From Syncephalastrum monosporum B8922 (lineage: Eukaryota > Mucoromycota > Mucoromycetes > Mucorales > Syncephalastraceae), in assembly GCA_000697355.1 (NCBI GenBank), contig JNEN01000858.1:1-64000 (forward strand): a stretch of 64,000 nt of DNA, read 5' to 3'. Shown here in pieces: positions 1 through 64,000 of this stretch (the stretch's first letter is position 1; the number at the start of each line of letters is the position of its first letter). Below the pieces are notes generated by a model. The model did no database searches and was not told the origin of the DNA. It was given only the letters and a program-made list of their open reading frames with translations. Both the position numbers and the translations under genes were made by a program.

Positions 1-61
1 GAAACTGAAACGACGAAGATACCAATAGCAGAAAAAATTGCGCAAGGCTACCAACAACTAC

Positions 62-2435
62 ATGGACCCCATTCAACTCGAGAACCGTCAAAGATATCAG
101 TTGCAGCTTGAGCGGTCGAACGAAAACTTGCAGAAAATAGAACAACGAATAGAAGAAATTGTTCAAGAAAAGGTAGAAGGCACATCTATCAATATGCATA
201 CATACATCTACGGTAGCTAATGAATTACTGAAAATGCAATGACATCAAGAAGGCTAGCACCGCCATAGCGGAAACGAAGACGAAGCAGAGCAAGGCCGCC
301 AAAAGGGCACAGAAAAAGAGAGCCAAGAAAGAGCGAAAAGCCATTGAGCAAAAGACAGAATCCAAGGGGAAGTCGCCAAAGGAGAAGGTAAATCATCAAA
401 CCTGCAATATTTTATCTATATCCTAAATAATAACGTTGCATTAACCAGGGTACCAGTATCGCGAGAACTGGCAACTGGGTGGCCTGATGAAGCACCTACT
501 GCTCAGTAAAGAAGGCCACGCTGCTGGACCTTCCTTCGCTAATGCCGCGGAAGCCTGGCTGCACGAGACGGAGCTCACGGCCGAGGAGCTGGATGCGGTT
601 GTCGGATTGTGGCGATTTTTCAAGCCCTACTTCCCAACAACCGCTGACAGATAAATCATTCTGTCTCGGCCAGTATGTGCCGTTTGTACGACAAGCAAAC
701 AAGATTCTGGATGCCATACACGCTTCAAAAAAGAGACACAAGCTAGTACCGATTCCTTCGTGTGGCGCCCTTAGCTCAATGACGCTGGACGCTCCAACTA
801 TATGGGGTATCATAGGCGGGGCGCACTCTGACTACATTCTGCATGGAAACGACAACAAGCCCATCACGAACCTACGCACTGCCCTTGAACAGAAGAGAAA
901 TATGTTCGCTGGAATTTTCGACTTGAACAAGATCGACAACATATGCGGGTTATACAGCTTGTCCTTTGCCAATGTCATCCAAGTGACTCCAAATTTGAAA
1001 GCTCGAATTACAGGCATTCGCAGAACACCACCGCGCCGTTCCATGTGGGAAGCCAGGAGAGCATATCGTCGTCAGGCAAACACCGCAAATCGTTATTTCG
1101 AAAAGGCGAACGAAGTACAACTACAAGATCTATTAAGCAAGATCAAAAAAAGCAAGGAAGCTGTCGACAAGAAGCTTTTGAATGAAAGTATATCCCAGTT
1201 TGATCAAGCAAAATCCCAACGCGATACAAAGGACTTTTCGATGGCCATTTACAGAGTCAAAAGGGAGCTCACAAGACGTGATCAAGAACAGAAAGACCGT
1301 AAAGGCAAAGGAAAGATGAAAGAAGTTAAAGTTGCAGACACGCCACCAGCTGGTCTATCACCAAGCCGACCATCACAGAAGGAGCACGGGTTGGAAGATT
1401 ACGTCGACATGATCGACCTGAGTGAGCTCAGGAACAAGAACGCCAAGTTTGGGCTGAGCGGAACCGATTATGGTTTATGTACATTGGCGACGTCGGTGAA
1501 CATCCCGACCGACCGAAATCAGCACGGTGGTTTACCACCAGCAAGAAAGGCCCACCTCCTGAAGACCAGCGCCAAGCAGCTGCACCATGAGTCCTTCACC
1601 GCGAGACACCTGCGAGTCATCAAGACTCAGAAGAGCTTTCATCCGTGCGTCTCTGCCGCCGAGAACGCTCTTTCAGCAGCAAGCTTGTCTGCCTGTCGAG
1701 ATGTCGCCGACTTGCTCAAAGCGCATGAGGTTTGTACTCAAATTAAGACTGTTGATTATGGCATTAACTTTAAAAAATATACATCAGATGCGCAAAGAGA
1801 TGTCTCCGCATTTGCGTTGGTTCTACAACAGTGCACGACTTGCGTCCCTCAATTACACGGCAGAGATAAAAAAGAAACGCGCATATCAGCGCTATGCCGC
1901 AGAGGAACGCAAGCTTGCAAAGAAGCACACAAATGCGAAGGCAATACCCATACGTTTCATTGGAAACAAAGGGACTGGTGTCGGCTCCACAATCAGAGGT
2001 CATCTTCGGTACGGCGGCAGGAAGATGCGGCAGTTCGAGGCCAGACACGCTGTCGTAGCCATTACCGACGAGCACCGAAGCTCACAGACTTGCAGCTGCT
2101 GTCTTCAGCCCATCATCCATCCTCATTACCGCCAAAAAGGCCAGAGCAAAGTGAATCTAGGCGTCTCTCGCTGCGTCAATGCAGAATGCGACCTTGTTAA
2201 GCAGGGTATGGGGACCCAGGGTCGTGACAAAACGGCAGCACAATGCATCGCTCTCGCTGGCGCCAGCAAAATATTCATTGGCGAAACCTTGCTGCCCTTC
2301 GACCAATACGCCACAGTAATGATCATCGGACAACATCAGTGGCATCGCTTCCCCCCTGCCCCATCTCTCCTTCTTTTCTCGCTTATAATGCACCCCAAAG
2401 CCCCATCCCATCCCATCCCATCCATTGCAAAATAA
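62..2435 (+). CDS. Fanzor (eukaryotic TnpB-like RNA-guided nuclease), N-terminal part frame-broken
   Basis: Fanzors are eukaryotic homologues of transposon TnpB; characterised ones are RNA-guided DNA endonucleases with a RuvC-like fold. The body is read at 542-1729 joined to 1788-2435 across a phase-0 58-nt intron (GTTTGT...ATCAG). The RuvC-I motif GTDYGLCTLATSV has its Asp codon at 1466-1468. After the intron come a basic stretch, IGNKGTGVGSTIRGH, then TDEHRSSQTCSCC (Glu codon 2070-2072, zinc knuckle) and a second Cys pair (CVNAEC). RuvC-III is GRDKTAAQCIALAG, Asp codon 2226-2228. The N-terminal segment (WQLGG..., LWRFFKPYFP, then YVPFVRQANKILD) is also Fanzor-like. Upstream Lys-rich exons at about 62-172 and 250-387 (introns 173-249 and 388-448) seem to belong to the gene, but the frame is lost at the 388-448 splice and again near 640-673. 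Start is uncertain: the left window edge, ATG 62, ATG 486 or ATG 542. The last 40 or so residues look non-homologous. Family is confident; activity is not. Confidence 0.85.
388..673 (+). other. Frame discontinuities in the Fanzor N-terminal coding region
   Basis: Coding-quality sequence at 451-650 is open in the frame of base 451 and reads YQYRENWQLGG through LWRFFKPYFPTTADR before a TAA at 652-654. The next conserved block (QYVPFVRQANK) is one frame further on, from about 671, and no GT-AG intron can join the two without deleting the FFKPYFP block. The preceding intron 388-448 (GTAAAT...AACCAG, 61 nt) also leaves the reading one base out of phase. Two such breaks suggest a decaying copy or a sequencing error. 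Translation could restart at the intact ATG at 542. Confidence 0.55.
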
Positions 2436-4771
2436 AAAGTTCTCAGCATCTACAAACAAGAAAACATGAGAATGATTAAGCCTCACACATAACAGGTCTC
2501 GCTTTATATCATTCACCGAATGGAAGTATAACCGTGCATCAACATTTGGCTTAATCTCGTGTATATTTATAAGTACGACAAGGTCCGTAGCGGTAGCCAC
2601 AATCCTCGAGTATTTTCTCTCTGTGTCAATGTGGGCCATCCTTGACAGACTACGACAAGTCGCTCCGCGTCATGGATTGATCCCTTTACCTTTGATAGAG
2701 TGATTCTGTGGCTGAAGTATGTTATTGTCTGGTTACCAGAAATGCGCCCATGCGGTATTGAGCAAGTGCAATGGACATGATTCCCGTTTGTATGAGACGA
2801 CGATTACATTGTACTTATTCTATATTTCCATATGTCACTATGGATAACATCAGCCGTCGATGGGCGATGTACTGTATATCTACAATATGTCGACATCGCC
2901 AGAGAGGTTTCATCTGATATGTAACAGGTTGCTACTCACGGAACTAGTCTTCTGTTATATATATCCTTTCCATCTTTGACATGTTCGGACCATTACACTC
3001 ATTCCGTACGGTGTATTTTTATTAAAATTGGTATGCCTGCAGGACGTATTGTGGTCTTGATCCCCTCTATTGATGATAGACACAATGGAAACAAATACAT
3101 AGGCCGCCTAAGCTAGCAATATGATGGCGACGCATGGGCTCCAGCAGTTCCCTCCCAAAGGCTGTCTATTATTATCAACTATTATGATGTTCCCCTACTA
3201 AGCAATGCAGAGGTTCGATTGTAGCCGATTCAGCACCTAATGCATCTCTTGACTTTGCGAATGTTGTCTGACGAGATATGAAGTCAAGAATGACTTTGAT
3301 ATCTGATGCCACTCCCGTGGAAAACGTCTGACATCAGCCCTTTTTCTTTAAAAAAAAAAGGCATTCTCTTTTGTGCCTCTTTTTCCCACTCGCAAATGTG
3401 ATACCTGAACAGGTCAATGTATACTTTGAAACGCGATAATAATTTTGACGTCGATCCCTATCAGTGTCCGCTTGTCTGCTTTCCTATCCCCATTGGTGTT
3501 CACTGAGTCAATGTTCTTGTCTCACAGTTGATCGAGGCCCATCTTATATAAAGTCCAGCTGGTCTCTCCCACGTCTGCTTTTCTTCTTCTTTTCTTTGTC
3601 CTTCTCAAAGTCATTTTCTCCGGCAAGTACATTTATACATAGAACTATGGGTATAATCTAACAGAGACAACATAGACGACACGAGGTCCCCTCAAGTCCC
3701 TCTGCCACCGGTTGCTCGTCCATGCACCGGTGTGCACGATAGTAAGTTGTCGCGTTAAAAATACAAGACATTGGACATCTTTAACATTGTTCCAACGTAT
3801 ACGTAGCTTGTTGTATTGCGTTTCTTCCCTTCTGTCTTCTCTCCCGTTTGCGTGTCTCTTCCTCTCTTCCGCTCGCGCCCTCCCATCCAGAGGTTTTTTT
3901 TTCCGCTTTTTTCCTCTGTCCGTAAGTGAATTGAACTGCATAAGAAACTGAGACATGACAACTGATACTTTTGATGTCAGGTCCGTTCCTTTCCCATTCC
4001 GTTCCTTTTGTCCTCCCTCCTTTTGTCCTCCTCCTCCGCCCTAGCCTACGGTAGAAGCCGGTAGTAGTTTAAACCTTTCATCATAGGCATATACCCAAAT
4101 GTCTCCAGCCCCACCCATCATGGTAAGTGACTCACACGGGATGAAATATCTTGAGACATGGGTTTTAACAAAAGGAATTAGACGCGTGCCCTCCACGGGC
4201 GCGTTAGTTAGATGAGGTGGCGGCCTGCCGCCTTGCGCGCGCAATAACGAACCTGGCTCTGCCGTAGGTATGTAGAAAGTGCACTTCAGTCTAACGACCA
4301 ACTGACTTTGGAATGAATCTCGATAGGCTAGTTTACAAATACGTACTTAATCGTATGCATATTCAAACAAAGTCTAATTTGTACCCAACACAAGTGCGTT
4401 GCATTTATCAAATAACCATTGGAGAGTAGGACAATACTATAGCAAGTTAGCAAGAGTTCACGATAACATGTCTATTAGTGTTCTGAGATTGCGTCTATAT
4501 CTGTTTCGGATTAGTAGAAAGACCTGCAAAGCCAAGGTTCCTGGTAGGTGTGAAACAATCACCGCAATGAACGACAGGATTAAAATCCTAAATGGAAAAG
4601 CCGATCCCATCTGATAGGTTCGTATTGTTTTACATATAGTGTGGTCAGCGTTCCTATAATATGAATACATACCATTTAGGTCATGAAAAGAAGTATCACT
4701 CGGTCGACTAACCAAAGATAGACAGCTGCACGCTTTTACTGATTAGCTAACTTCGTAAAGTGGCGTGATAT

Positions 4772-4795
4772 TAACATGAATCTATGTTCATGTTA
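4772..4795. repeat. Perfect short inverted repeat (hairpin)
   Basis: TAACATGAA at 4772-4780 and TTCATGTTA at 4787-4795 are perfect reverse complements separated by six bases. It lies in non-coding sequence between the Fanzor and the POM33-like gene. Function unknown; it may be chance. Confidence 0.6.
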
Positions 4796-5273
4796 GTATA
4801 CATACGATAACTGGGAAAGAAAAGATACAGCCCCTGTTTACGTGTTACTTCACTTCAAGAAGCGACCGATCACTTTTACAAGAATGCACGGACTCGCAAC
4901 TCAGTACTATACTGTAAATAAGAGTGATACAGTGGAACCTTTCCTGTCTAACAAGAGAATGACGTCCTCTGCTTTCGTACATGAGTAAGTATGCTTCGAG
5001 AAAACGTCACCGAACAGGTAAAGTTTAAAAAAATTCCATCTATCTTCTATGTGCAAATTTGATCATTGTGCATTTCTCTACTCGCGTGAAAATACATCCA
5101 GGATCAGAACTCATTTCATATATGTTGTATGGTCCATGCTGTATGTATGATTATTGCTTTACTCATCAAATTCTGTCAGTAACCGTGCATCTTCGTACAT
5201 GTTCAGCTGATGGCAACAGAAATAGATAGAGCTAATGCAATACCAAGAGATGTCCATCAGGAAACGGGGGGTC

Positions 5274-5306
5274 ATTGTGCAATCTCGTTAAATTAGGTTG
5301 CACAAT
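5274..5306. repeat. Perfect short inverted repeat
   Basis: ATTGTGCAA (5274-5282) and TTGCACAAT (5298-5306) form perfect 9-base arms around a 15-base spacer. It lies about 280 bases beyond the 3' end of the POM33-like gene. It could be a stem-loop in a transcript or a small element end; nothing else supports either. Confidence 0.55.
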
Positions 5307-5587
5307 ATGTGCTCTTGTCTTTCCGTTACAGGCAAGACTGTGCACGTACGCTTGCTTGCTCTGACTTGTTCACTGATTTGGTACTAGAGTCGTCACGCAC
5401 GGTTGATGGAGTGGCAGTAGCATGGTCTTCATTACTATGGAAGCAAAGGTTGCTTTATATATAAAGTAGAGGTAATGACTGCTTGACGCGGATATTCCCC
5501 TTCCAGGCTATCAAAAAAAGCCAAACATGTGAAATCAAGAGACAGGAAGAAAAAGATAAAGCAAATAAGAAAGAAGATAGCTGTGAA

Positions 5588-6639
5588 TTAGCGGGCAGGT
5601 TGCTGCTGCTGAACAACCTGAGCGCCGAAACGCTGGATCATGTCCTTGATGGTGATGTAGGCACGGCCAACGGCAGGAGGCACGCGTGGATCGCTGGTAA
5701 GGCGGTCGAAGGTGACACGCAGATGAGTGAAGGCCTGGCGCGTATAAGACGACATGTGGTATCGGAAGCGCAGGAACTGCGCATAGAGAAGAATGGACAT
5801 GATTTGGAATCTATGGTGGAGAATAAGTCAACATCGCGTCCCATCCCAGAGTATACCATTGTGACTTACTGGAAGATGCCGAGGAGCAAGCGACCCATGA
5901 TACCAATCACCTCAATCTGAGCAACGAAGCGCATGGCAGGTTCATAGTTGCTGTCCTGCCAAGCCTTGAGGCGCTGCTGCGTCTTGGCCTGCCATGAAGA
6001 CGCGCCGGCAGCACCCTGAGCAGTGGGGAACACGGTGGGGATAATGTTGCTGCGAACATAGTTCAGAGAGTGAAAGAGAGAGAAAGTTGCATAGGGAATC
6101 AAAGTCACTGCGACAGATGAGGAGTGCACAGACACAAGTTTTGCGCTCGGTCAGCCAAGATATCCTTATTTCCTTCATAATGATTCGAATTACCTGTCAT
6201 TGGTTTGGAGAGACACCAGTAGAAAGCCAGGACCATGTACTGTACATTTTCATCCATGATGAGGCGCTGCATATAAGCAGCATTCACTTTGGGGATCTGT
6301 GCAAGATAATATTGTAGTGAGTGATACAGTACAAAGGCACACACACAGCCCAAGACTTACACCGTGGCTCTTGTATACAACAACGCCATAAGAGGTCAGA
6401 GCACCGAAATAAGCTAATCGGTAGGGCCATTGGCCGGATCGGAAAGTGACAACAGACAACACATGGAGGGCAGTACCAATTATGACGAAAAGGTGACCGA
6501 CGAACCAACTGAATTGAAGAGTCTAAAAGAGCAACATGGTGAGCAATGAAGAAGGATATTCGAGTGATAAGTAGCACTTTACCTGGACGAGGCCGAGGAT
6601 ACGGTCTTGGACTGATCCGGATGACGCTGGCTGTGGCAT
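5588..6639 (-). CDS. POM33: Pom33/TMEM33-family membrane nucleoporin/ER protein
   Basis: Five exons on the minus strand: 6583-6639, 6361-6522, 6296-6194, 6107-5870 and 5810-5588. They give a 260-residue protein, close to the usual 250-280 of the family. All four introns (60-86 nt) are GT...AG and close the frame. Several hydrophobic segments are visible (FVGHLFVIIGTALHVL; YRLAYFGALTSYGVVVY; MVLAFYWCL; a segment around IGIMGRLLLGIF), together with the typical FSLFHSLNYVRSNIIP block after the third segment. The C-terminus is polar and ends in a Q-run. In yeasts Pom33/Per33 (fission yeast Tts1) sit in the nuclear envelope and ER and help nuclear pore distribution and ER shape. The assignment rests on this motif and the topology. 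ATG 6637-6639 is the only start that feeds the first donor. Confidence 0.85.
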
Positions 6640-7653
6640 TGAGTACGGGAAAAAGAGTAAAATTTACGCTGGTGTAGAAGATACGTGTCTATTCACTGCT
6701 TGCCCGTGTTTGCCCCGCCGTTCTCAGCTTCTTTCTCAGCCAACTCCCTACCCTGTCCAATCATAAATCACATTCGAAACCCTTTCTCCTGGTTGAAGCA
6801 CATCAACACCATATTTTCTTCTGTCCTCTTGTTTACATTTCGACCTTTCCATATTCTATTAAAACATAATTATCATATGTGAGAAGATGCTGCTACTATG
6901 ATACTGTGTTGCTTTATTTGCTCTGAGGGAGAAAGACAGAGAGATAAATCATTTCCATTCTTCCGCCTTGCCATCAAAACTCCATACATATTGGGTGTTT
7001 TCAGCGAGTTTTTTTTTTATTTTTTTTTTTGCATGCGAGATGCATTGGGTGCCTTTACGTCATGTGCCGTGCACAGAGCACCGCACTACCCATTGAAGTC
7101 AATTCTGTGCATCCAATGACCTAATACAGGAATTTCGACTAAAGCCGTCCGTCGATACAACAGGTGGAAGCCGTTTGCCGAAGCATTTTCACGAACAGCA
7201 TGTATAACCGACCACCTGATCCAGCTCCTACCTACGTTTTCTGTGATGAATCTTAAAGTGACTTTCCTTTGGCCTCCACTGCTTATTTTTGAGTGCACAT
7301 TCATAACATGCATGCAGTCTCTTTGAAAACAATGCGACGTTTCATGGGTCTGTTTCGTACATAATATTGTATGTGCATACAAAATAAAGATTGGTGATAG
7401 ACAGGCATGCCGAGCCATTTGTTAGGTATACTCAATCATCACGCTGCATCTTACATATATTAATTCAAGTACATGCGAACTCTACATACAGGAACGTTGT
7501 TTGGACTGATCGGTCATAGATACCCTTGCATTTCATCCTGCACTGCGCTACGTAGTGACCCTTTCAGTTGATACTTGGTCACACTTTATACAAATGCAAA
7601 ATAAAAGGGAAATTTTTAGCTCAGTGGGGAATATCCATCCCTTCAGGATGTCG
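6640..7653. other. Intergenic, no gene seen
   Basis: Contains the promoter side of the POM33-like gene (reading leftwards from 6639) and AT-rich sequence with T-runs at 7012-7031. No open frame shows conserved motifs or plausible spliced structure. Confidence 0.5.
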
Positions 7654-7926
7654 CTAGGCAACAATAAAAGGAAATTTGCTGCACTCTGTGACATACACGG
7701 TCATGCCAGGACCAAAGGGCAAGTCCGGGGTGGCCCAGACCAACACAATGACGTCCCTAGTCTCACCATACTGTAGATCAACAAACAAATAAATGCATCG
7801 TAGCGTAGTCAATATATACGTTCGTTATAGCATTCGAAGTATAAGTACATACTCACCTACTGACAAGCCAATGTGAAGTAATAGACAGCAGAGCGAGAAA
7901 ACGGACCACATGCGAGGCATGTCCAT
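7654..7926 (-). CDS. Possible small secreted peptide, 60 residues, two exons
   Basis: A minus-strand candidate too short for a usual ORF search. Exon 1, 7861-7926, reads MDMPRMWSVFSLCCLLLHIG, a plausible signal peptide; ATG 7918-7920 is an alternative start. A 90-nt intron (GTAGGT...CTACAG, 7771-7860) joins in phase 0 to exon 2, 7654-7770, coding YGETRDVIVLVWATPDLPFG... and ending in TAG. The stronger-looking donor GTGAGT four bases further on would put the second exon out of frame. I recognise no family. The case rests on the hydrophobic leader, the intron signals and the frame; chance cannot be excluded, and further exons may exist. Confidence 0.33.
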
Positions 7927-9195
7927 CTACTTAAGGAAACATGCGGGTTTCCCTTTTTTCTTTCGTTCACAAGAGAGAAAGAAATGGGGACCAACCCTTC
8001 GGCTCATGAGGCGAGTCAGGCGTCCTACTAGGCGGCACGCTTCTCCGTTTTCGGCATGACGCCAAAAAAAAAAAAAAGAGCAGCAAGTGCCCTGTTTGAG
8101 GCATAATAAGGAGCAAATGTATTTTCTTTTTCACTCTCTTTTCCTTGTGATGTAAATGTATCGGCTTTTTCGGGAGGCAACCCGACGTGCATGTGTATTA
8201 TGCGGTCCGTGTGCTGTCTCCTTCCCATTTCTTCGATATTGATAAATCATGGAGCCTCACACACATCACATCATCCCAGCACGATGACGATGATGATCCT
8301 GGCTACCTCAATCATACAAAGCAATTATCACCTGGCCAGATCTCTCGCTAATTACTTACTCCCTCTTCCCCCTACCTCTTCCTACACACGTAGTGTCTAT
8401 AATTACTCATTATTCATTATAATTATTATTATTACCTTCCAACTGTCCTGCTCGTTTGTACTTTTCCCCCCTGCATAAGAACTGGGATTGCTGTCAAGTC
8501 AATGTTTGTGCGTATCTCCCTGACAAGGCCACACCTTGTCTCCCTCCCTCCTTTGACACACTCTTTTTCTCGCACGTACCTTGGCGTTCACCCTCATCTC
8601 CATTAACTTGCCTTTATTCTTTTACACAGCCTTGCCAGGTAAACAGCTTGTGTGCTTGTTTTTCTCTTTCTTTTTTCGGGGGTGAACTTGCCCTGTGACC
8701 TCCCTCAGCACTCAATGCCCCACCGTGCATAGCACGAAACATACATGTGCTCCTAACGTGATACTCTACTGTTTTTTGTATAATCAACCGCGCGAAAAAG
8801 TTATCTTTATAGAAAAATTAGGTTTTAGTATAAGACTGGGGAGGAGGACATATATAAAAAAACAAAAATAAAAGCAAAACAAACGATATATACTAAGCTA
8901 CTACTACTTTTTTTGAGGAGAATAAGGGAAAGCATATACATAGAAACAGCCGCTGGGAATAAGTTGTGAGATAAAAAAAGAAGAGTAAGAAAAAAATAGA
9001 ACAAGAGTTTGAGAGATTACGGAGAGCCGACGAACGCGCGCACGCACGAAAGGGATGAAGTCCTGATCGAGGGGTTGGCGAGGAGCTGGTTTGGAGTACG
9101 GAGTGGGGCATATGTTGGGGGTGTATATGGTGTTGGTTGGTTGGGTGTATCTTGATTATGTGTGTTGTTGAGCATAACAGGGTATATGTACACAA
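7927..9195. other. Intergenic; 3' flank of the zinc-finger gene, low complexity
   Basis: Includes an A-run at 8063-8077, pyrimidine-rich sequence at 8330-8680 and an AT-rich block at 8770-8990 that is probably the 3' UTR of the minus-strand zinc-finger gene. No supported gene. Confidence 0.5.
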
Positions 9196-10045
<850 letters not shown>

Positions 10046-10611
10046 GGTGTTGATTAAAGTAGCGTTGATACGTTTTGTAACAGAAAAAAAAGGTTTTGGA
10101 TGTAAGAAATATGACGCTTGAAGAGCGAGTGCTTTTATAATAAAGAGGAGAAGGGAGAAAGGAAGGGGGGGGGGGTTGTCCGGGGGGGGGGACATTTTAG
10201 GTTGCAAGGCAGGTGCCACAAACAGAACTGTGACAAGCTCGAGCCGACCGACAAGGGAGATCCATCACCCCCAAAGGCTCCTTGAAGCCCTTCTCGAAGC
10301 GGTTGGGCTGACAATGAAATCCACGTTGTAAAGCCTTACAGGGCAAGTGGGGCAAATCTGCAAGTACCTATCGGATGCTGGGGGCACGAGCCACGCAGAC
10401 AAGACGACCCGGTGTGGTGCGACATTGGCGTGCCACAGCCCCAACTCCGATGCTGCATCTGAGTTGCTTGCCCACATGGCTGCTGAGACACTCGCACAAA
10501 CGATACGTAATGGGGGGTAACGACGTCCTCTAAATACACTTTATTTACTGCTTTCAACTGCCGCTTCTGGCATCCCAAAAGGCCGTGCGCCTTTCATTAT
10601 ATTATATTATT
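10046..10611. other. Intergenic between the zinc-finger and MetRS genes
   Basis: The zinc-finger 5' side has an AT-rich block (10135-10145) and paired G-runs. The 10260-10560 stretch is GC-rich and unlike typical local intergenic DNA, with a minus-strand 70-codon open frame (10265-10477) of no recognisable family. I looked for SRP, RNase P and tRNA signatures there and found none convincing. Confidence 0.45.
10165..10191. repeat. Paired G-runs (11 and 10 G) upstream of the zinc-finger gene
   Basis: G 10165-10175 and G 10182-10191 are separated by TTGTCC, about 120-146 bases upstream of the zinc-finger start. Together they could form a G-quadruplex on the plus strand, the template strand for that gene. 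Homopolymer lengths may be inexact. Confidence 0.7.
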
Positions 10612-13600
10612 TTATTTGGTGCCTGAGCTACCATACTTGCCCTTCCACACCTCTTCCATCTTCTCGTCAATACGCGAGAACAGGTAAGCGGCGCCGTTCA
10701 TCTTGTGGCCGCCCTTGATATCAAAGGTGAAGGTGTCCGGGATGAGACGCAGCGGCGCGTTCAATTGCCGCGAAATGCTTTCCGCCGTGGCCGGCATGTA
10801 TGGATAAATCAAAGCCGACAGGAGGTAGATCAGGTTCACCGCCATATTGACCACCGCATCGCACTTGCTCCGCTGCTCCGTGAACAGCGTGTTGCTCACG
10901 TTTGAGTCCTGAAGATACAGGTTGCCGCGTGCCGAGATGGCCATCGCCACGGCCAAGCCCTGGCGCAGTTTAGTGTTTTCAAGGTTATCAATGTACTCCT
11001 GCAGCAGCTTATTGATATCGTTCGTGAGGTCCGCCTCGCTCTGGCCGGTCAAGTCCGCCTCAGGCACGACACCATCGTACTTGGCCACAGCAAACTTGAT
11101 GACGCGGTTGACAAAGTTGCCCAGGTTGTTGAGAAGCTCGCTGTTGTTCTTGGTAATGAACTCGTTCCAGGTGAACATCGAGTCGCTCGTCTCGGGACGC
11201 GACGAGAGGAGGTAGTAGCGCCAGACCGAGGGAGGAATACCGGTCTCTTCGGCGTTTGTGCCAAACACACCGACGTTGCGCGACTTGGAGAACTTGCCGC
11301 CTTCATAGTTGAGGTACTCGGTAGTGCTAATGTGATGCACCATGGTCCATGCCTCCTTGGTAGCAATTTGCGTGCCTGGGAAAATCACGGAGTGGAAGGG
11401 AACATTGTCTTTGCCCATAAACTGATAGAGCTTCACGTTGTCTGGGTTCTTCCACCACTTTTCCCAATCGGCGGTGTATCTCGCAGTGATGCTGGGGTAG
11501 CCGATGGGCGCGTCAAACCAGACGTAGAACACCTTGCTCTCGAAGCCAGGGAGGGGCACGGGCGTACCCCACTTGAGATCGCGAGTAATGCAGCGAGGGC
11601 GCAGGCCTTCCTTCAGCCACGACTGTGTAATGTGAACACCGTTGCTCGACCACTTGCCTAGTCTAGAATGAGTGATCTTATTGTTCCTGGCCTAATGATG
11701 TCTGTCTCACCTTCGGTGTTAACACGCGCATTGAAGGCGTCGATATCGGGCTGCAGACGATCCAAATCCAAGAACAGATGGCGCGAGTCCTTGGTGATCG
11801 GTGCAGTACCATCCAGCTTGCAGCGAGGATTGACAAGCTCAGTTGCGTTCAGCAGCTTACCGCAGGCGTCGCATTGATCACCACGTGCATCCTATACCGG
11901 AAAAAGCAAACAAGACATCGTCAGATAAGAAGGGGTTCATTGCGGGGGCCCAGGGGTGTACAAAACGTCTGTGTCGTACCTCGTAATTGCACAATGGGCA
12001 CGTGCCCTCCACATATCTATCCGCCAAAAATCTAAAATAATATTTTTTTGCGCATCAGCCATATCCTCATGCTCCCATATCGGATGTTATCTAATTAATG
12101 ATTATAGAAACAAAAATAACATACCTTTGACACTTTTCACAAAAGAGCTGGGTCATGACATTTTCAGAGGTGTAACCATTAGCATGGACCTTGTTGAAGA
12201 TATCTTGGGAAATCTTGGTTTGCTCCGGGGTGCTGGTACGGCCAAAGTGGTCAAAGGAGAGGTCGAACCACTCGTACACCTTTGCATGGATAGCGCTGTA
12301 CTTGTCACACAAAGCCTGGCAAGAGACACCCTCTTCCAGAGCTTTGGTTTCTGTCGCAGTGCCATATTCGTCTGTACCGCAAATCAACAGGGTGTTGTAG
12401 CCCCGAGCACGGCAGTATCTAAAGAAGGGTAAGTATGGTTTTTCGCGCCCGGGGGGAGGGGCTCTTATCAAGGGTTCTTGTCTCACCTAGCGAAACAGTC
12501 TGCACTAAGTGTGGAGCCGATAATGTTGCCCAAATGGGGAATGTTGTTGACGTAAGGAAGGGCCGAGGTGATCAAGACGTTACGATGACCGTCCTTGGGC
12601 AGCCTAGCAAGAAATAAAGAAAGGATTGAAAAAAAAGTCAGCTCCTGCGAAACTCTAATGAAATGGCAGTAATAACACAACTGCGGCTAGGCCAGCCTCT
12701 TACACTTTTTCTTCGCCCCGCTTGGGCATGAACACCTGCTCATTCAATTTCTGGGTAGCGGGGTCAAGATCAGCAAGCACGTTCGCCTTGGGCCCCGTGC
12801 TCTTCTTGTCCTGAGCACCCAGCTGCTTCTTCTTGGCAGCCTTGGAGATCTTTTTTTTTTTTTAAAAATATACCATGTGTTAGAAACGCGTGCTTCATCC
12901 ACAATGAAACGTATCCTCAGGATAGGTACCTGCTGATCAATCGATTCGAGGGCAGCAGCGGTGTTCTTGTTCTCCTGAAGGGTCTTGAACCAGGCCGCAA
13001 GAGTAGGGTATTTAGCGACATCGGAGGATGCGACCAAGACATCATAAAGGCTGGCGAAATAGATGACATCGACCGCAGTCAACTAAATTGAAACCAGATA
13101 GATTGTATTGGTAAGCAAAACCACCACCCCCTTTTTTTTTTGAAGAATGAAGTGAGCCTATCTAAATATCAAAATACCTTGTCCGATGGCTTTTGCTGAG
13201 CCGCGAGCACCTTCTCAGCCGCGTCCAGGGCCTCGGAGATCTTCTTCTGGGCGACCAAGGGCGCAACCAGCGCTTCCTCCTTCTCTATCGCCGCACTTTC
13301 TTTGAGCGCCGCATCGGATCCGTCGAAACCGGAGCCGACCAGGTACCTACAAGGGGTGCGGGTGTGAAGAACAAGGAAATAAGAGAAAGGTGCGGGGGGT
13401 GAGCAGGGATGCATATATGCACGTGCCGTTTTATCGGCTCTTTGCTTGTTTCTTACTTTACAGCCGCGTTGGCATCTGTCAAAAGGAGATCCTTGTTGAC
13501 AATGAGCGAGACGAGGTCGCCTGGCTGCTGGTTGACCTTGGCATCGGAGACGATGCCGGCCAGCACCAGCTTGAAGGCGTTGATATAGGGCTTCGTGCCG

Positions 13601-13635
13601 GGTGTCAGCTTTGTCAAAGAGATTGTAGCGACCAT
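10612..13635 (-). CDS. MES1: Methionyl-tRNA synthetase, cytosolic
   Basis: Class I synthetase charging initiator and elongator tRNA-Met. Nine exons: 13635-13457, 13346-13178, 13082-12930, 12849-12704, 12603-12487, 12418-12125, 12031-11980, 11891-11711 and 11657-10612, all closing in frame to 778 residues (yeast Mes1 is about 750). The N-terminal 200 residues form a GST-like domain ([12 protein letters not shown]... region), as in eukaryotic MetRS that docks to Arc1/AIMP-type partners. The linker is Lys-rich ([14 protein letters not shown]). The catalytic domain follows: [15 protein letters not shown] (HIGH-type), zinc ligands CEKC, CPLC and CDAC, then KFSKSRN (KMSKS-type), then the helical anticodon-binding domain, ending at TAA 10612-10614. 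No appended EMAP-like domain is present. The start ATG 13633-13635 gives [10 protein letters not shown]. Confidence 0.97.
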
Positions 13636-14254
13636 ATTGAACTGAAGGAGTGGCCTTAACCCGTTGTCCCGAGCAGATGGACCCCACTTAATCCCGATTT
13701 TGACGGGATATAGTTACAAGCCACACTTATACCCTCTGCCCCCCATCGACTAGCTCACTGACTGACTGACTGACTCATCCTTTCTCACCTATCCGGCATA
13801 CCCGCAGATCCACTTTCCCCTCTCTCTGTTCCCTTCACTCAGCCTGCGGATCCTGACCTTCGGTGCAGCTCCTTGCAGTTACTAGCATGCTCTGCTATTA
13901 TCCGTGCTATTTTTACTGCGCCCAACGCCTGCGGCTGGATCCCTTTCAATAAGCTTGTTCTAGATCCTGCCATGCTACCTTCCCATATTCAGAACGTTGT
14001 CACCACGCAGCACGGATGCTTCTTAGGGGACTGTAGGGATCCCTTCGCACTCTGCACCCCGATGTGCTTCGTATTCCGTGCTTTTTTTTTTTTCTTTTTC
14101 GGTTTCCCTTTTATCTGCGAGAGTGTGGTCTCATTTTGGATAACATACGTGGGATTCGCGTTTTGGTATACGGAATCGGCAAGTAGGCGTGAAGCTTTGG
14201 AGAGGGGGGGTTTCGATGGCATCAGTTTATGTATAGAATGAATTTGTTGTTGAA
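13636..14254. other. Intergenic: MetRS promoter side and NDUFA2 3' flank
   Basis: Contains a run of CTGACTGA-type short repeats (about 13755-13776), pyrimidine tracts and a T-run at 14082-14093. No supported gene. Confidence 0.5.
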
Positions 14255-14669
14255 TTAAGCGGATTTGACGAGCTGCTCCAACAACTTGGAGACCTCCTGC
14301 GAGGACTGGTTCTGCAGAATCGCCTTGCGCTCGACGCCCTTCTCTATATAAAAAAGAAAGACTTCGTTAGCACTGTACGAGCAGTGGTAGCAGTGATAGC
14401 TTGACTCGTACCGAAACGGGCAAAGACACGGGCCTCAGCACCGCTGGCCTCGCGAATGAGGATGGGGAGGTTGGGGTTGGCCTGCTTGATGCTCGTGTAG
14501 TTCTGTGCGACGAAATCTCTGTTGTGGGATTGTATATGAATAAATGACGGGGTCTCGTCTTGTCATCCGGCGTGAATTACCTCAGACCAGCGCTGGCAGG
14601 CGAGGTCTGGCAGAAATGGACACGGAGCTCCTTGAGGCCCTTGCCGAGGGACTGCTTCAATGCGGACAT
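14255..14669 (-). CDS. NDUFA2: NADH:ubiquinone oxidoreductase subunit NDUFA2 (B8)
   Basis: Accessory subunit of mitochondrial complex I with the thioredoxin-like L51/S25/CI-B8 fold. Exons 14669-14581, 14518-14412 and 14343-14255 give 94 residues, the normal size. The N-terminus is MSALKQSLGKGLKELRVHFC, continuing with SPASAGLRDFV and SIKQANPNLPILIREASGAE. The C-terminal exon (GVERKAILQNQSS...) ends in LVKSA and TAA. Two introns of 62 and 68 nt. Its presence implies a proton-pumping complex I. It is transcribed away from the mitochondrial GGQ factor across a 163-bp shared upstream region. Confidence 0.93.
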
Positions 14670-14832
14670 TATAAGAATAAGAGAGAGGAGAGGGCGGTAA
14701 TCGATATGCTAAACAAGTCGGCACACGCCAACGCCTGTTTGCCCAGTCCATGGGCAGGCACTTTGACAGTCACAGCTTGCCCTCTCGAAATGCGGGTAAA
14801 TCCACGCTGTATCATGATGCACCTTCTTTTTT
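14670..14832. promoter_or_regulatory. Divergent promoter shared by two mitochondrial genes
   Basis: Only 163 bases separate the start codon of NDUFA2 (minus strand) from that of the mitochondrial rescue factor (plus strand), so both promoters must overlap here. I see no clear TATA box for either. The pairing suggests co-expression of a respiratory subunit and a mitochondrial translation factor, which is inference. Confidence 0.6.
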
Positions 14833-15372
14833 ATGCTGAATCGCTTCTTGTCACTACCGTCAGCACCATGGCAACGGCTGTTCACGAGTGCAGCTGCCAA
14901 GGCTGCCAAGGAACGGCAAAAGATTGTTCTGGAGGACAAAGATCTGGTTGAGAAATTCATTAAAGGCTGGGGCCCAGGTGGTCAGGTCATCAACAAACGT
15001 GTCAGTTGTGTCGAACTCAAACATATACCCACTGGCATCAGTGTCAAGGTAATCGTTTCTCAATAAAAGCGTATCCCCCACCATGTACCGACTCTATCAT
15101 GCGCTATCTAGTGTCAGCAATCCCGTTCGCTACAAGATAACCGTGGTATTGCCCGTAAACTGCTCAGAGAAAAGTTGGACGACCTCATCAACGGCAAAAA
15201 TAGTAAGAATGCCGTCAAAGCAGCCAAGGCTGCCAAGGCCAAGGCCAAACGTGCTGCCCGTGCAAAGAAAAAGTATGGCAGCAAAAAGGAAGATGCATTG
15301 ACAGATACACCCGCCAACGCGTCTTCTGCACCAGACCACGCTGTAAATACACCCACCATTCCTCCCGAATAA
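14833..15372 (+). CDS. MTRFR: Mitochondrial GGQ-domain translation rescue factor (MTRFR/Rso55-like)
   Basis: Exons 14833-15048 and 15112-15372 (63-nt intron) give 158 residues. It has a basic mitochondrial-type leader (MLNRFLSLPSAPWQRLFTSA) and then a class I release-factor catalytic domain with the GGQ motif at residues 49-51 in GWGPGGQVINKRVSCVELKH, followed by CQQSRSLQDNRGIARKLLRE. The tail is Lys/Ala-rich. There are no codon-recognition domains, so it resembles human C12orf65/MTRFR and yeast Rso55, which release peptides from stalled mitochondrial ribosomes. The basic tail probably contacts rRNA. The close relative ICT1 is possible but has a different context around GGQ. Confidence 0.9.
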
Positions 15373-17030
15373 ACGAAACCCGATTGTACATTTGTCTGCA
15401 ACTCACTCTCGAAACGCGGCGGACTTCACCTTGCTGAAACTCTCCATGATGATGAGAAGGCGGTGGTCGTATCATTGTGCGCAGTTGGGGGGTGGGTTTG
15501 CTATGTGCGGCGGTGAGGAACTTTATTTTCTTAACCTCACCAAACTTCGTCTTTTCTTCGCGGACGCGGAATAAGTGATCTTGTTTGTATCGCAAGATCA
15601 TCTTTATTAAGGTGCTCATCATGCCATGGACACAAGCGTGTTCGACACGAGTGTCGTATATATGGATTCAATGTCACGGTAACCTTGTCGTATTCAACAC
15701 ATGATGATGCTAAATAATGTACACATACTCTATACCATATGTAAGAAGACGATTTCCCAGGCACAATAACGGCTCAGTTCAAGTACATACGGCCCACATG
15801 AATATGGTTGTCTATCCACCGACACAAAATATCGTTGTCTTGTCCGAGCGAATGAGAGCACATCTTGCTTGAGTTCGGATGCAATCCGACAGCATCGTTT
15901 CACAGAGGTTGTTTTGTTCGTGTGATCGAGCGGTGGTGAATCAACCTCACAGCAAGGATTTTAAAGTTCATCTGGAAAGCACTAGGTCTGATCGATGCAA
16001 ATAACAAAACCATGGGAACAGAGGGGCAACTCGTCTGACACCCAAAATGTAGGTGCATCTCGATTATACCAGTTGCATTGTATCTGTACTCAGACTTATA
16101 CAAACACGCTGCGCTACAGTACATAAAGTTTATGGCTTTCATCTTTTTGGTCTGGTATCTCTGATTGGGTGAGCACTGACAACCTCCTCTCCTCCCCCCC
16201 CCCAAATGATCTTGAATGGAAGATGTTTGGTGGTGGGGCGCACCCGTGTTTGCACAGGTTCCACCGCAGCTCGTTCCGCAAGTTGGCATCGAGCAGCTTG
16301 TCAATCTAAAAAATGAAAACAAAATAAGAAGGTCCCGGTGCTCTGGCAATTAACAAAGGCGTTTTCAACTATGGCGTTCGGTCTTATCCACGTTATAGGG
16401 CTATATCCGTCACTCAATATTCCATACATACAGTATACCGGGAATGCATCAAGGTCATAGACCGCACAGCAATACAGTAAAGATAAACAGAACCTTGTTT
16501 TTGAAAGGACAATTATAATACTATCATAAAATCATTTACAGTATAACTTTTTTGGACAACGGAATTGCCCGCTTCAAGAGTCGCAAGATCAACGGCAAGT
16601 GACATTGGTGCGCGTGTGTGTGATGAATTGGCATCGGTCATCCGCGAGGCCGGAATCGGTCGAGTCTGATTGGTTGAGAACAGTATCTTTTTCACGCGAG
16701 ATAATTTGCGTAGATCAGGGAATGGACGTGCCTATCTTACGCTAGTCCGTGTCATTTTCGACGTGCACTACTTTTGAGGCATGGAGTCCAAAGAAGCCAC
16801 GCAGAGTATTTAGCAAGGCCGGGGAAGGAGAGATGTCGTGTTTATGCCAGTTTAAGCTAAATTGAGCAAGGAGAGCAAAGGGGATTCCGGATTGGCAGTG
16901 TCAAAAGTAGCAGTTATCAAAGCAGAGATGGTATTGTGAGACGTATTGAATGATAATGTATAAGTGTGTATATGTGTGCGTGTGTGTGCATGCATGTCCT
17001 TTGTAAGGAAAACGAAGAAAGAGAAGATGC
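15373..17030. other. Long stretch without a confident gene
   Basis: No gene is supported. The best hint is on the minus strand at about 16306-16110: a possible splice acceptor (TTTTTTAG) followed by IDKLLDANLRNELRWNLCKH and an open reading to a TAG. A C-run of ten at 16194-16203 interrupts it and I find no upstream exon. Elsewhere there is AT-rich sequence and a TG-rich patch at 16964-16990 in the 3' flank of the Stc1-like gene. Confidence 0.45.
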
Positions 17031-17816
17031 TTAGGCATGAAGCCAGTCGTCCCACGTCTCGTGGTCCGAGCCAGAAGAGTCCGAGTCGTCAGGCTCAGAA
17101 TCATGGACGTCTTCGTCTTCTCGTTTCTTCATACATTTCAAACAACGCGCTTTGTGGGCATTGCGTCGCTGGTTCTGTAGATGCCGAAAATAAAAAGAAT
17201 TTAGATGTGATACTCATAACCCCCCCCCATCCCTGTATCGTGCCATACTTTTGCGAAAGATTCCAGCGGTTTTGTGCGCGTGCAGCTCGCACAGGTTAGC
17301 TTTTGGGTCTGCTTAGCCGTGCATTTCTTGCAGCAAACCGTCTTCGGTTTCTTGTTATTGTAGGATGACGGAGCCCATGCTAGAAAGATGAAAAGAGAGT
17401 GAGTGAGATAATGCCATGCCACCGAAAGTGGCGAATAGCGAGAGAACATACGGTTGTACGTCACCTAGAGACACGATTTAGTCAGTGAATCGTAGTTACA
17501 TTTCGGTCTTATAACATACCCGAGCAATTTGCGATTTGGAGAAGGCATCGAGTTGCTTGTCCTATGGACAGCCAGTATTAGCATAACGACGCACTTGAGC
17601 GAAGCAAATCATACCTCGTCGCAGAACACACAGCGCAAGGTCTTTGGCATGGCTGTCGTCTGGTCTGCAAATCCGCCTTGAGCATCAGTAACGTGTGCCT
17701 GAATGCCAGGAAAAAAAAAGCTCAAGCATTGACTTACCGTTGGCTTTGTAAGTGCCATGAGGGTCTGCATTGCTGTAAAAAGCGTTGAAGCGGCCAGCGG
17801 GACCTTGTCGGCTCAT
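17031..17816 (-). CDS. STC1: Stc1-domain (LIM-like zinc finger) protein
   Basis: Six exons, 17816-17738, 17664-17615, 17561-17520, 17464-17452 (13 nt), 17379-17249 and 17174-17031, close in frame to 152 residues. The Stc1 domain runs from about residue 37: LRCVFCDEDKQLDAFSKSQI, then KTVCCKKCTAKQTQKLTCAS, TRTKPLESFAK and a final CLKCMKKRED, i.e. repeated Cys pairs plus the FSK-type motif. The C-terminus is acidic (DSEPDDSDSSGSDHE). In fission yeast Stc1 bridges the RITS RNAi complex and the CLRC H3K9 methyltransferase. Family members in other fungi are often uncharacterised, so a heterochromatin role here is inference. The 13-nt exon is required to keep the frame between the ARVTYN and PWAPSSYNN segments. 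Confidence 0.8.
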
Positions 17817-18338
17817 GTTTTTAGTCAAGAGAAAGAAAGGAAAAGAGAGAGAGAGAGATAGAGAGAGAGAAAGAAAGGTCTGAAATAGGAAGAGGGACGT
17901 GCTTTGAGTGGCGTTAGGCAACATTTGATTGTTCTAGCCAAACTCAGTTTTGGCAGCCCAACGGAAGTCGGCGCACCGAACGCCGCCCAATCCAAAAAAA
18001 AAAAAAATAGAATGGTGAAAAAGGGTACGAAGTCATTATATATATATCTAATGCAGCGCATGGCGCATGTACACACACATGTGTATTATCTTTTTGTATA
18101 TTATGGGATATCTGGTTTCTCATAGTGGTATATACACCATGGACGGAGAAAGTATGCCGTCAGCACGTACAGTATCAGTGTAAGCACATGAATGAGACAA
18201 GACACGTCGGAAGGTGAATCGGAGGCCAAGTGCAAGAGAATCGTAGAGTGTGCTTTTCCACTTGAACCGTTCAACGTCATGAACCGCGGCGCAACGACAG
18301 CATTACCGCAACCATCCTCGCCCTCATTAAAGCCGCTC
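17817..18338. other. Divergent intergenic region of the Stc1-like and GOS1 genes
   Basis: Upstream of the minus-strand Stc1-like gene is a GA-rich tract (about 17842-17876). A TATATATATAT block at 18037-18047 could serve the plus-strand GOS1 gene. The frame 18192-18338 is open and in frame with GOS1, so the GOS1 start may lie upstream (ATG 18192 or 18279). Confidence 0.5.
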
Positions 18339-19533
18339 ATGTCCAATCAGGATGAAGACGACGGCGATCTTTCCACCCCATCCTCAGCCATGTCGTGGGA
18401 CCACCTCAGACGGCAGGCCCGCCAAATCGAAAACGAAATCGAGCTCAAGATCGCCTCCTTATCCAAGCTAGGCGCCTCGGTCAGTCACAGCCGCCCAGAC
18501 GACGCCTCCTCCGTCGATAAGCCCAGCCAGGAGCTCGAGACAGAAGAGCTCTTGCGTCAGGTAACACGAGTGCTCCCTTTGTATGTCCTCTTATTCAACG
18601 TGTCTAGCTGGAGAACGTCATTATTTCGATGGGCAAAGTCCTTGACCGGCCGAGCGCAACACCGACGAACCCTTCGATGACGCATATGTTGGAACGACAC
18701 AAGGATATCCTCGTCGACTATAACAAGGAATTCCGACGGGTCAAGGTAGGAGCGGAGGGCCAGACGGATTATTTTCTCTTGGCTAAATAGAGCGAGTGGT
18801 ATCGTTCAGATGAACATCAAGGCCGCCAGGGATAAAGCTGATCTGATGAACCAGGTACAAGACGAAATAAGGTACGCAAAGCCAGAAAAAGGAAGGATAA
18901 AACCCTCCGGAGGAGAGAAAGAGACAAAAGAATATGTCGATCCTTCTCAACACCCATCCCCCCCCCCTCTTTCCTTCCTACTTTTACCCTCCCTTTCCTC
19001 TCTCAACACTCCCCCGCCCTCTGCTCATGGCACATCACAACACCGCGCTCACTCGCACCGCAACACAACGCACGCACTCACACGTGATACTGCAGAATCT
19101 ACAACACAGGGCAAGGTGACAATGCAGACTATTATCTGTCCGAGCGTAACCGCATCGAGAGTTCGCATCGCATGACAGACTCTATTTTGGAACAAGCCTA
19201 CGCAACTCGACAGGATATCTCACGTCAAGGCAGAACGTTACGCACTATCAACAGCCGTGTCGGCGGCGTCATTGGTAATGCAACTAGTGCCCCCTTTCCT
19301 TTCCTTTCCTTTTCGTGCCTTTCCTTTCTTTTATGTTTCTCTCTCTCTAGTTCATGTGTTTAATCATGTTTGATATCTTTTTACTTTTACTTCTGCAAAT
19401 TTTAGGACATATTCCGGGCATCAATAACCTAATTAGCCGAATTAATACACGGCGAAAGCGGGATACGCTGATCATGGCGAGCGTTATATCAACCTGTATC
19501 ATCCTCATCTTACTCTACTGGCTACATACCTAA
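18339..19533 (+). CDS. GOS1: Golgi SNARE Gos1 (GOSR1/GS28)
   Basis: Exons 18339-18560, 18608-18745, 18810-18871, 19096-19274 and 19406-19533 give 242 residues from the ATG at 18339; in-frame ATGs at 18192, 18279 and 18390 are alternatives. The N-terminal helix is MSWDHLRRQARQIENEIELK with FSKLG-like SLSKLGAS. The middle helix runs DRPSATPTNPSMTHMLERHK. A SNARE motif around LEQAYATRQDISRQGRTL has the central Gln layer, and a C-terminal tail anchor (IMASVISTCIILILLYW) ends just before TAA. Gos1 is the Qb SNARE for intra-Golgi and endosome-to-Golgi fusion with Sed5, Ykt6 and Sft1. Intron 3 (224 nt) is longer than the rest. Confidence 0.95.
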
Positions 19534-20289
19534 TCTAATAGGAGACCTAAAATAAAATAAATAAAAATGGACAAAACACAAAAAGAAAAAAAAAAAGAAA
19601 GGGGAAAAACACAGTTAAGATGATGTAGGATAGAAAACATAGTATTGATCATGAGTGTCGAACGAATAAATGCGGTGTATCCATGATGCGGTGTATTTGT
19701 AATAATGTAATCAGTGTGTTTGTATGTATGTGGAGTAAGAGATGGAATATCTTGGTGGGTCTCCTGAGGATAGACAGACAACGGTTTTTTAGCCGACTGT
19801 GAGCGGACCGTGCTCGCGAACGTGAGGAGAGGAGAGAGAGCGCAAAAAAAAAGTGCAAGAGAAGGAGTCGGGCCATGTGTTTTGTGATCCAGAAACAAAT
19901 GTTACGCAAGTCGCCCATCAAGTCCTATCTCCATTTTGGGATACTTACGATACACTCGCTCTTCTTTCTTCTCTTTCTCTTTCTCTTCACTCGCACTCTC
20001 TCTCTCTCTCTTCTCTTCTCTTTCCCCGTTAAGCTAAAAGAGATTTTCGCTCCGAGTGTTTAATTGTGCCCGCTGCGTGTGTGTCAATGATTTTATCTTT
20101 TTAATCCTGCGCATACATTCATACATACATACATTACATTAACTCTTTTTTTTTTTACTGGTGCACATACTTTTTTGGTTACTTGCCCTTTCTCTCTCTC
20201 ACTCTCTCTCTCTTTTACTTTTTTTTTAATATCTTACATTTAAACTCTCTCTCCATTTATACTTATAATACGACGCAGCTTGTACGATC
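19534..20289. other. Intergenic, low complexity
   Basis: AT-rich GOS1 3' flank (AATAAAATAAATAAA near 19550), then pyrimidine-rich CTCT tracts (19965-20025, 20185-20225) that lead to the TBC gene and probably form its promoter or 5' UTR. No gene seen. Confidence 0.55.
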
Positions 20290-22883
20290 ATGCCACCACC
20301 TAATAATGAAGGCTCGCCATCGAAATTGGCGGGTGCCCTGGAGAAAAAGTTGCCGCTGCAAGACGAAACCAACAAACGATTGCTAGCCCCTTCGGCCTCG
20401 AGAAGCACGCCCTTTCAGACCGCTCGACGACGCAAACCTAGCTTCGTCACAGGCACGATGGGACCCAATCCGACCCGCAACCCGAGCATGACCTATACGC
20501 GCCGCCGGGCCCATTCCGGTGTCGGCCACTCGACCACAGTTCCCAACAGCACGAACGTCGACGTCCGTCTGCTGCCTCGTCTCGAAGAAGAGAACGCCAA
20601 TCTTCCGCCGCAGGTGAGGAATTAAATTCAGACTGATAAGAGAACGACGCACTGACAAAAAGCATGGGTGCGTTGGCATGGTAACGCACATATAAAGGAT
20701 TCGATTGAATTCATCATGGCCCAAATCGAACGACAGAATGCGATGCTTGACGAGGATCCCAAGTCGGTGTGTATCCAGAGCAACGAGCTCAAGGCACACC
20801 TGTCGACGATGCAGAACCTGCGGCATGCCCACGACGACAAGGAGGAAGAGATTGACTGGGAGTTTTGGTCGGCCCTGACGGATGATTTCAGCGCAGTGGC
20901 GGTCAAGCTGCCTCACCTGCTGTCGGCCAAATTGAGGGCGGGCATTCCTGCCAAAGTGCGCGGTGTGATCTGGCAGGCCATGTCGCAGTCGGCCTCACTC
21001 AACCTCGAGACCGTCTACGGCCAACTCGTCGCGGAGCACTCGCCGTACGAGCGCATCATCCAGCGTGACCTCGCCCGCACTTTCCCGCACGTCGACATGT
21101 TCAAGCAGGAGGGCGGTGACGGCCAAAAGGCCCTCGAGCGCGTTCTCAAGGCATACAGTCTGTATGATGCCCATGTGGGGTACTGCCAGGGCTTGGCCTT
21201 TCTGGTGGGCCCACTCCTCATGAATGTAAGCCAATCGATCCAATTGTGCGTGTGTGACACAAGCACGCATTGCAAGGGACGCGCACTCATATGATACTTT
21301 GGGCGATATTGGACATGTAGATGCCAGAACAGCAGACGTTTTGCGTGTTTGTGCGCCTCATGGAGACCTACGAGATGCGGACCATGTTCACTCTGAATAT
21401 GGAAGGGCTGCAGCTGCGCTTGTACCAGTTCAGTAGTCTTCTCTCGCAGATCCTGCCCGAGCTATCGGACCATCTCGCGACCCACGCCGTCCATGCCCCA
21501 ATGTACGCCTCCCAATGGTTCCTCACCCTGTTCGCCTACGCCTTCCCCATCCCTCTTGTCCTGCGCATCTACGACATTGTGTTTGCCGAGGGTGCGGCCG
21601 AGACGATCATGCGGGTGGCGATCGCTATGCTCAAACACTCCCAGGACCAAATCCTGCAAATGTCCGAGTTTGAGGATATCCTCGACCATGTCACGGCCAA
21701 GCTCCATCGCGCGTACGCCGAGGACCCGACGCGCATGATTACCGAGGCGATGGAGCTGAGTGGGCTGATCACACGTGACAAGATGGACCACCTCGCCGAC
21801 CTGTACTACCGCGAGATGGAGGAAGAGCAGAAGCAGACCGAGCAGGTCATGGCCGTGCGCTTCAACTTTTGGTCGAAGCAGTCCACGTCGACCGACAAGA
21901 AGAAGAAGCGCGAGTCCGCCAGTGGATGGCTCGGCGGTAAACGCTCCTCGACGAGCCAGCCGCCTGCCACGCATGCGTCTCAGAGTGGCAGCAGCAGTGA
22001 TGATGAGAAAGCCATGCGGCGCCACTCGTCCTCGTCTTCGTCTTCGTCGTCGACCCAGCTGCAGCTCCAGCAGCAGCAGCAAGACATGGCCAACCTCCAC
22101 CAGCAAATCGAGGATCTCTTGCTCGCGCTGTCGCAGACCCAGAAAGACCAGATCCAGCTCAAGCAAGAGCTGATGCAGGTGCGCATGGACAAGATGGACG
22201 TCGAAGCCGAACGGGATGCGCTCAAGATGACGGTGATGGACATGCAGGAGCACCAGAACATACCCGAGGTATCGTACCGCGAGCTCAAGGAGCAGGTCGA
22301 GGAGCTGCAGCACCAGAACAAGATGGCCAAGGAGGCGCAGACCTCGCTTGTCGAAGAGCTTGTGAACATGAAGAACCGCATGGAAGACCTCGAACGCGAC
22401 AAGCTCGAGGCCAACAAGACGCACCAGGCCCGGATCGCCCGCGCAGAAAGTATGGCCAGCGAGCTGCAACTCGAGAAGCTCAGTCTGCTCGAGCAGTTGG
22501 ACGAACACAAGCAGCAGCAGCGACGACAGGCACGACGGGTGCAACCCCAGCTTCGTGGAGCGAGCGACAGTCCATCGTCAGCGACCTCCTCGGAGGAGGA
22601 TACGTCGCTGCGGTGTCATGAGCTCGAGCAGCTGCTGGCAGACGCCAAACTGCGGATCGCCGAGCTCGAGACGTTCGGGCAGCGATCCCCGTTACGGCGG
22701 TCCACAATGGATCTGCCGTCGCCCAACAAGCACGATAAGCGAAAGAGCTTTGACCCAGTCGCGCTCTCGCGGGTGGCGACCGTCGCCAGCACAAACAACA
22801 TCAACAAACGGTCTAGCTTCTACGGTCGTCTGTGGTCTTCTGTCACTTCATCTCAAGATACCCCACCCACCAGCCCCACTTAA
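20290..22883 (+). CDS. TBC-domain Rab GTPase-activating protein (Gyp5/EVI5-like)
   Basis: Exons 20290-20613, 20698-21225 and 21321-22883 (84- and 95-nt introns) give 804 residues. A disordered basic N-terminus (about 110 residues) precedes the TBC domain, roughly residues 185-400: GIPAKVRGVIW at the start, the IxxDxxR arginine finger in IQRDLARTFP (Arg about 235) and the YxQ glutamine finger in YCQGLAFLVG (about 270-272). Both fingers are intact, so it should be catalytically active. The C-terminal half has a Ser-rich linker and a long coiled coil (MANLHQQIEDLLLALSQTQK onward), as in Gyp5/Gyl1 and EVI5. Likely role: inactivating Ypt1/Sec4/Rab11-type GTPases in secretion; the exact Rab is not determined. 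Confidence 0.93.
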
Positions 22884-23591
22884 CAAAAAAGTCTTTATAT
22901 ACCTCGACATACTTTCACCCTTTCCATTTATCCCCCCCGTAATCCCCCCTTGATTCGACTCGATTTGATTTGATTTTCTTTTTCCTATACAATCATCTTA
23001 TGCCCACCCGTTCCCTATACCACCCCAATGACACACACATACACACACGTTTTCTCCCCCCTTTTCTCGTCATCGATCCCTTTATGCAACAAGAGACACA
23101 CGCAAACACACACATACACATACACACACGCACACGCACACGCACACGCAAGCACTCGGCTTTACACTGATTCACTGATTCTTCTTTCTCTCGCTACGAT
23201 TCCTCTCTTATCTTGTCTTCACGCAAATAATACATTCCCTAAGCCTATTAGAATCCACCACGACGTTTGTTTCGTCCGTGTGTCATGCGTGTTCTGGTAG
23301 TTCCACGCTGTCTGGCTGAGTGATTGCGGGTGAAACATCCAAAAGCGGTATATGCGCTGTGGTGTGGAAATCGAAAATGCGGCCACTTGTCAAAAGCCAA
23401 AAGGTGCGACGATGGGCGGGTTGCCACGTCGCAAATGAACACATCACGACGGTTTTAGGTCCCGCAGCCAATCACAAAATGCAACATGGCCCGCCTCCGA
23501 AATCATTTAAAGGTGTGCTGCACTCGCCCTTGTTGGCGTACCTCACTCCGCCCTTTTTCTCTCTTTTTACTTTTTTCCTACTTCTCCCAAC
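22884..23591. other. Intergenic: TBC gene 3' flank and BiP promoter
   Basis: Holds CA-rich microsatellite sequence (23030-23050, 23105-23151) and then the BiP upstream region, which contains a UPRE-like site (23303-23312), a second ACGT core in GCCACGTCGC (23430-23439) and a CCAAT box at 23468-23472. No gene seen. Confidence 0.6.
23303..23312 (-). promoter_or_regulatory. UPRE-like element upstream of BiP/KAR2
   Basis: The minus strand reads GACAGCGTGG, nearly the CAGCGTG core of the yeast unfolded-protein-response element with its preceding GA (GACAGCGTGTC in yeast KAR2). It lies about 280 bases upstream of the BiP start codon, a sensible distance. Hac1/XBP1-type bZIP binding would couple this gene to ER stress. 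The match is direct; function is inference. Confidence 0.6.
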
Positions 23592-24248
23592 ATGCAACGA
23601 CGACAGGCCGGCTTGCTGGCTCTTTTGGTCATTGTGTGCGCCCTCTTCATGGGCCTCCAGACTGTGAAAGCAGCGGAAGACAAAGAAGCCTATGGCACCG
23701 GTATGTAGCACGTCTACGTGATAACGCGTGATAAGAGTGGGGCGGGGGGGCGGTGGACTTTGGCATGCGCGTAGTGTGTAGGATGGCTCTCAAGAACACC
23801 AGTCCACTCACAGCTGTTTCTTTCTTTTTTCTCTCTCTTGTAGTGATTGGTATTGATTTGGGTACCACCTACTCGTGTGTGGGTGTGCAAAAGAATGGAC
23901 GCGTGGAGATTATTGCCAACGACCAAGGTCATCGCATCACGCCCTCGTACGTGGCTTTCACGGATGAGGAGCGTCTGATCGGTGATGCTGCCAAGAACCA
24001 GTACGCTGCCAACCCTACCCGCACTGTCTTTGACGCCAAGCGTCTGATTGGCCGTCGCTATAACGACAAGGACGTCCAGGCCGACAAGAAGCACTTCCCC
24101 TTCAAGCTCGTCAACAAGAACGGCCTGCCCAACATCCAGGTCGACGTCAAGGGCTCCGACCGCACCTTCACCCCCGAGGAGATCTCCGGTATGGTCCTGA
24201 CCAAGATGAAGGAGACCGCTGAGGCCTACCTCGGCAAGCCCGTCACCC

Positions 24249-24283
<35 letters not shown>

Positions 24284-25792
24284 GCCCAGCGTCAGGCCAC
24301 CAAGGACGCCGGCACCATCGCCGGTCTGAACATTCTCCGCATCATCAACGAGCCCACCGCGGCTGCGATTGCCTACGGTCTGGACAAGTCCGGCGGCGAG
24401 CGCAACGTCCTCGTCTATGACTTGGGTGGTGGTACCTTTGATGTGTCGCTGCTCTCCATCGAGGACGATATCTTTGAGGTCTTGGCCACCGCCGGTGACA
24501 CCCACTTGGGTGGTGAGGACTTTGACTCGCGCGTCATGGACCACTTCATCAAGCTCTGGAAGCGCAAGAACGACGGCGAGGACATCACCAAGGACCTCAA
24601 GACCATGGGCAAGCTCAAGCGCGAAGTCGAGAAGGCCAAGCGTGCGCTCTCCTCCCAGATGTCCGTTCGCATCGAGATCGAGTCCTTCCACAAGGGCAAG
24701 GACTTCTCCGAGACCCTGACCCGTGCCAAGTTCGAGGAGCTCAACAGCGACCTCTTCCGCAAGACCCTCAAGCCTGTCGAGCAGGTCCTCAAGGACGCCG
24801 GTGTCACCAAGGACCAGGTCGATGACATCGTCCTCGTCGGTGGCTCCACCCGTATCCCCAAGGTCCAGAAGCTCCTCGAGGACTTCTTCAACGGCAAGAA
24901 GGCCTCCAAGGGCATCAACCCCGATGAGGCTGTCGCTTATGGTGCTGCCGTCCAGGGTGGTATCCTCTCTGGTGAGGAGGGCTCCAACAAGGTCCTCCTT
25001 CTCGATGTCAACCCCCTGACTCTGGGTATTGAGGTAAGCAAAACGATACGCATGTGTGTCTTGTGTGTCAAGAGACGTGTTGCTCATTCGGATGGATGGA
25101 ATTAGACGACCGGTGGTGTCATGACCAAGCTGATTCCTCGCAACACTGTCATCCCCACCAAGAAGTCCCAGATCTTCTCCACCGCGGCCGACAACCAGCC
25201 CACCGTCCTGATCCAGGTCTTTGAGGGTGAGCGTGCCATGACCAAGGACAACAACCAGCTCGGCAAGTTCGAGCTGAGCGGCATCGCCCCTGCCCCGCGT
25301 GGTGTGCCCCAGATCGAGGTCTCGTTCGAGGTCGATGCCAACGGTATCCTCAAGGTCTCGGCCGCCGACAAGGCGTCCGGCAAGGCCGAGTCGATCACGA
25401 TCACCAACGATAAGGGCCGCTTGAGCCAGGAGGACATTGACCGCATGGTCAAGGAAGCCGAGGAGTTTGCCGAGGAAGACAAGGCCGTCCGCGAGCGCAC
25501 CGAGTCCAAGAACCAGCTCGAGAACTACATCTACACCCTGAAGAGCCAGCTCTCGGATGACAGCGGCGCGCTCTCCAAGATTGACGAGGACGACCGTGAG
25601 GTGATCGAGGAGGCCATCCGCGAGAAGCTGGACTGGCTCGACGAGAATGCGCAGGCCGCCAAGGAGGACTTTGACGAGAAGCGCGAGGAGCTCGAGTCTG
25701 TTGTGAACCCCATCACTTCCAAGCTGTACGCCGACGGCGCAGCGGGTGCCTCCGAGGACGATGAGCCTCTGAGAGACCACGATGAACTGTAA
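23592..25792 (+). CDS. KAR2: ER-lumenal Hsp70 chaperone BiP
   Basis: Exons 23592-23700, 23844-25033 and 25106-25792 give 661 residues. The signal peptide is [20 protein letters not shown] with cleavage near VKAAED. The Hsp70 ATPase domain starts at [15 protein letters not shown], with [12 protein letters not shown] and [14 protein letters not shown]. The substrate-binding domain and lid follow, and the C-terminus is DHDEL, an ER-retrieval signal. BiP folds and translocates secretory proteins and restrains the UPR sensor Ire1. The second intron sits inside the linker region after NPLTLGIE. Codon use is strongly GC3-biased compared with neighbours, as for a highly expressed gene. A UPRE-like site lies upstream. 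Confidence 0.98.
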
Positions 25793-26067
25793 AAAGTTAG
25801 ATTTCTTTGCTTTTGCATATATACACACACATTTCTTTTTTTTTTTTTCGTTTCTCTTTATTAGTAAAATTCATCATTTCTACCAGATTCTAGCATGCTG
25901 ACAAAGATCTGTGCTGCACCACTGCCAACTGACAGGCACACACATATTCGCAACTTTCTATTGTCACACATGCACAGCCCAGAAGCGTGTGAAACACATG
26001 CATTTATAATCCAAAGGTCCATGGATCGCAGCTCGGATCTACCTGTATTTCTTTTCACCATTTTACT

Positions 26068-28104
26068 ATGACCCAGTCGAAGCAAGTCCCCACCTTCTGG
26101 GCACCGGCCCTGCACGGCTATCCTCTCTTGGCTGCCGCGAACCTCCTCGAGTGGTCTCCCACCATTGCCCAAAAGATCGCCCGCGATGCTCACTTCTTTG
26201 CGTTGCGCGATGTCAACGACTTGACTGAGCCTCCCACCACGCTGCCTATCCCAAGCACGCTGATTGACAAGCGTGACAGAAGCACAGAGGATAGACAGGT
26301 AAGCGATGCAGTGTATGGCTGCAATCGATCTAGCGCCGAGTGACCGGTTATTGACATGTCTTATCTATCCAATAGGTCCCGCAGCTACCTCCGTCCTCCG
26401 CGTCATCTTCCTCCAACCCGTTTCTGTCCTTCCGCGACTACCATGAGGCCTACATCGCGCAGAAAACCACGCCAAGCGAGGTATGGTTCACCCCCCGTCG
26501 TGGATAGTGGCATGTATGATAAGCGGACTCACATACACCGATAGGTAGCAGAGCGCTTGCTAGGCGTGCTGGAGGATACCAAGAAGCACCATTGGATGCG
26601 CGCCATTGTCCACGACATCGCTGACCAAGCGAAGGCTGCCACTGAGCGCTACAAGCAAGGCAAGCCGCTGAGTCAGCTGGACGGTGTGTTTGTCTCGCTC
26701 AAGGAGGAGATGGATATTAAGGGGTTAGAAACCCAGGCCGGCACCGCCTTCATCAATCAAGGCAAACCTGCCACGCGCGATAGCACTGTCGCGGCACGCC
26801 TGCGTGCGGCAGGTGCCATCATTGTTGGTCACGCCGTCATGCATGAAATTGGCTGGGAGTGAGTGACATGGTCAACCCAAGCAACGGACCCAAACTGACG
26901 CATTGGCTGTAGTGTCTTTACGGTAAACCCAACCACCGGTACGCCGCAGAACCCATACCACCTCCCGAGCTCGTGTGGTGGCTCGAGCGGCGGCAGCGCA
27001 GGTGGCGTCGCGGCTGGTCTGTTCCCTGTCAGCATCGGTGCCGACTGCGGTGGCTCGATCCGCATTCCTTCTGCGTTTTGCGGCCTGTATGGCTTGAAGC
27101 CCACCTTTGGCCGCATCCCCACGACAGGCGGTGGTACGTCCCGCTCAAAGCGCTGCACACAGACACAGACCTCTTAACCACCCCCACATAGTGCCCATTT
27201 GCCCGTCCATGGATGTCTATGGACCCATTGCCGCGACCGCAGACGACCTCGCCTTGACGTATGCCATCGTGGCGGGACCTGACCCGGCGTGCCCTGAGTC
27301 GCTCCTGCAGCCACCCGTGTCGCTGGACGGCTTGGGTCTGCCCGACCTGAAGGGCCTCAAGATCGCCACGATCCCCAACTGGAACAAACTCGCTGACCCC
27401 GCCTTTGCCGAGCCGTTGAGTGCGTTCTGCAAGGAGTTTGAGCATCTCGGCGCCCACGTGGTGGAGATTGATATCGAGCCCTATGATCTGTTCCTTCTCG
27501 GCCGAGGTATGTCATCAACAGATAACCGTAACCCTCATCGCAGGCTGAAACATCCTATCTGCAACCTTTAGCCCATCTTATCACCGCCTGCACAGAGATC
27601 AACAACTTTGCTGTGTCGACCGCCGCGCAGCATGGCGTCACCAGCACCGCCTACGGAGGCCAGGTCCGTCTCTTCATGGGCGCAAGCCAGCAAATCTCGG
27701 GCATCGACTATCTGCGCGCGCAGCAGTACCGCACGCGCGTCATGGAGAGATTCGCCCGCATTTTCGAAGAATACGACGCGATTGTGTCGCCCATGACGGG
27801 CATGCAGGCGCCTGAGATCCCTGCCCAGGCTCTCAAGTTCGGCATGAACCACATGGTCAACACCGGCAAGACCATGACCTTTGTTAACTTGGCAAGCTTC
27901 GCCGGCATCCCTGCCTTGGCTGTCCCAGCCGGCTTCCATAACGGCAAGCCGCTGTCGCTGCAAGTGGCTGCAAAATGGTATGACGAGCACCTCCTGCTGC
28001 GCTTCGCCAAGGTGTGCGAGCAGCAAGTCGCGTCCATCGAGCGTGCCACGCCTTCCGAGCACTACCACGGCCACCGTATCTTGGGTCTGTCGCATTCAGA
28101 ATAG
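26068..28104 (+). CDS. Amidase-signature family hydrolase
   Basis: Six exons (26068-26298, 26376-26480, 26545-26858, 26913-27133, 27192-27506, 27572-28104) give 572 residues. The Ser-cisSer-Lys triad of the amidase-signature fold is present: the Lys in [14 protein letters not shown] and the Gly/Ser-rich loop [13 protein letters not shown], followed by [20 protein letters not shown]. It hydrolyses an amide; the family includes fatty-acid amide hydrolase, acetamidase and indoleacetamide hydrolase, and the substrate cannot be read from sequence. There is no signal peptide or obvious membrane anchor. It is 275 bases downstream of BiP in the same direction but has its own 5' region. Confidence 0.93.
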
Positions 28105-29387
28105 GCTATTCTTGGTGGGTGCGGGGGGAATCATTCTGCTTTGACTGGCAGGGTGATGTATAGGGCAGACAAATTACATTTATATACTTGGTGTATCCTT
28201 CATTACGCCCACGGCTTTGCTAATAAATCTTATACCTTCTTCGCCTGGGATACAGGAATAATGTGCGCTTTAGATAATAACGATATGTGAATGTGGATAT
28301 GGTGCCAGTTATAAAGGACGGCGCCAAGAAGGGTACTAGATCCTCTGTCGATGATGTGTTTCGTAGAAATGATTAGATGCTGACTGATGGATCTATATCA
28401 ATACTAGTTTGCTATCTATACTGCTCTTCAGGTGCAGGTAACGTTAAGCAAAGAAGTTGAAGCTGATACATCATGAAAGCGAAAGAGATATGGAGAGGCT
28501 ATTACCAAAACAAAGTGCGGACGACCGTAAGTGGGCAGCAAAAACGACTTCGTATTTTGCGCGACCCTGTTAAAGTCATACATGTAGTAAGCTTGTTAGT
28601 TCGGATGGTATGAACACAAGGTCTCATTCAAAAGCTGTCCATGGACAGAAAACCCCGAGTACGAATTTGTTCAAAGCTAAAAGCTGGTGGTTTGGGGCAA
28701 GTGACTATTTCATCTCTCCTGCCTCAAGACTTTATCAAATAGGAGACCTCGTAACTGTATACGTAAAGATACTCATAAAACTCTGTGTAATAAAACATTT
28801 CTCTCAAGGTCACAATCGTCAATACTGTGACTCATTGGACTCTGTAGAAATTCATAGAACTTGATGGAAATTATTTCAAGATAGCTTGGCAAAGGTTTCG
28901 TCTCCACGCAGCTTGAATGAAAATGGATGAGTGCTCAACCAGTATGACCATGTTATAAAAGGTTTCGCTCTGTAGCCAGTAGAAGCAAGGCCAGGATCAC
29001 AGTGGAAGGAGCTTCGTCGATGCATTTCATACGCATCTGAGAAAGCGACGGCAAGACATGTGTCTACGGTTTGTTTAGATGTACCATTTACTGTAGCCTG
29101 CATCTAGAGATGAAAGTCATGGCAGGTCATCCACTTCTTGCAAATTCATATCCATCGCTCATGTTATGGAGATACGGAATGTGTTATCCCCCTTTCTTTT
29201 CGCAGCAGAAACAATGAAATGAGAATGTGCGTTTCACACGGAGTTACCGCAGCAGCTCCTGCTCGATCTGATTGGTGCAAACTATGTTCAGGTGCGCCAA
29301 GTGTGACTGGTAATCAGGAATCGGCTATATATCCCCAGGTGAAAAAATTTCAATTTTCTTCCCACTTTTCCTTATTTTCAACAAAAA
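28105..29387. other. Intergenic, no gene seen
   Basis: AT-rich sequence with several stop-broken short frames on both strands. The right end is the promoter side of the PNUTS-like gene and contains ATTGG (29270-29274), the reverse of a CCAAT box. Confidence 0.5.
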
Positions 29388-32060
29388 ATGACTACTACTG
29401 CAGCTGGTGGTAAGAACCTTTCCACTTTACTACTTTCCTTCGATGGTGGTGGTCTATGGGGAATGACGGTCAAAAATGCATAAATGGCACAAAATGTGTG
29501 CTCTGCTCCGGGTGACAACATAAAAATGTCTATGTTTCACATATACGGGAAGAAAAATATCATACCTTCCCCATTTCTGTGTGTGTGCACCTCCCTAAAA
29601 AGCGAGCGACCAAAAACGCAAAGAGCAATATGATTGGCTTCTCTTTCTTTGATGAAAGAGGTGTGGACTGTATGTTATGACGGGACGAAACAGCCTCAAG
29701 AACCCAAAGCAAAGCAGACCCCATGAATGCAGACCACCCAAGCACCAGCCTGTCCCGATAGAGGACGACTCGGGCTCCCCAGTGTCACCCCCATGCCACT
29801 TTTTTTTTATGAAGAGAAATGCCCCGTTTATGGGATTTGTTTTTGACGTTTTGTTTTTTCCTTTTTCCTTTCTTTTACTATCCTGTTCCACAGGGTCAAC
29901 AGGTCCAACTTTGACAAATGCTGGGACGCGCACCCCATCGGTGTCTCCCCACACGATGGATATAACAGACGCATTTCTGGACAAGCTCCCGCCGTGCCAT
30001 AACAATGATCAAGCGACCGTGCCTAGCACGCTTGTCACCGACTTTTGCTTATCCGTCAAGGTCGAAAGACGTTCTATTTTCCAGTTGTATCTCGCGAAGA
30101 TGGGCGCTACTACGAAAGATCCGGTGGTTCTGCGACGGTATGTGTTTATTTAGTTTTGTGCATCTCCTCTCCTTGGTCGTCGTGCATGCATGCTCAACTT
30201 TCATTGTTTATTCAGATTGCTCGAGCCAGCCAATTTCTCAAATTTGGGCTTTGGTATCTACACCTGGATCCAAAATATCATGCAAAATACAGCGGATGAC
30301 AACGAAGACCCATTCCCAGTCTTGGAAGCCATTATCGACGTATGTATAAGAACAAACATATATTGTTGTCTGTAGCTCACCCACGGTTTATAGTTTCTCT
30401 GTAACCTTCCTCTAGAAACACAAGCACAATGTGCGCGCTATAAGTGGAACAAGGCGATCATGTCCGTTCATAAGAAAGCTTTAGCAGCAGGTATGTGCTA
30501 TCACCCCTCTCGCATCGACTCAAGCGCTAATTGTCCGTTTTTTTATTTCTTTAGATAAAACTGAACTTGCTAAAAAGGTTGAGACTCTTAAGAGTGCGTG
30601 GTCCAATCTGGCCCCACTTCCACCAGTATCCTCACCTTCGCCTGACTCGACCAAAGGCCGTAGTCCATCACCATCTGCAAGTGAGACACCTTTGCATGTG
30701 TCTGTAGATGAGAATTCGAATGATAAAACGGGTGATGCGAAACGTCCATTTTCGTCTCTTCAGGGTGCAGAGGAAGTGGCAAGAAAAAAGCAGGATGTGA
30801 AAGAGAAGCCAGTGCTTGCATTGTCAAAAGAACCTCCCGTGCGTAAGCCGGTTAAGCCGCGCGCGCCAGCTACCTTCCCTCGTGCAACGGCTGTCCCAGA
30901 TGCCAATTTTCTAAGCAATTTGAACAAAAGCGCAGCTGGAGCAACTAGCAAAGGCACCTTCACCATCAGGTATATTATTATAAAAAGCTATATGCAAAAA
31001 GTGCATGATGTTCATTATTTCTTTGTATAGGCCCCGTGCACAGCCCAGCAAACCCGTAGCAGACAGTGCGCGTGTGGAGGCGAAAGACACGCCTTTGACC
31101 CCGCCTAAATCGGCGTCGACCAGCCCTATCAACAGCTCAGCTACCGCCAAGCCTAAGAAATCGGTCCGTTTCAAGCCTGACCATGCCATGGTTGAAGTAC
31201 GCGTGTACCATCGTGATCCAGAGGAGTGGGGCGTAAGTTTTTGCTAGTCCTATGCCATTCACAATAGGTCTTACTCATCTTTTTCTGCTATTTCTTAATT
31301 CTAGATCACTGTTATCTACCGCACTCCACCAGCTGTACAACTTCCGGCAGATGTTGTAGAACGCTCCCGCTTCCTGACTGAGGAAGCCAGTCAAAGATTC
31401 CAATACGATGCATTTCACCCAGCTGTGATCTATGACTCGCTTGATCAGATTCCAGATTCGCCAGCTGAACCTACCGAGGTGCCTGATCCCAATCTGGATC
31501 CCTTCATGATACCCTTAGAAGATGTACAGGAGCCTGAAGACGAATACACTTCATCTGAGCAATACCCTCAGGAGCCTACACCGGCTGCTGCACCATTAGA
31601 AATGAATAACAACGCCAGTGGTGTCAATCTGGACATGCTCAGTTCGTTGCTCAATAATGGTCAGCTCATGCAACTCTTGTCCAACACCCAACTTAACGGT
31701 CAACCTAATGGACAGCATCAGCCGACTCAACCCGCTACCGTCTCTTCTTACCCTCCGAGCACTGCAACTCCATCAGTGCAAGCATTACCTCACCAAGCAT
31801 CTCCCGCTTCATACAATCATGCAGACCCATACTTGCACTCACGCGAAGATGCGTATCATGGGAGCCCTCCTGCCTTTTCGGGTGTTAAACACCACAGACC
31901 TAATCACAACCCGGGTGTCAACCGCCACAGAGTGAATAAGAAATTCCCGCGGGGCAAGAAGCCGCATCCCAAACCGCAAGGTGATCCATCCACCATCCCC
32001 TGTTACTTTTTCGAGAACGGCAACTGCGCTCGGAAAAACTGCCCTTTCCTCCACCGTTAA
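29388..32060 (+). CDS. PPP1R10: PNUTS/PPP1R10-like PP1-regulatory protein with C-terminal CCCH finger
   Basis: Seven exons: 29388-29409, 29894-30137, 30216-30339, 30394-30490, 30555-30969, 31031-31232 and 31305-32060, total 619 residues. The first exon (MTTTAAG) is followed by an unusual 484-nt intron; a start inside it at 29677 is in frame and is the alternative. Residues 40-190 look like a TFIIS N-terminal helical domain. A PP1-docking RVxF-type motif, KKSVRFKPDH, lies near residue 345, followed by VRVYHRDPEEWGITVIYRTP. The C-terminus is a CCCH finger, CYFFENGNCARKNCPFLH. Vertebrate PNUTS has the same order (TFIIS-N, PP1 site, CCCH finger) and targets PP1 to RNA polymerase II termination. 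Yeast Ref2 is a distant counterpart. Function here is inferred from architecture. Confidence 0.82.
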
Positions 32061-32639
32061 TCGAACCTCGCCCCTATGTTTGCGTACCTGCTGAACTCAG
32101 TCCTATTTCTCATGCTTGCGTATCACTACTTCTACAAAAGTCGTCATGATACATGAACGACCCATTCCCTTGTTGCTACCTTAACCTTGCTTTGCCTCGA
32201 ACCATCCTACTTTTACAAATCTTCACTTTCCCTCTTCCCACTCACACTTAAAACCATACATTTGCATATACCTGTACTGTAAATAGCATTCTCAAAAGTT
32301 CAGCTTATACTCTTTTTTTTTTCACTATTAAACAAATGTACGATCGCTGCGCTGCGGTCGTACATAAACTTTCAATTTGCGTTTTTTTTTGACTGAGATC
32401 GTCTGCCTATGGTTATGGATATTTCAAACGTTCACCTGATCTCTTGATCACTTTTTGCGTCGCAAAGCGTGATGGGGGGACCCAAACGCTTCTATGTGCG
32501 ACACCGGTCAATCGAGATATATTGCTTCTGATAGTCGACAAAACTCACAGCATAAATATGACTTCTACGTATAATCGTTTTGTCCTGTATCAAAACAAAC
32601 TCTAAGCTTCCTTAGGAATGACAGAGAAACAGCGCATGA
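32061..32639. other. PNUTS-like gene 3' flank
   Basis: Probable 3' UTR of the PNUTS-like gene to about 32330, then a hairpin (32336-32365) and AT-rich sequence leading to the degenerate gene copy. No gene seen. Confidence 0.55.
32336..32365. repeat. Strong imperfect palindrome/hairpin
   Basis: ATGTACGATCGC (32336-32347) and GCGGTCGTACAT (32354-32365) pair over 12 bases with a single non-Watson-Crick position (possible G-U in RNA) around a six-base loop. It sits right after the 3' UTR of the PNUTS-like gene and has no obvious counterpart in the degenerate copy. It could be a terminator-like stem or a breakpoint scar. Confidence 0.65.
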
Positions 32640-32689
32640 ATGAAACAAAACAAAGAACATGACTCGTCTACTGCAGATGCAGCAACAAA

Positions 32690-33510
32690 AAACACCACTG
32701 CTACAGCAAAAGAGGCAGTGTACACCGCAACATATGAAGGGGTTCATCCCGCTTTTTTACATTATGTAATAAAAGGTTCTGCCAACGCGTTATCTATACG
32801 CTCAGCATTTCAGCAGGACGGTCATGGTACAGAGTGCCCGTCAACGTACGACACTAGGCTTGGTTCATCATTTCTCTGAATGATGTATAGGAGCTTAGAC
32901 GATGAATACACTCCACCTAAGCAACATGTTGAGGAGCCTGCATTGGCTGCTGCACAGTTTGAAACGGCTAACAATAACGATAATCAGATCATGCAACTTA
33001 TGTCCTATAGCCAAGTTCACGGTCAACTCGATGGATAACATCAGTCTACCCAATCCACGGTCGTTTCGTTTACCTTCCCAACACTGCAGCTCATCGATGC
33101 GAGCAGTAGTCAGTAAGCATACTTGCACCTAGGCGTAGATGTATATCATGCAAGTCCTCCAACCTTTCGGGCTGCTGAACATACATCCCCATCGCCATGC
33201 AGTTGTCAACCGCAACAGGGTGAATAAGTAAGTAGTTTTACGGTAACAAGCCGTATCCCAAATTGCAAGGTGATCCATTCATCCCCTACTACTCTTCCGA
33301 CAGAGGCAAAAACTATCAAGTAGAAGGCTGAATAATTGTCATCTATACAATGATGTATGAACAACCCATCACCTTTCGCATAACTTATCTCACTCTGTAT
33401 AGATCTTTATCTTCCCTTTTCCCATTCACTTAGAAACACATATTTGCACAACGTGTACTATAGAAATTATATAAAAGTTCAGCCTATGCTCGTTAACTTT
33501 TGACACGTAA
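32690..33510 (+). pseudogene. Degenerate tandem copy of the 3' end of the PNUTS-like gene
   Basis: This stretch aligns by eye with the last exon and 3' UTR of the PNUTS-like gene about 1.2-1.35 kb upstream. The clearest blocks are: GAATACACT...GAGGAGCCTGCA-type sequence (32903-32946 versus 31543-31580); CAGATCATGCAACTT (32986-33000, original CAGCTCATGCAACTC, 31661-31675); GGTCAACTCGATGGA (33020-33034); AACAGGGTGAATAAG (33215-33229); AAGGTGATCC (33269-33278); and the UTR block AAAAGTTCAGCCTATGCTC (33473-33491). Relative to the source it lacks about 54 bases and carries many stops and frameshifts, so it cannot encode the domain. The weaker part before 32880 matches the region around FHPAV as VHPAF. 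It is an old segmental duplication, not a working gene. Confidence 0.78.
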
Positions 33511-34979
33511 ACTTATAATTCGGTTAATTTTTATTATATCTTGTTGAAATCGAATTTTACTTACAGGCTTTTGCTCGTGGATGGATGCCCTGAGCGCAAT
33601 TTAAAGGAGCGGCGTTCGAGCACGGACCAATCTACTATATGTGGCAAAATGCATACCATCAGTATGTCAAGCCTCGCCTAATCATATAGTATACCCATTA
33701 GAAATGAACGTAATTTTTTTTTTGGGGGGGGGAGCAAATGGTGCATAGGTATCTATTATATAAGCAGATGTCAGAAGAAGGCCGCATCAGCATTCAGTAG
33801 ACAACGGACCTGACCAACGACTGCTTTGGAACCCAGCACACTAGGTGCGTTACCCCTGTACCACATAGTCCCAAAAGAAACCGATGTCAGTATTCAATAC
33901 ACCTACAGTAGTAACGAATCATGTGCATATACAGTCTACGATCAAAATCTGACTTGGATGTTATATGAAAAAAGAGAATATAGGTCTTACATTTATTTCT
34001 CAGCAAGCCAGCTAGTCATCGAACGCACATTACCTTTCTTCTCTTTTACTCAATTTGGAAAGCGAAAAGAAAAAGTAACTCGCGCTCGTAAAATAAACGA
34101 TAAAAAATGCAAATTCAGACGTTTGCCTCATATTTATGCACAGCACTTCAATACCATTATGTACATACATTATAAATGCTCTAAGATAGTGACCACTAGA
34201 AGGGTAACTACGGCATAACTTTCATATCGTTTCTTGCTTTTGTTAGTGCGCCGCTTTCAAAGTTTGTATCGCGCTTGCGACACGTGTCAATGTTAGTATT
34301 ACGGAAAGAATGGTGCACAAAGGGGGTGATGGGGTGTAACGTTCATTTTAAGGTGCATATCTCGCCCCAATAATACACGCACAAAACTTATTTTGGCCTT
34401 TTTGTTAATACGTGGGTGACAGTGACATTGACGTGATAATACATATCTCTCAACAACTATGTCAGACGCAGGGACAGGTGAAGGGTGCAGATCACGCTGA
34501 TTGGCGTCACACATGCTAACCTCTTTTTCGAGCCCTGCTCGTGAGATCGATTGATACATCGAATTTCTATGGTGACAGCATGAGCAAGCAGCATGACTAT
34601 TTACCGATTACACTCGAATCATTTCCTTGTTCATCGTATCCACCGAGCTTTCTTCTCGATCGTCACCACTTGTGACCGATACAATGCAAAGAAAAGGCAA
34701 AAAAGGAAGAAGGAAGGAAAATAAAAATCAGGATCGTTGCACACAACCACTAGTCCCTCTAATGTTGGGTAATAATGATTATGGGACTTTCGGAATACGC
34801 AGCGCATAGACTTCGGATAGGTTAGGTGAGCCAGTTCAGTTAGTCAGAGGGCATGCTTACAATAATAGATAATAGCCCGTACCCTGACCCACCTGCCATT
34901 TAAAAAAAACGTGCCTTGAAGCCCTGTGGCTTCTTTTCTCTTTCCTCCTCTCTCTTTCCTTCTCGCCTCCTTCAAACGA
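33511..34979. other. Intergenic, no supported gene
   Basis: AT-rich, with T/G homopolymers at 33717-33732. A 130-codon open frame on the plus strand (33826-34218) has no ATG at its start and no recognisable features. The right end (34900-34979) is the CT-rich 5' flank of the G-alpha gene. Confidence 0.5.
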
Positions 34980-36509
34980 ATGGGTGCTTGCTCCAGCAAA
35001 TTCCAAATTCACGTCCGTCGCGATCCCGATGCCGTCACCAGTCAGGCCATTGACCAGGAACTCAAAGTTCATGCTAAAAAGCTGCGATCCGAAATAAAAA
35101 TATTGCTACTAGGTAACTACACCTAATCCAACTTATCATCATTGTTTTGACAACAACTGCTTATGTCAGGCGCGGGTGAATCCGGAAAATCGACTGTATT
35201 GCGACAAATGCGATTGATACACAGCAACGGCTTTGACGAAGACGAGCGCGAAATTTTCCGGATGGTTGTATTTACCAATGTATTTGAGGGAATGCAAACC
35301 ATTTTGGAGGCCATGGAGCAGATGGATATCAAGTTCGTTGATCCGACCTTGCAGGTACGGCATGCATATAAATTTTCTCTCTTTCTCTTCTTTTTTTTTT
35401 TTTCGGCTTTGATGAGGCGGACATCAAATTGATGAGACTCCTCTTCTGTGATTGTAAACAGGGATATGTTCCGCTTTTCCGAACTACCGTGCCCGAGGTC
35501 AAGGAGCAACAGGCCTATCCACCCCAATACTTGGAACCTCTCAAACGGTTATGGGCTGACCAAGGTGTACGCAAGGCGTGTAACCTTGGAAATAAGTTTG
35601 GACTGCACGACAATATCACATAGTAAGTCATCAGCGACTTGATTCGCTGTCATGCAGGAGAATTACCATGCAGATCTTGCCTCGGTGTTTTTAATTTTAC
35701 TCATATGTGCTTAGCTTCTTTGACCGCCTCGACAGGCTTTGGGCTCCCAATTTCTCTCCTTCCGACAAAGACATCGTCCGATGCAGAGCCAAAACCGTCG
35801 GTATCGTCGAGACTTCGTTTCTGCTGGGACCCACGACCTTCCGCATGTTTGACGTGGGTGGACAACGCAGTGAAAGAAAAAAATGGTACGGTAAGCTCGG
35901 GGCCTGCTGCAGGGGAGGGAACACTAAAAAAATAGGGCGCACTAAACTCACCATTGTCTACACGCAGGATCCATTGCTTTGAAAACGTCACTGCAGTTTT
36001 GTTCGTCGTCGCTATTAGTGGATATGACAAGTGTCTTATCGAGGATTGGGACTCCAATCAGGTACGCATTCTCTCGGAGAAAAAAAATCACCCTCAGGGG
36101 CTTAATCAATGGCATAGATGATCGATGCTATGTTGCTTTTTGAGAATATTTGCAACTCCCACTGGTTCAAGAACACCTCTATCATCCTCCTGCTTAATAA
36201 GATCGACATTTTCAAGAAGAAAATATCCTATTCTCCTATCTCCAAATACTTCAGAGACTACAACGGTGAGTGTATAATGGCTTTGGCACTTCTATATATA
36301 TAATTGTGTACTCATCCTTCTTAGACGGAGATAACCTTGACATGGCCAAGACCTATTTTAAGAACCGTTTTGAGCATCTGATCACCTATCCACGGGAACG
36401 ACTGTATACCCATTATACCGATGCCACAGATACACAATTACTGGATAGGGTCATGTCAGCTGTATTGGATATTGTCATGAACGACAGCGTCGACAAGATG
36501 ATGCTGTAA
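34980..36509 (+). CDS. Heterotrimeric G-protein alpha subunit
   Basis: Seven exons (34980-35112, 35170-35354, 35462-35622, 35715-35885, 35968-36061, 36118-36265, 36325-36509) give 358 residues, the usual size. MGACSSK is a good N-myristoylation/palmitoylation start. The P-loop is GAGESGKST (residues 45-53). Switch I carries [14 protein letters not shown] with the catalytic Arg; switch II is [12 protein letters not shown] with the catalytic Gln. LLNKIDIF supplies the NKxD motif, and TDATDT replaces the usual TCATDT. It couples a seven-transmembrane receptor to effectors such as adenylate cyclase. The C-terminus (NDSVDKMML) lacks the Cys that is ADP-ribosylated in Gi-type subunits. The intron after KKW uses the donor GTACGG, which is needed to restore [10 protein letters not shown]. 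Confidence 0.96.
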
Positions 36510-37135
36510 TAGCCCGACTACCTGCCACTTTCATATCCCCACGATATCCGCCATTCTACGCTTTGCTCTCGATGCGGGAACGTCGTAGCATCTTTTGGAA
36601 TGGCGCGCATGTACATTTAGAAATACCACATTGATTTCCGGTCACCTTTCGCACATCTATATTCCGTAATAATTCACATCTTGATTCAGTTTACACTTTT
36701 CCAAAATGTTTGGCACATAGCCTGAGTAATAGTATGCGCAAAGACCAAGAATCATTTTGCGAGACGCCAGAGATGCACGCAATCAAGCTCTCATCGACGA
36801 TATCCAAGACTTCTGCAAGTATTCTGTTGCTAAGCTCAAAAATTACTTGAATAGAAACTCCCCCTTCATTTAGTAAAATATGAATTTTGCACTGTGAAAA
36901 TGCGGCAAGGCTTCATTCTGCACAAACCCAAACAAAAAAAAAAAAAAGAAAAGAAACTGGGAAGTTGGCGAAATACCTTTCCTTACTTGCACCAAAAATT
37001 TATCAGGAAATTCGCAATATGTTCTTCGATAGATGCGCAAAACATTTCTGGAAAATGTGTACAGTGTCCATTTTTATAAACACGAATTAGTAATTTTTTG
37101 GGCTCACATATAATTTACGGGGGTATAAAGCTTGC
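36510..37135. other. Intergenic, no gene seen
   Basis: 3' flanks of the convergent G-alpha and esterase genes; AT-rich with an A-run at 36934-36948. Confidence 0.55.
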
Positions 37136-38443
37136 CTAGGCTACAGGCACTTTTACAGGTCCAAAGGCTAAAAGACCACGATCAGATACAGTTTCTAGAT
37201 TAACGTCTGGTGTGGTGCCGTAGCCGTAATATAGAAAGATGTCACCCTTGTAATTGCGTGCCTCATTAGTCAGATAGAGTCGCACATGAGGGCCTTCTAT
37301 GTGGGCTTTGTATATAACAGGAATGGGCGTGCCATCCGAAGCGTGCAAGGTAAAGCCAAACACACGATCCACCTTTTTCCAAGCATCGACGTTGTCAAAA
37401 CGTAGCAGTAGAGAGGTCAGGGTGGCCCAGTTTTGATTGACACCGTTGACTTGAAAGGATTCCAAGGTCACATTGGCAAAGAGAGGCGTCGCGGTAGGTC
37501 CTTTCCCATCTCGGGCAAGTATCGCTGCGCGCGCCAAGCGATGGCCGACTTTGTTCTGACCCGACAGCGAAAGATGTATCCGGTCGTCCATTTCGACGTC
37601 CAGTGACGACACGGTGGCACGATAGTGATCAGTTGTTTGGCGTATCATGTTTTGCTGCGCATTTCGTACCATGCTCCAGGCCATATCGGACTCTCCCACC
37701 ATGTAGTGACGAGCAATTTGGACCTGAACAAAGGGGAGCTGAGGCCGAGCCAGATCATTACGTAGGTGCGTGAGCCAATCCTCCATGCGCTGCTGATAAT
37801 CTATGCTATTTGATTCGGTAGCATCCGACTCGCCTTGATACCAGAGGACGCCAGCGATTTGGTTTTCAATGCGAGCGAGGCGAGCGAGCATGGCGCCATA
37901 TAAGGTGGTGTTACCTAGCGGCGCGGGGGCCCATTCGTCAAGGGTCGTACCACCATGCGCTGTCGCAAGGAGACCCACCGGCATATTCGAATCGTACGCC
38001 CGCGCAAAAGCCAGACCTGGTGAGACACCACGGACTTTGTAATAGCCCTCAGCACGCGAGGGGTCAGATAGGTTAAAATCCACTTCGCGAATCGATGCGT
38101 CCAGGCGGTGGGTGGGCTCGTGTTCCAGGGGCTGCCAAATTTCACTCGAATTGAAAAGGCTCTGGTAATATTGCTTGACCACGCTCGTCGTATCATCTTC
38201 TTGTTCTGCATAGTGGTGCCAAGGGTCGTCGTAAAATCCATTACCGCGCATGTTGCTCTGCCCTGCCATAACCCACACGTCACCGACCATCACATGCTCG
38301 GCGTCACCAATGGTATAGGGTCCTCCAACACTGTAGGCTGCTGTGCCATGTCCTGTCTGGACCCAGGCTTTGTTCGTACTCATGTCCCGCTGGAGTACTT
38401 GGTAGCTTGATACGCTACTGTAGATATGATGAGCCGTTGCCAT
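37136..38443 (-). CDS. Sialate O-acetylesterase-like SGNH-family protein, single exon
   Basis: One uninterrupted frame of 435 residues from ATG 38441-38443 to TAG 37136-37138. It has SASA/SGNH-hydrolase blocks in order: SSYQVLQRDMSTNKAW, VWVMAGQSNMRG (nucleophile Ser, about residue 63), ATAHGGTTLDEW, VLWYQGESDATES and a late DRIHLSLSGQNK (Asp/His). These enzymes remove O-acetyl groups from sialic acids or other sugars and are common in bacteria and plants. The frame stays open upstream of the ATG through FYIFFIVPYSLR, preceded by an intron-like TTTTAG, so a hydrophobic leader encoded by an upstream exon is possible. The lack of introns in an intron-rich neighbourhood is unusual and compatible with horizontal acquisition. 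Confidence 0.85.
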   Translation of the reverse strand: MATAHHIYSSVSSYQVLQRDMSTNKAWVQTGHGTAAYSVGGPYTIGDAEHVMVGDVWVMAGQSNMRGNGFYDDPWHHYAEQEDDTTSVVKQYYQSLFNSSEIWQPLEHEPTHRLDASIREVDFNLSDPSRAEGYYKVRGVSPGLAFARAYDSNMPVGLLATAHGGTTLDEWAPAPLGNTTLYGAMLARLARIENQIAGVLWYQGESDATESNSIDYQQRMEDWLTHLRNDLARPQLPFVQVQIARHYMVGESDMAWSMVRNAQQNMIRQTTDHYRATVSSLDVEMDDRIHLSLSGQNKVGHRLARAAILARDGKGPTATPLFANVTLESFQVNGVNQNWATLTSLLLRFDNVDAWKKVDRVFGFTLHASDGTPIPVIYKAHIEGPHVRLYLTNEARNYKGDIFLYYGYGTTPDVNLETVSDRGLLAFGPVKVPVA

Positions 38444-39203
38444 TCGTAGTGAGTAAGGCACGATGAAAAAGATGTAGAAAAGCTAAAAGGAAAGAGGGAC
38501 AATGGCGCAATATTTTTCGTTCGTTAAAAGGGAGACAATCTCAACGCCACATGCCCCTCATTTACTCGCTCCTGATCATAATCAAAAGCTGTATTCTTTA
38601 TTTAATCTTATGTCCGGTTGTTTATATCTATTACTCACAACCCCATTTTTTTCATTCATAATATGCACAGAGCTTAATCACCGCATACGCACAAGTAACG
38701 CAGAGGGTGCCACTGCAGCACTTGTAAAACCCCGCTTATGCAGATTTGTCGGCGCAAGTTTACAGTATGCTGTCAGAATTTGTCTGTTGCGACCAGATCG
38801 CACAACACTTTCGATTGTTTATGTAAGCAGGCGCGAAAATAGAAGTACAGATACTCTTTTTGCAACACATAGCTGAATGAATAAACATGCTATGACTGAA
38901 TATGGAAAGTTTGCGTATGCAGACTGTCAATTTTACTGTCACGCTACGGCCGCGCAACCTCCTTGCCCGAATTTGCCGTTTCCTGTGGCCAGGTGATAGT
39001 CTCTCCAACAGCTTATCTGTAGGCATATACAAGGTCAGCAGATACAGTGGTAATACTCAGGTTACATTGTTACGCCCTGGATATGATCGTTATAGAAAGT
39101 TTACGTATGCAGGCGGTCACTTTCAACTTTTGGCGCACAATAGCTTTACTCGGTTGCGGGTTAGTAATTCTCCGCATAATCTCTTTCCATCAGTATATAA
39201 TCC
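38444..39203. other. Intergenic with an imperfect direct repeat
   Basis: GAAAGTTTGCGTATGCAG at 38905-38922 recurs as GAAAGTTTACGTATGCAG at about 39095-39112, with weaker similarity on both sides, suggesting an old duplication with a period of about 190 bases. No gene seen. The right end is the promoter of the SDR gene. Confidence 0.5.
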
Positions 39204-40388
39204 ATGCTTGTGCTGACACTTGCGACAAGTACTATTGTCTCCATTTTGGCTGGAATTCTTTACATTCGCACCATGTTCGTTAGGCGCTTCGATCACACCA
39301 AGGTTAATCTCCAAGACAAGGTTGCCATTGTAACAGGTATGAGAAATTCTTTTACTGTCTCGCGTGTGTTTGTTTGTATTCCACGGCAATAAGTTATTAT
39401 TAACACTACTTCATTACTTGTTACCTGATAGGGTCCAATGATGGCATTGGCAAGGCGATAGCTTTAGGACTGGCCAAGCAGAATTGTAAGGTATACCTTT
39501 TCTGCCGCAATTCAGACAAGTCCCGCAACGCTTTGAAGAGCATCCGCGAAGCTACACGCAATGATAATGTGTATTTGATACCTGTTGACTTTTCCGAGCT
39601 GGAAAGCATCCGCAACGCGGTTGACCAATTCTTGAGTCAAGAAAGCAAGCTGCACATCCTCGTCAACAACGCTGCCGTGATTAAGATGGCACGCCAGCTT
39701 ACCAAAGACGGCTTCGAGATGCAGGTGGGTATCACAGGGATCTGTTTTCGGCGTGTCCCATCTAATACACGACTTCACAGCTTGGCGTCAATCATTTGGC
39801 TCCGTTTTACCTGACCGAACTCCTTTTGCCCACTTTGAAGGCATCAGCTCCTTCACGTATTGTCAATGTTTCCAGCAACGCCGCTGCGTGGGGAAAAATT
39901 GATCTAAACGATATGCACATGGAGAAATCCTACGGCATGTGGAGCGCCTATGGACGGTCCAAGCTGTGCAATGTGATGCACGCGAAATACCTCAACCGTC
40001 ATCTGAAAGGAACCGGTGTCACTGCCAACGCTTGTCACCCAGGTACATACTCCCTTGTTCAAGAGCACTACTATGTGTGCACAGCACTAACCTCGTCAAT
40101 AAATCAGGAGCTGTACGTACCAGTCTTGGCCGAAATCTAGAGGAGACATATCCCTGGTCCCGCCCGTTCGTTTTTCTGTTCCTCATGCCACTGCAGTACC
40201 TTTTCTTTCGATCGCCAGAGGAAGGTGCTATGACCCCGCTCTATCTATCCATGGAACCCAGTGTCGCAGAAAATGGCGGAGGCTACTGGGACAATCTTCG
40301 ACGAGCCGATAATATCAACTCCTTAGCTGATGATGAGGAGCTACAAGATAAACTGTATAAATTCAGTCAGGATTCTATAAGAAAATAA
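39204..40388 (+). CDS. Membrane-anchored short-chain dehydrogenase/reductase (retinol-dehydrogenase-like)
   Basis: Exons 39204-39336, 39432-39724, 39781-40042 and 40108-40388 give 322 residues. The N-terminal hydrophobic anchor (LVLTLATSTIVSILAGILYI) is followed by the Rossmann motif VTGSNDGIGKAIALG (split by intron 1), the NNAA block in HILVNNAAVIK, a catalytic Ser in IVNVSSNAAAW and YGRSK (Tyr/Lys). It resembles RDH11-14/WWOX-type SDRs and their fungal relatives, which reduce lipid aldehydes or ketones with NADP(H). The C-terminal half has a second hydrophobic stretch (FVFLFLMPLQYLF). Likely on ER or lipid-droplet membranes; substrate unknown. Confidence 0.92.
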
Positions 40389-42001
40389 GTATTTGTGGAG
40401 GCAGTTAATAAAAGTTTATCACCAATCCAACGCCATTTGTCCTGAGCGGTAAACCCAGGGTGCTCTGTTTCGATGTCGTCTTGCGCAACTCTTGTGATAG
40501 ATCCGCTTCGCAAGGCGATGGTACTGGCCGTGAGTCAGAAATGCTCAAGACAAAGTATGTGGGGCTTTATAATACACATAGTGACTATTTGAATAAAACA
40601 GCTTTTCAAAATATATGGGACATGCAATTTCCTTCTTTTCGTTCCCTAGCGACGAGCTTAATTTAATCCTGTAAGAGACTATTGGAGAAGTCATTTTAAA
40701 TGCCACATTTGCCAATATGACTAATCAAAACATCAGAGCCCGCATCGGATTAAAGAGCAGAGACATGCTCGAGCTTGAAGTGGGCATCACTGGAAAAGAG
40801 AGTGAGAATGTTTGGAGCAGTACGGACTATGAATAAAATCAGCGCCAACAGATGATACGCGTCGACTGACGTGATCTGGTTGGTCTGCGCCTGTGAAAGG
40901 CAGACTGCTACTGGTGGGTACGTATGTAATTATTGTCTATGGGAGTGGATACTGCTTCTTTGTATCACATACAACGAAACTCAAGTTGTGGGGCACCAGG
41001 TATTAGCTTCAGAACTGCGAGCCCTATTTATGGTTTTATGCATATGCAGTAAACTTGATTTGTTTACTCGTCATCCCTCGACATTCTTCGGTTCTCAAGC
41101 AGGACTACGGATCTTGGCGACCCTCACGTTGCGTTCTATAACGCTGGTTATCTACGAGAAAGACCGAGACGAACGCAAAATTTTCATAATATATGATAGT
41201 CGATATGCATAATACGTATTGGTACTATCTAGAATGAACCTGTTAGAATACATTGTAAAATCTAAGAATGCGCGATATATGAACTGTCATTCATGGGATT
41301 TGAGTGTCGACCAGTAAGTGATTTTTTTACATTACAGTGAGGCAGCTCGTGCCTGCCGCTATCACCTGTCACATGGCTGTATAGTACGTACAGAATAACA
41401 AACTGTCTCTGGAAACTTGTGCGACAAACAGTGCTTAAGCCTTTTGCCATTCCTGGCCCACACCAAATGTAGATGTGCCCGCCATGATGATCGTATGCTA
41501 GTAACACAGAGCCAGAGAAGATCCTTTTGAGTCCGGGACTCCCACACTTTAGACTCATCATACACCATACCCGGCGACACGGAGCATTGGTCTACGTTTA
41601 ATGAGACGATTAAAGGTCCATGTATTCACCAAATCAAAGTTTAAAGTGGAGACGCGTCTTTATGCGTACTTGGGCGGGATGGAATTTCTTGGCGAATCAA
41701 CTTCCCCCAAAGTTTGTAGAGACACTGGTGTGCGCCGAGTTGGTCGGTGAGTCGCGGGAACGGCAGAAAGATAGTCCAGCCGTTTTTCTGTATTCCACGT
41801 CATAAAGGTTGGCTGAATCCCAGTGATCGATTATACGTGGCTCGACAGAATACACTTTCGTTATCGTGCCATCTTTGCTTTTACATAATCTGGGAAATAA
41901 AGGTAAGAAAGATAATTGTTCTCTAAAGAGACTAAACCAGCAACCAATCTCCTCTACTGTTTTCCTCCTTCGAATTCATAGCTCGATACACACGTGTCCA
42001 A
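40389..42001. other. Intergenic, no supported gene
   Basis: Several short frames on both strands without motifs. A minus-strand run at about 41848-41690 reads like protein for 45 or so codons but has neither start nor splice context. The right end is the promoter side of the CMD-like gene. Confidence 0.45.
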
Positions 42002-42755
42002 ATGAGAGAGATTCTTAATCAATTAGAGGCATTGACCAAAGAGCCATCAGGAGCGACTACTGCGAATGAGATCTGGTACATTTTGGGAGTAAGTGGCGAA
42101 AGACTACGTGTTGATAGTGTGTGTGGCGGTGTGTATGCGTGTTGAGTACGTGTGCATGAATCTATATTTACGAACCATAAAAATCTAGGCAGTTGTGATG
42201 AGCACGTTGGGCAAGTTTTCGGATATCGGGACGCTCTATTCCGAAGTAATCAGTCGTGCATCCAACAAGGAGGCAATGACACGAAGGCTGCGAGAGGGCT
42301 TGTTCAAGACGTTTGCTATCGTGGGCTATCCACGCGTGATTAATGCGCTGCAGCAACTCCCCCCGGTGGAGGGGGATGATACGCACGTTTTACGAAAAGA
42401 AGACTCATGGGAGGCCATATTGAATCAGCGTCAGCGCGGGCGAAGCTTGTTTGATGCGATTTATGAGCGGCATAGCGCACGTGTGGAGAACCAGATGCAC
42501 GCGGCCTACCCGGATCTCGCACAGGCCGCCATTCATCACCTGTACGGCCCTGTGCTCTCCGATACATCCGTTATCTCGGCTTGTGAGACGAGTCTCATTG
42601 TCGTTGCCTGCCTAACGGTCATGGATATGCCGGCCCAGCTCAAGGGCCATCGCTACGGCGCCCTTCACCTCGGCGCGACCCAGGAGGATCTCGATCGCGC
42701 GCAGGAAATCGCGCAGACACTGCAGGCCTATTACAGTAGCAGAGACGGGGTATGA
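42002..42755 (+). CDS. Carboxymuconolactone-decarboxylase-like protein
   Basis: Exons 42002-42088 and 42189-42755 (100-nt intron) give 217 residues starting MREILNQLEALTKEPSGATT. The CMD/AhpD-like helical fold is suggested by the block KTFAIVGYPRVINALQQLPP and the C-terminal QLKGHRYGALHLGATQEDLD, which matches the family HxxGAxxxGATxEE-type signature. There is no CxxC pair, so it is not an AhpD-type peroxidase. Fungal relatives of this size are uncharacterised; some are annotated as mitochondrial or peroxisomal. No targeting signal is evident. Reaction unknown. Confidence 0.8.
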
Positions 42756-42877
42756 CGAAATTTTAATTGGAAGGGAATACACGCAGAATAGAGAAGTTTT
42801 GTACAACTGATACACGATGAGAAAGAATAATTATGTACACAAATCGTGGGGTCAAAAAAAAAATTAGAAAATGGCAT

Positions 42878-44431
42878 TCAGTGCCGGGGAAGGCCTTGTA
42901 CCATGAGTCGTCTTTTGTGGGACCGGAAGACGGAAGTAGAAAGATGAGATGAAAAGGAGCCACGAAGGCAATGCTTGCGGCTGCATCCAAAAGCGCGGCA
43001 GTCGACAAGTTTGCAACCGTCGATTTGCAGCTGCTGTATGTTGTGATTCTGTCTGAGAGCGGTCATCACCGCATCATTGGTTAGACCCTTCCAGTGGGAG
43101 ACGTTTAAGCGTTCCAGGCGCGGTAAACGAGCCACGAGACGCGTAAGATCCCTGAATTCCGTCTCGCGGTGACGACTTTCGACGGCACGCTCGATACGTT
43201 CGCGGTACTGGAGATAGGATCGCCTGGACAGGTTAGGAATGTCCACCTGATGCTGCTGGAGCGCAACAAGGAGCGAATCCAGGGCATCATTCACGATATC
43301 ATGGTACTTGTGTCGCTCCCCGGATTTTGCAGCGTCGAGCGAGATCAGCTGTGGACAGTGACGGGTCACGTCTTCAAGCGAACAATGAAGACGAGCGATG
43401 CCGAGATGGATTAGTTGGGTGCCACAAGCTCGCGCCACGGCCTCGACATCTGTCACACGAAGACAATCGCCGATGTCAAGAATAGCTAGACGCGGTAAAG
43501 TCTGAACAAGCCGAGACACACCCCGGTGGGTGATGCGCGTACTACCAGATAGGTCGAGGGTATGTAACTCTTTCAATTGCTCGAGATGACCCAATCCGCG
43601 GTCGGTCAAACGTGGCATGGAGCGGAGCGAGAGCGCGCCTAGTCGGCGGGCGCTGGCAAGGGAGCGCAGACCGTCGTCGGTAATAAAGGAGCAGTCATCC
43701 AGTCTAAGCTCTTTTAAGTTGGGTGCAAACCGAACAAGGTGCTCAAGCGCACAATTGCTTGTCATGGTCGGCGGAAGTCTGATGGACTGGATTGCATGGC
43801 CATACTTGGGTAAATGGAGAGGGAAGTTCTCGACGAAGCAGCATGTCTCGTCCTCGTCGGTCGTCTCGGGACAGCACCAACAGTATACGGACTCGTCCAC
43901 CAAGGTCGCTGTCGAGCTGCAGCTCCCTCCGCTGCCGTTACAGCAGCTTCCTCCACTCGTGGCCGTGTTCGTGGTGGTGATACTCCGTGAACGCGAGTGC
44001 AACCCAGAAGATGGGGCAATAAACGGGGGCAAGGTGGAGCAGATCGGCCCGGCAGGAACGGGCGCTTTCCACAGGAGAGGAGTCACGAGTGCATGCCAAC
44101 GGTGGTTTACCATTGTGCAGTGAAACCGACCCCGATTGTCAAGCAGCTCAAACGTGGCAACAAGCAGTTCGTTGGGCAAATTTTCCATATGACAGACAAG
44201 TGGTAGGGATGACTGCTGTCGTCTGGGAATGCGTCGTCTCCTTGGCACCATGCGTCGCTGCTGCTGCTGCTGCTGCTGATTATGATGATGATGAAGCGGG
44301 CGCCTTTGCGGGGTGAGCGGCTGAGTCGTGGTTGCGACATCCATGACGGCTTGGATAAAGGCGATAACACGGGTCATGGCGGTCAGTACGGGCTCTATCA
44401 GGCAGCATAGAAAGACCAGCAATGACTGCAT
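42878..44431 (-). CDS. F-box/leucine-rich-repeat protein, single exon
   Basis: Intronless frame of 517 residues. An F-box at about residues 83-122 (ENLPNELLVATFELLDNRGR, then HRWHALVTPLLWK) should bind Skp1. Amino-acid LRRs follow from about residue 230 (LKELRLDDCSFITDDGLRSL, HTLDLSGSTRITHRGV, LAILDIGDCLRVTD, LERLNVSHWKGLT), as in FBXL/Grr1-type substrate adaptors of SCF ubiquitin ligases. The N-terminus is unusual: a hydrophobic stretch (SLLVFLCCLIEPVLTAM) before His/Gln/Arg-rich low complexity, and a Ser/Thr/Cys-rich insert at about 130-180 between the F-box and the LRRs. ATG 44429-44431 is the first in frame; a start at HMENLP (residue 82) would remove the hydrophobic segment. Confidence 0.88.
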   Translation of the reverse strand: MQSLLVFLCCLIEPVLTAMTRVIAFIQAVMDVATTTQPLTPQRRPLHHHHNQQQQQQQRRMVPRRRRIPRRQQSSLPLVCHMENLPNELLVATFELLDNRGRFHCTMVNHRWHALVTPLLWKAPVPAGPICSTLPPFIAPSSGLHSRSRSITTTNTATSGGSCCNGSGGSCSSTATLVDESVYCWCCPETTDEDETCCFVENFPLHLPKYGHAIQSIRLPPTMTSNCALEHLVRFAPNLKELRLDDCSFITDDGLRSLASARRLGALSLRSMPRLTDRGLGHLEQLKELHTLDLSGSTRITHRGVSRLVQTLPRLAILDIGDCLRVTDVEAVARACGTQLIHLGIARLHCSLEDVTRHCPQLISLDAAKSGERHKYHDIVNDALDSLLVALQQHQVDIPNLSRRSYLQYRERIERAVESRHRETEFRDLTRLVARLPRLERLNVSHWKGLTNDAVMTALRQNHNIQQLQIDGCKLVDCRAFGCSRKHCLRGSFSSHLSTSVFRSHKRRLMVQGLPRH

Positions 44432-45279
44432 GGCTGGTTCGTGGATGGGGTGAGGTTTGCGTTGCGGAAGCGTGTGGAGTGGAGCTTATGAAATGTGGAA
44501 CAGGAGAAAGAAAGAATGGGAGAAATGCAGGAAAAAAGAAATTTTTATACTACGCTTTTCACGAAAAAAGAAATGGAACCCCACTCGCTGGTCTCCTTCC
44601 ACTGTATGGATCGCCTTGCTTTCCTTACCTTTCCTTTCTTTGACATATTCATGCATGACTCAAGAAGATTAACGGCAATAACATCCGTCCATTATGAAAC
44701 CGGAGCCAATAGGAATTGCCTCTTATTACATCCATCCTATGTTTCTATACGGACCGGCATGCATCCGAGCAGCATAGTTACGACCATGGAAGGTGAAATA
44801 GGAAAGGCCCAGGTCTGGATGCCCCGACAGCTTTGTTGGCATCAACTGACACACGCCCGCAACTTGCTTTCTTCCGTTACATCATTCGGGGCCATAAAAA
44901 AAACTCGCCTCTGTTTCATCCCTCAATCTAACGTTACACGAAATGCCACCTCGCTTTTGACTTTTTAAGCGGCTCATCTGACAGCGATCCATTCTATGAT
45001 AGGTCTGGAAACAGAATACATGGGTAGCACTGAGCGCGTACCTAATCCGAGGCTCCGAGGACGAATGAAAAAGTAAAGGGAGAGAGATAACAGCATAGAA
45101 TATAGTTATTGTAGAACATTTAAAACTTATTTTGCGCGTTTTCCCAGTTGGCTGCATTATTGCCGCCTTTCTTCCTTGTTTACCAACATACAGTAGTCGG
45201 GTTTTAGGTTAGCCTTCTAAATCCGGTCTTCTCTCCTGTTCATCCGTGTTTCTCTTTTTGCTTTCTCTCTTTCCCGGAA
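44432..45279. other. Divergent intergenic region of the F-box and KXD1 genes
   Basis: No gene seen. The F-box promoter is at the left end. The KXD1 promoter side at the right is pyrimidine-rich (45240-45275). Confidence 0.55.
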
Positions 45280-45829
45280 ATGGAACATGAGTTGGCCAAG
45301 CAGCTTATCGAGGCCCGGAGCGACCAGGATTTAGCCCAGCTGAGTGCTGCTCAGCAAGAAAGGTACGGCACACACTCAGACATTGCTTACATATCACATA
45401 TACGTACATACATACTTTGAAATATATGCATGCAGCTCGTACATCCAATTTAACATCTAACATTGGTGTGTTTCAACGCATATGTAGCCTCGCCACCTGC
45501 CAAGCCGCCCATCAGCGTCTTGAAGCATTCAACGATTTCAGCCACGCGCGTTACCAGGACATTCAACGTCGCTTTCGATCTCATACCGCCACCCTGATTG
45601 AGATGAAGCGCGATCTGGACCAGGTGTTCCGCACTCTCAGGTAAATTAAACGAAAAATAAAGATGAAATAAAAGAACTATTAAATTTAACTACGGAGGGC
45701 CCGTTGGACACACGTGTCGTGCTTGTTTGCATACGTAGCAAAGTCAAAAGCAAGTTGGCACAGAAATACCCTGACCAGATGGCCGTCGTCGAGTCGAAGC
45801 ACCCGCGCCCCGTCCTGATGGATGACTGA
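45280..45829 (+). CDS. KXD1: KxDL-motif protein (KXD1), BORC/BLOC-1-related subunit
   Basis: Exons 45280-45362, 45488-45640 and 45739-45829 give 108 residues. The C-terminal coiled coil carries the family motif in LIEMKRDLDQVFRTLR (the KxDL box), preceded by FNDFSHARYQDIQRRFRSHT and followed by KVKSKLAQKYPDQ. KXD1 is a small helical subunit of BORC/BLOC-1-like complexes that control lysosome/endosome positioning; budding yeast Kxd1 is in the BLOC-1 complex regulating Rab5. Length and position of the motif match the family. Confidence 0.92.
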
Positions 45830-45955
45830 AAGGAAAAGAAAAGAAAAGAAAGACCGCTTGAGTTTTCGTCCTGTCTCGAAAAACGTGGTGATTCGAGGTC
45901 CGAAAGTAGTCTGCTACCTTTTCCCTTTATTGTCCCTCATTATATTAATACAACC

Positions 45956-48900
45956 ATGTCTGCAATGCGAGGCTTGACGGTGTAAGGCTCTTCCATTGGC
46001 TTATAGAAAGTGTACTTATAATGCCCTTTATTCCCACAGTTTCATTGGTGGGTCTTAATTTTGTTAGAGACAACATGGATGAAGTAACATTAACTAATCA
46101 TCCGAATCCGATCGCCCCCCATCAGCCGACATTCGTAACTGTAAGCACGAATTACTTTTCAAAGACATGCGCTCATTATCCATCAGGTCGAGTTCGAGAA
46201 CTCGAGGAAAAGCGGATTAACAAGGAAATGGCCAACATCCGTTCCAAGTTCAAAGGTAATACCCGTCGGCAGGAGTGTGCATTATTACTGGTCGGCCTGA
46301 CAACGCGGTAGAAACGAACTTGAACGGATACCAGAAAAAGAAATACGTGTGCAAGCTACTGTACATGTATATCCTCGGCTGGGATATTGATTTCGGCCAT
46401 CTCGAAGCCGTCAATCTTATTTCTAGCATGAAATACAGCGAGAAACAAATTGTACGTAGCAATCATGCCGGGCACCTTCCGTTGACACTCACACATCATC
46501 AGGGTTATCTTGCCGTGACGCTGCTGTTCCATGAAAACAGTGACCTCGTACGACTGGTTGTAAACTCGACAAAAAAGGACCTCGATGACATGAACGAAAT
46601 CAACAACTGTCTGGCCCTGCACGCCATTGCCAATATCGGTGGTCGTGAAATGGCCGAGTCACTGGCACCGGATGTGCACCGCTTGCTGATATCTCCGTAT
46701 GTCCAGGATACTTTTGCGATGATGTGCTAATTATATATATTGTTGCAACAGGACTTCGAGAAGCTTTGTCAAAAAGAAGGCTGCATTGACTTTGTTGCGT
46801 CTGTTCCGGAAACATCCCGATGTTATTCCTGTGACAGATTGGGCCGAACGCATTGTAGCGCTGATGGATGAATATGATTTGGTAAAGATGAGGACACTTT
46901 TTGGGACGATTCCACATGCCTTTGGGGCAAAAAATCTTGCACTTTTTTTCTCATACTATGTGTAGGGTGTAGCATTGTCTGTCACAACACTTGTGTTGGC
47001 CCTAGCTCAGGCATACCCGATTGAGTATGCCGGGTGCTACGAAAGGGCAGTGCACCGACTAAAGCGGGTAAGTTTTTGCGCGGGTTGGAGTCACATGGCG
47101 TGCTTATTGGTGCTTTTCTTTTTAGATCTTAATTGAACGCGATTACAGTTTGGATTACATTTATTACAAGGTGCCTACCCCTTGGCTGCAAGTCAAATGC
47201 CTTCGCTTATTGCAATACTATCCGCCCCCAGGTAAAAAGAAAGGAACACCAATCACGAAGCCTGTCTGCTCACATAATTAAATATTCGCAGATGATGCCA
47301 AAATCCGGTCCGATATCAGCGAGCTCCTCCAGATCATCTTGTCGAATGCGCAAGATGCGCCCAAGAACGTCCAGCATAGCAATGCACAGAACGCCGTCCT
47401 TTTCGAGGCCATCAACCTTGCCATCCACCTCGACAGCAACTCGACAATCTGCAGCGAAGCAGCCCAATTGCTTGGCCGCTTTATCTCGTCCAAGGAAACC
47501 AACGTCCGTTACCTTGGTCTCGAGACCATGGCCCATTTAGCAGCCTGCGCCGACTCGTTGGAGCCCATCAAGCGGCATCAGGAGACCATCATGATGTCCC
47601 TCCGGGACAAGGATATCAGTGTGCGTCGCCGCGGTCTCGATCTATTGTACTCCATGTGCGACATGTCCAACGCCAAGGTGATCGTGTCGGAACTTCTGCG
47701 GTACCTGCAGGTTGCAGACTATGCCATGCGTGAGGAGATGGTACTCAAGATCGCCATCTTGGCCGAAAAGTTCGCGACTGCCTACTCGTGGTACGTCGAT
47801 ATCATCCTCCAACTGATTTCGACGGCGGGCGAGCAAGTCGGCGAGGAGGTCTGGTTCCGCGTCGTGCAAATTGTGACCAACAATGAAGAACTGCAGGAAT
47901 ATGCGGCCAAGACCGTCTTGAACTACCTGGGATCACCCCAGTACAATGAGACGATGCTCAAAGTGGGTGGTTATATCCTGGGTGAATTCGGTCACTTGAT
48001 CGCCAATTACGCCGGATGCAGCCCTATCGAGCAGTTCACGGCCGTGCATTCCAAATTCAACCTGTGCTCGCTCCAGACGCGTGCGCTGCTTCTGACCACC
48101 TATGTCAAATTCGTCAACCTGTTCCCGGAGATCAAAGGCCAGGTGCTGGCCGTCTTTAACCAGTACCGATACGTGCTGGATTCCGAGCTCCAGCAGCGCG
48201 CATGCGAGTATTTGGCCGTATCAACCATGCCGACCGACGACATGCTGCAAACCGTATGCGAAGAAATGCCTCCTTTCCCTGAGCGTGAATCGACATTACT
48301 GCTCAAGTTGAATGAGAAAATCGGTGATACAGAAGATAAGCGCGTGTGGTACATCGGTGGTAAGGAGGCCAACCTGGAGCGTCAAGAGGGCCTGAGGCGC
48401 ATGGCATCGCTGCGCATGAATTCGACCGATTCGAGCGCGAACACGAACACGAACGGTAACAGCACGCCCACACAAACCTCCGCGCCCACCACTACCACAA
48501 CTCTCTCGGCTGAGCCTGACCTGCTTGCTTTGGATGACCTCCAATTGAACGATACCCCCTCACAGCCTCAGCAGACGCAGCAACCTCAGCAACCTCAGCT
48601 CCCGACGGTGGATCCTAGCCAGATCCCGCTTGCTCCCGCGTACGAGCTCGGTTTCCACCGCCTACAGGTCACCAATGACAGTGTCCTGTACGAGGATGCA
48701 TCCATCCAAGTTGCGGTCAAACAAGAGTTCCACGGCAACCGGGGTCGCATCGCTTTGTTGCTGACCAACAAGGGTCAGCAGAGCATGCCCCCGATCCATG
48801 TCCAGTGCGCTTCCACTGAGAGTGTGTCCGTTCAGGTTGAAAACGCCGCCAGCGCTGAACTGCCCCCGAACGGCCAGAGCCAACGCGTGATCCAGGTGGA

Positions 48901-49424
48901 ATGCCTGAACGTCTTTAACGACCCTCCCTCCCTCCTACTCCTCAGCAGCCAAATGCAGCTTCACCTCAAACTCCCCATCTTTGTCACCAAATTCCAAGAA
49001 CCCATTCAGTCCATGGACGGCCCAAGCTTTTTCAAGCGATGGAACCAGATCGGCGGCCCACCCCGCGAGAATCAGGTTATTTTCGCAAGCCAGAACCCCA
49101 TCCAGCTTGCGACCGTGCGCCAGTGGTTACAAGGCTTCCGGTTTGGTCTGCTAGACGGGGTAGATCCGAATCCAAACAACTTTGTCGGTGCGAGTGTAAT
49201 GGACATGGGCGCCAAGGGCGGCAAGGTGGGCGCTCTGCTGCGACTCGAACCCAACCTGGAGCAGAATGTAAGTGTCAGCGCGATCCAGTGGCCTCCATGA
49301 AGACTCCAAACTCATGCGCCTTTTTTTTTCTTAGATGTATCGTTTGACAGTGCGTACGCCCAGCGAACAGGCGTCCGAGACGCTGCGGTACTTGTTAGAA
49401 CGACCCTTGACATATGGGTTGTGA
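45956..49424 (+). CDS. APL3: AP-2 clathrin adaptor complex, alpha subunit
   Basis: Eleven exons: 45956-45981, 46040-46047 (8 nt), 46126-46140 (15 nt), 46187-46255, 46312-46451, 46503-46696, 46752-46881, 46966-47067, 47126-47231, 47292-49267 and 49335-49424; 951 residues. The start reads [20 protein letters not shown], then [18 protein letters not shown], diagnostic of alpha-adaptin; the two microexons encode part of VFIADIRNC. The trunk is a helical solenoid with the PIP2-binding Lys cluster ([12 protein letters not shown]). A Thr/Gln-rich hinge (about residues 670-740) leads to the appendage, ending in ERPLTYGL. With beta, mu and sigma it selects cargo for endocytosis at the plasma membrane. 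Its 3' end is 57 bases from that of ArgRS (convergent). Confidence 0.96.
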
Positions 49425-49481
49425 TTGGATTTAATAAATGCACATTTATTTGGTATGGGTTTCGAATTACTACAAATCTAT

Positions 49482-51662
49482 TTACATGCGCTCGAGCGGG
49501 TCCAAGTTGAGGAGGCGCATTGCGTTGCCCAGCGTGACGCGGGCGGACCAGTACATCAGCAGACGGGCCTCGGCCACAGCAGGCTCGGCACCGCGGACCC
49601 AGAGTTGGTCAAAGACACCGGAGATGTCGTGGGCGAGCTTGAAGGCGTAGGTGACGACGTTGCAGGGCTCGCAGCCGTTGAGGATGCTCTTCACCAGGTC
49701 GGGATATTGAGCAATGGTGCGGCAAATGTCGATGGCACCGGGTTCAGTCAGGAGCGACAGATCGGCATTGTGGTTGACTTGGAGGCCAGACTTGCGCTCA
49801 ATCGAGGCCAGACGGGCGTGGGCGTACTGGATGTACGGGCCGGTGTCACCCTCGAAGCTGAACATGCGGTTACGGTCAAACTCGTAGTTTTTGATACGAC
49901 GAGCCGAATTGTCCTGGATCTTGACAGCCGACAGACCAATCTCGTCCGCGACCTTTTCAGGCTCCTCAACCTCGGCGTATTTCTTTTCGTTCTTGCGCAT
50001 CACCTCGTGCATCACGTCACGGGCCTCGTCGAGGATATCCTCCAGGAAGACGACAGTGCCCTTACGGGTGGACATGCCCTGGACCAGACCAAAGTTGATG
50101 TGCTCGACCTTATCGGCAAAGGGAGCCTTCATGAGCTCGAGCGTCTTGAAGAGTTGCTTCATGTGCAGATCCTGCTGCGACGCAATGACGTAGACCATCT
50201 TGTCAAAGTTGTACTTTTCGTAACGCTCGATGGCGCCACCGATATCACGGGTCAGATACAAGGTGGTGCCGTCACGCTTCTGCACCACAGTCTTGCCCAG
50301 CTTGTACTTTTCAAGGTCAATCACCTTGGCACCATCCGAGTCCTCGATCAGACCATCCTTCTCGAGCTGCTCCATCGCACGCTGCATGCCGTCGCCGACC
50401 TGCGACTCACCCCAATAGACGTCAAAGTGGATGTTCAGACGGCCATAAACTTCTCTGTACTTGACAATGGAAAGGTCACGGAAGCGGCGCCAGAGGGACA
50501 ATGCGCTCTCGTCGCCATCCTCCATCTTCTTAAAGTAGGCACGCGCTTCATCATGAATGGACGGCTCCTCCTCGGCCTGGCGGTTCACAGCAACGTAGAC
50601 GTCGTACAGATGCTTAATGGGGTCCGCCAAAAGCTTCTGCTCGTCACCGAAGCGGTTGTAGCCGACAGCAAGCAGACCTGCACAAGTTCTGTTATCAGCA
50701 CCTGCTCTACTCAATGTCCCCTCCTACTTACCATACTGCTTGCCCCAGTCACCGAGGTAGTTCATGGCAATGACATTCCAGCCGTTGGCCTCGTAGGCGT
50801 TACGGATGAACGAACCGATGATAGTCGAACGCAAATGACCGGCGTGGAAGGGTTTGGCAATGTTGGGGGAGGAGAACTCGACGATGACGGTCTTTCCCTC
50901 GCCGTTCTTGTTGCCACCATACTTTGTGTCGTACTTGGAGACCATGTTGAGGGTGCGGCGGATCAGGATATCCGGGTTGATGCGGAAGTTGAGGAAGGGG
51001 CCAATGGCCTTGGCCTCGGTAACGTGGTCGTTGGGCTTGAAGGCCTTGGCCCACTCAGCCGCCAACGCAGCCGGGTTGCCCTTGACACGCAGACGGGGCA
51101 GAGCCACCGCGTAGTCACCGTGCTCGAGCGAGCGGGGCAGGTCGATCGCAGCGTAGACGGTCGCAGCAGGAATATCAGCAATCGACGCAAGCTGAGTCGC
51201 AATCAGGTTCTTGAAGCAATCGGCGACATTGTACGCAGGCGAGGAGCCCTCGACATCAGGAATCGACTCGACCGCAGGCAGGCTGGGCTGGGCCGCCAAG
51301 GCCTCGGCCAGTGCAACGGCGTCCGCGCTGGGCGCACTGCTCGACTGACCGTCCCAGGCCAGAGCAGCAATGAGCGCAGACTGAGACTGGAGTTTCTCGC
51401 CGCTCAGGACACGGTCCAGAAGGTGGGCCTCGGCTTGCGCTTCGGGCAGCTGCTCGTCCAGGAGCTGCTGCGACCGGATAAGGTAACGGGCCACGGACGC
51501 TGTGCCGGTGATGACTGTTTTGTCGTCCACCGTCAAGGCAGGCTCAGCGGCATCGGCCTGAGGGACCACCTTAACAGAGCTCTTGAGATTGGCGTTGCCC
51601 GCAATAAGAGCCAAAAGGCTGTACGGAATGGCTTGCGTGGGTGCTTTCAGCTCCATGACCAT
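49482..51662 (-). CDS. RRS1: Arginyl-tRNA synthetase, cytosolic
   Basis: Exons 51662-50732 and 50677-49482 (54-nt intron) give 708 residues. The class I HIGH motif is in [14 protein letters not shown] and the KMSK-like loop is [16 protein letters not shown], as in canonical ArgRS. The N-terminal tRNA-binding Add1-like domain covers [20 protein letters not shown], and before it lies an Ala-rich GST-like extension of about 150 residues ([20 protein letters not shown]), suggesting docking to other translation factors. The C-terminal DALR domain ends [13 protein letters not shown]. The start could be ATG 51660-51662 or 51654-51656. Strong GC3 bias fits high expression. Convergent with AP-2 alpha. 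Confidence 0.97.
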
Positions 51663-52208
51663 GAATAAAGAAAATGGTCCGCCCCCAAGATTTTTTTAAC
51701 GTCAATGGAAAAATGAGTCAGATTCACACAAGCCACCCCTCGTGTCGCCAATTCATGCAAAACCACGATACCATTTTCAGGTACACCTTCCCCCCAATGC
51801 TTGTATGATTCATACACATCTATGGACAGATAGCCATACCCAAGGATCAAAATGTAGCGTATGTCAGTTCCATATACAGGGTATCATGTGTCACGTGACC
51901 ATGGACGTCCAGTTCACTGGTGCTTTTGTAGAACCTCCAGATCTAGAAAAAAGGAGCGAGGGTGAAGAAAGGGGGGGGGGAGGCGCAGGATCCGTATTCA
52001 CTTTGCTTGGATATACCAAACAAAAAAAACTGCGTCTTAATAAGGGGGAGTGTCTGGCCGTCAGAGATGGATGCAGGGGGCAAAGTATGAAGACGGGCGC
52101 GGAGCGAACTGGTGACGATCGCCTACACATTGTATAAGTAACGATGTTTCCAGAGTGCCAGGTGCCCACTGCTTTTTTGTTTTTTTTTTATTAAACCATA
52201 TCGAAACG
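51663..52208. other. Divergent intergenic region of ArgRS and the secreted peptide gene
   Basis: Holds both promoters. A G-run (51971-51980) and a T-run just upstream of the peptide start are the only notable features. Confidence 0.55.
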
Positions 52209-52541
52209 ATGCAATTCTCTCTTCAACTGGCATTTGCAGCAGCTGCTACTGCTTTCTGGATGCTCACCGTTACTGCTGCTCCTCTGAATGGAAATCCTGT
52301 CGCTGAGCAGCAGATGCGCGAGAAGCTCGCTTATAGTATGTTTGCTACGGAACATCTGATAGTGTCCTGCTGACTAGTTTACTACTTCATGATAGCTGGC
52401 CTCAACAGTGAAGAGAAGATGACTGTCTCAAAACGCTACCCGCAAACATCAGGCGGCTCCACCAGGGATGAATGTATTCGTAACTGCGAAGAAAACAAAA
52501 ATGGCAAGGTCCATTTCTGCATCACCAATTACTGCCATTAA
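52209..52541 (+). CDS. Small secreted Cys-rich peptide precursor with Kex2-type site
   Basis: Exons 52209-52335 and 52396-52541 (60-nt intron, GTATGT...GATAG) give 90 residues. A clear signal peptide (FSLQLAFAAAATAFWMLTVT, cleavage near TAA-PL) precedes a charged pro-region. The dibasic KR at residues 55-56 (MTVSKR) would be cut by a Kex2-type protease to release residues 57-90. That peptide has four Cys (69, 73, 84, 89; spacing CX3CX10CX4C), enough for two disulfides, and ends in CITNYCH. I recognise no family. Candidate roles are an antimicrobial or signalling peptide or an effector; nothing in the sequence decides. Signal, processing site, Cys pairs and intron together make a real gene likely. 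Confidence 0.75.
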
Positions 52542-52696
52542 GGTCCTTAATGTAATACCATAATCAGACATATCGCGCAACATATTTGATACAGTAATAA
52601 ACAAAGAGTATTCATGGATGAATATGAAGTGTGTGGCGAATCCATTGAAAGACATCGACGAAATATATGTACACGCAATTTTATTATTATAAGCAT

Positions 52697-55093
52697 TTAC
52701 AGCTTGGAGCCTCGCTCTTCCTCTACTACAATGATGGCCGGTTTTTTGTATTCGTCCGCTTCGAGACCAGTGACTGGGCGTAGATTATCTTGCTCCTCAG
52801 CAGCCCACCGCTCGCCACGACGCACTGTACCACGCATTTCGCCCTTGCGTCGCTCACTGTTGGCCCGCTCTTCGCCAGACAGCCATGATCGTCTCAGGTT
52901 CTCCCCTTCTTCTTTGACGGAGTCGCGTGCGCGGCGTCCGCGCGTGTCCATCTCGTTCTTTAAACCCTGAACATGGTCTCCCATACGATCGGCCTCTCGC
53001 TCGGTACGCTTCGTCGCGGATTGGAAGGTGTCTTTGGCGCTGCGCTTCCATGCCTCGGCCTCGTCCGCGACTTGGTTCTTGGTGTGCTCCCACTTGTTAC
53101 CGAGACGGTCTGCCTCTTGCTCGGCGCGCTTGGAGACATCACTGGCAGAATTCTCGGCGTCGCGTTTCCAGCGGCCCATGGTGTCGGCTGCTTCATGCTT
53201 GGTCTGCTCCCACTTGTTGCCGAGGCGATTCGCTTCCTGTTCCGCGCGCTGTGTGGCATCACTGGCGGTATCCTCGGCATTACGCTTCCAGCGACCCATG
53301 GTGTCGGCGGCCTGGTCCTTGGTCTGCTCCCACTTGTCACCAAGTCGGTCCGCTTCCCGTTCAGCGCGGTTCGACACGTCGCTCGCCTTGTCCTCGGCAT
53401 CCCGCTTCCAGCGACCCAAGACACCCGAGGCTTCATTGGCCTTGTTGGCCGCCTCGTCCTTGGTCCTCTCCCATTTGTTACCAAGACGGTCTGCCTCTTG
53501 CTCGGCGCGCTTGGACGCGTCACTGGCAGAATCCTCGGCGTCGCGTTTCCATCGATCCATGGTATCGGCAGCCTCATTCTTGGTCTGTTGCCACTTATGA
53601 CCGAGACGGTCGGCTTCTTGTCCTGCGCGCGCGGAGGCATCGCTGGCTGTGTCTTCAGCGTCCCGCTTCCAGCGACCCAAGACACCTGAGGCTTCGTCCG
53701 CCTTCTGGCTCGCCTCGTTCTTGGTCTGCTGCCATCGGTAGCCCAGATGGTCCGCCTCTCTCTCGGCATCGTTTGCCATCTGACTCTTTGTCTTTTCCCA
53801 CTTGCCACCCAGGCGATCGGCTTCCTGTTGTGCTTTGTCTGCCGCGGCGTTGGCCTTATCCTCTGTCGCGTGCTTGGCTTGACCAAAGAGGTTGCCCCAT
53901 CGGCTGGACTCGTGGTGTACACGGTCGGAGAGATCTTCGGCCGTGTTTTCAGCGTTACTTTTGAAACGGTAGGCCTCGCTGTGAGCCGAATCCTTCGTCT
54001 CGTCCCATCTGCGACCCAGACGGTCGGCCTCTTGCTTGGCACGGTCCGACGTGTCGTCCGCGGCCTGCTGAGCGCTGCGCTTCCAACGCTCCGCTTCGCC
54101 GTACGCAGCATCCTTCGTCTCATCCCACTTTCTGCCAAGACGGTCCGCTTCCTGCTGTGCTGACGCCTTCCAACGGTTCGCTTCGTCCTTGGCCTGATTC
54201 TGCACGTTTGCAGCCGCATCTTGGGCAGCCTGCTTGGTCTCGTCCCAGGATTTGCCCAGCCGCTCGGCTTCTTGATTCGCGCGGTCTGCTGTCTCATCGG
54301 CAGCACGATGGAGGCGACTGGCTGCATCCTGCTTGGCCTGGTCAAACTGCTTTCCAAGCCGCTCTGCCTCGTTTTTCGCTTCGCGGATCATCTGGTTGGC
54401 TTCTTCGCGTGCTTTGCGCTTGGTGTCCTCGTAGCGTGCGTGCATCTCTGGATCAGACCAGGAGTGGGCGCCTGCAACAATAGACGCCTCCTCCGTTCTC
54501 GGTATGTCTTCTCGCATGACCTCTTCTGGCATACGGTCACCACTCAGCATGTGGTGTTTGGCACGGAACGTATCGACGTTGGCTTTGGCTTCGTCTGCAC
54601 TCTCGCGCACATACTTTTCGCCTGCTTTCAATTCGCGGTTGACGCCTGCCTTGGCTTCCCCATACGTGTCTTGTGCAGCGCGGCCAAGCTCAACGGCAGA
54701 GCCAGTCAAGTGTTCTTTAGCTGCTTGAGCGTGTCCACTCACGTCTTGGTGCGTATGCCAGTCGTGCTGCGCAGGCGTGGATGGCACGTGATGCATCGGG
54801 CACTTCTCATCAATTTTTTCACCGTCTTTGCCATAGTAGAACTCTATTGTTTACAATCAATCGCCGCGCGCACTGACATGCCATTCATCCTTACCAAAGT
54901 CCTCCTTCGCTCGTTTGCGGTAATACAGGGTGCCAAAGCCTAAAGCGACAGCACCGCCAAACACCACCCATTTGCCGACTCCGCCTCTGGCTCCCCCGCC
55001 GCCCACGCTTGAAGCAAACGCGCGACGCTGCTGCGGGTGTTGCCGTCGCAGAACATGTGCTGCTGGCTGTCTTTTGAATATCGGCAAGGGCAT
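52697..55093 (-). CDS. LEA-like repeat protein with mitochondrial-type leader and membrane segment
   Basis: Exons 55093-54895 and 54843-52697 (51-nt intron) give 781 residues. Exon 1 carries an Arg-rich leader (FKRQPAAHVLRRQHPQQRRA, then FASS) and a hydrophobic helix (WVVFGGAVALGFGTLYY, about residues 42-58). The rest is extremely hydrophilic and built of about a dozen imperfect repeats of roughly 33 residues, consensus ADRLGxKWxxTKxxAxDxxxRWKRxAEDxASDxxxRAEQE. These resemble group 3 LEA and related amphipathic 11-mer helices that protect membranes and proteins during drying or freezing. ATG 55139-55141 is an in-frame alternative start. It would be anchored in a mitochondrial membrane with the repeats on one side; that topology is inferred. 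No enzyme motif is seen. Confidence 0.85.
52790..54420 (-). repeat. Tandem coding repeats in the LEA-like gene (period about 100 bp)
   Basis: The repeat region codes for units of roughly 33 residues, giving a DNA period near 100 bp. Individual copies share GAGGCGGACCGNCTNGG-type and CGCTGGAAGCGNGANGC-type blocks (minus strand) with many synonymous differences. Inner units, for instance those with VLGRWKRDAED, are more alike than the flanking ones, which fits local expansion. Confidence 0.75.
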
Positions 55094-55196
55094 AGTAGTC
55101 GTAGAGAAGAAAAAAGAGTGAGTAAGAAAGATGATTTGCATGGGTGTGGTGCAATGGATCTTTATTCTTGTTTGGATGACATCAATGTTTCAATTT

Positions 55197-56790
55197 TTAT
55201 GCGAGAGGCATTGCCTTGGGCTGCCACGACAAGAACCGCGTCAGCATGGTTTGAGGGATTTCAAAGAAGGAGTACGCTATAGTTGCTGTGTCAGTGATAC
55301 AATGCTGCAAAAAGCGACGATGATGAACCTACCTCGTGTGGCGAGTGTAATATCGAGAAGCGAGGCCAGAAGCGTATTGTAATCCGCATCGGGATCCCTG
55401 TCGTAAAAAGGATCGTCTGTGGGCCAATGAGAGTTAATGATATTCCAGTCTGCCATGTCTCGTCCGGTAAAGACACAGGGGAAGAACTGCATGAGGGGAC
55501 CGAATATATCGGGTCGCGCCTTGGGGTCGGCCACGAGATCGTTGACGAGGTAATAGACTGGGTATCGTGAATCGATCTTGCGCCGATACTCCACGCATGC
55601 GTCGAGCAGTTGGCGTCGGTCTTGCTGGGGTTGATTCATGAGCTCAGCGAGACGAGAGGGCTGCAGGATGGGCATCGCCGCCGCTACAGCCTGGTTGATG
55701 GGTATGTCGCCAAATACTTCTAGTACGACGGCATCCATCAGCTCCTGTCCATTATCCTCCAGACGGTCACTGCGGCCATCAAGGGCCATGAACTGAGCCA
55801 AATTGAGGTGCAGCGAGCTGAAACGACCGAGGCCACCCAAGGCATGCATGATCTGCTTTGCGACGGCACTCAGGCCAGGGATCGTCGGCTGTGGCGTAAC
55901 AAAGACAGATCTGGTAAGCGCACGATGCAGAGAAGACTGGCCCACGCTGTTGGCGGTCCGGATGCGGCCTGCGGAAGAGAGGGCCCCAAACTGGATGTAG
56001 CCAAAGTCTTTGATCTCCTTCAGCTGAGGCGCGCGCAAGTAGCGTTTCAGCGGTGGCTCTTCCGCGGGCTCAGCGTTCGGGTCAATTTCCGAGCCGTTGG
56101 TAGGGAACGTCATTGGATCCACGATAATGACGCTGTCTTTCACATCGTTGCTTAGCAACGCCGACTCGCTCTCGCCCCAGCCATGGCCATCGACGCGTTC
56201 AATAATGCGGATACCAAACTGGGTTTGGAGCGGTTTCAAATCAAAAACGGACGACCATGGCACCTCCGTAAAGTCGTTTATCGTCTCGCAGGGTTCGAAC
56301 GTCAAACGCCACTTTTCGCTTGCTGGCGGCGCGGTCGAGGAGCACAGTGAGCGCAAGACGGCCTTGTCCTGGGCTTCGTAGCGTCGGGCCAAGTCGTGGA
56401 AAGGAAGCCAGTCATAGGGCCTGCCTAGTCGAAGCTGTGGCGCAATCAGAGTGCGATTGGTGTCGTATGCTATCCGAATCGCATTCCGGAATGCCTCATG
56501 CTGTTCTGCAAAATCACTGGCATCGCATTAGCGTACACGTCATCAGGCACTATCATTTTTTATTCTCTTCTGTACCCGTGAGGGAACCAAGAAAAGTATT
56601 TCTCAGCTGAGCTTATATGGCCTGGTCGAGGTTTTGCGGGCTGTTCTTGTTGCTGGGGGGTGGTGTATTGAAGTGAGGACGGCAGAAAAGAGGAAGGCGA
56701 GGATTGGCGGACGTAAGGAAGGGTCAAAAGAAGTATCGATAAGCCGGCAACCACGCCAAGGTATGACAGCAGGCGAGTTGCGCGTGGCAT
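55197..56790 (-). CDS. Predicted type II membrane protein, O-fucosyltransferase-like
   Basis: Exons 56790-56576, 56516-55333 and 55276-55197 give 492 residues. A short N-terminal signal anchor (LLSYLGVVAGLSILLLTLPY) is followed by a Pro/Gln/Ser stem and a lumenal domain beginning EKYFSWFPHGDFAEQHEAFR, then NRTLIAPQLRLGRPYDWLPF. This beginning (a glycine-bearing HGxx..Q segment, then the asparagine-Arg-Thr, APQLR and W-PF blocks) is shared with fungal GDP-fucose O-fucosyltransferase-like proteins of the Golgi or ER. Later regions (LGRFSSLHLN; CVEYRRKIDSRYPVYYLVND) fit the same family. Activity and acceptor are unknown and the family call is from memory of motif style. It is 103 bases downstream-adjacent to the LEA-like gene start. 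Confidence 0.6.
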
Positions 56791-57089
56791 AATTGAGTGA
56801 GAAGGGGAGTTTGAGGAAGAGAAGCCTAACGTTCCTAGTTTTGCGTTTTTGCCCGGATTGAGGTTCCCTCTCTCAAATCACGTTACACAAGGCAGGTAAA
56901 TAAGAATTCTGATAAGACCAATGAGCTCAACTTTAATAGTGTCTAAGCCGCTTTAAAAAAGGGGGGATACATGGTGTGATAAGTTGGGATGAAAGAGTAT
57001 ATGATACAAGAAAGAGAGAAAAGGAAACCAAGTATGTAAAAGTTTGTAAAATGATGAAGTGATAAGGATGAAAGAACAGGGGAGGGGAC

Positions 57090-58255
57090 TTAGTTGTCGG
57101 GGAAGAAGGTGGACTCGACAATGATGCCAGTGACGCGGTAGGGGTCAATGTTGGACGCAGGGCGACGGTCCTCAAGGTAACCCTTGCCCTCCTTGCCAAC
57201 GTGGCGGGGAATACGGATGGAAGCACCACGGTTGGCGACACCATAGTTGAAGGTGCCAATGTGGCCGGTCTCGTGTCTGCCGGTGAGACGCTGGTCGTTG
57301 TCCTCACCATAGACAGCAATGTGCTCCATGTGGCGGAGGCTCATCTTCTTGATGGCCTTCTCGATAGCGGCAATACCGCCCTCCTCACGCATCTCGAGGG
57401 TGGAGAAGTTGGTGTGGCAGCCAGCGCCGTTCCAGTCACCCTTGACAGGCTTGGGGTGGATCGTGACAGCGATGCCAAAGTCCTCAGCAACGCGCTCGAG
57501 AAGGTAGCGGGCAGCCCAGAGGTGGTCACCGCCCTCGATACCCTCGCAAGGACCGACCTGGAACTCGAATTGGCCAGGGGCAACCTCGGCGTTCACACCA
57601 GAGATGTTGATACCGGCGTACAAGCAGGCGCGGTAGTGGGCCTCAACGATGTCACGACCAAAGATCTTGCCAGCACCGACACCACAGTAGTACTTGCCCT
57701 GATGAAACACCAAGCAGTATGAATACAACCGTCCATGACACAAAAGGGCCTGTGCGCCCAATTGCTTTGTTTTGTTTTGTTTTGCTCTCTTACCTGGGGC
57801 TCAGGGTAGCCAAGACGGGGCCAGCCGTAGGGCTTCTCGGTCTCAGGGTCCATCAGCATGTATTCCTGCTCGATACCGAACCAGGGCTTGGCATCAGCGT
57901 GGGCGTCCATGATCTTCTTGCAGGCGTGGCGATGGTTGGTCTTGTGGGGAGTGCCGTCAGGGTTGTAGGTCTCGCAAAGCACAAACTTGTTATCACCGCC
58001 GCGGAAGGGATCAGCGAAGAGAGCAACGGGAACGATGAGGACATCAGAATCATGGCCCTCGGCCTGGCCGGTGGAGGAACCATCGTAGTTCCACTCGGAC
58101 AGATCAGCAGCAGACTGGGGGACCTTGTTGACAGTCTTGGTCTTGCTACGGAGGTTGTTGAAGCCATCGATCCAGACGTACTCGACCTGGACCTTGCCCT
58201 TGGGGTCGAGGTTGAGGTACTTCTCAAGAAGCTTAGCGTTGGACACGGCAGCCAT
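57090..58255 (-). CDS. GLN1: Glutamine synthetase (GSII)
   Basis: Exons 58255-57794 and 57698-57090 (95-nt intron) give 356 residues, standard for eukaryotic GSII. The beta-grasp N-terminal domain holds [20 protein letters not shown] and [18 protein letters not shown]. The catalytic part has [10 protein letters not shown] (metal-binding Glu), [27 protein letters not shown] and [10 protein letters not shown]. It makes glutamine from glutamate, ammonia and ATP and is the main nitrogen assimilation step in the cytosol. The gene shows strong codon bias, and a TATTTAAAG TATA-like box lies at about 58325-58333 (read rightwards on the plus strand; upstream of the minus-strand start). Confidence 0.98.
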
Positions 58256-58985
58256 TGTATTAAATGCGAGAGTAGAGGGGAAGTGGGGGATGAAAGAGTA
58301 TGATCTCGAGTGACGCGGGCTTGAGTATTTAAAGAAAAAAAAAATTCAATCGCCACCCGGAAGGTCAACAGGTATAATCGCAGCTTTTCGGGTGAAGATG
58401 ATCACTGATTGATGTCCAGCACGCTCTAAATGCGGCAATTCCGTTTACTTATCTAAGCTTTTGCCCTTTCAGACAACTCTCCTATCTCATGTTTATCATC
58501 CTAACGAGGTTTGCGCAAATACGCCGTGCACATTGCATCTGATACCGTCCCGCGGTGCATGTACCCCGTCTTTGCACTTGGTCGAGCGTGCATAGGTGTG
58601 AGCATGGGTGTATGGGGTACCCCCGGCCTGGTTGGTATCTAAAAGGGGAGAGCCGCCTGGGCAAGCCACTCCGCCTGGCCTCTCGCTGGCCTGCAAGATA
58701 ACCGGATCCGTCGGACTTTCCAGTGATAAGACAAAACAAGCAGCGCGGTCGGTGGGCCATTCACGTGCCGCCGATAAGGAAACTTTAGTGCATTTTATCT
58801 TATCACCTTGCGCGCAGAGGACGAATCGCATGCTTTTGTATATAAGACGCACCAGCTAAAATAAGATGAAGCTGATCAATTAATGTGGGGTGATGGACAT
58901 GTGTCGCTGCTAGATAATCTCCCGTCACATAATCTTCTGTTTCTCTTTTTATTCAGGGCAAGCGGGAAAGAGATATCTCTGACCA

Positions 58986-59019
<34 letters not shown>

Positions 59020-59056
59020 GAAAATGAGCACGTATAGAAAAAAGAGCCTTATGCAT
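58256..59056. other. Divergent-free intergenic: GLN1 promoter and NAA40 3' flank
   Basis: GLN1 promoter to about 58450. GATAA/TTATC motifs occur at 58697-58701 (GATAA), 58724-58728 (GATAA), 58767-58771 (GATAA) and 58797-58805 (TTATCTTATC), a clustering typical of GATA-factor nitrogen control, though GATAA is common in AT-rich DNA. A TG microsatellite ends the interval. Confidence 0.55.
58988..59016. repeat. TG dinucleotide microsatellite
   Basis: About 14 uninterrupted TG units lie just beyond the NAA40 stop codon, in its 3' flank. Confidence 0.95.
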
Positions 59057-60300
59057 TCATGTAGTACTAGTAGTAGCATCCGAGGTCTCGGCCAAAACAG
59101 GTGCATGGCATGAACGACTCAGGATCTCATAATCAAATTCACGCATGCGTGAGGGCGGAAGCACTTTTCCAGGTGAAATCTCATCTAAGTCAAATCTGAC
59201 GCGTATATCAGCTTACACTACGAACTCGGTCCCTGACGGTGTAACCCTTTTGAAACTGCTTCTCCCTCTCTCTGTCTCCCTCTGTCTCGTTTTCTCTCCT
59301 CTCGTCTCTTCCGACTTACCCAAGCCTTTGGATGTAGAACCGCATTGCTCTTTCGTTTGCTAGATCGATAAGGAATAAACAATGATGAGCTATAAAGTCA
59401 TATTTACGTATTGCGTCGACAAAAGTATACCTTTGAACACAGTCAACATGACCTTTTCCATATTCCAGTTGTGACCAATGTGACACAGTAATTGCAGTAG
59501 AAATTCACCAATTCCTTGGTTTCGAGCAGCTGGCACAATCTGCAGTTCAAAGCTAAAAAAGACACGTTCATGTGAGAGGGTATTATTTTCCCTTGCGTCA
59601 TTTTACGTGTCTGCCCGGATACGGCTCAAATATACTCCCCTATCTTACCAGTACGCTACAGCAGCCATGACGTTGTCGTCCATGGTTTCTTCATAGAGCA
59701 ACTGAAAATAGAGAAACCCCTTCAGATCATAGGGCTCGTCGGCTGACCTCGCAATGAGGTAGCGTGCTTCGGGCACCCTCATTTCCTTCTTCTTGTGTGC
59801 GTCATTCCACCCATCCTTCGACTGCGCATACCTTTACTCTCCCCAATCGGATCAGCCCAAGGCCACATTCACCTGTGTTCGCATGTTTTGTATCTTACAT
59901 GGTATACATGTTCTCCTTTACGAGATTGAACGTCCATGATCGCAGCTCCTCTGGCAAATCGTCGATCGCATAGTAATCCACTACGATTGTTTCTGCGCTT
60001 TTGGTCGACTGGAACGTAATAGGGCGTGGTAAAAAGTCTACGAGGCACGGGCTCTGTTTGTTGGGGGATAGTGTCGTGTACGTATGTATGTACGTAATAG
60101 AAAGGTCAGGAAAGGTCACCGGGACGTGTCAACGAACATCAGACTTGGCACACTTACCCGATTCGCTATCGCTACCCTATCCGTCTTTTGCTGGGCCTAC
60201 GGTTTTTGCATAATAGAGCACCCGTGAGATGCGATGCCTGGGTCATTCCTGGGGGTCATCCCCGTGACCTATTCGCACAACTTACTCGAGTGAGCGGCAT
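59057..60300 (-). CDS. NAA40: N-alpha-acetyltransferase 40 (NatD; histone H4/H2A N-terminus)
   Basis: Seven exons: 60300-60286 (15 nt, MPLTR), 60196-60158, 60053-59899, 59831-59649, 59552-59431, 59359-59320 and 59195-59057; 230 residues, close to human NAA40 (237). Recognisable blocks: VAIANRSPCLVDFL; NLVKENMYTMYAQSKDGW; YLIAR; FELQIVPAARNQGIGEFLLQ (acetyl-CoA loop in RNQGIG); MEKVMLTVFK; NERAMRFYIQRLGFDLDEIS; then YEILSRS. The order and spacing are those of the GNAT-fold NatD family, which acetylates the N-terminal Ser of histones H4 and H2A. Budding-yeast Nat4 is the orthologue. The short first exon is supported by a good GTAAGT donor in phase 0 and by the AQQKTDRV continuation, but is the least certain part. 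Confidence 0.9.
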
Positions 60301-60591
60301 GACAGGGCGGAAGGGGAAACAATTCCTCTTTACAGAACCTGCGAATTGACCTCGTTCCTGACGTGGCTTGTAACACCATCCGTGCGCGAAGCACTTTTAC
60401 CTTGCGGTCGAGGGCATAGAATCTTCGTTCAACATATCCACTTGGCCTTTCTTCCTGATTTTGGATATCTGCACAGCTCAGAAGTGCAGCATTTATTTGA
60501 CTCATATATGATAGGATTATTTAGAGAGATGCTGTGAATACTGGATTGATGGAATCGGCACAGTCGCTGTTGACGATAACCTTTGTTTCTC

Positions 60592-62754
60592 TTAACCACT
60601 CTCCATGGCAACCTGGGTCGTTGTCTCACGATAATAAGGTCCTTGATTAATATATTGCCGAATCATCGAATAATGGTCCCCAAATGTCTGCTGTGCTGCA
60701 GGTGCTCTGCCCAGGGCCGATACAATATCGTACTTGGCATTCTAGGCCCCTCGTTAGTATAATCATTCGTTCTGTCGTTCTTGCTTGCTCACCAATCCCG
60801 CTGCTGAGTGGTCGTTGGTTCGGTCAAGGATATATCCCATAAAATCGGACGACTGTGCCATATACTAAAGCATTTTGTGAGAGATTTATTCAATTGACAC
60901 AGCCTTTTCTTCCTCATACCTCTCGGCCCCACTGGTGCGCCGCCGTGGACTGAAGTACGGAAAGGGCTGCCATACGGATATCATCCACAGGCTGTTTCGC
61001 GTTCTGCACAAGGTTACTGAGCACTTGGAAACCTCCTAATGAAAGAAATCAGAATAGAAAAAATGGCCAACACGCGTAGTTTTACCATTGCCCGTCCGCA
61101 GGAAAAGGTCCTTCGTCATTTGCTCTACTAGAGCTGCTTCTTCGGTACCACTGCCCAGAGTGTCATATTTAGTTCTCTGGTTCCCTGTTACCAATGCTTA
61201 CGTACGCTGGAGCTTCCACGGACAAGATGGCAGCCAAGCTCCGCAAATAGGCGATCTTAACGTCGCCCGTTGAAGATTTGTAGCGGTCAAAAAAGGGTTC
61301 CACGATGGCGCTGTTGTAGAATAACTGCAGGCCGCTTGGTTTTGAAGCAATCAGGCTTGCTGTGTGCATGGCAGTGATCTGGATCCAACATAAGCCATGT
61401 TGATTCACGTAAAAGCAAGTCTCTTACCTCGATTTCAGAGCTTGCCGGATCCTCTAAGCATTTTAGTACGGCATGGAAAATGTGGTATTCTCTGTCAATA
61501 GGTTCAAAATTGATATCCTGAATACAAAGAAGTGTTCATTATATGATCGTAATCTGCGTCCCATCCCAATGAGCCGTACCTTATTCCGACCCAAATGGCC
61601 AAAGAAATGGAATGCGGCATGCTTTGTCAGCATGGTCACAGTGTCTGTATCGTTAGAGTCTGTAATCATGTGAGCCAGGTTATGCAGCAGGCCTGTGCGT
61701 TGCAGGAATGCAAGCCCGGATGGCGAAGTGGCAATCTGTGTGGTTAGGCACACCCCTGGTCAGTATGATATTCCTAACGTGAGATGCGAGCTTGGAGCTC
61801 ACCTGGGTTAGCATCTCCACTGCATTTAGACGCAGCAAGATATCGTCCGATTGGACTTCCTGGACAATGACTTGAAAGAGACCCGAGGCCTCACCCAATT
61901 CGAAGGCCTCAGCAGAAGAGCCGGCGACACGTATGATGAGTTCGTACACTCGGAAGCGTACAGTTTCATTTCTACACGACCCTGCGTCAGGTCTGGACAA
62001 AGCCAAACTTCCCGTCTCTTACGCTTACGTCTGGAAGAGGCCTTGTAGGATGGACGTAGACTGCTCAAACAGCACGGAGGGCATTTCTGAAGCAATCTTC
62101 ACCGCCACATCTACGGCTTTACTCGCTGTGCGTGTGTCTTGAAAGGCAACGGAGGTCAGAGTGAAGGCAAAGACAGTCGATGTGGCCTTGATCATTGTCA
62201 TTTCAGTTAGTAGCAAGTCTTCCCACCCGTTCAAAGAGGTACATACGACTTGGCGCACGGTATTTGGGTTGGAGAGGCATGTCTCGACCTGTTGGAGCGA
62301 CAAATAGCGAATCTCAGGTGAGAAGTGCTGCAGCCCACGGATGAGGAATTCCTGCATGATATGTGGTGTGAGTTGCTCGAATGTATGACGCGGCAGGCGG
62401 CGTCTACCTGATTCACTGGATCAGCAACAAAGACGTCAAACGGGACTGGCCGAAGCAACTTGCCGACGATCTGGCACAGCAATTTAACAAGATCCTGGTC
62501 TTCGTCTGCTGTGGTCTCAAAGGCATTGTAGAACAGCGAAAGAGGGACGGTGTGCAGAATAGCTTGTGCGGTCTCGAGATCAACTCTCTCTAAAGTCCAT
62601 GGTTTGAAACGCGTTCATGTATCCAATATACTGGAATACCTCCAAGCGAGGCAAGGAATGCCTGGAGCGCGTGGAGCTTGTCTGGGTATGCCATCGACGA
62701 CTGAGGCTGGAGGGCGCGCGCTGCCCGTTCAATGGGACTCTCGACACCTGGCAT
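60592..62754 (-). CDS. PSMD5: 26S proteasome regulatory-particle assembly chaperone PSMD5/Hsm3-like
   Basis: Eleven exons: 62754-62640, 62589-62408, 62351-62029, 61971-61803, 61735-61580, 61517-61428, 61378-61206, 61150-61086, 61035-60920, 60864-60793 and 60741-60592; all introns GT...AG and in frame; 536 residues (human PSMD5 is 504). It is a helical HEAT/ARM-type solenoid: FLIRGLQHFSPEIRYLSLQQ, SGLAFLQRTGLLHNLAHMI, SGLQLFYNSAIVEPFFDRY. The C-terminus IRQYINQGPYYRETTTQVAM matches the conserved GPYY end of PSMD5. It binds Rpt1/Rpt2 during base assembly in the cytosol and then leaves. The assignment is strongest for the C-terminus; the yeast counterpart Hsm3 is diverged. Confidence 0.87.
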
Positions 62755-62979
62755 CGCTGAAACTGAAAAAGGCTGCTTGCCTCTATTTTCCCGCAAACCA
62801 AAAATAAAGGCATGAATTTTTGCTGCTGCTGAATAATGCTATAGCTTCGCCAAGTAGATAATAATGATACGGTTTAATTATATATCTATATATCTATATA
62901 TCCATAGCGTCGTTGAGGGTTAAAAAACTAGTTCATAATGGTGTGGTCATTTGCTGTTGTCGTGTTCTTGCTTCTTTGT

Positions 62980-64000
62980 TTAGGTGCGCTTCTCTTGACG
63001 CTGCTCGCGGCGTGCTCTCGAAGTGGGCCCATGCACAAGAAGATAGACCAAAGTGAGGTTCGACAGGACCAGAATGAGACCAAGCGTAGTGAACATCCAG
63101 CCAACGCCTATACCTTGAATACCAGGCTCAATCACCACGGTAGCGATAGCACTGTGTAGGAAGGACGTGTTAATAGAAAGAATCCGTACCGTACTACTTT
63201 GGCCAGTATATACCTCAGCAAGCAGCGAACAATGTTGTTAGTAGCCGTAATGGATGCACCTTTGCCAGGGTACTAAATGGTGACCGCATTAGTTTGCTGG
63301 TAGTGAGTCAATACATCATTGCAGGCATACCATGTCCACCAGCAGAGTCATTACAACGTTGAACATCGATGTGACGCTGTAGCCATCTGTGAAAATATGC
63401 ATGAGCAGTTGCACCAAGGAATGATTATCGGATAGCTTACAGATGAATTGCAGCACCAGAGGAACGGCCAGATGGGCTTCGGCATAAATAGTCCATCCGT
63501 AGGAAATCGTGACGCCTTGCATAAGAATGGCATGGATCCAGATACTCCGCAGACGAGCCTTATGGATTGGAAAGTCCAGAGGCAGTTTCTCTCCCTTCTT
63601 CATATCAGCAAAACCATGCTTGCGAGCGGTGATACGGAAATCTCGGTCGATGATCCGGCCTTGCACAAGCGAACCGATGATACAACCCACGGCGAGCGCG
63701 ATGAAACAAAGACCGATTTGGAGCTCGTTCAGACCGTAAATTTGCTGGAACAAGCTAGGCGTCGAAGTGAGATAGGCATAGTAAATTGCATAGTGGAGCC
63801 CCTTGAACACAAGCGCGGCCGTTACATCGGGTTCGAGCAGATAGACCAGCGGCATCAAGAAGTTGGGGAACTTGTGGAACCGTTCACTGCCTGCCTTGGG
63901 ACCGGTATGCTTGCCAAGATGGCGTTTCAGCCACTGTGCCGGCGTCGGGTTCGCGTAGATGGAGCCATTGCCCACGAGCGGTCGCAGGGTTTCGGGAAGG
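62980..64000 (-). CDS. MFS (DHA1-type) multidrug/polyamine-like transporter, C-terminal part (5' end outside window)
   Basis: Exons 64000-63441 (cut by the window), 63386-63331, 63272-63214 and 63151-62980. The visible part starts LPETLRPLVGNGSI, a hallmark of fungal DHA1 drug:H+ antiporters (Qdr/Tpo/Aqr type), then the cytoplasmic loop and transmembrane helices: KGLHYAIYYAYLTSTPSLFQ, LQIGLCFIALAVGCIIGSLV, IWIHAILMQGVTISYGWTIY, SVTSMFNVVMTLLVDM and VGWMFTTLGLILVLSN. The tail is basic (SRARREQRQEKRT). The segment after the loop matches helices 7-12. Export of drugs, polyamines or organic acids at the plasma membrane is likely; the substrate is unknown. Frame and phases are consistent; the 5' part is missing because of the window edge. 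Confidence 0.92.

Follow-up and report, generated by a model that had tools for sequence, protein, structure and literature searches.

A decayed Fanzor1-type mobile element of Syncephalastrum monosporum with a conserved noncoding unit at its right end, a putative omegaRNA gene

Fanzor proteins are recognized by the motif D-X(125,275)-[TS][TS]-X-X-C4 zinc finger-X(5,50)-RD, as defined by Bao and Jurka in 2013 in the available part of their account (PMC3627910). According to the accessible text of another report (PMC10711439), an alternative RuvC-II Glu lies six residues ahead of the first Cys, and a DPG tripeptide at RuvC-I is near exclusive, and so not strictly defining, in Fanzors. In Spizellomyces punctatus, the Spu-1 family comprises 42 Fanzor loci and 134 ghost loci with a common right-end omegaRNA (PMC10432273, in the portion available). 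The locus described here lies at the start of the window, i.e., the 64,000-nucleotide stretch of Syncephalastrum monosporum B8922 DNA that was analysed, which begins at the edge of contig C91 and covers its first 64 kb. The best explanation of the locus as a whole, with a probability of roughly two in three, is a decayed element that carries a Fanzor1-type gene, the RNA of which would be made from positions 3540-4334 with a guide taken from the flank, and of which the short Fanzor-less copies would be ghosts served in trans.

The original prediction placed a Fanzor nuclease gene at 62-2435, and such a gene is indeed present. The plus strand of the window contains GTDYGLCTLATSV, TDEHRSSQTCSCC and GRDKTAAQC, joined across a clean 58-nt GT-AG intron at 1730-1787; the proposed RuvC-I, zinc-knuckle and RuvC-III motifs are real, and after splicing the reading frame conforms to the Fanzor motif as published. 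The gene, which is of Fanzor1 type, comprises four or more exons, with a read-through of approx. 1,090 residues (1,092 as used); the introns of 77, 61 and 58 nt (GT-AG) were called from sequence and frame, with inferred borders. In particular, the plus strand carries the 3' end of the first coding exon (1-172), putative intron A (173-249, GT..AG, 77 nt), a lysine-rich second coding exon (250-387), putative intron B (388-448, GT..AG, 61 nt), a third coding exon with the central region and RuvC-I, reading GTDYG (449-1729), intron C (1730-1787, GTTTGT..ACATCAG), the borders of which are kept in the C78 copy despite a different intron body, and a fourth coding exon with the alternative Glu, the C4 zinc finger and RuvC-III (1788-2435), in which the canonical RuvC-II Glu position is lost. 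Position 62 is not the start of the gene, as the rest of the first exon lies off the contig. Contig C186 terminates in an open frame of 459 codons counted from its ATG, and its last 256 bases are identical to the first 256 bases of the window at 255 positions, so the two contigs may be abutting neighbours, with approx. 390 of the 459 codons falling upstream of the window. A Pfam search with the long N-terminal part returned no family at the cut-off.

Assignment of the gene to the Fanzors begins with the motif. In the read-through, 184 residues separate the RuvC-I Asp from the SS pair; the C4 finger and RD follow, and the alternative Glu precedes the first Cys by six residues, in agreement with the Fanzor definition. 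The zinc-finger motif stands as originally reported; its spacing does not, since the sequence reads E-x2-SS and not E-x3-SS. Across all six frames of the window, a single match to the zinc-finger/RD half was found, and 40 base-shuffled windows gave none. At RuvC-I, DPG is not found: all seven clade segments spanning the motif (C91, C167, C78, C79, C80 and, twice, C92) read GTDYG, and the two other Fanzors of the genome in which RuvC-I was read both have DPG. The Asp, Glu and Asp residues of the expected catalytic triad are present; the single-sequence fold of exon 4 alone (mean pLDDT 43.9) is too poor for use.

Profile searches, proposed as a check with the original prediction, settle it only in part. 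The window copy scores 13.2 bits against the TNB domain PF07282, for which the cut-off is 26.3, and is not among the 26 matches to this domain in the genome (25 above the cut-off). The 27.5-Mb genome thereby harbours 26 loci of Fanzor/TnpB type in addition to the DYG clade. Within this genome, exon 4 of the window copy matches Fanzor-like segments at C132:178.6k (E 1.2e-10) and at C122, ~205.7-205.8k (E 2.4e-9); the latter belongs to a DPG-type protein and scores 24.9 bits on PF07282. A profile of nine relatives, which takes in both of these bridging segments, has as its top five matches in the PDB two Cas12f proteins (E 0.002), SpuFz1 (0.02), TnpB (0.1) and PpFz1 (0.11). Moreover, all nine relatives match PF07282 at E<=1 (best, 2.5e-5), and hhalign relates them to the canonical Fanzor1 proteins of the genome with a probability of 90.9. 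Without the two bridging relatives, the hhalign probability falls to 34.9 (E 0.00041), and a five-member profile of closer relatives (lacking C132 and C122b) retrieves no Fanzor, TnpB or Cas12f chain from the PDB up to E 10. The tie between the clade and Fanzor thus runs mainly through the motif and the bridging relatives. In a phmmer search of the PDB, the read-through gave a single match, to a designed protein (E 9.5), and protein database searches yielded no relatives at E<=0.001 among the approx. 8,000 word-sharing candidates scored in each.

The subthreshold Pfam score of the single copy, the failure of the closer-relatives profile to retrieve a Fanzor chain and the matchless database searches would suit a zinc-ribbon protein outside the Fanzors that resembles them by chance; nevertheless, the spacing of the motif, the bridging relatives and the selection acting on the motif-bearing exon (see below) make such a coincidence very improbable. 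On its sequence, the window gene is filed as a divergent Fanzor1-type protein, in keeping with the nuclease type originally named. Elsewhere in the genome, an open frame of 1,137 aa at the locus C159:73510-73902 (L020) resembles part of the central Fanzor exon (28% identity) but carries a long, acidic, low-complexity tail.

The disrupted frame that had been noticed is confirmed by comparison of the window copy with its siblings on C167, C78, C79, C42 and C186. An in-frame stop occurs near base 26 (absent in C167, C186, C78 and C42), the stretch near 470-640 of the third exon is out of frame, and the stop that the siblings have near 2340 is lost, so that the frame reads on to 2435. The copy had been called decaying or host-adapted: it is decayed, and host adaptation finds no support, as the five sibling loci are each broken or incomplete in a different way (C167, C78, C79 and C42 have breaks or truncations at other places, and C186 is cut off by the end of its contig). 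In the catalytic exon, comparison of C91 with C78 over 170 codons gives a dN of 0.118 and a dS of 1.46 (near saturation), i.e., a dN/dS of 0.08, and the ratios for C91 against C167, C79 and C42 are 0.23, 0.31 and 0.33, each based on a small number of changes. Constraint is weaker in the central exon, with ratios of 0.60 (C167), 0.30 (C78, in which one stop codon was encountered), 0.39 (C79) and 0.52 (C42). These values indicate that the catalytic exon is under purifying selection between lineages. Since this exon is constrained between lineages and the window copy is decayed, the lineage was kept by selection and the window copy died later. The C78 locus (L042/L071, C78:309-314k) is a chimera, the 5' part of which is ~94% like C167 and the 3' coding part ~77%, which suggests recombination between lineages.

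DNA similarity reaches from the contig edge to the right side of the locus in C167, C79 and many shorter copies. Matches that extend to the right side mostly end at window positions 4331-4337 (47 matches listed; 40 of 189 candidates scored). The C167 copy runs from ~224,770 to 217,924, some 6.85 kb, and C186 together with the window would make an element of ~7.0 kb. The best explanation is that window positions 1-4334 are the 3' part, ~4.3 of ~7 kb, of a mobile element. Alignment of flanks, as originally advised, thus places the right end, which reads GGCTAGTT and is followed by T in most subfamily-1 copies; in a second subfamily, A follows CTAGTT in all 25 right ends read. The same approach leaves the left end blurred: it reads TCTATTAAAA, and its exact base is uncertain because simple TCTA/TTCTAC repeats precede it in most copies (L079-L095). 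These repeats may reflect either an insertion preference or a growing end. Neither a terminal inverted repeat nor a target duplication was seen by eye in copies with both ends in view. A retroposon, suggested by the simple-repeat left end, was considered and set aside, as no target duplication was seen by eye.

The element is numerous, above all in its right part. Patterns allowing up to three mismatches, each paired with a reversed-pattern control that gave 0 places, found the right end of subfamily 1 at 28 places, that of subfamily 2 at 129, a conserved core within the right part at 157, and the left end at 18, the last pattern possibly fitting some subfamilies only. Pairing of cores with ends by position is partial, among the ~100 places listed each for subfamily-2 ends and for the core. 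Searches with the exons listed 13 and 17 places compared with 157 for the core, and most core copies are therefore without this gene.

To the right of the element, the long frames at 5588-64000 look like ordinary host genes. They include an ArgRS gene at 49482-51695 (minus strand) and, by eye, an HSP70-like gene at 23735-25105 (plus strand) and a MetRS-like gene at 10612-11691 (minus strand). The nearest named matches of the ArgRS are from Mucorales (80% Apophysomyces, 78% Rhizopus), as befits the fungal host originally proposed. No tRNA was found.

The sequence that Fanzor-less copies carry, in whole or in part, is an outward-reading, conserved noncoding unit at 3540-4334 (plus strand), which starts 1.1 kb past the nuclease gene and ends at the element border. 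In its features it resembles a transcript that is read outward: it has a TATA-like start in the long copies and a pyrimidine-rich stretch. Its most conserved core (3656-3760) contains a possible 7-bp hairpin, CACCGGT/ACCGGTG, seen by eye. Three intron-like segments with GTAAG-type starts and AG ends are recognizable at 3742-3806, 3922-3980 and 4123-4181, and the 3' terminal segment of the element, at 4182-4334, ends in GGCTAGTTT and is proposed as a guide scaffold beside a flanking guide; all lie on the plus strand. Examined as coding sequence, the unit revealed no conserved spliced frame by eye among the aligned rows listed.

A profile of 20 core copies also matches other Fanzor loci, namely C125 (L033/L035) and C122 (L034), in both cases downstream of the gene and on the same strand; C125 was among the rows of the profile and C122 was not. 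In C122, the unit is recognizable up to intron-like segment 2, past which similarity fades, and the next 800 bases read contain no right end. Neither the eight best PF07282 loci (L001-L008, with at most ~1.5 kb of flank each) nor the loci of several other Fanzor relatives yielded the core. The C122 locus (L034, C122:204248-207625, minus strand) encodes a diverged DPG Fanzor with two open exons (at least 378 and 241 aa). The conserved core lies behind it, and this Fanzor is a candidate intact nuclease of a core-linked lineage.

Right ends of the second subfamily (C187, C158, C154, C177) are closer to the C125 end than to that of the window. In particular, the subfamily-2 majority sequence of the last segment agrees with C125 at 110 of 143 positions and that of subfamily 1 at 77 of 137. 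The two majority sequences are identical at 70/85 positions of the core and at 44/63, 28/52 and 16/42 positions of intron-like segments 1-3; for the stretches that separate and follow these segments, the figures are 86/114, 64/143 and 87/144. The borders used are off by 1-4 bases at the first and third introns, and the third is misaligned, which makes the figures near it rough. Intron-like segment 2 is absent in C177 and C125, and a donor is altered in C158.

On the hypothesis favoured here, 3540-4334 would be an omegaRNA gene, and the Fanzor-less copies would be ghosts as in Spizellomyces. The outward reading of the unit fits a guide taken from the flank. Evidence from RNA structure speaks rather against this reading. 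In subfamily 2, a hairpin has two pairs changed on both sides, and its score was reached by none of 500 shuffles; when slid by 2 bases, however, it scores almost the same (0.300 vs 0.313). In subfamily 1, the hairpin can be drawn only with a bulge, and an alignment of the two subfamilies was therefore left out of the pair counts. The last 154 nt have an ordinary folding energy (z -0.78, with 43 of 200 shuffles as good), and an Rfam search of 2300-4500 returned two matches, both far under the family cut-offs.

The intron reading of the unit was noticed by eye, after the fact. In subfamily 1, the donor and acceptor dinucleotides are kept in 18/21 and 20/21, 19/23 and 21/23, and 22/26 and 24/26 cases; this is no excess of conservation, as 9-25 of 45 or 51 interior dinucleotides are at least as well kept as each of them. 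The word "intron" is absent from the main text of the three Fanzor papers of 2023-2024 that were consulted, and PMC11423790 has two words in "splic" and PMC10432273 one, as far as the available text of each goes. A search of the literature for Fanzor together with spliced and guide RNA gave nothing on the topic by title among the papers listed, which is not proof of absence in print.

Some of these features would also suit a unit that yields no guide RNA at all. The TATA-like start of the long copies, the pyrimidine-rich start, the three GTAAG-type intron-like segments and the direction of reading, out of the element, might mark a host promoter and leader that the element has captured, or a leader for its own gene that is read across the joint of a circular intermediate. 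Helitrons are known to capture pieces of genes. However, the core is conserved at 157 places and beside diverged Fanzors, no conserved spliced frame was seen by eye, and several of the aligned copies lack the small ATG at 4099; this explanation has some appeal but is, on the whole, doubtful.

The original prediction had placed the omegaRNA nearer the gene, at 2200-3000. This stretch is unmatched by the short Fanzor-less copies (only fragment C164 matches, from 2908 on); what these copies have in common is instead 3540-4334, the core of which also follows diverged Fanzors. An omegaRNA directly after the stop codon, at 2300-3450, was likewise rejected, as the stretch is hardly common to Fanzor-less copies, and all that speaks for it is how little the window and two long copies diverge there.

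That low divergence (2450-3450; 2.4% from C167 and 1.4% from C79) has a place in a further explanation, in which the element is Helitron-like and the 3' unit no more than the end that its transposase recognizes; the Fanzor gene would be a passenger, and the omegaRNA would lie just after the stop codon or have been lost. Helitrons are characterized by the lack of an inverted repeat and of a target duplication, a 5'-TC, a 3' hairpin followed by CTRR, and an A|T target. The first two of these characters agree with the copies that have both ends in view, as judged by eye. CTAG occurs near the right end, but the base that follows the end differs between the subfamilies (A in subfamily 2, mostly T in subfamily 1), and a hairpin just before CTAG is clear in subfamily 2 only. 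A RepHel-type Helitron gene exists in the genome (C72:7959-8498, L072, with a 1,075-aa open frame within the locus), and the excess of 157 right ends over 18 left ends resembles that of the Chlamydomonas Helitron2 Fanzors, in the available part of their description (PMC3627910). However, ~790 bases are long for an end, the block with the highest conservation sits ~570 bases inward, and the RepHel matches are all more than 10 kb from right ends and cores, among the ~100 places listed for each. A mere transposase recognition end is thus considered unlikely, although it should be kept in mind.

If the favoured reading, a guide-RNA unit at the right end, is correct, the system may work as follows in intact relatives of the window copy. 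RNA would be made from the outward-reading unit, ending at the element border, and its guide would be taken from the flanking host DNA. The nuclease would bind this omegaRNA and cut guide-matched DNA with a RuvC site composed of the Asp of DYG, the alternative Glu and the Asp of GRD. By cutting empty sites, it would allow repair to restore the element, which would thus persist after excision. The short Fanzor-less copies would be ghost elements that such a nuclease serves in trans.

A bolder version can be formulated, in which the DYG nucleases and up to ~157 dispersed guide-RNA genes form a split Fanzor system. Each guide-RNA gene would have its own promoter, be spliced by the host and take its guide from its own insertion site, and the two right-end subfamilies would track two nuclease lineages (the window type and the C125 type) as coevolving cognate sets. 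It is a speculative extension and judged improbable in this full form. The new points, if true, would be an RNA made at a distance from the nuclease gene, possibly spliced and with a promoter of its own, together with the DYG site and the cognate sets. Should 3540-4334 prove to be a guide gene, the RNAs that guide Fanzors can come from spliced genes that stand on their own at some distance from the nuclease, and are missed by searches limited to the surroundings of its stop codon. The Fanzor-less copies, with their differing flanks, would make possible a direct test of Fanzor cutting in trans at empty insertion sites. Moreover, the DYG clade widens the known range of Fanzor active sites.

Three described groups, as presented in the available parts of the papers that report them, help to place the window element. 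The Chlamydomonas Fanzor1 elements CRe-1, CRe-2 and CRe-3, which reside in Helitron2, likewise have far more right ends than left ends (PMC3627910); they differ in their hairpins at both ends, short asymmetric repeats and, often, target duplications, which were not seen in the window element. The Mucorales Fanzor1 proteins (those of the MCi, ROr and PBl elements and PpFz1) come from the same order of hosts, combine RuvC with a C4 zinc finger, are carried by mixed types of transposable elements and represent more than one Fanzor family per genome (PMC3627910; PMC11423790). The window element departs from them in having DYG in place of the usual DPG, a long N-terminal part, no inverted repeats seen and a distant noncoding 3' unit. 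The position of this unit, 1.1 kb past the gene, is also unlike that of published omegaRNAs as far as these are described. Spu-1, the family of SpuFz1, has its own 30-nt inverted repeats, whereas none were seen in the window element, and an RNA of 88-90 nt just downstream of the gene, in contrast to the 790-base unit found here. In both families, however, few copies carry a Fanzor gene, many are Fanzor-less, and all of these have a right end in common (PMC10432273).
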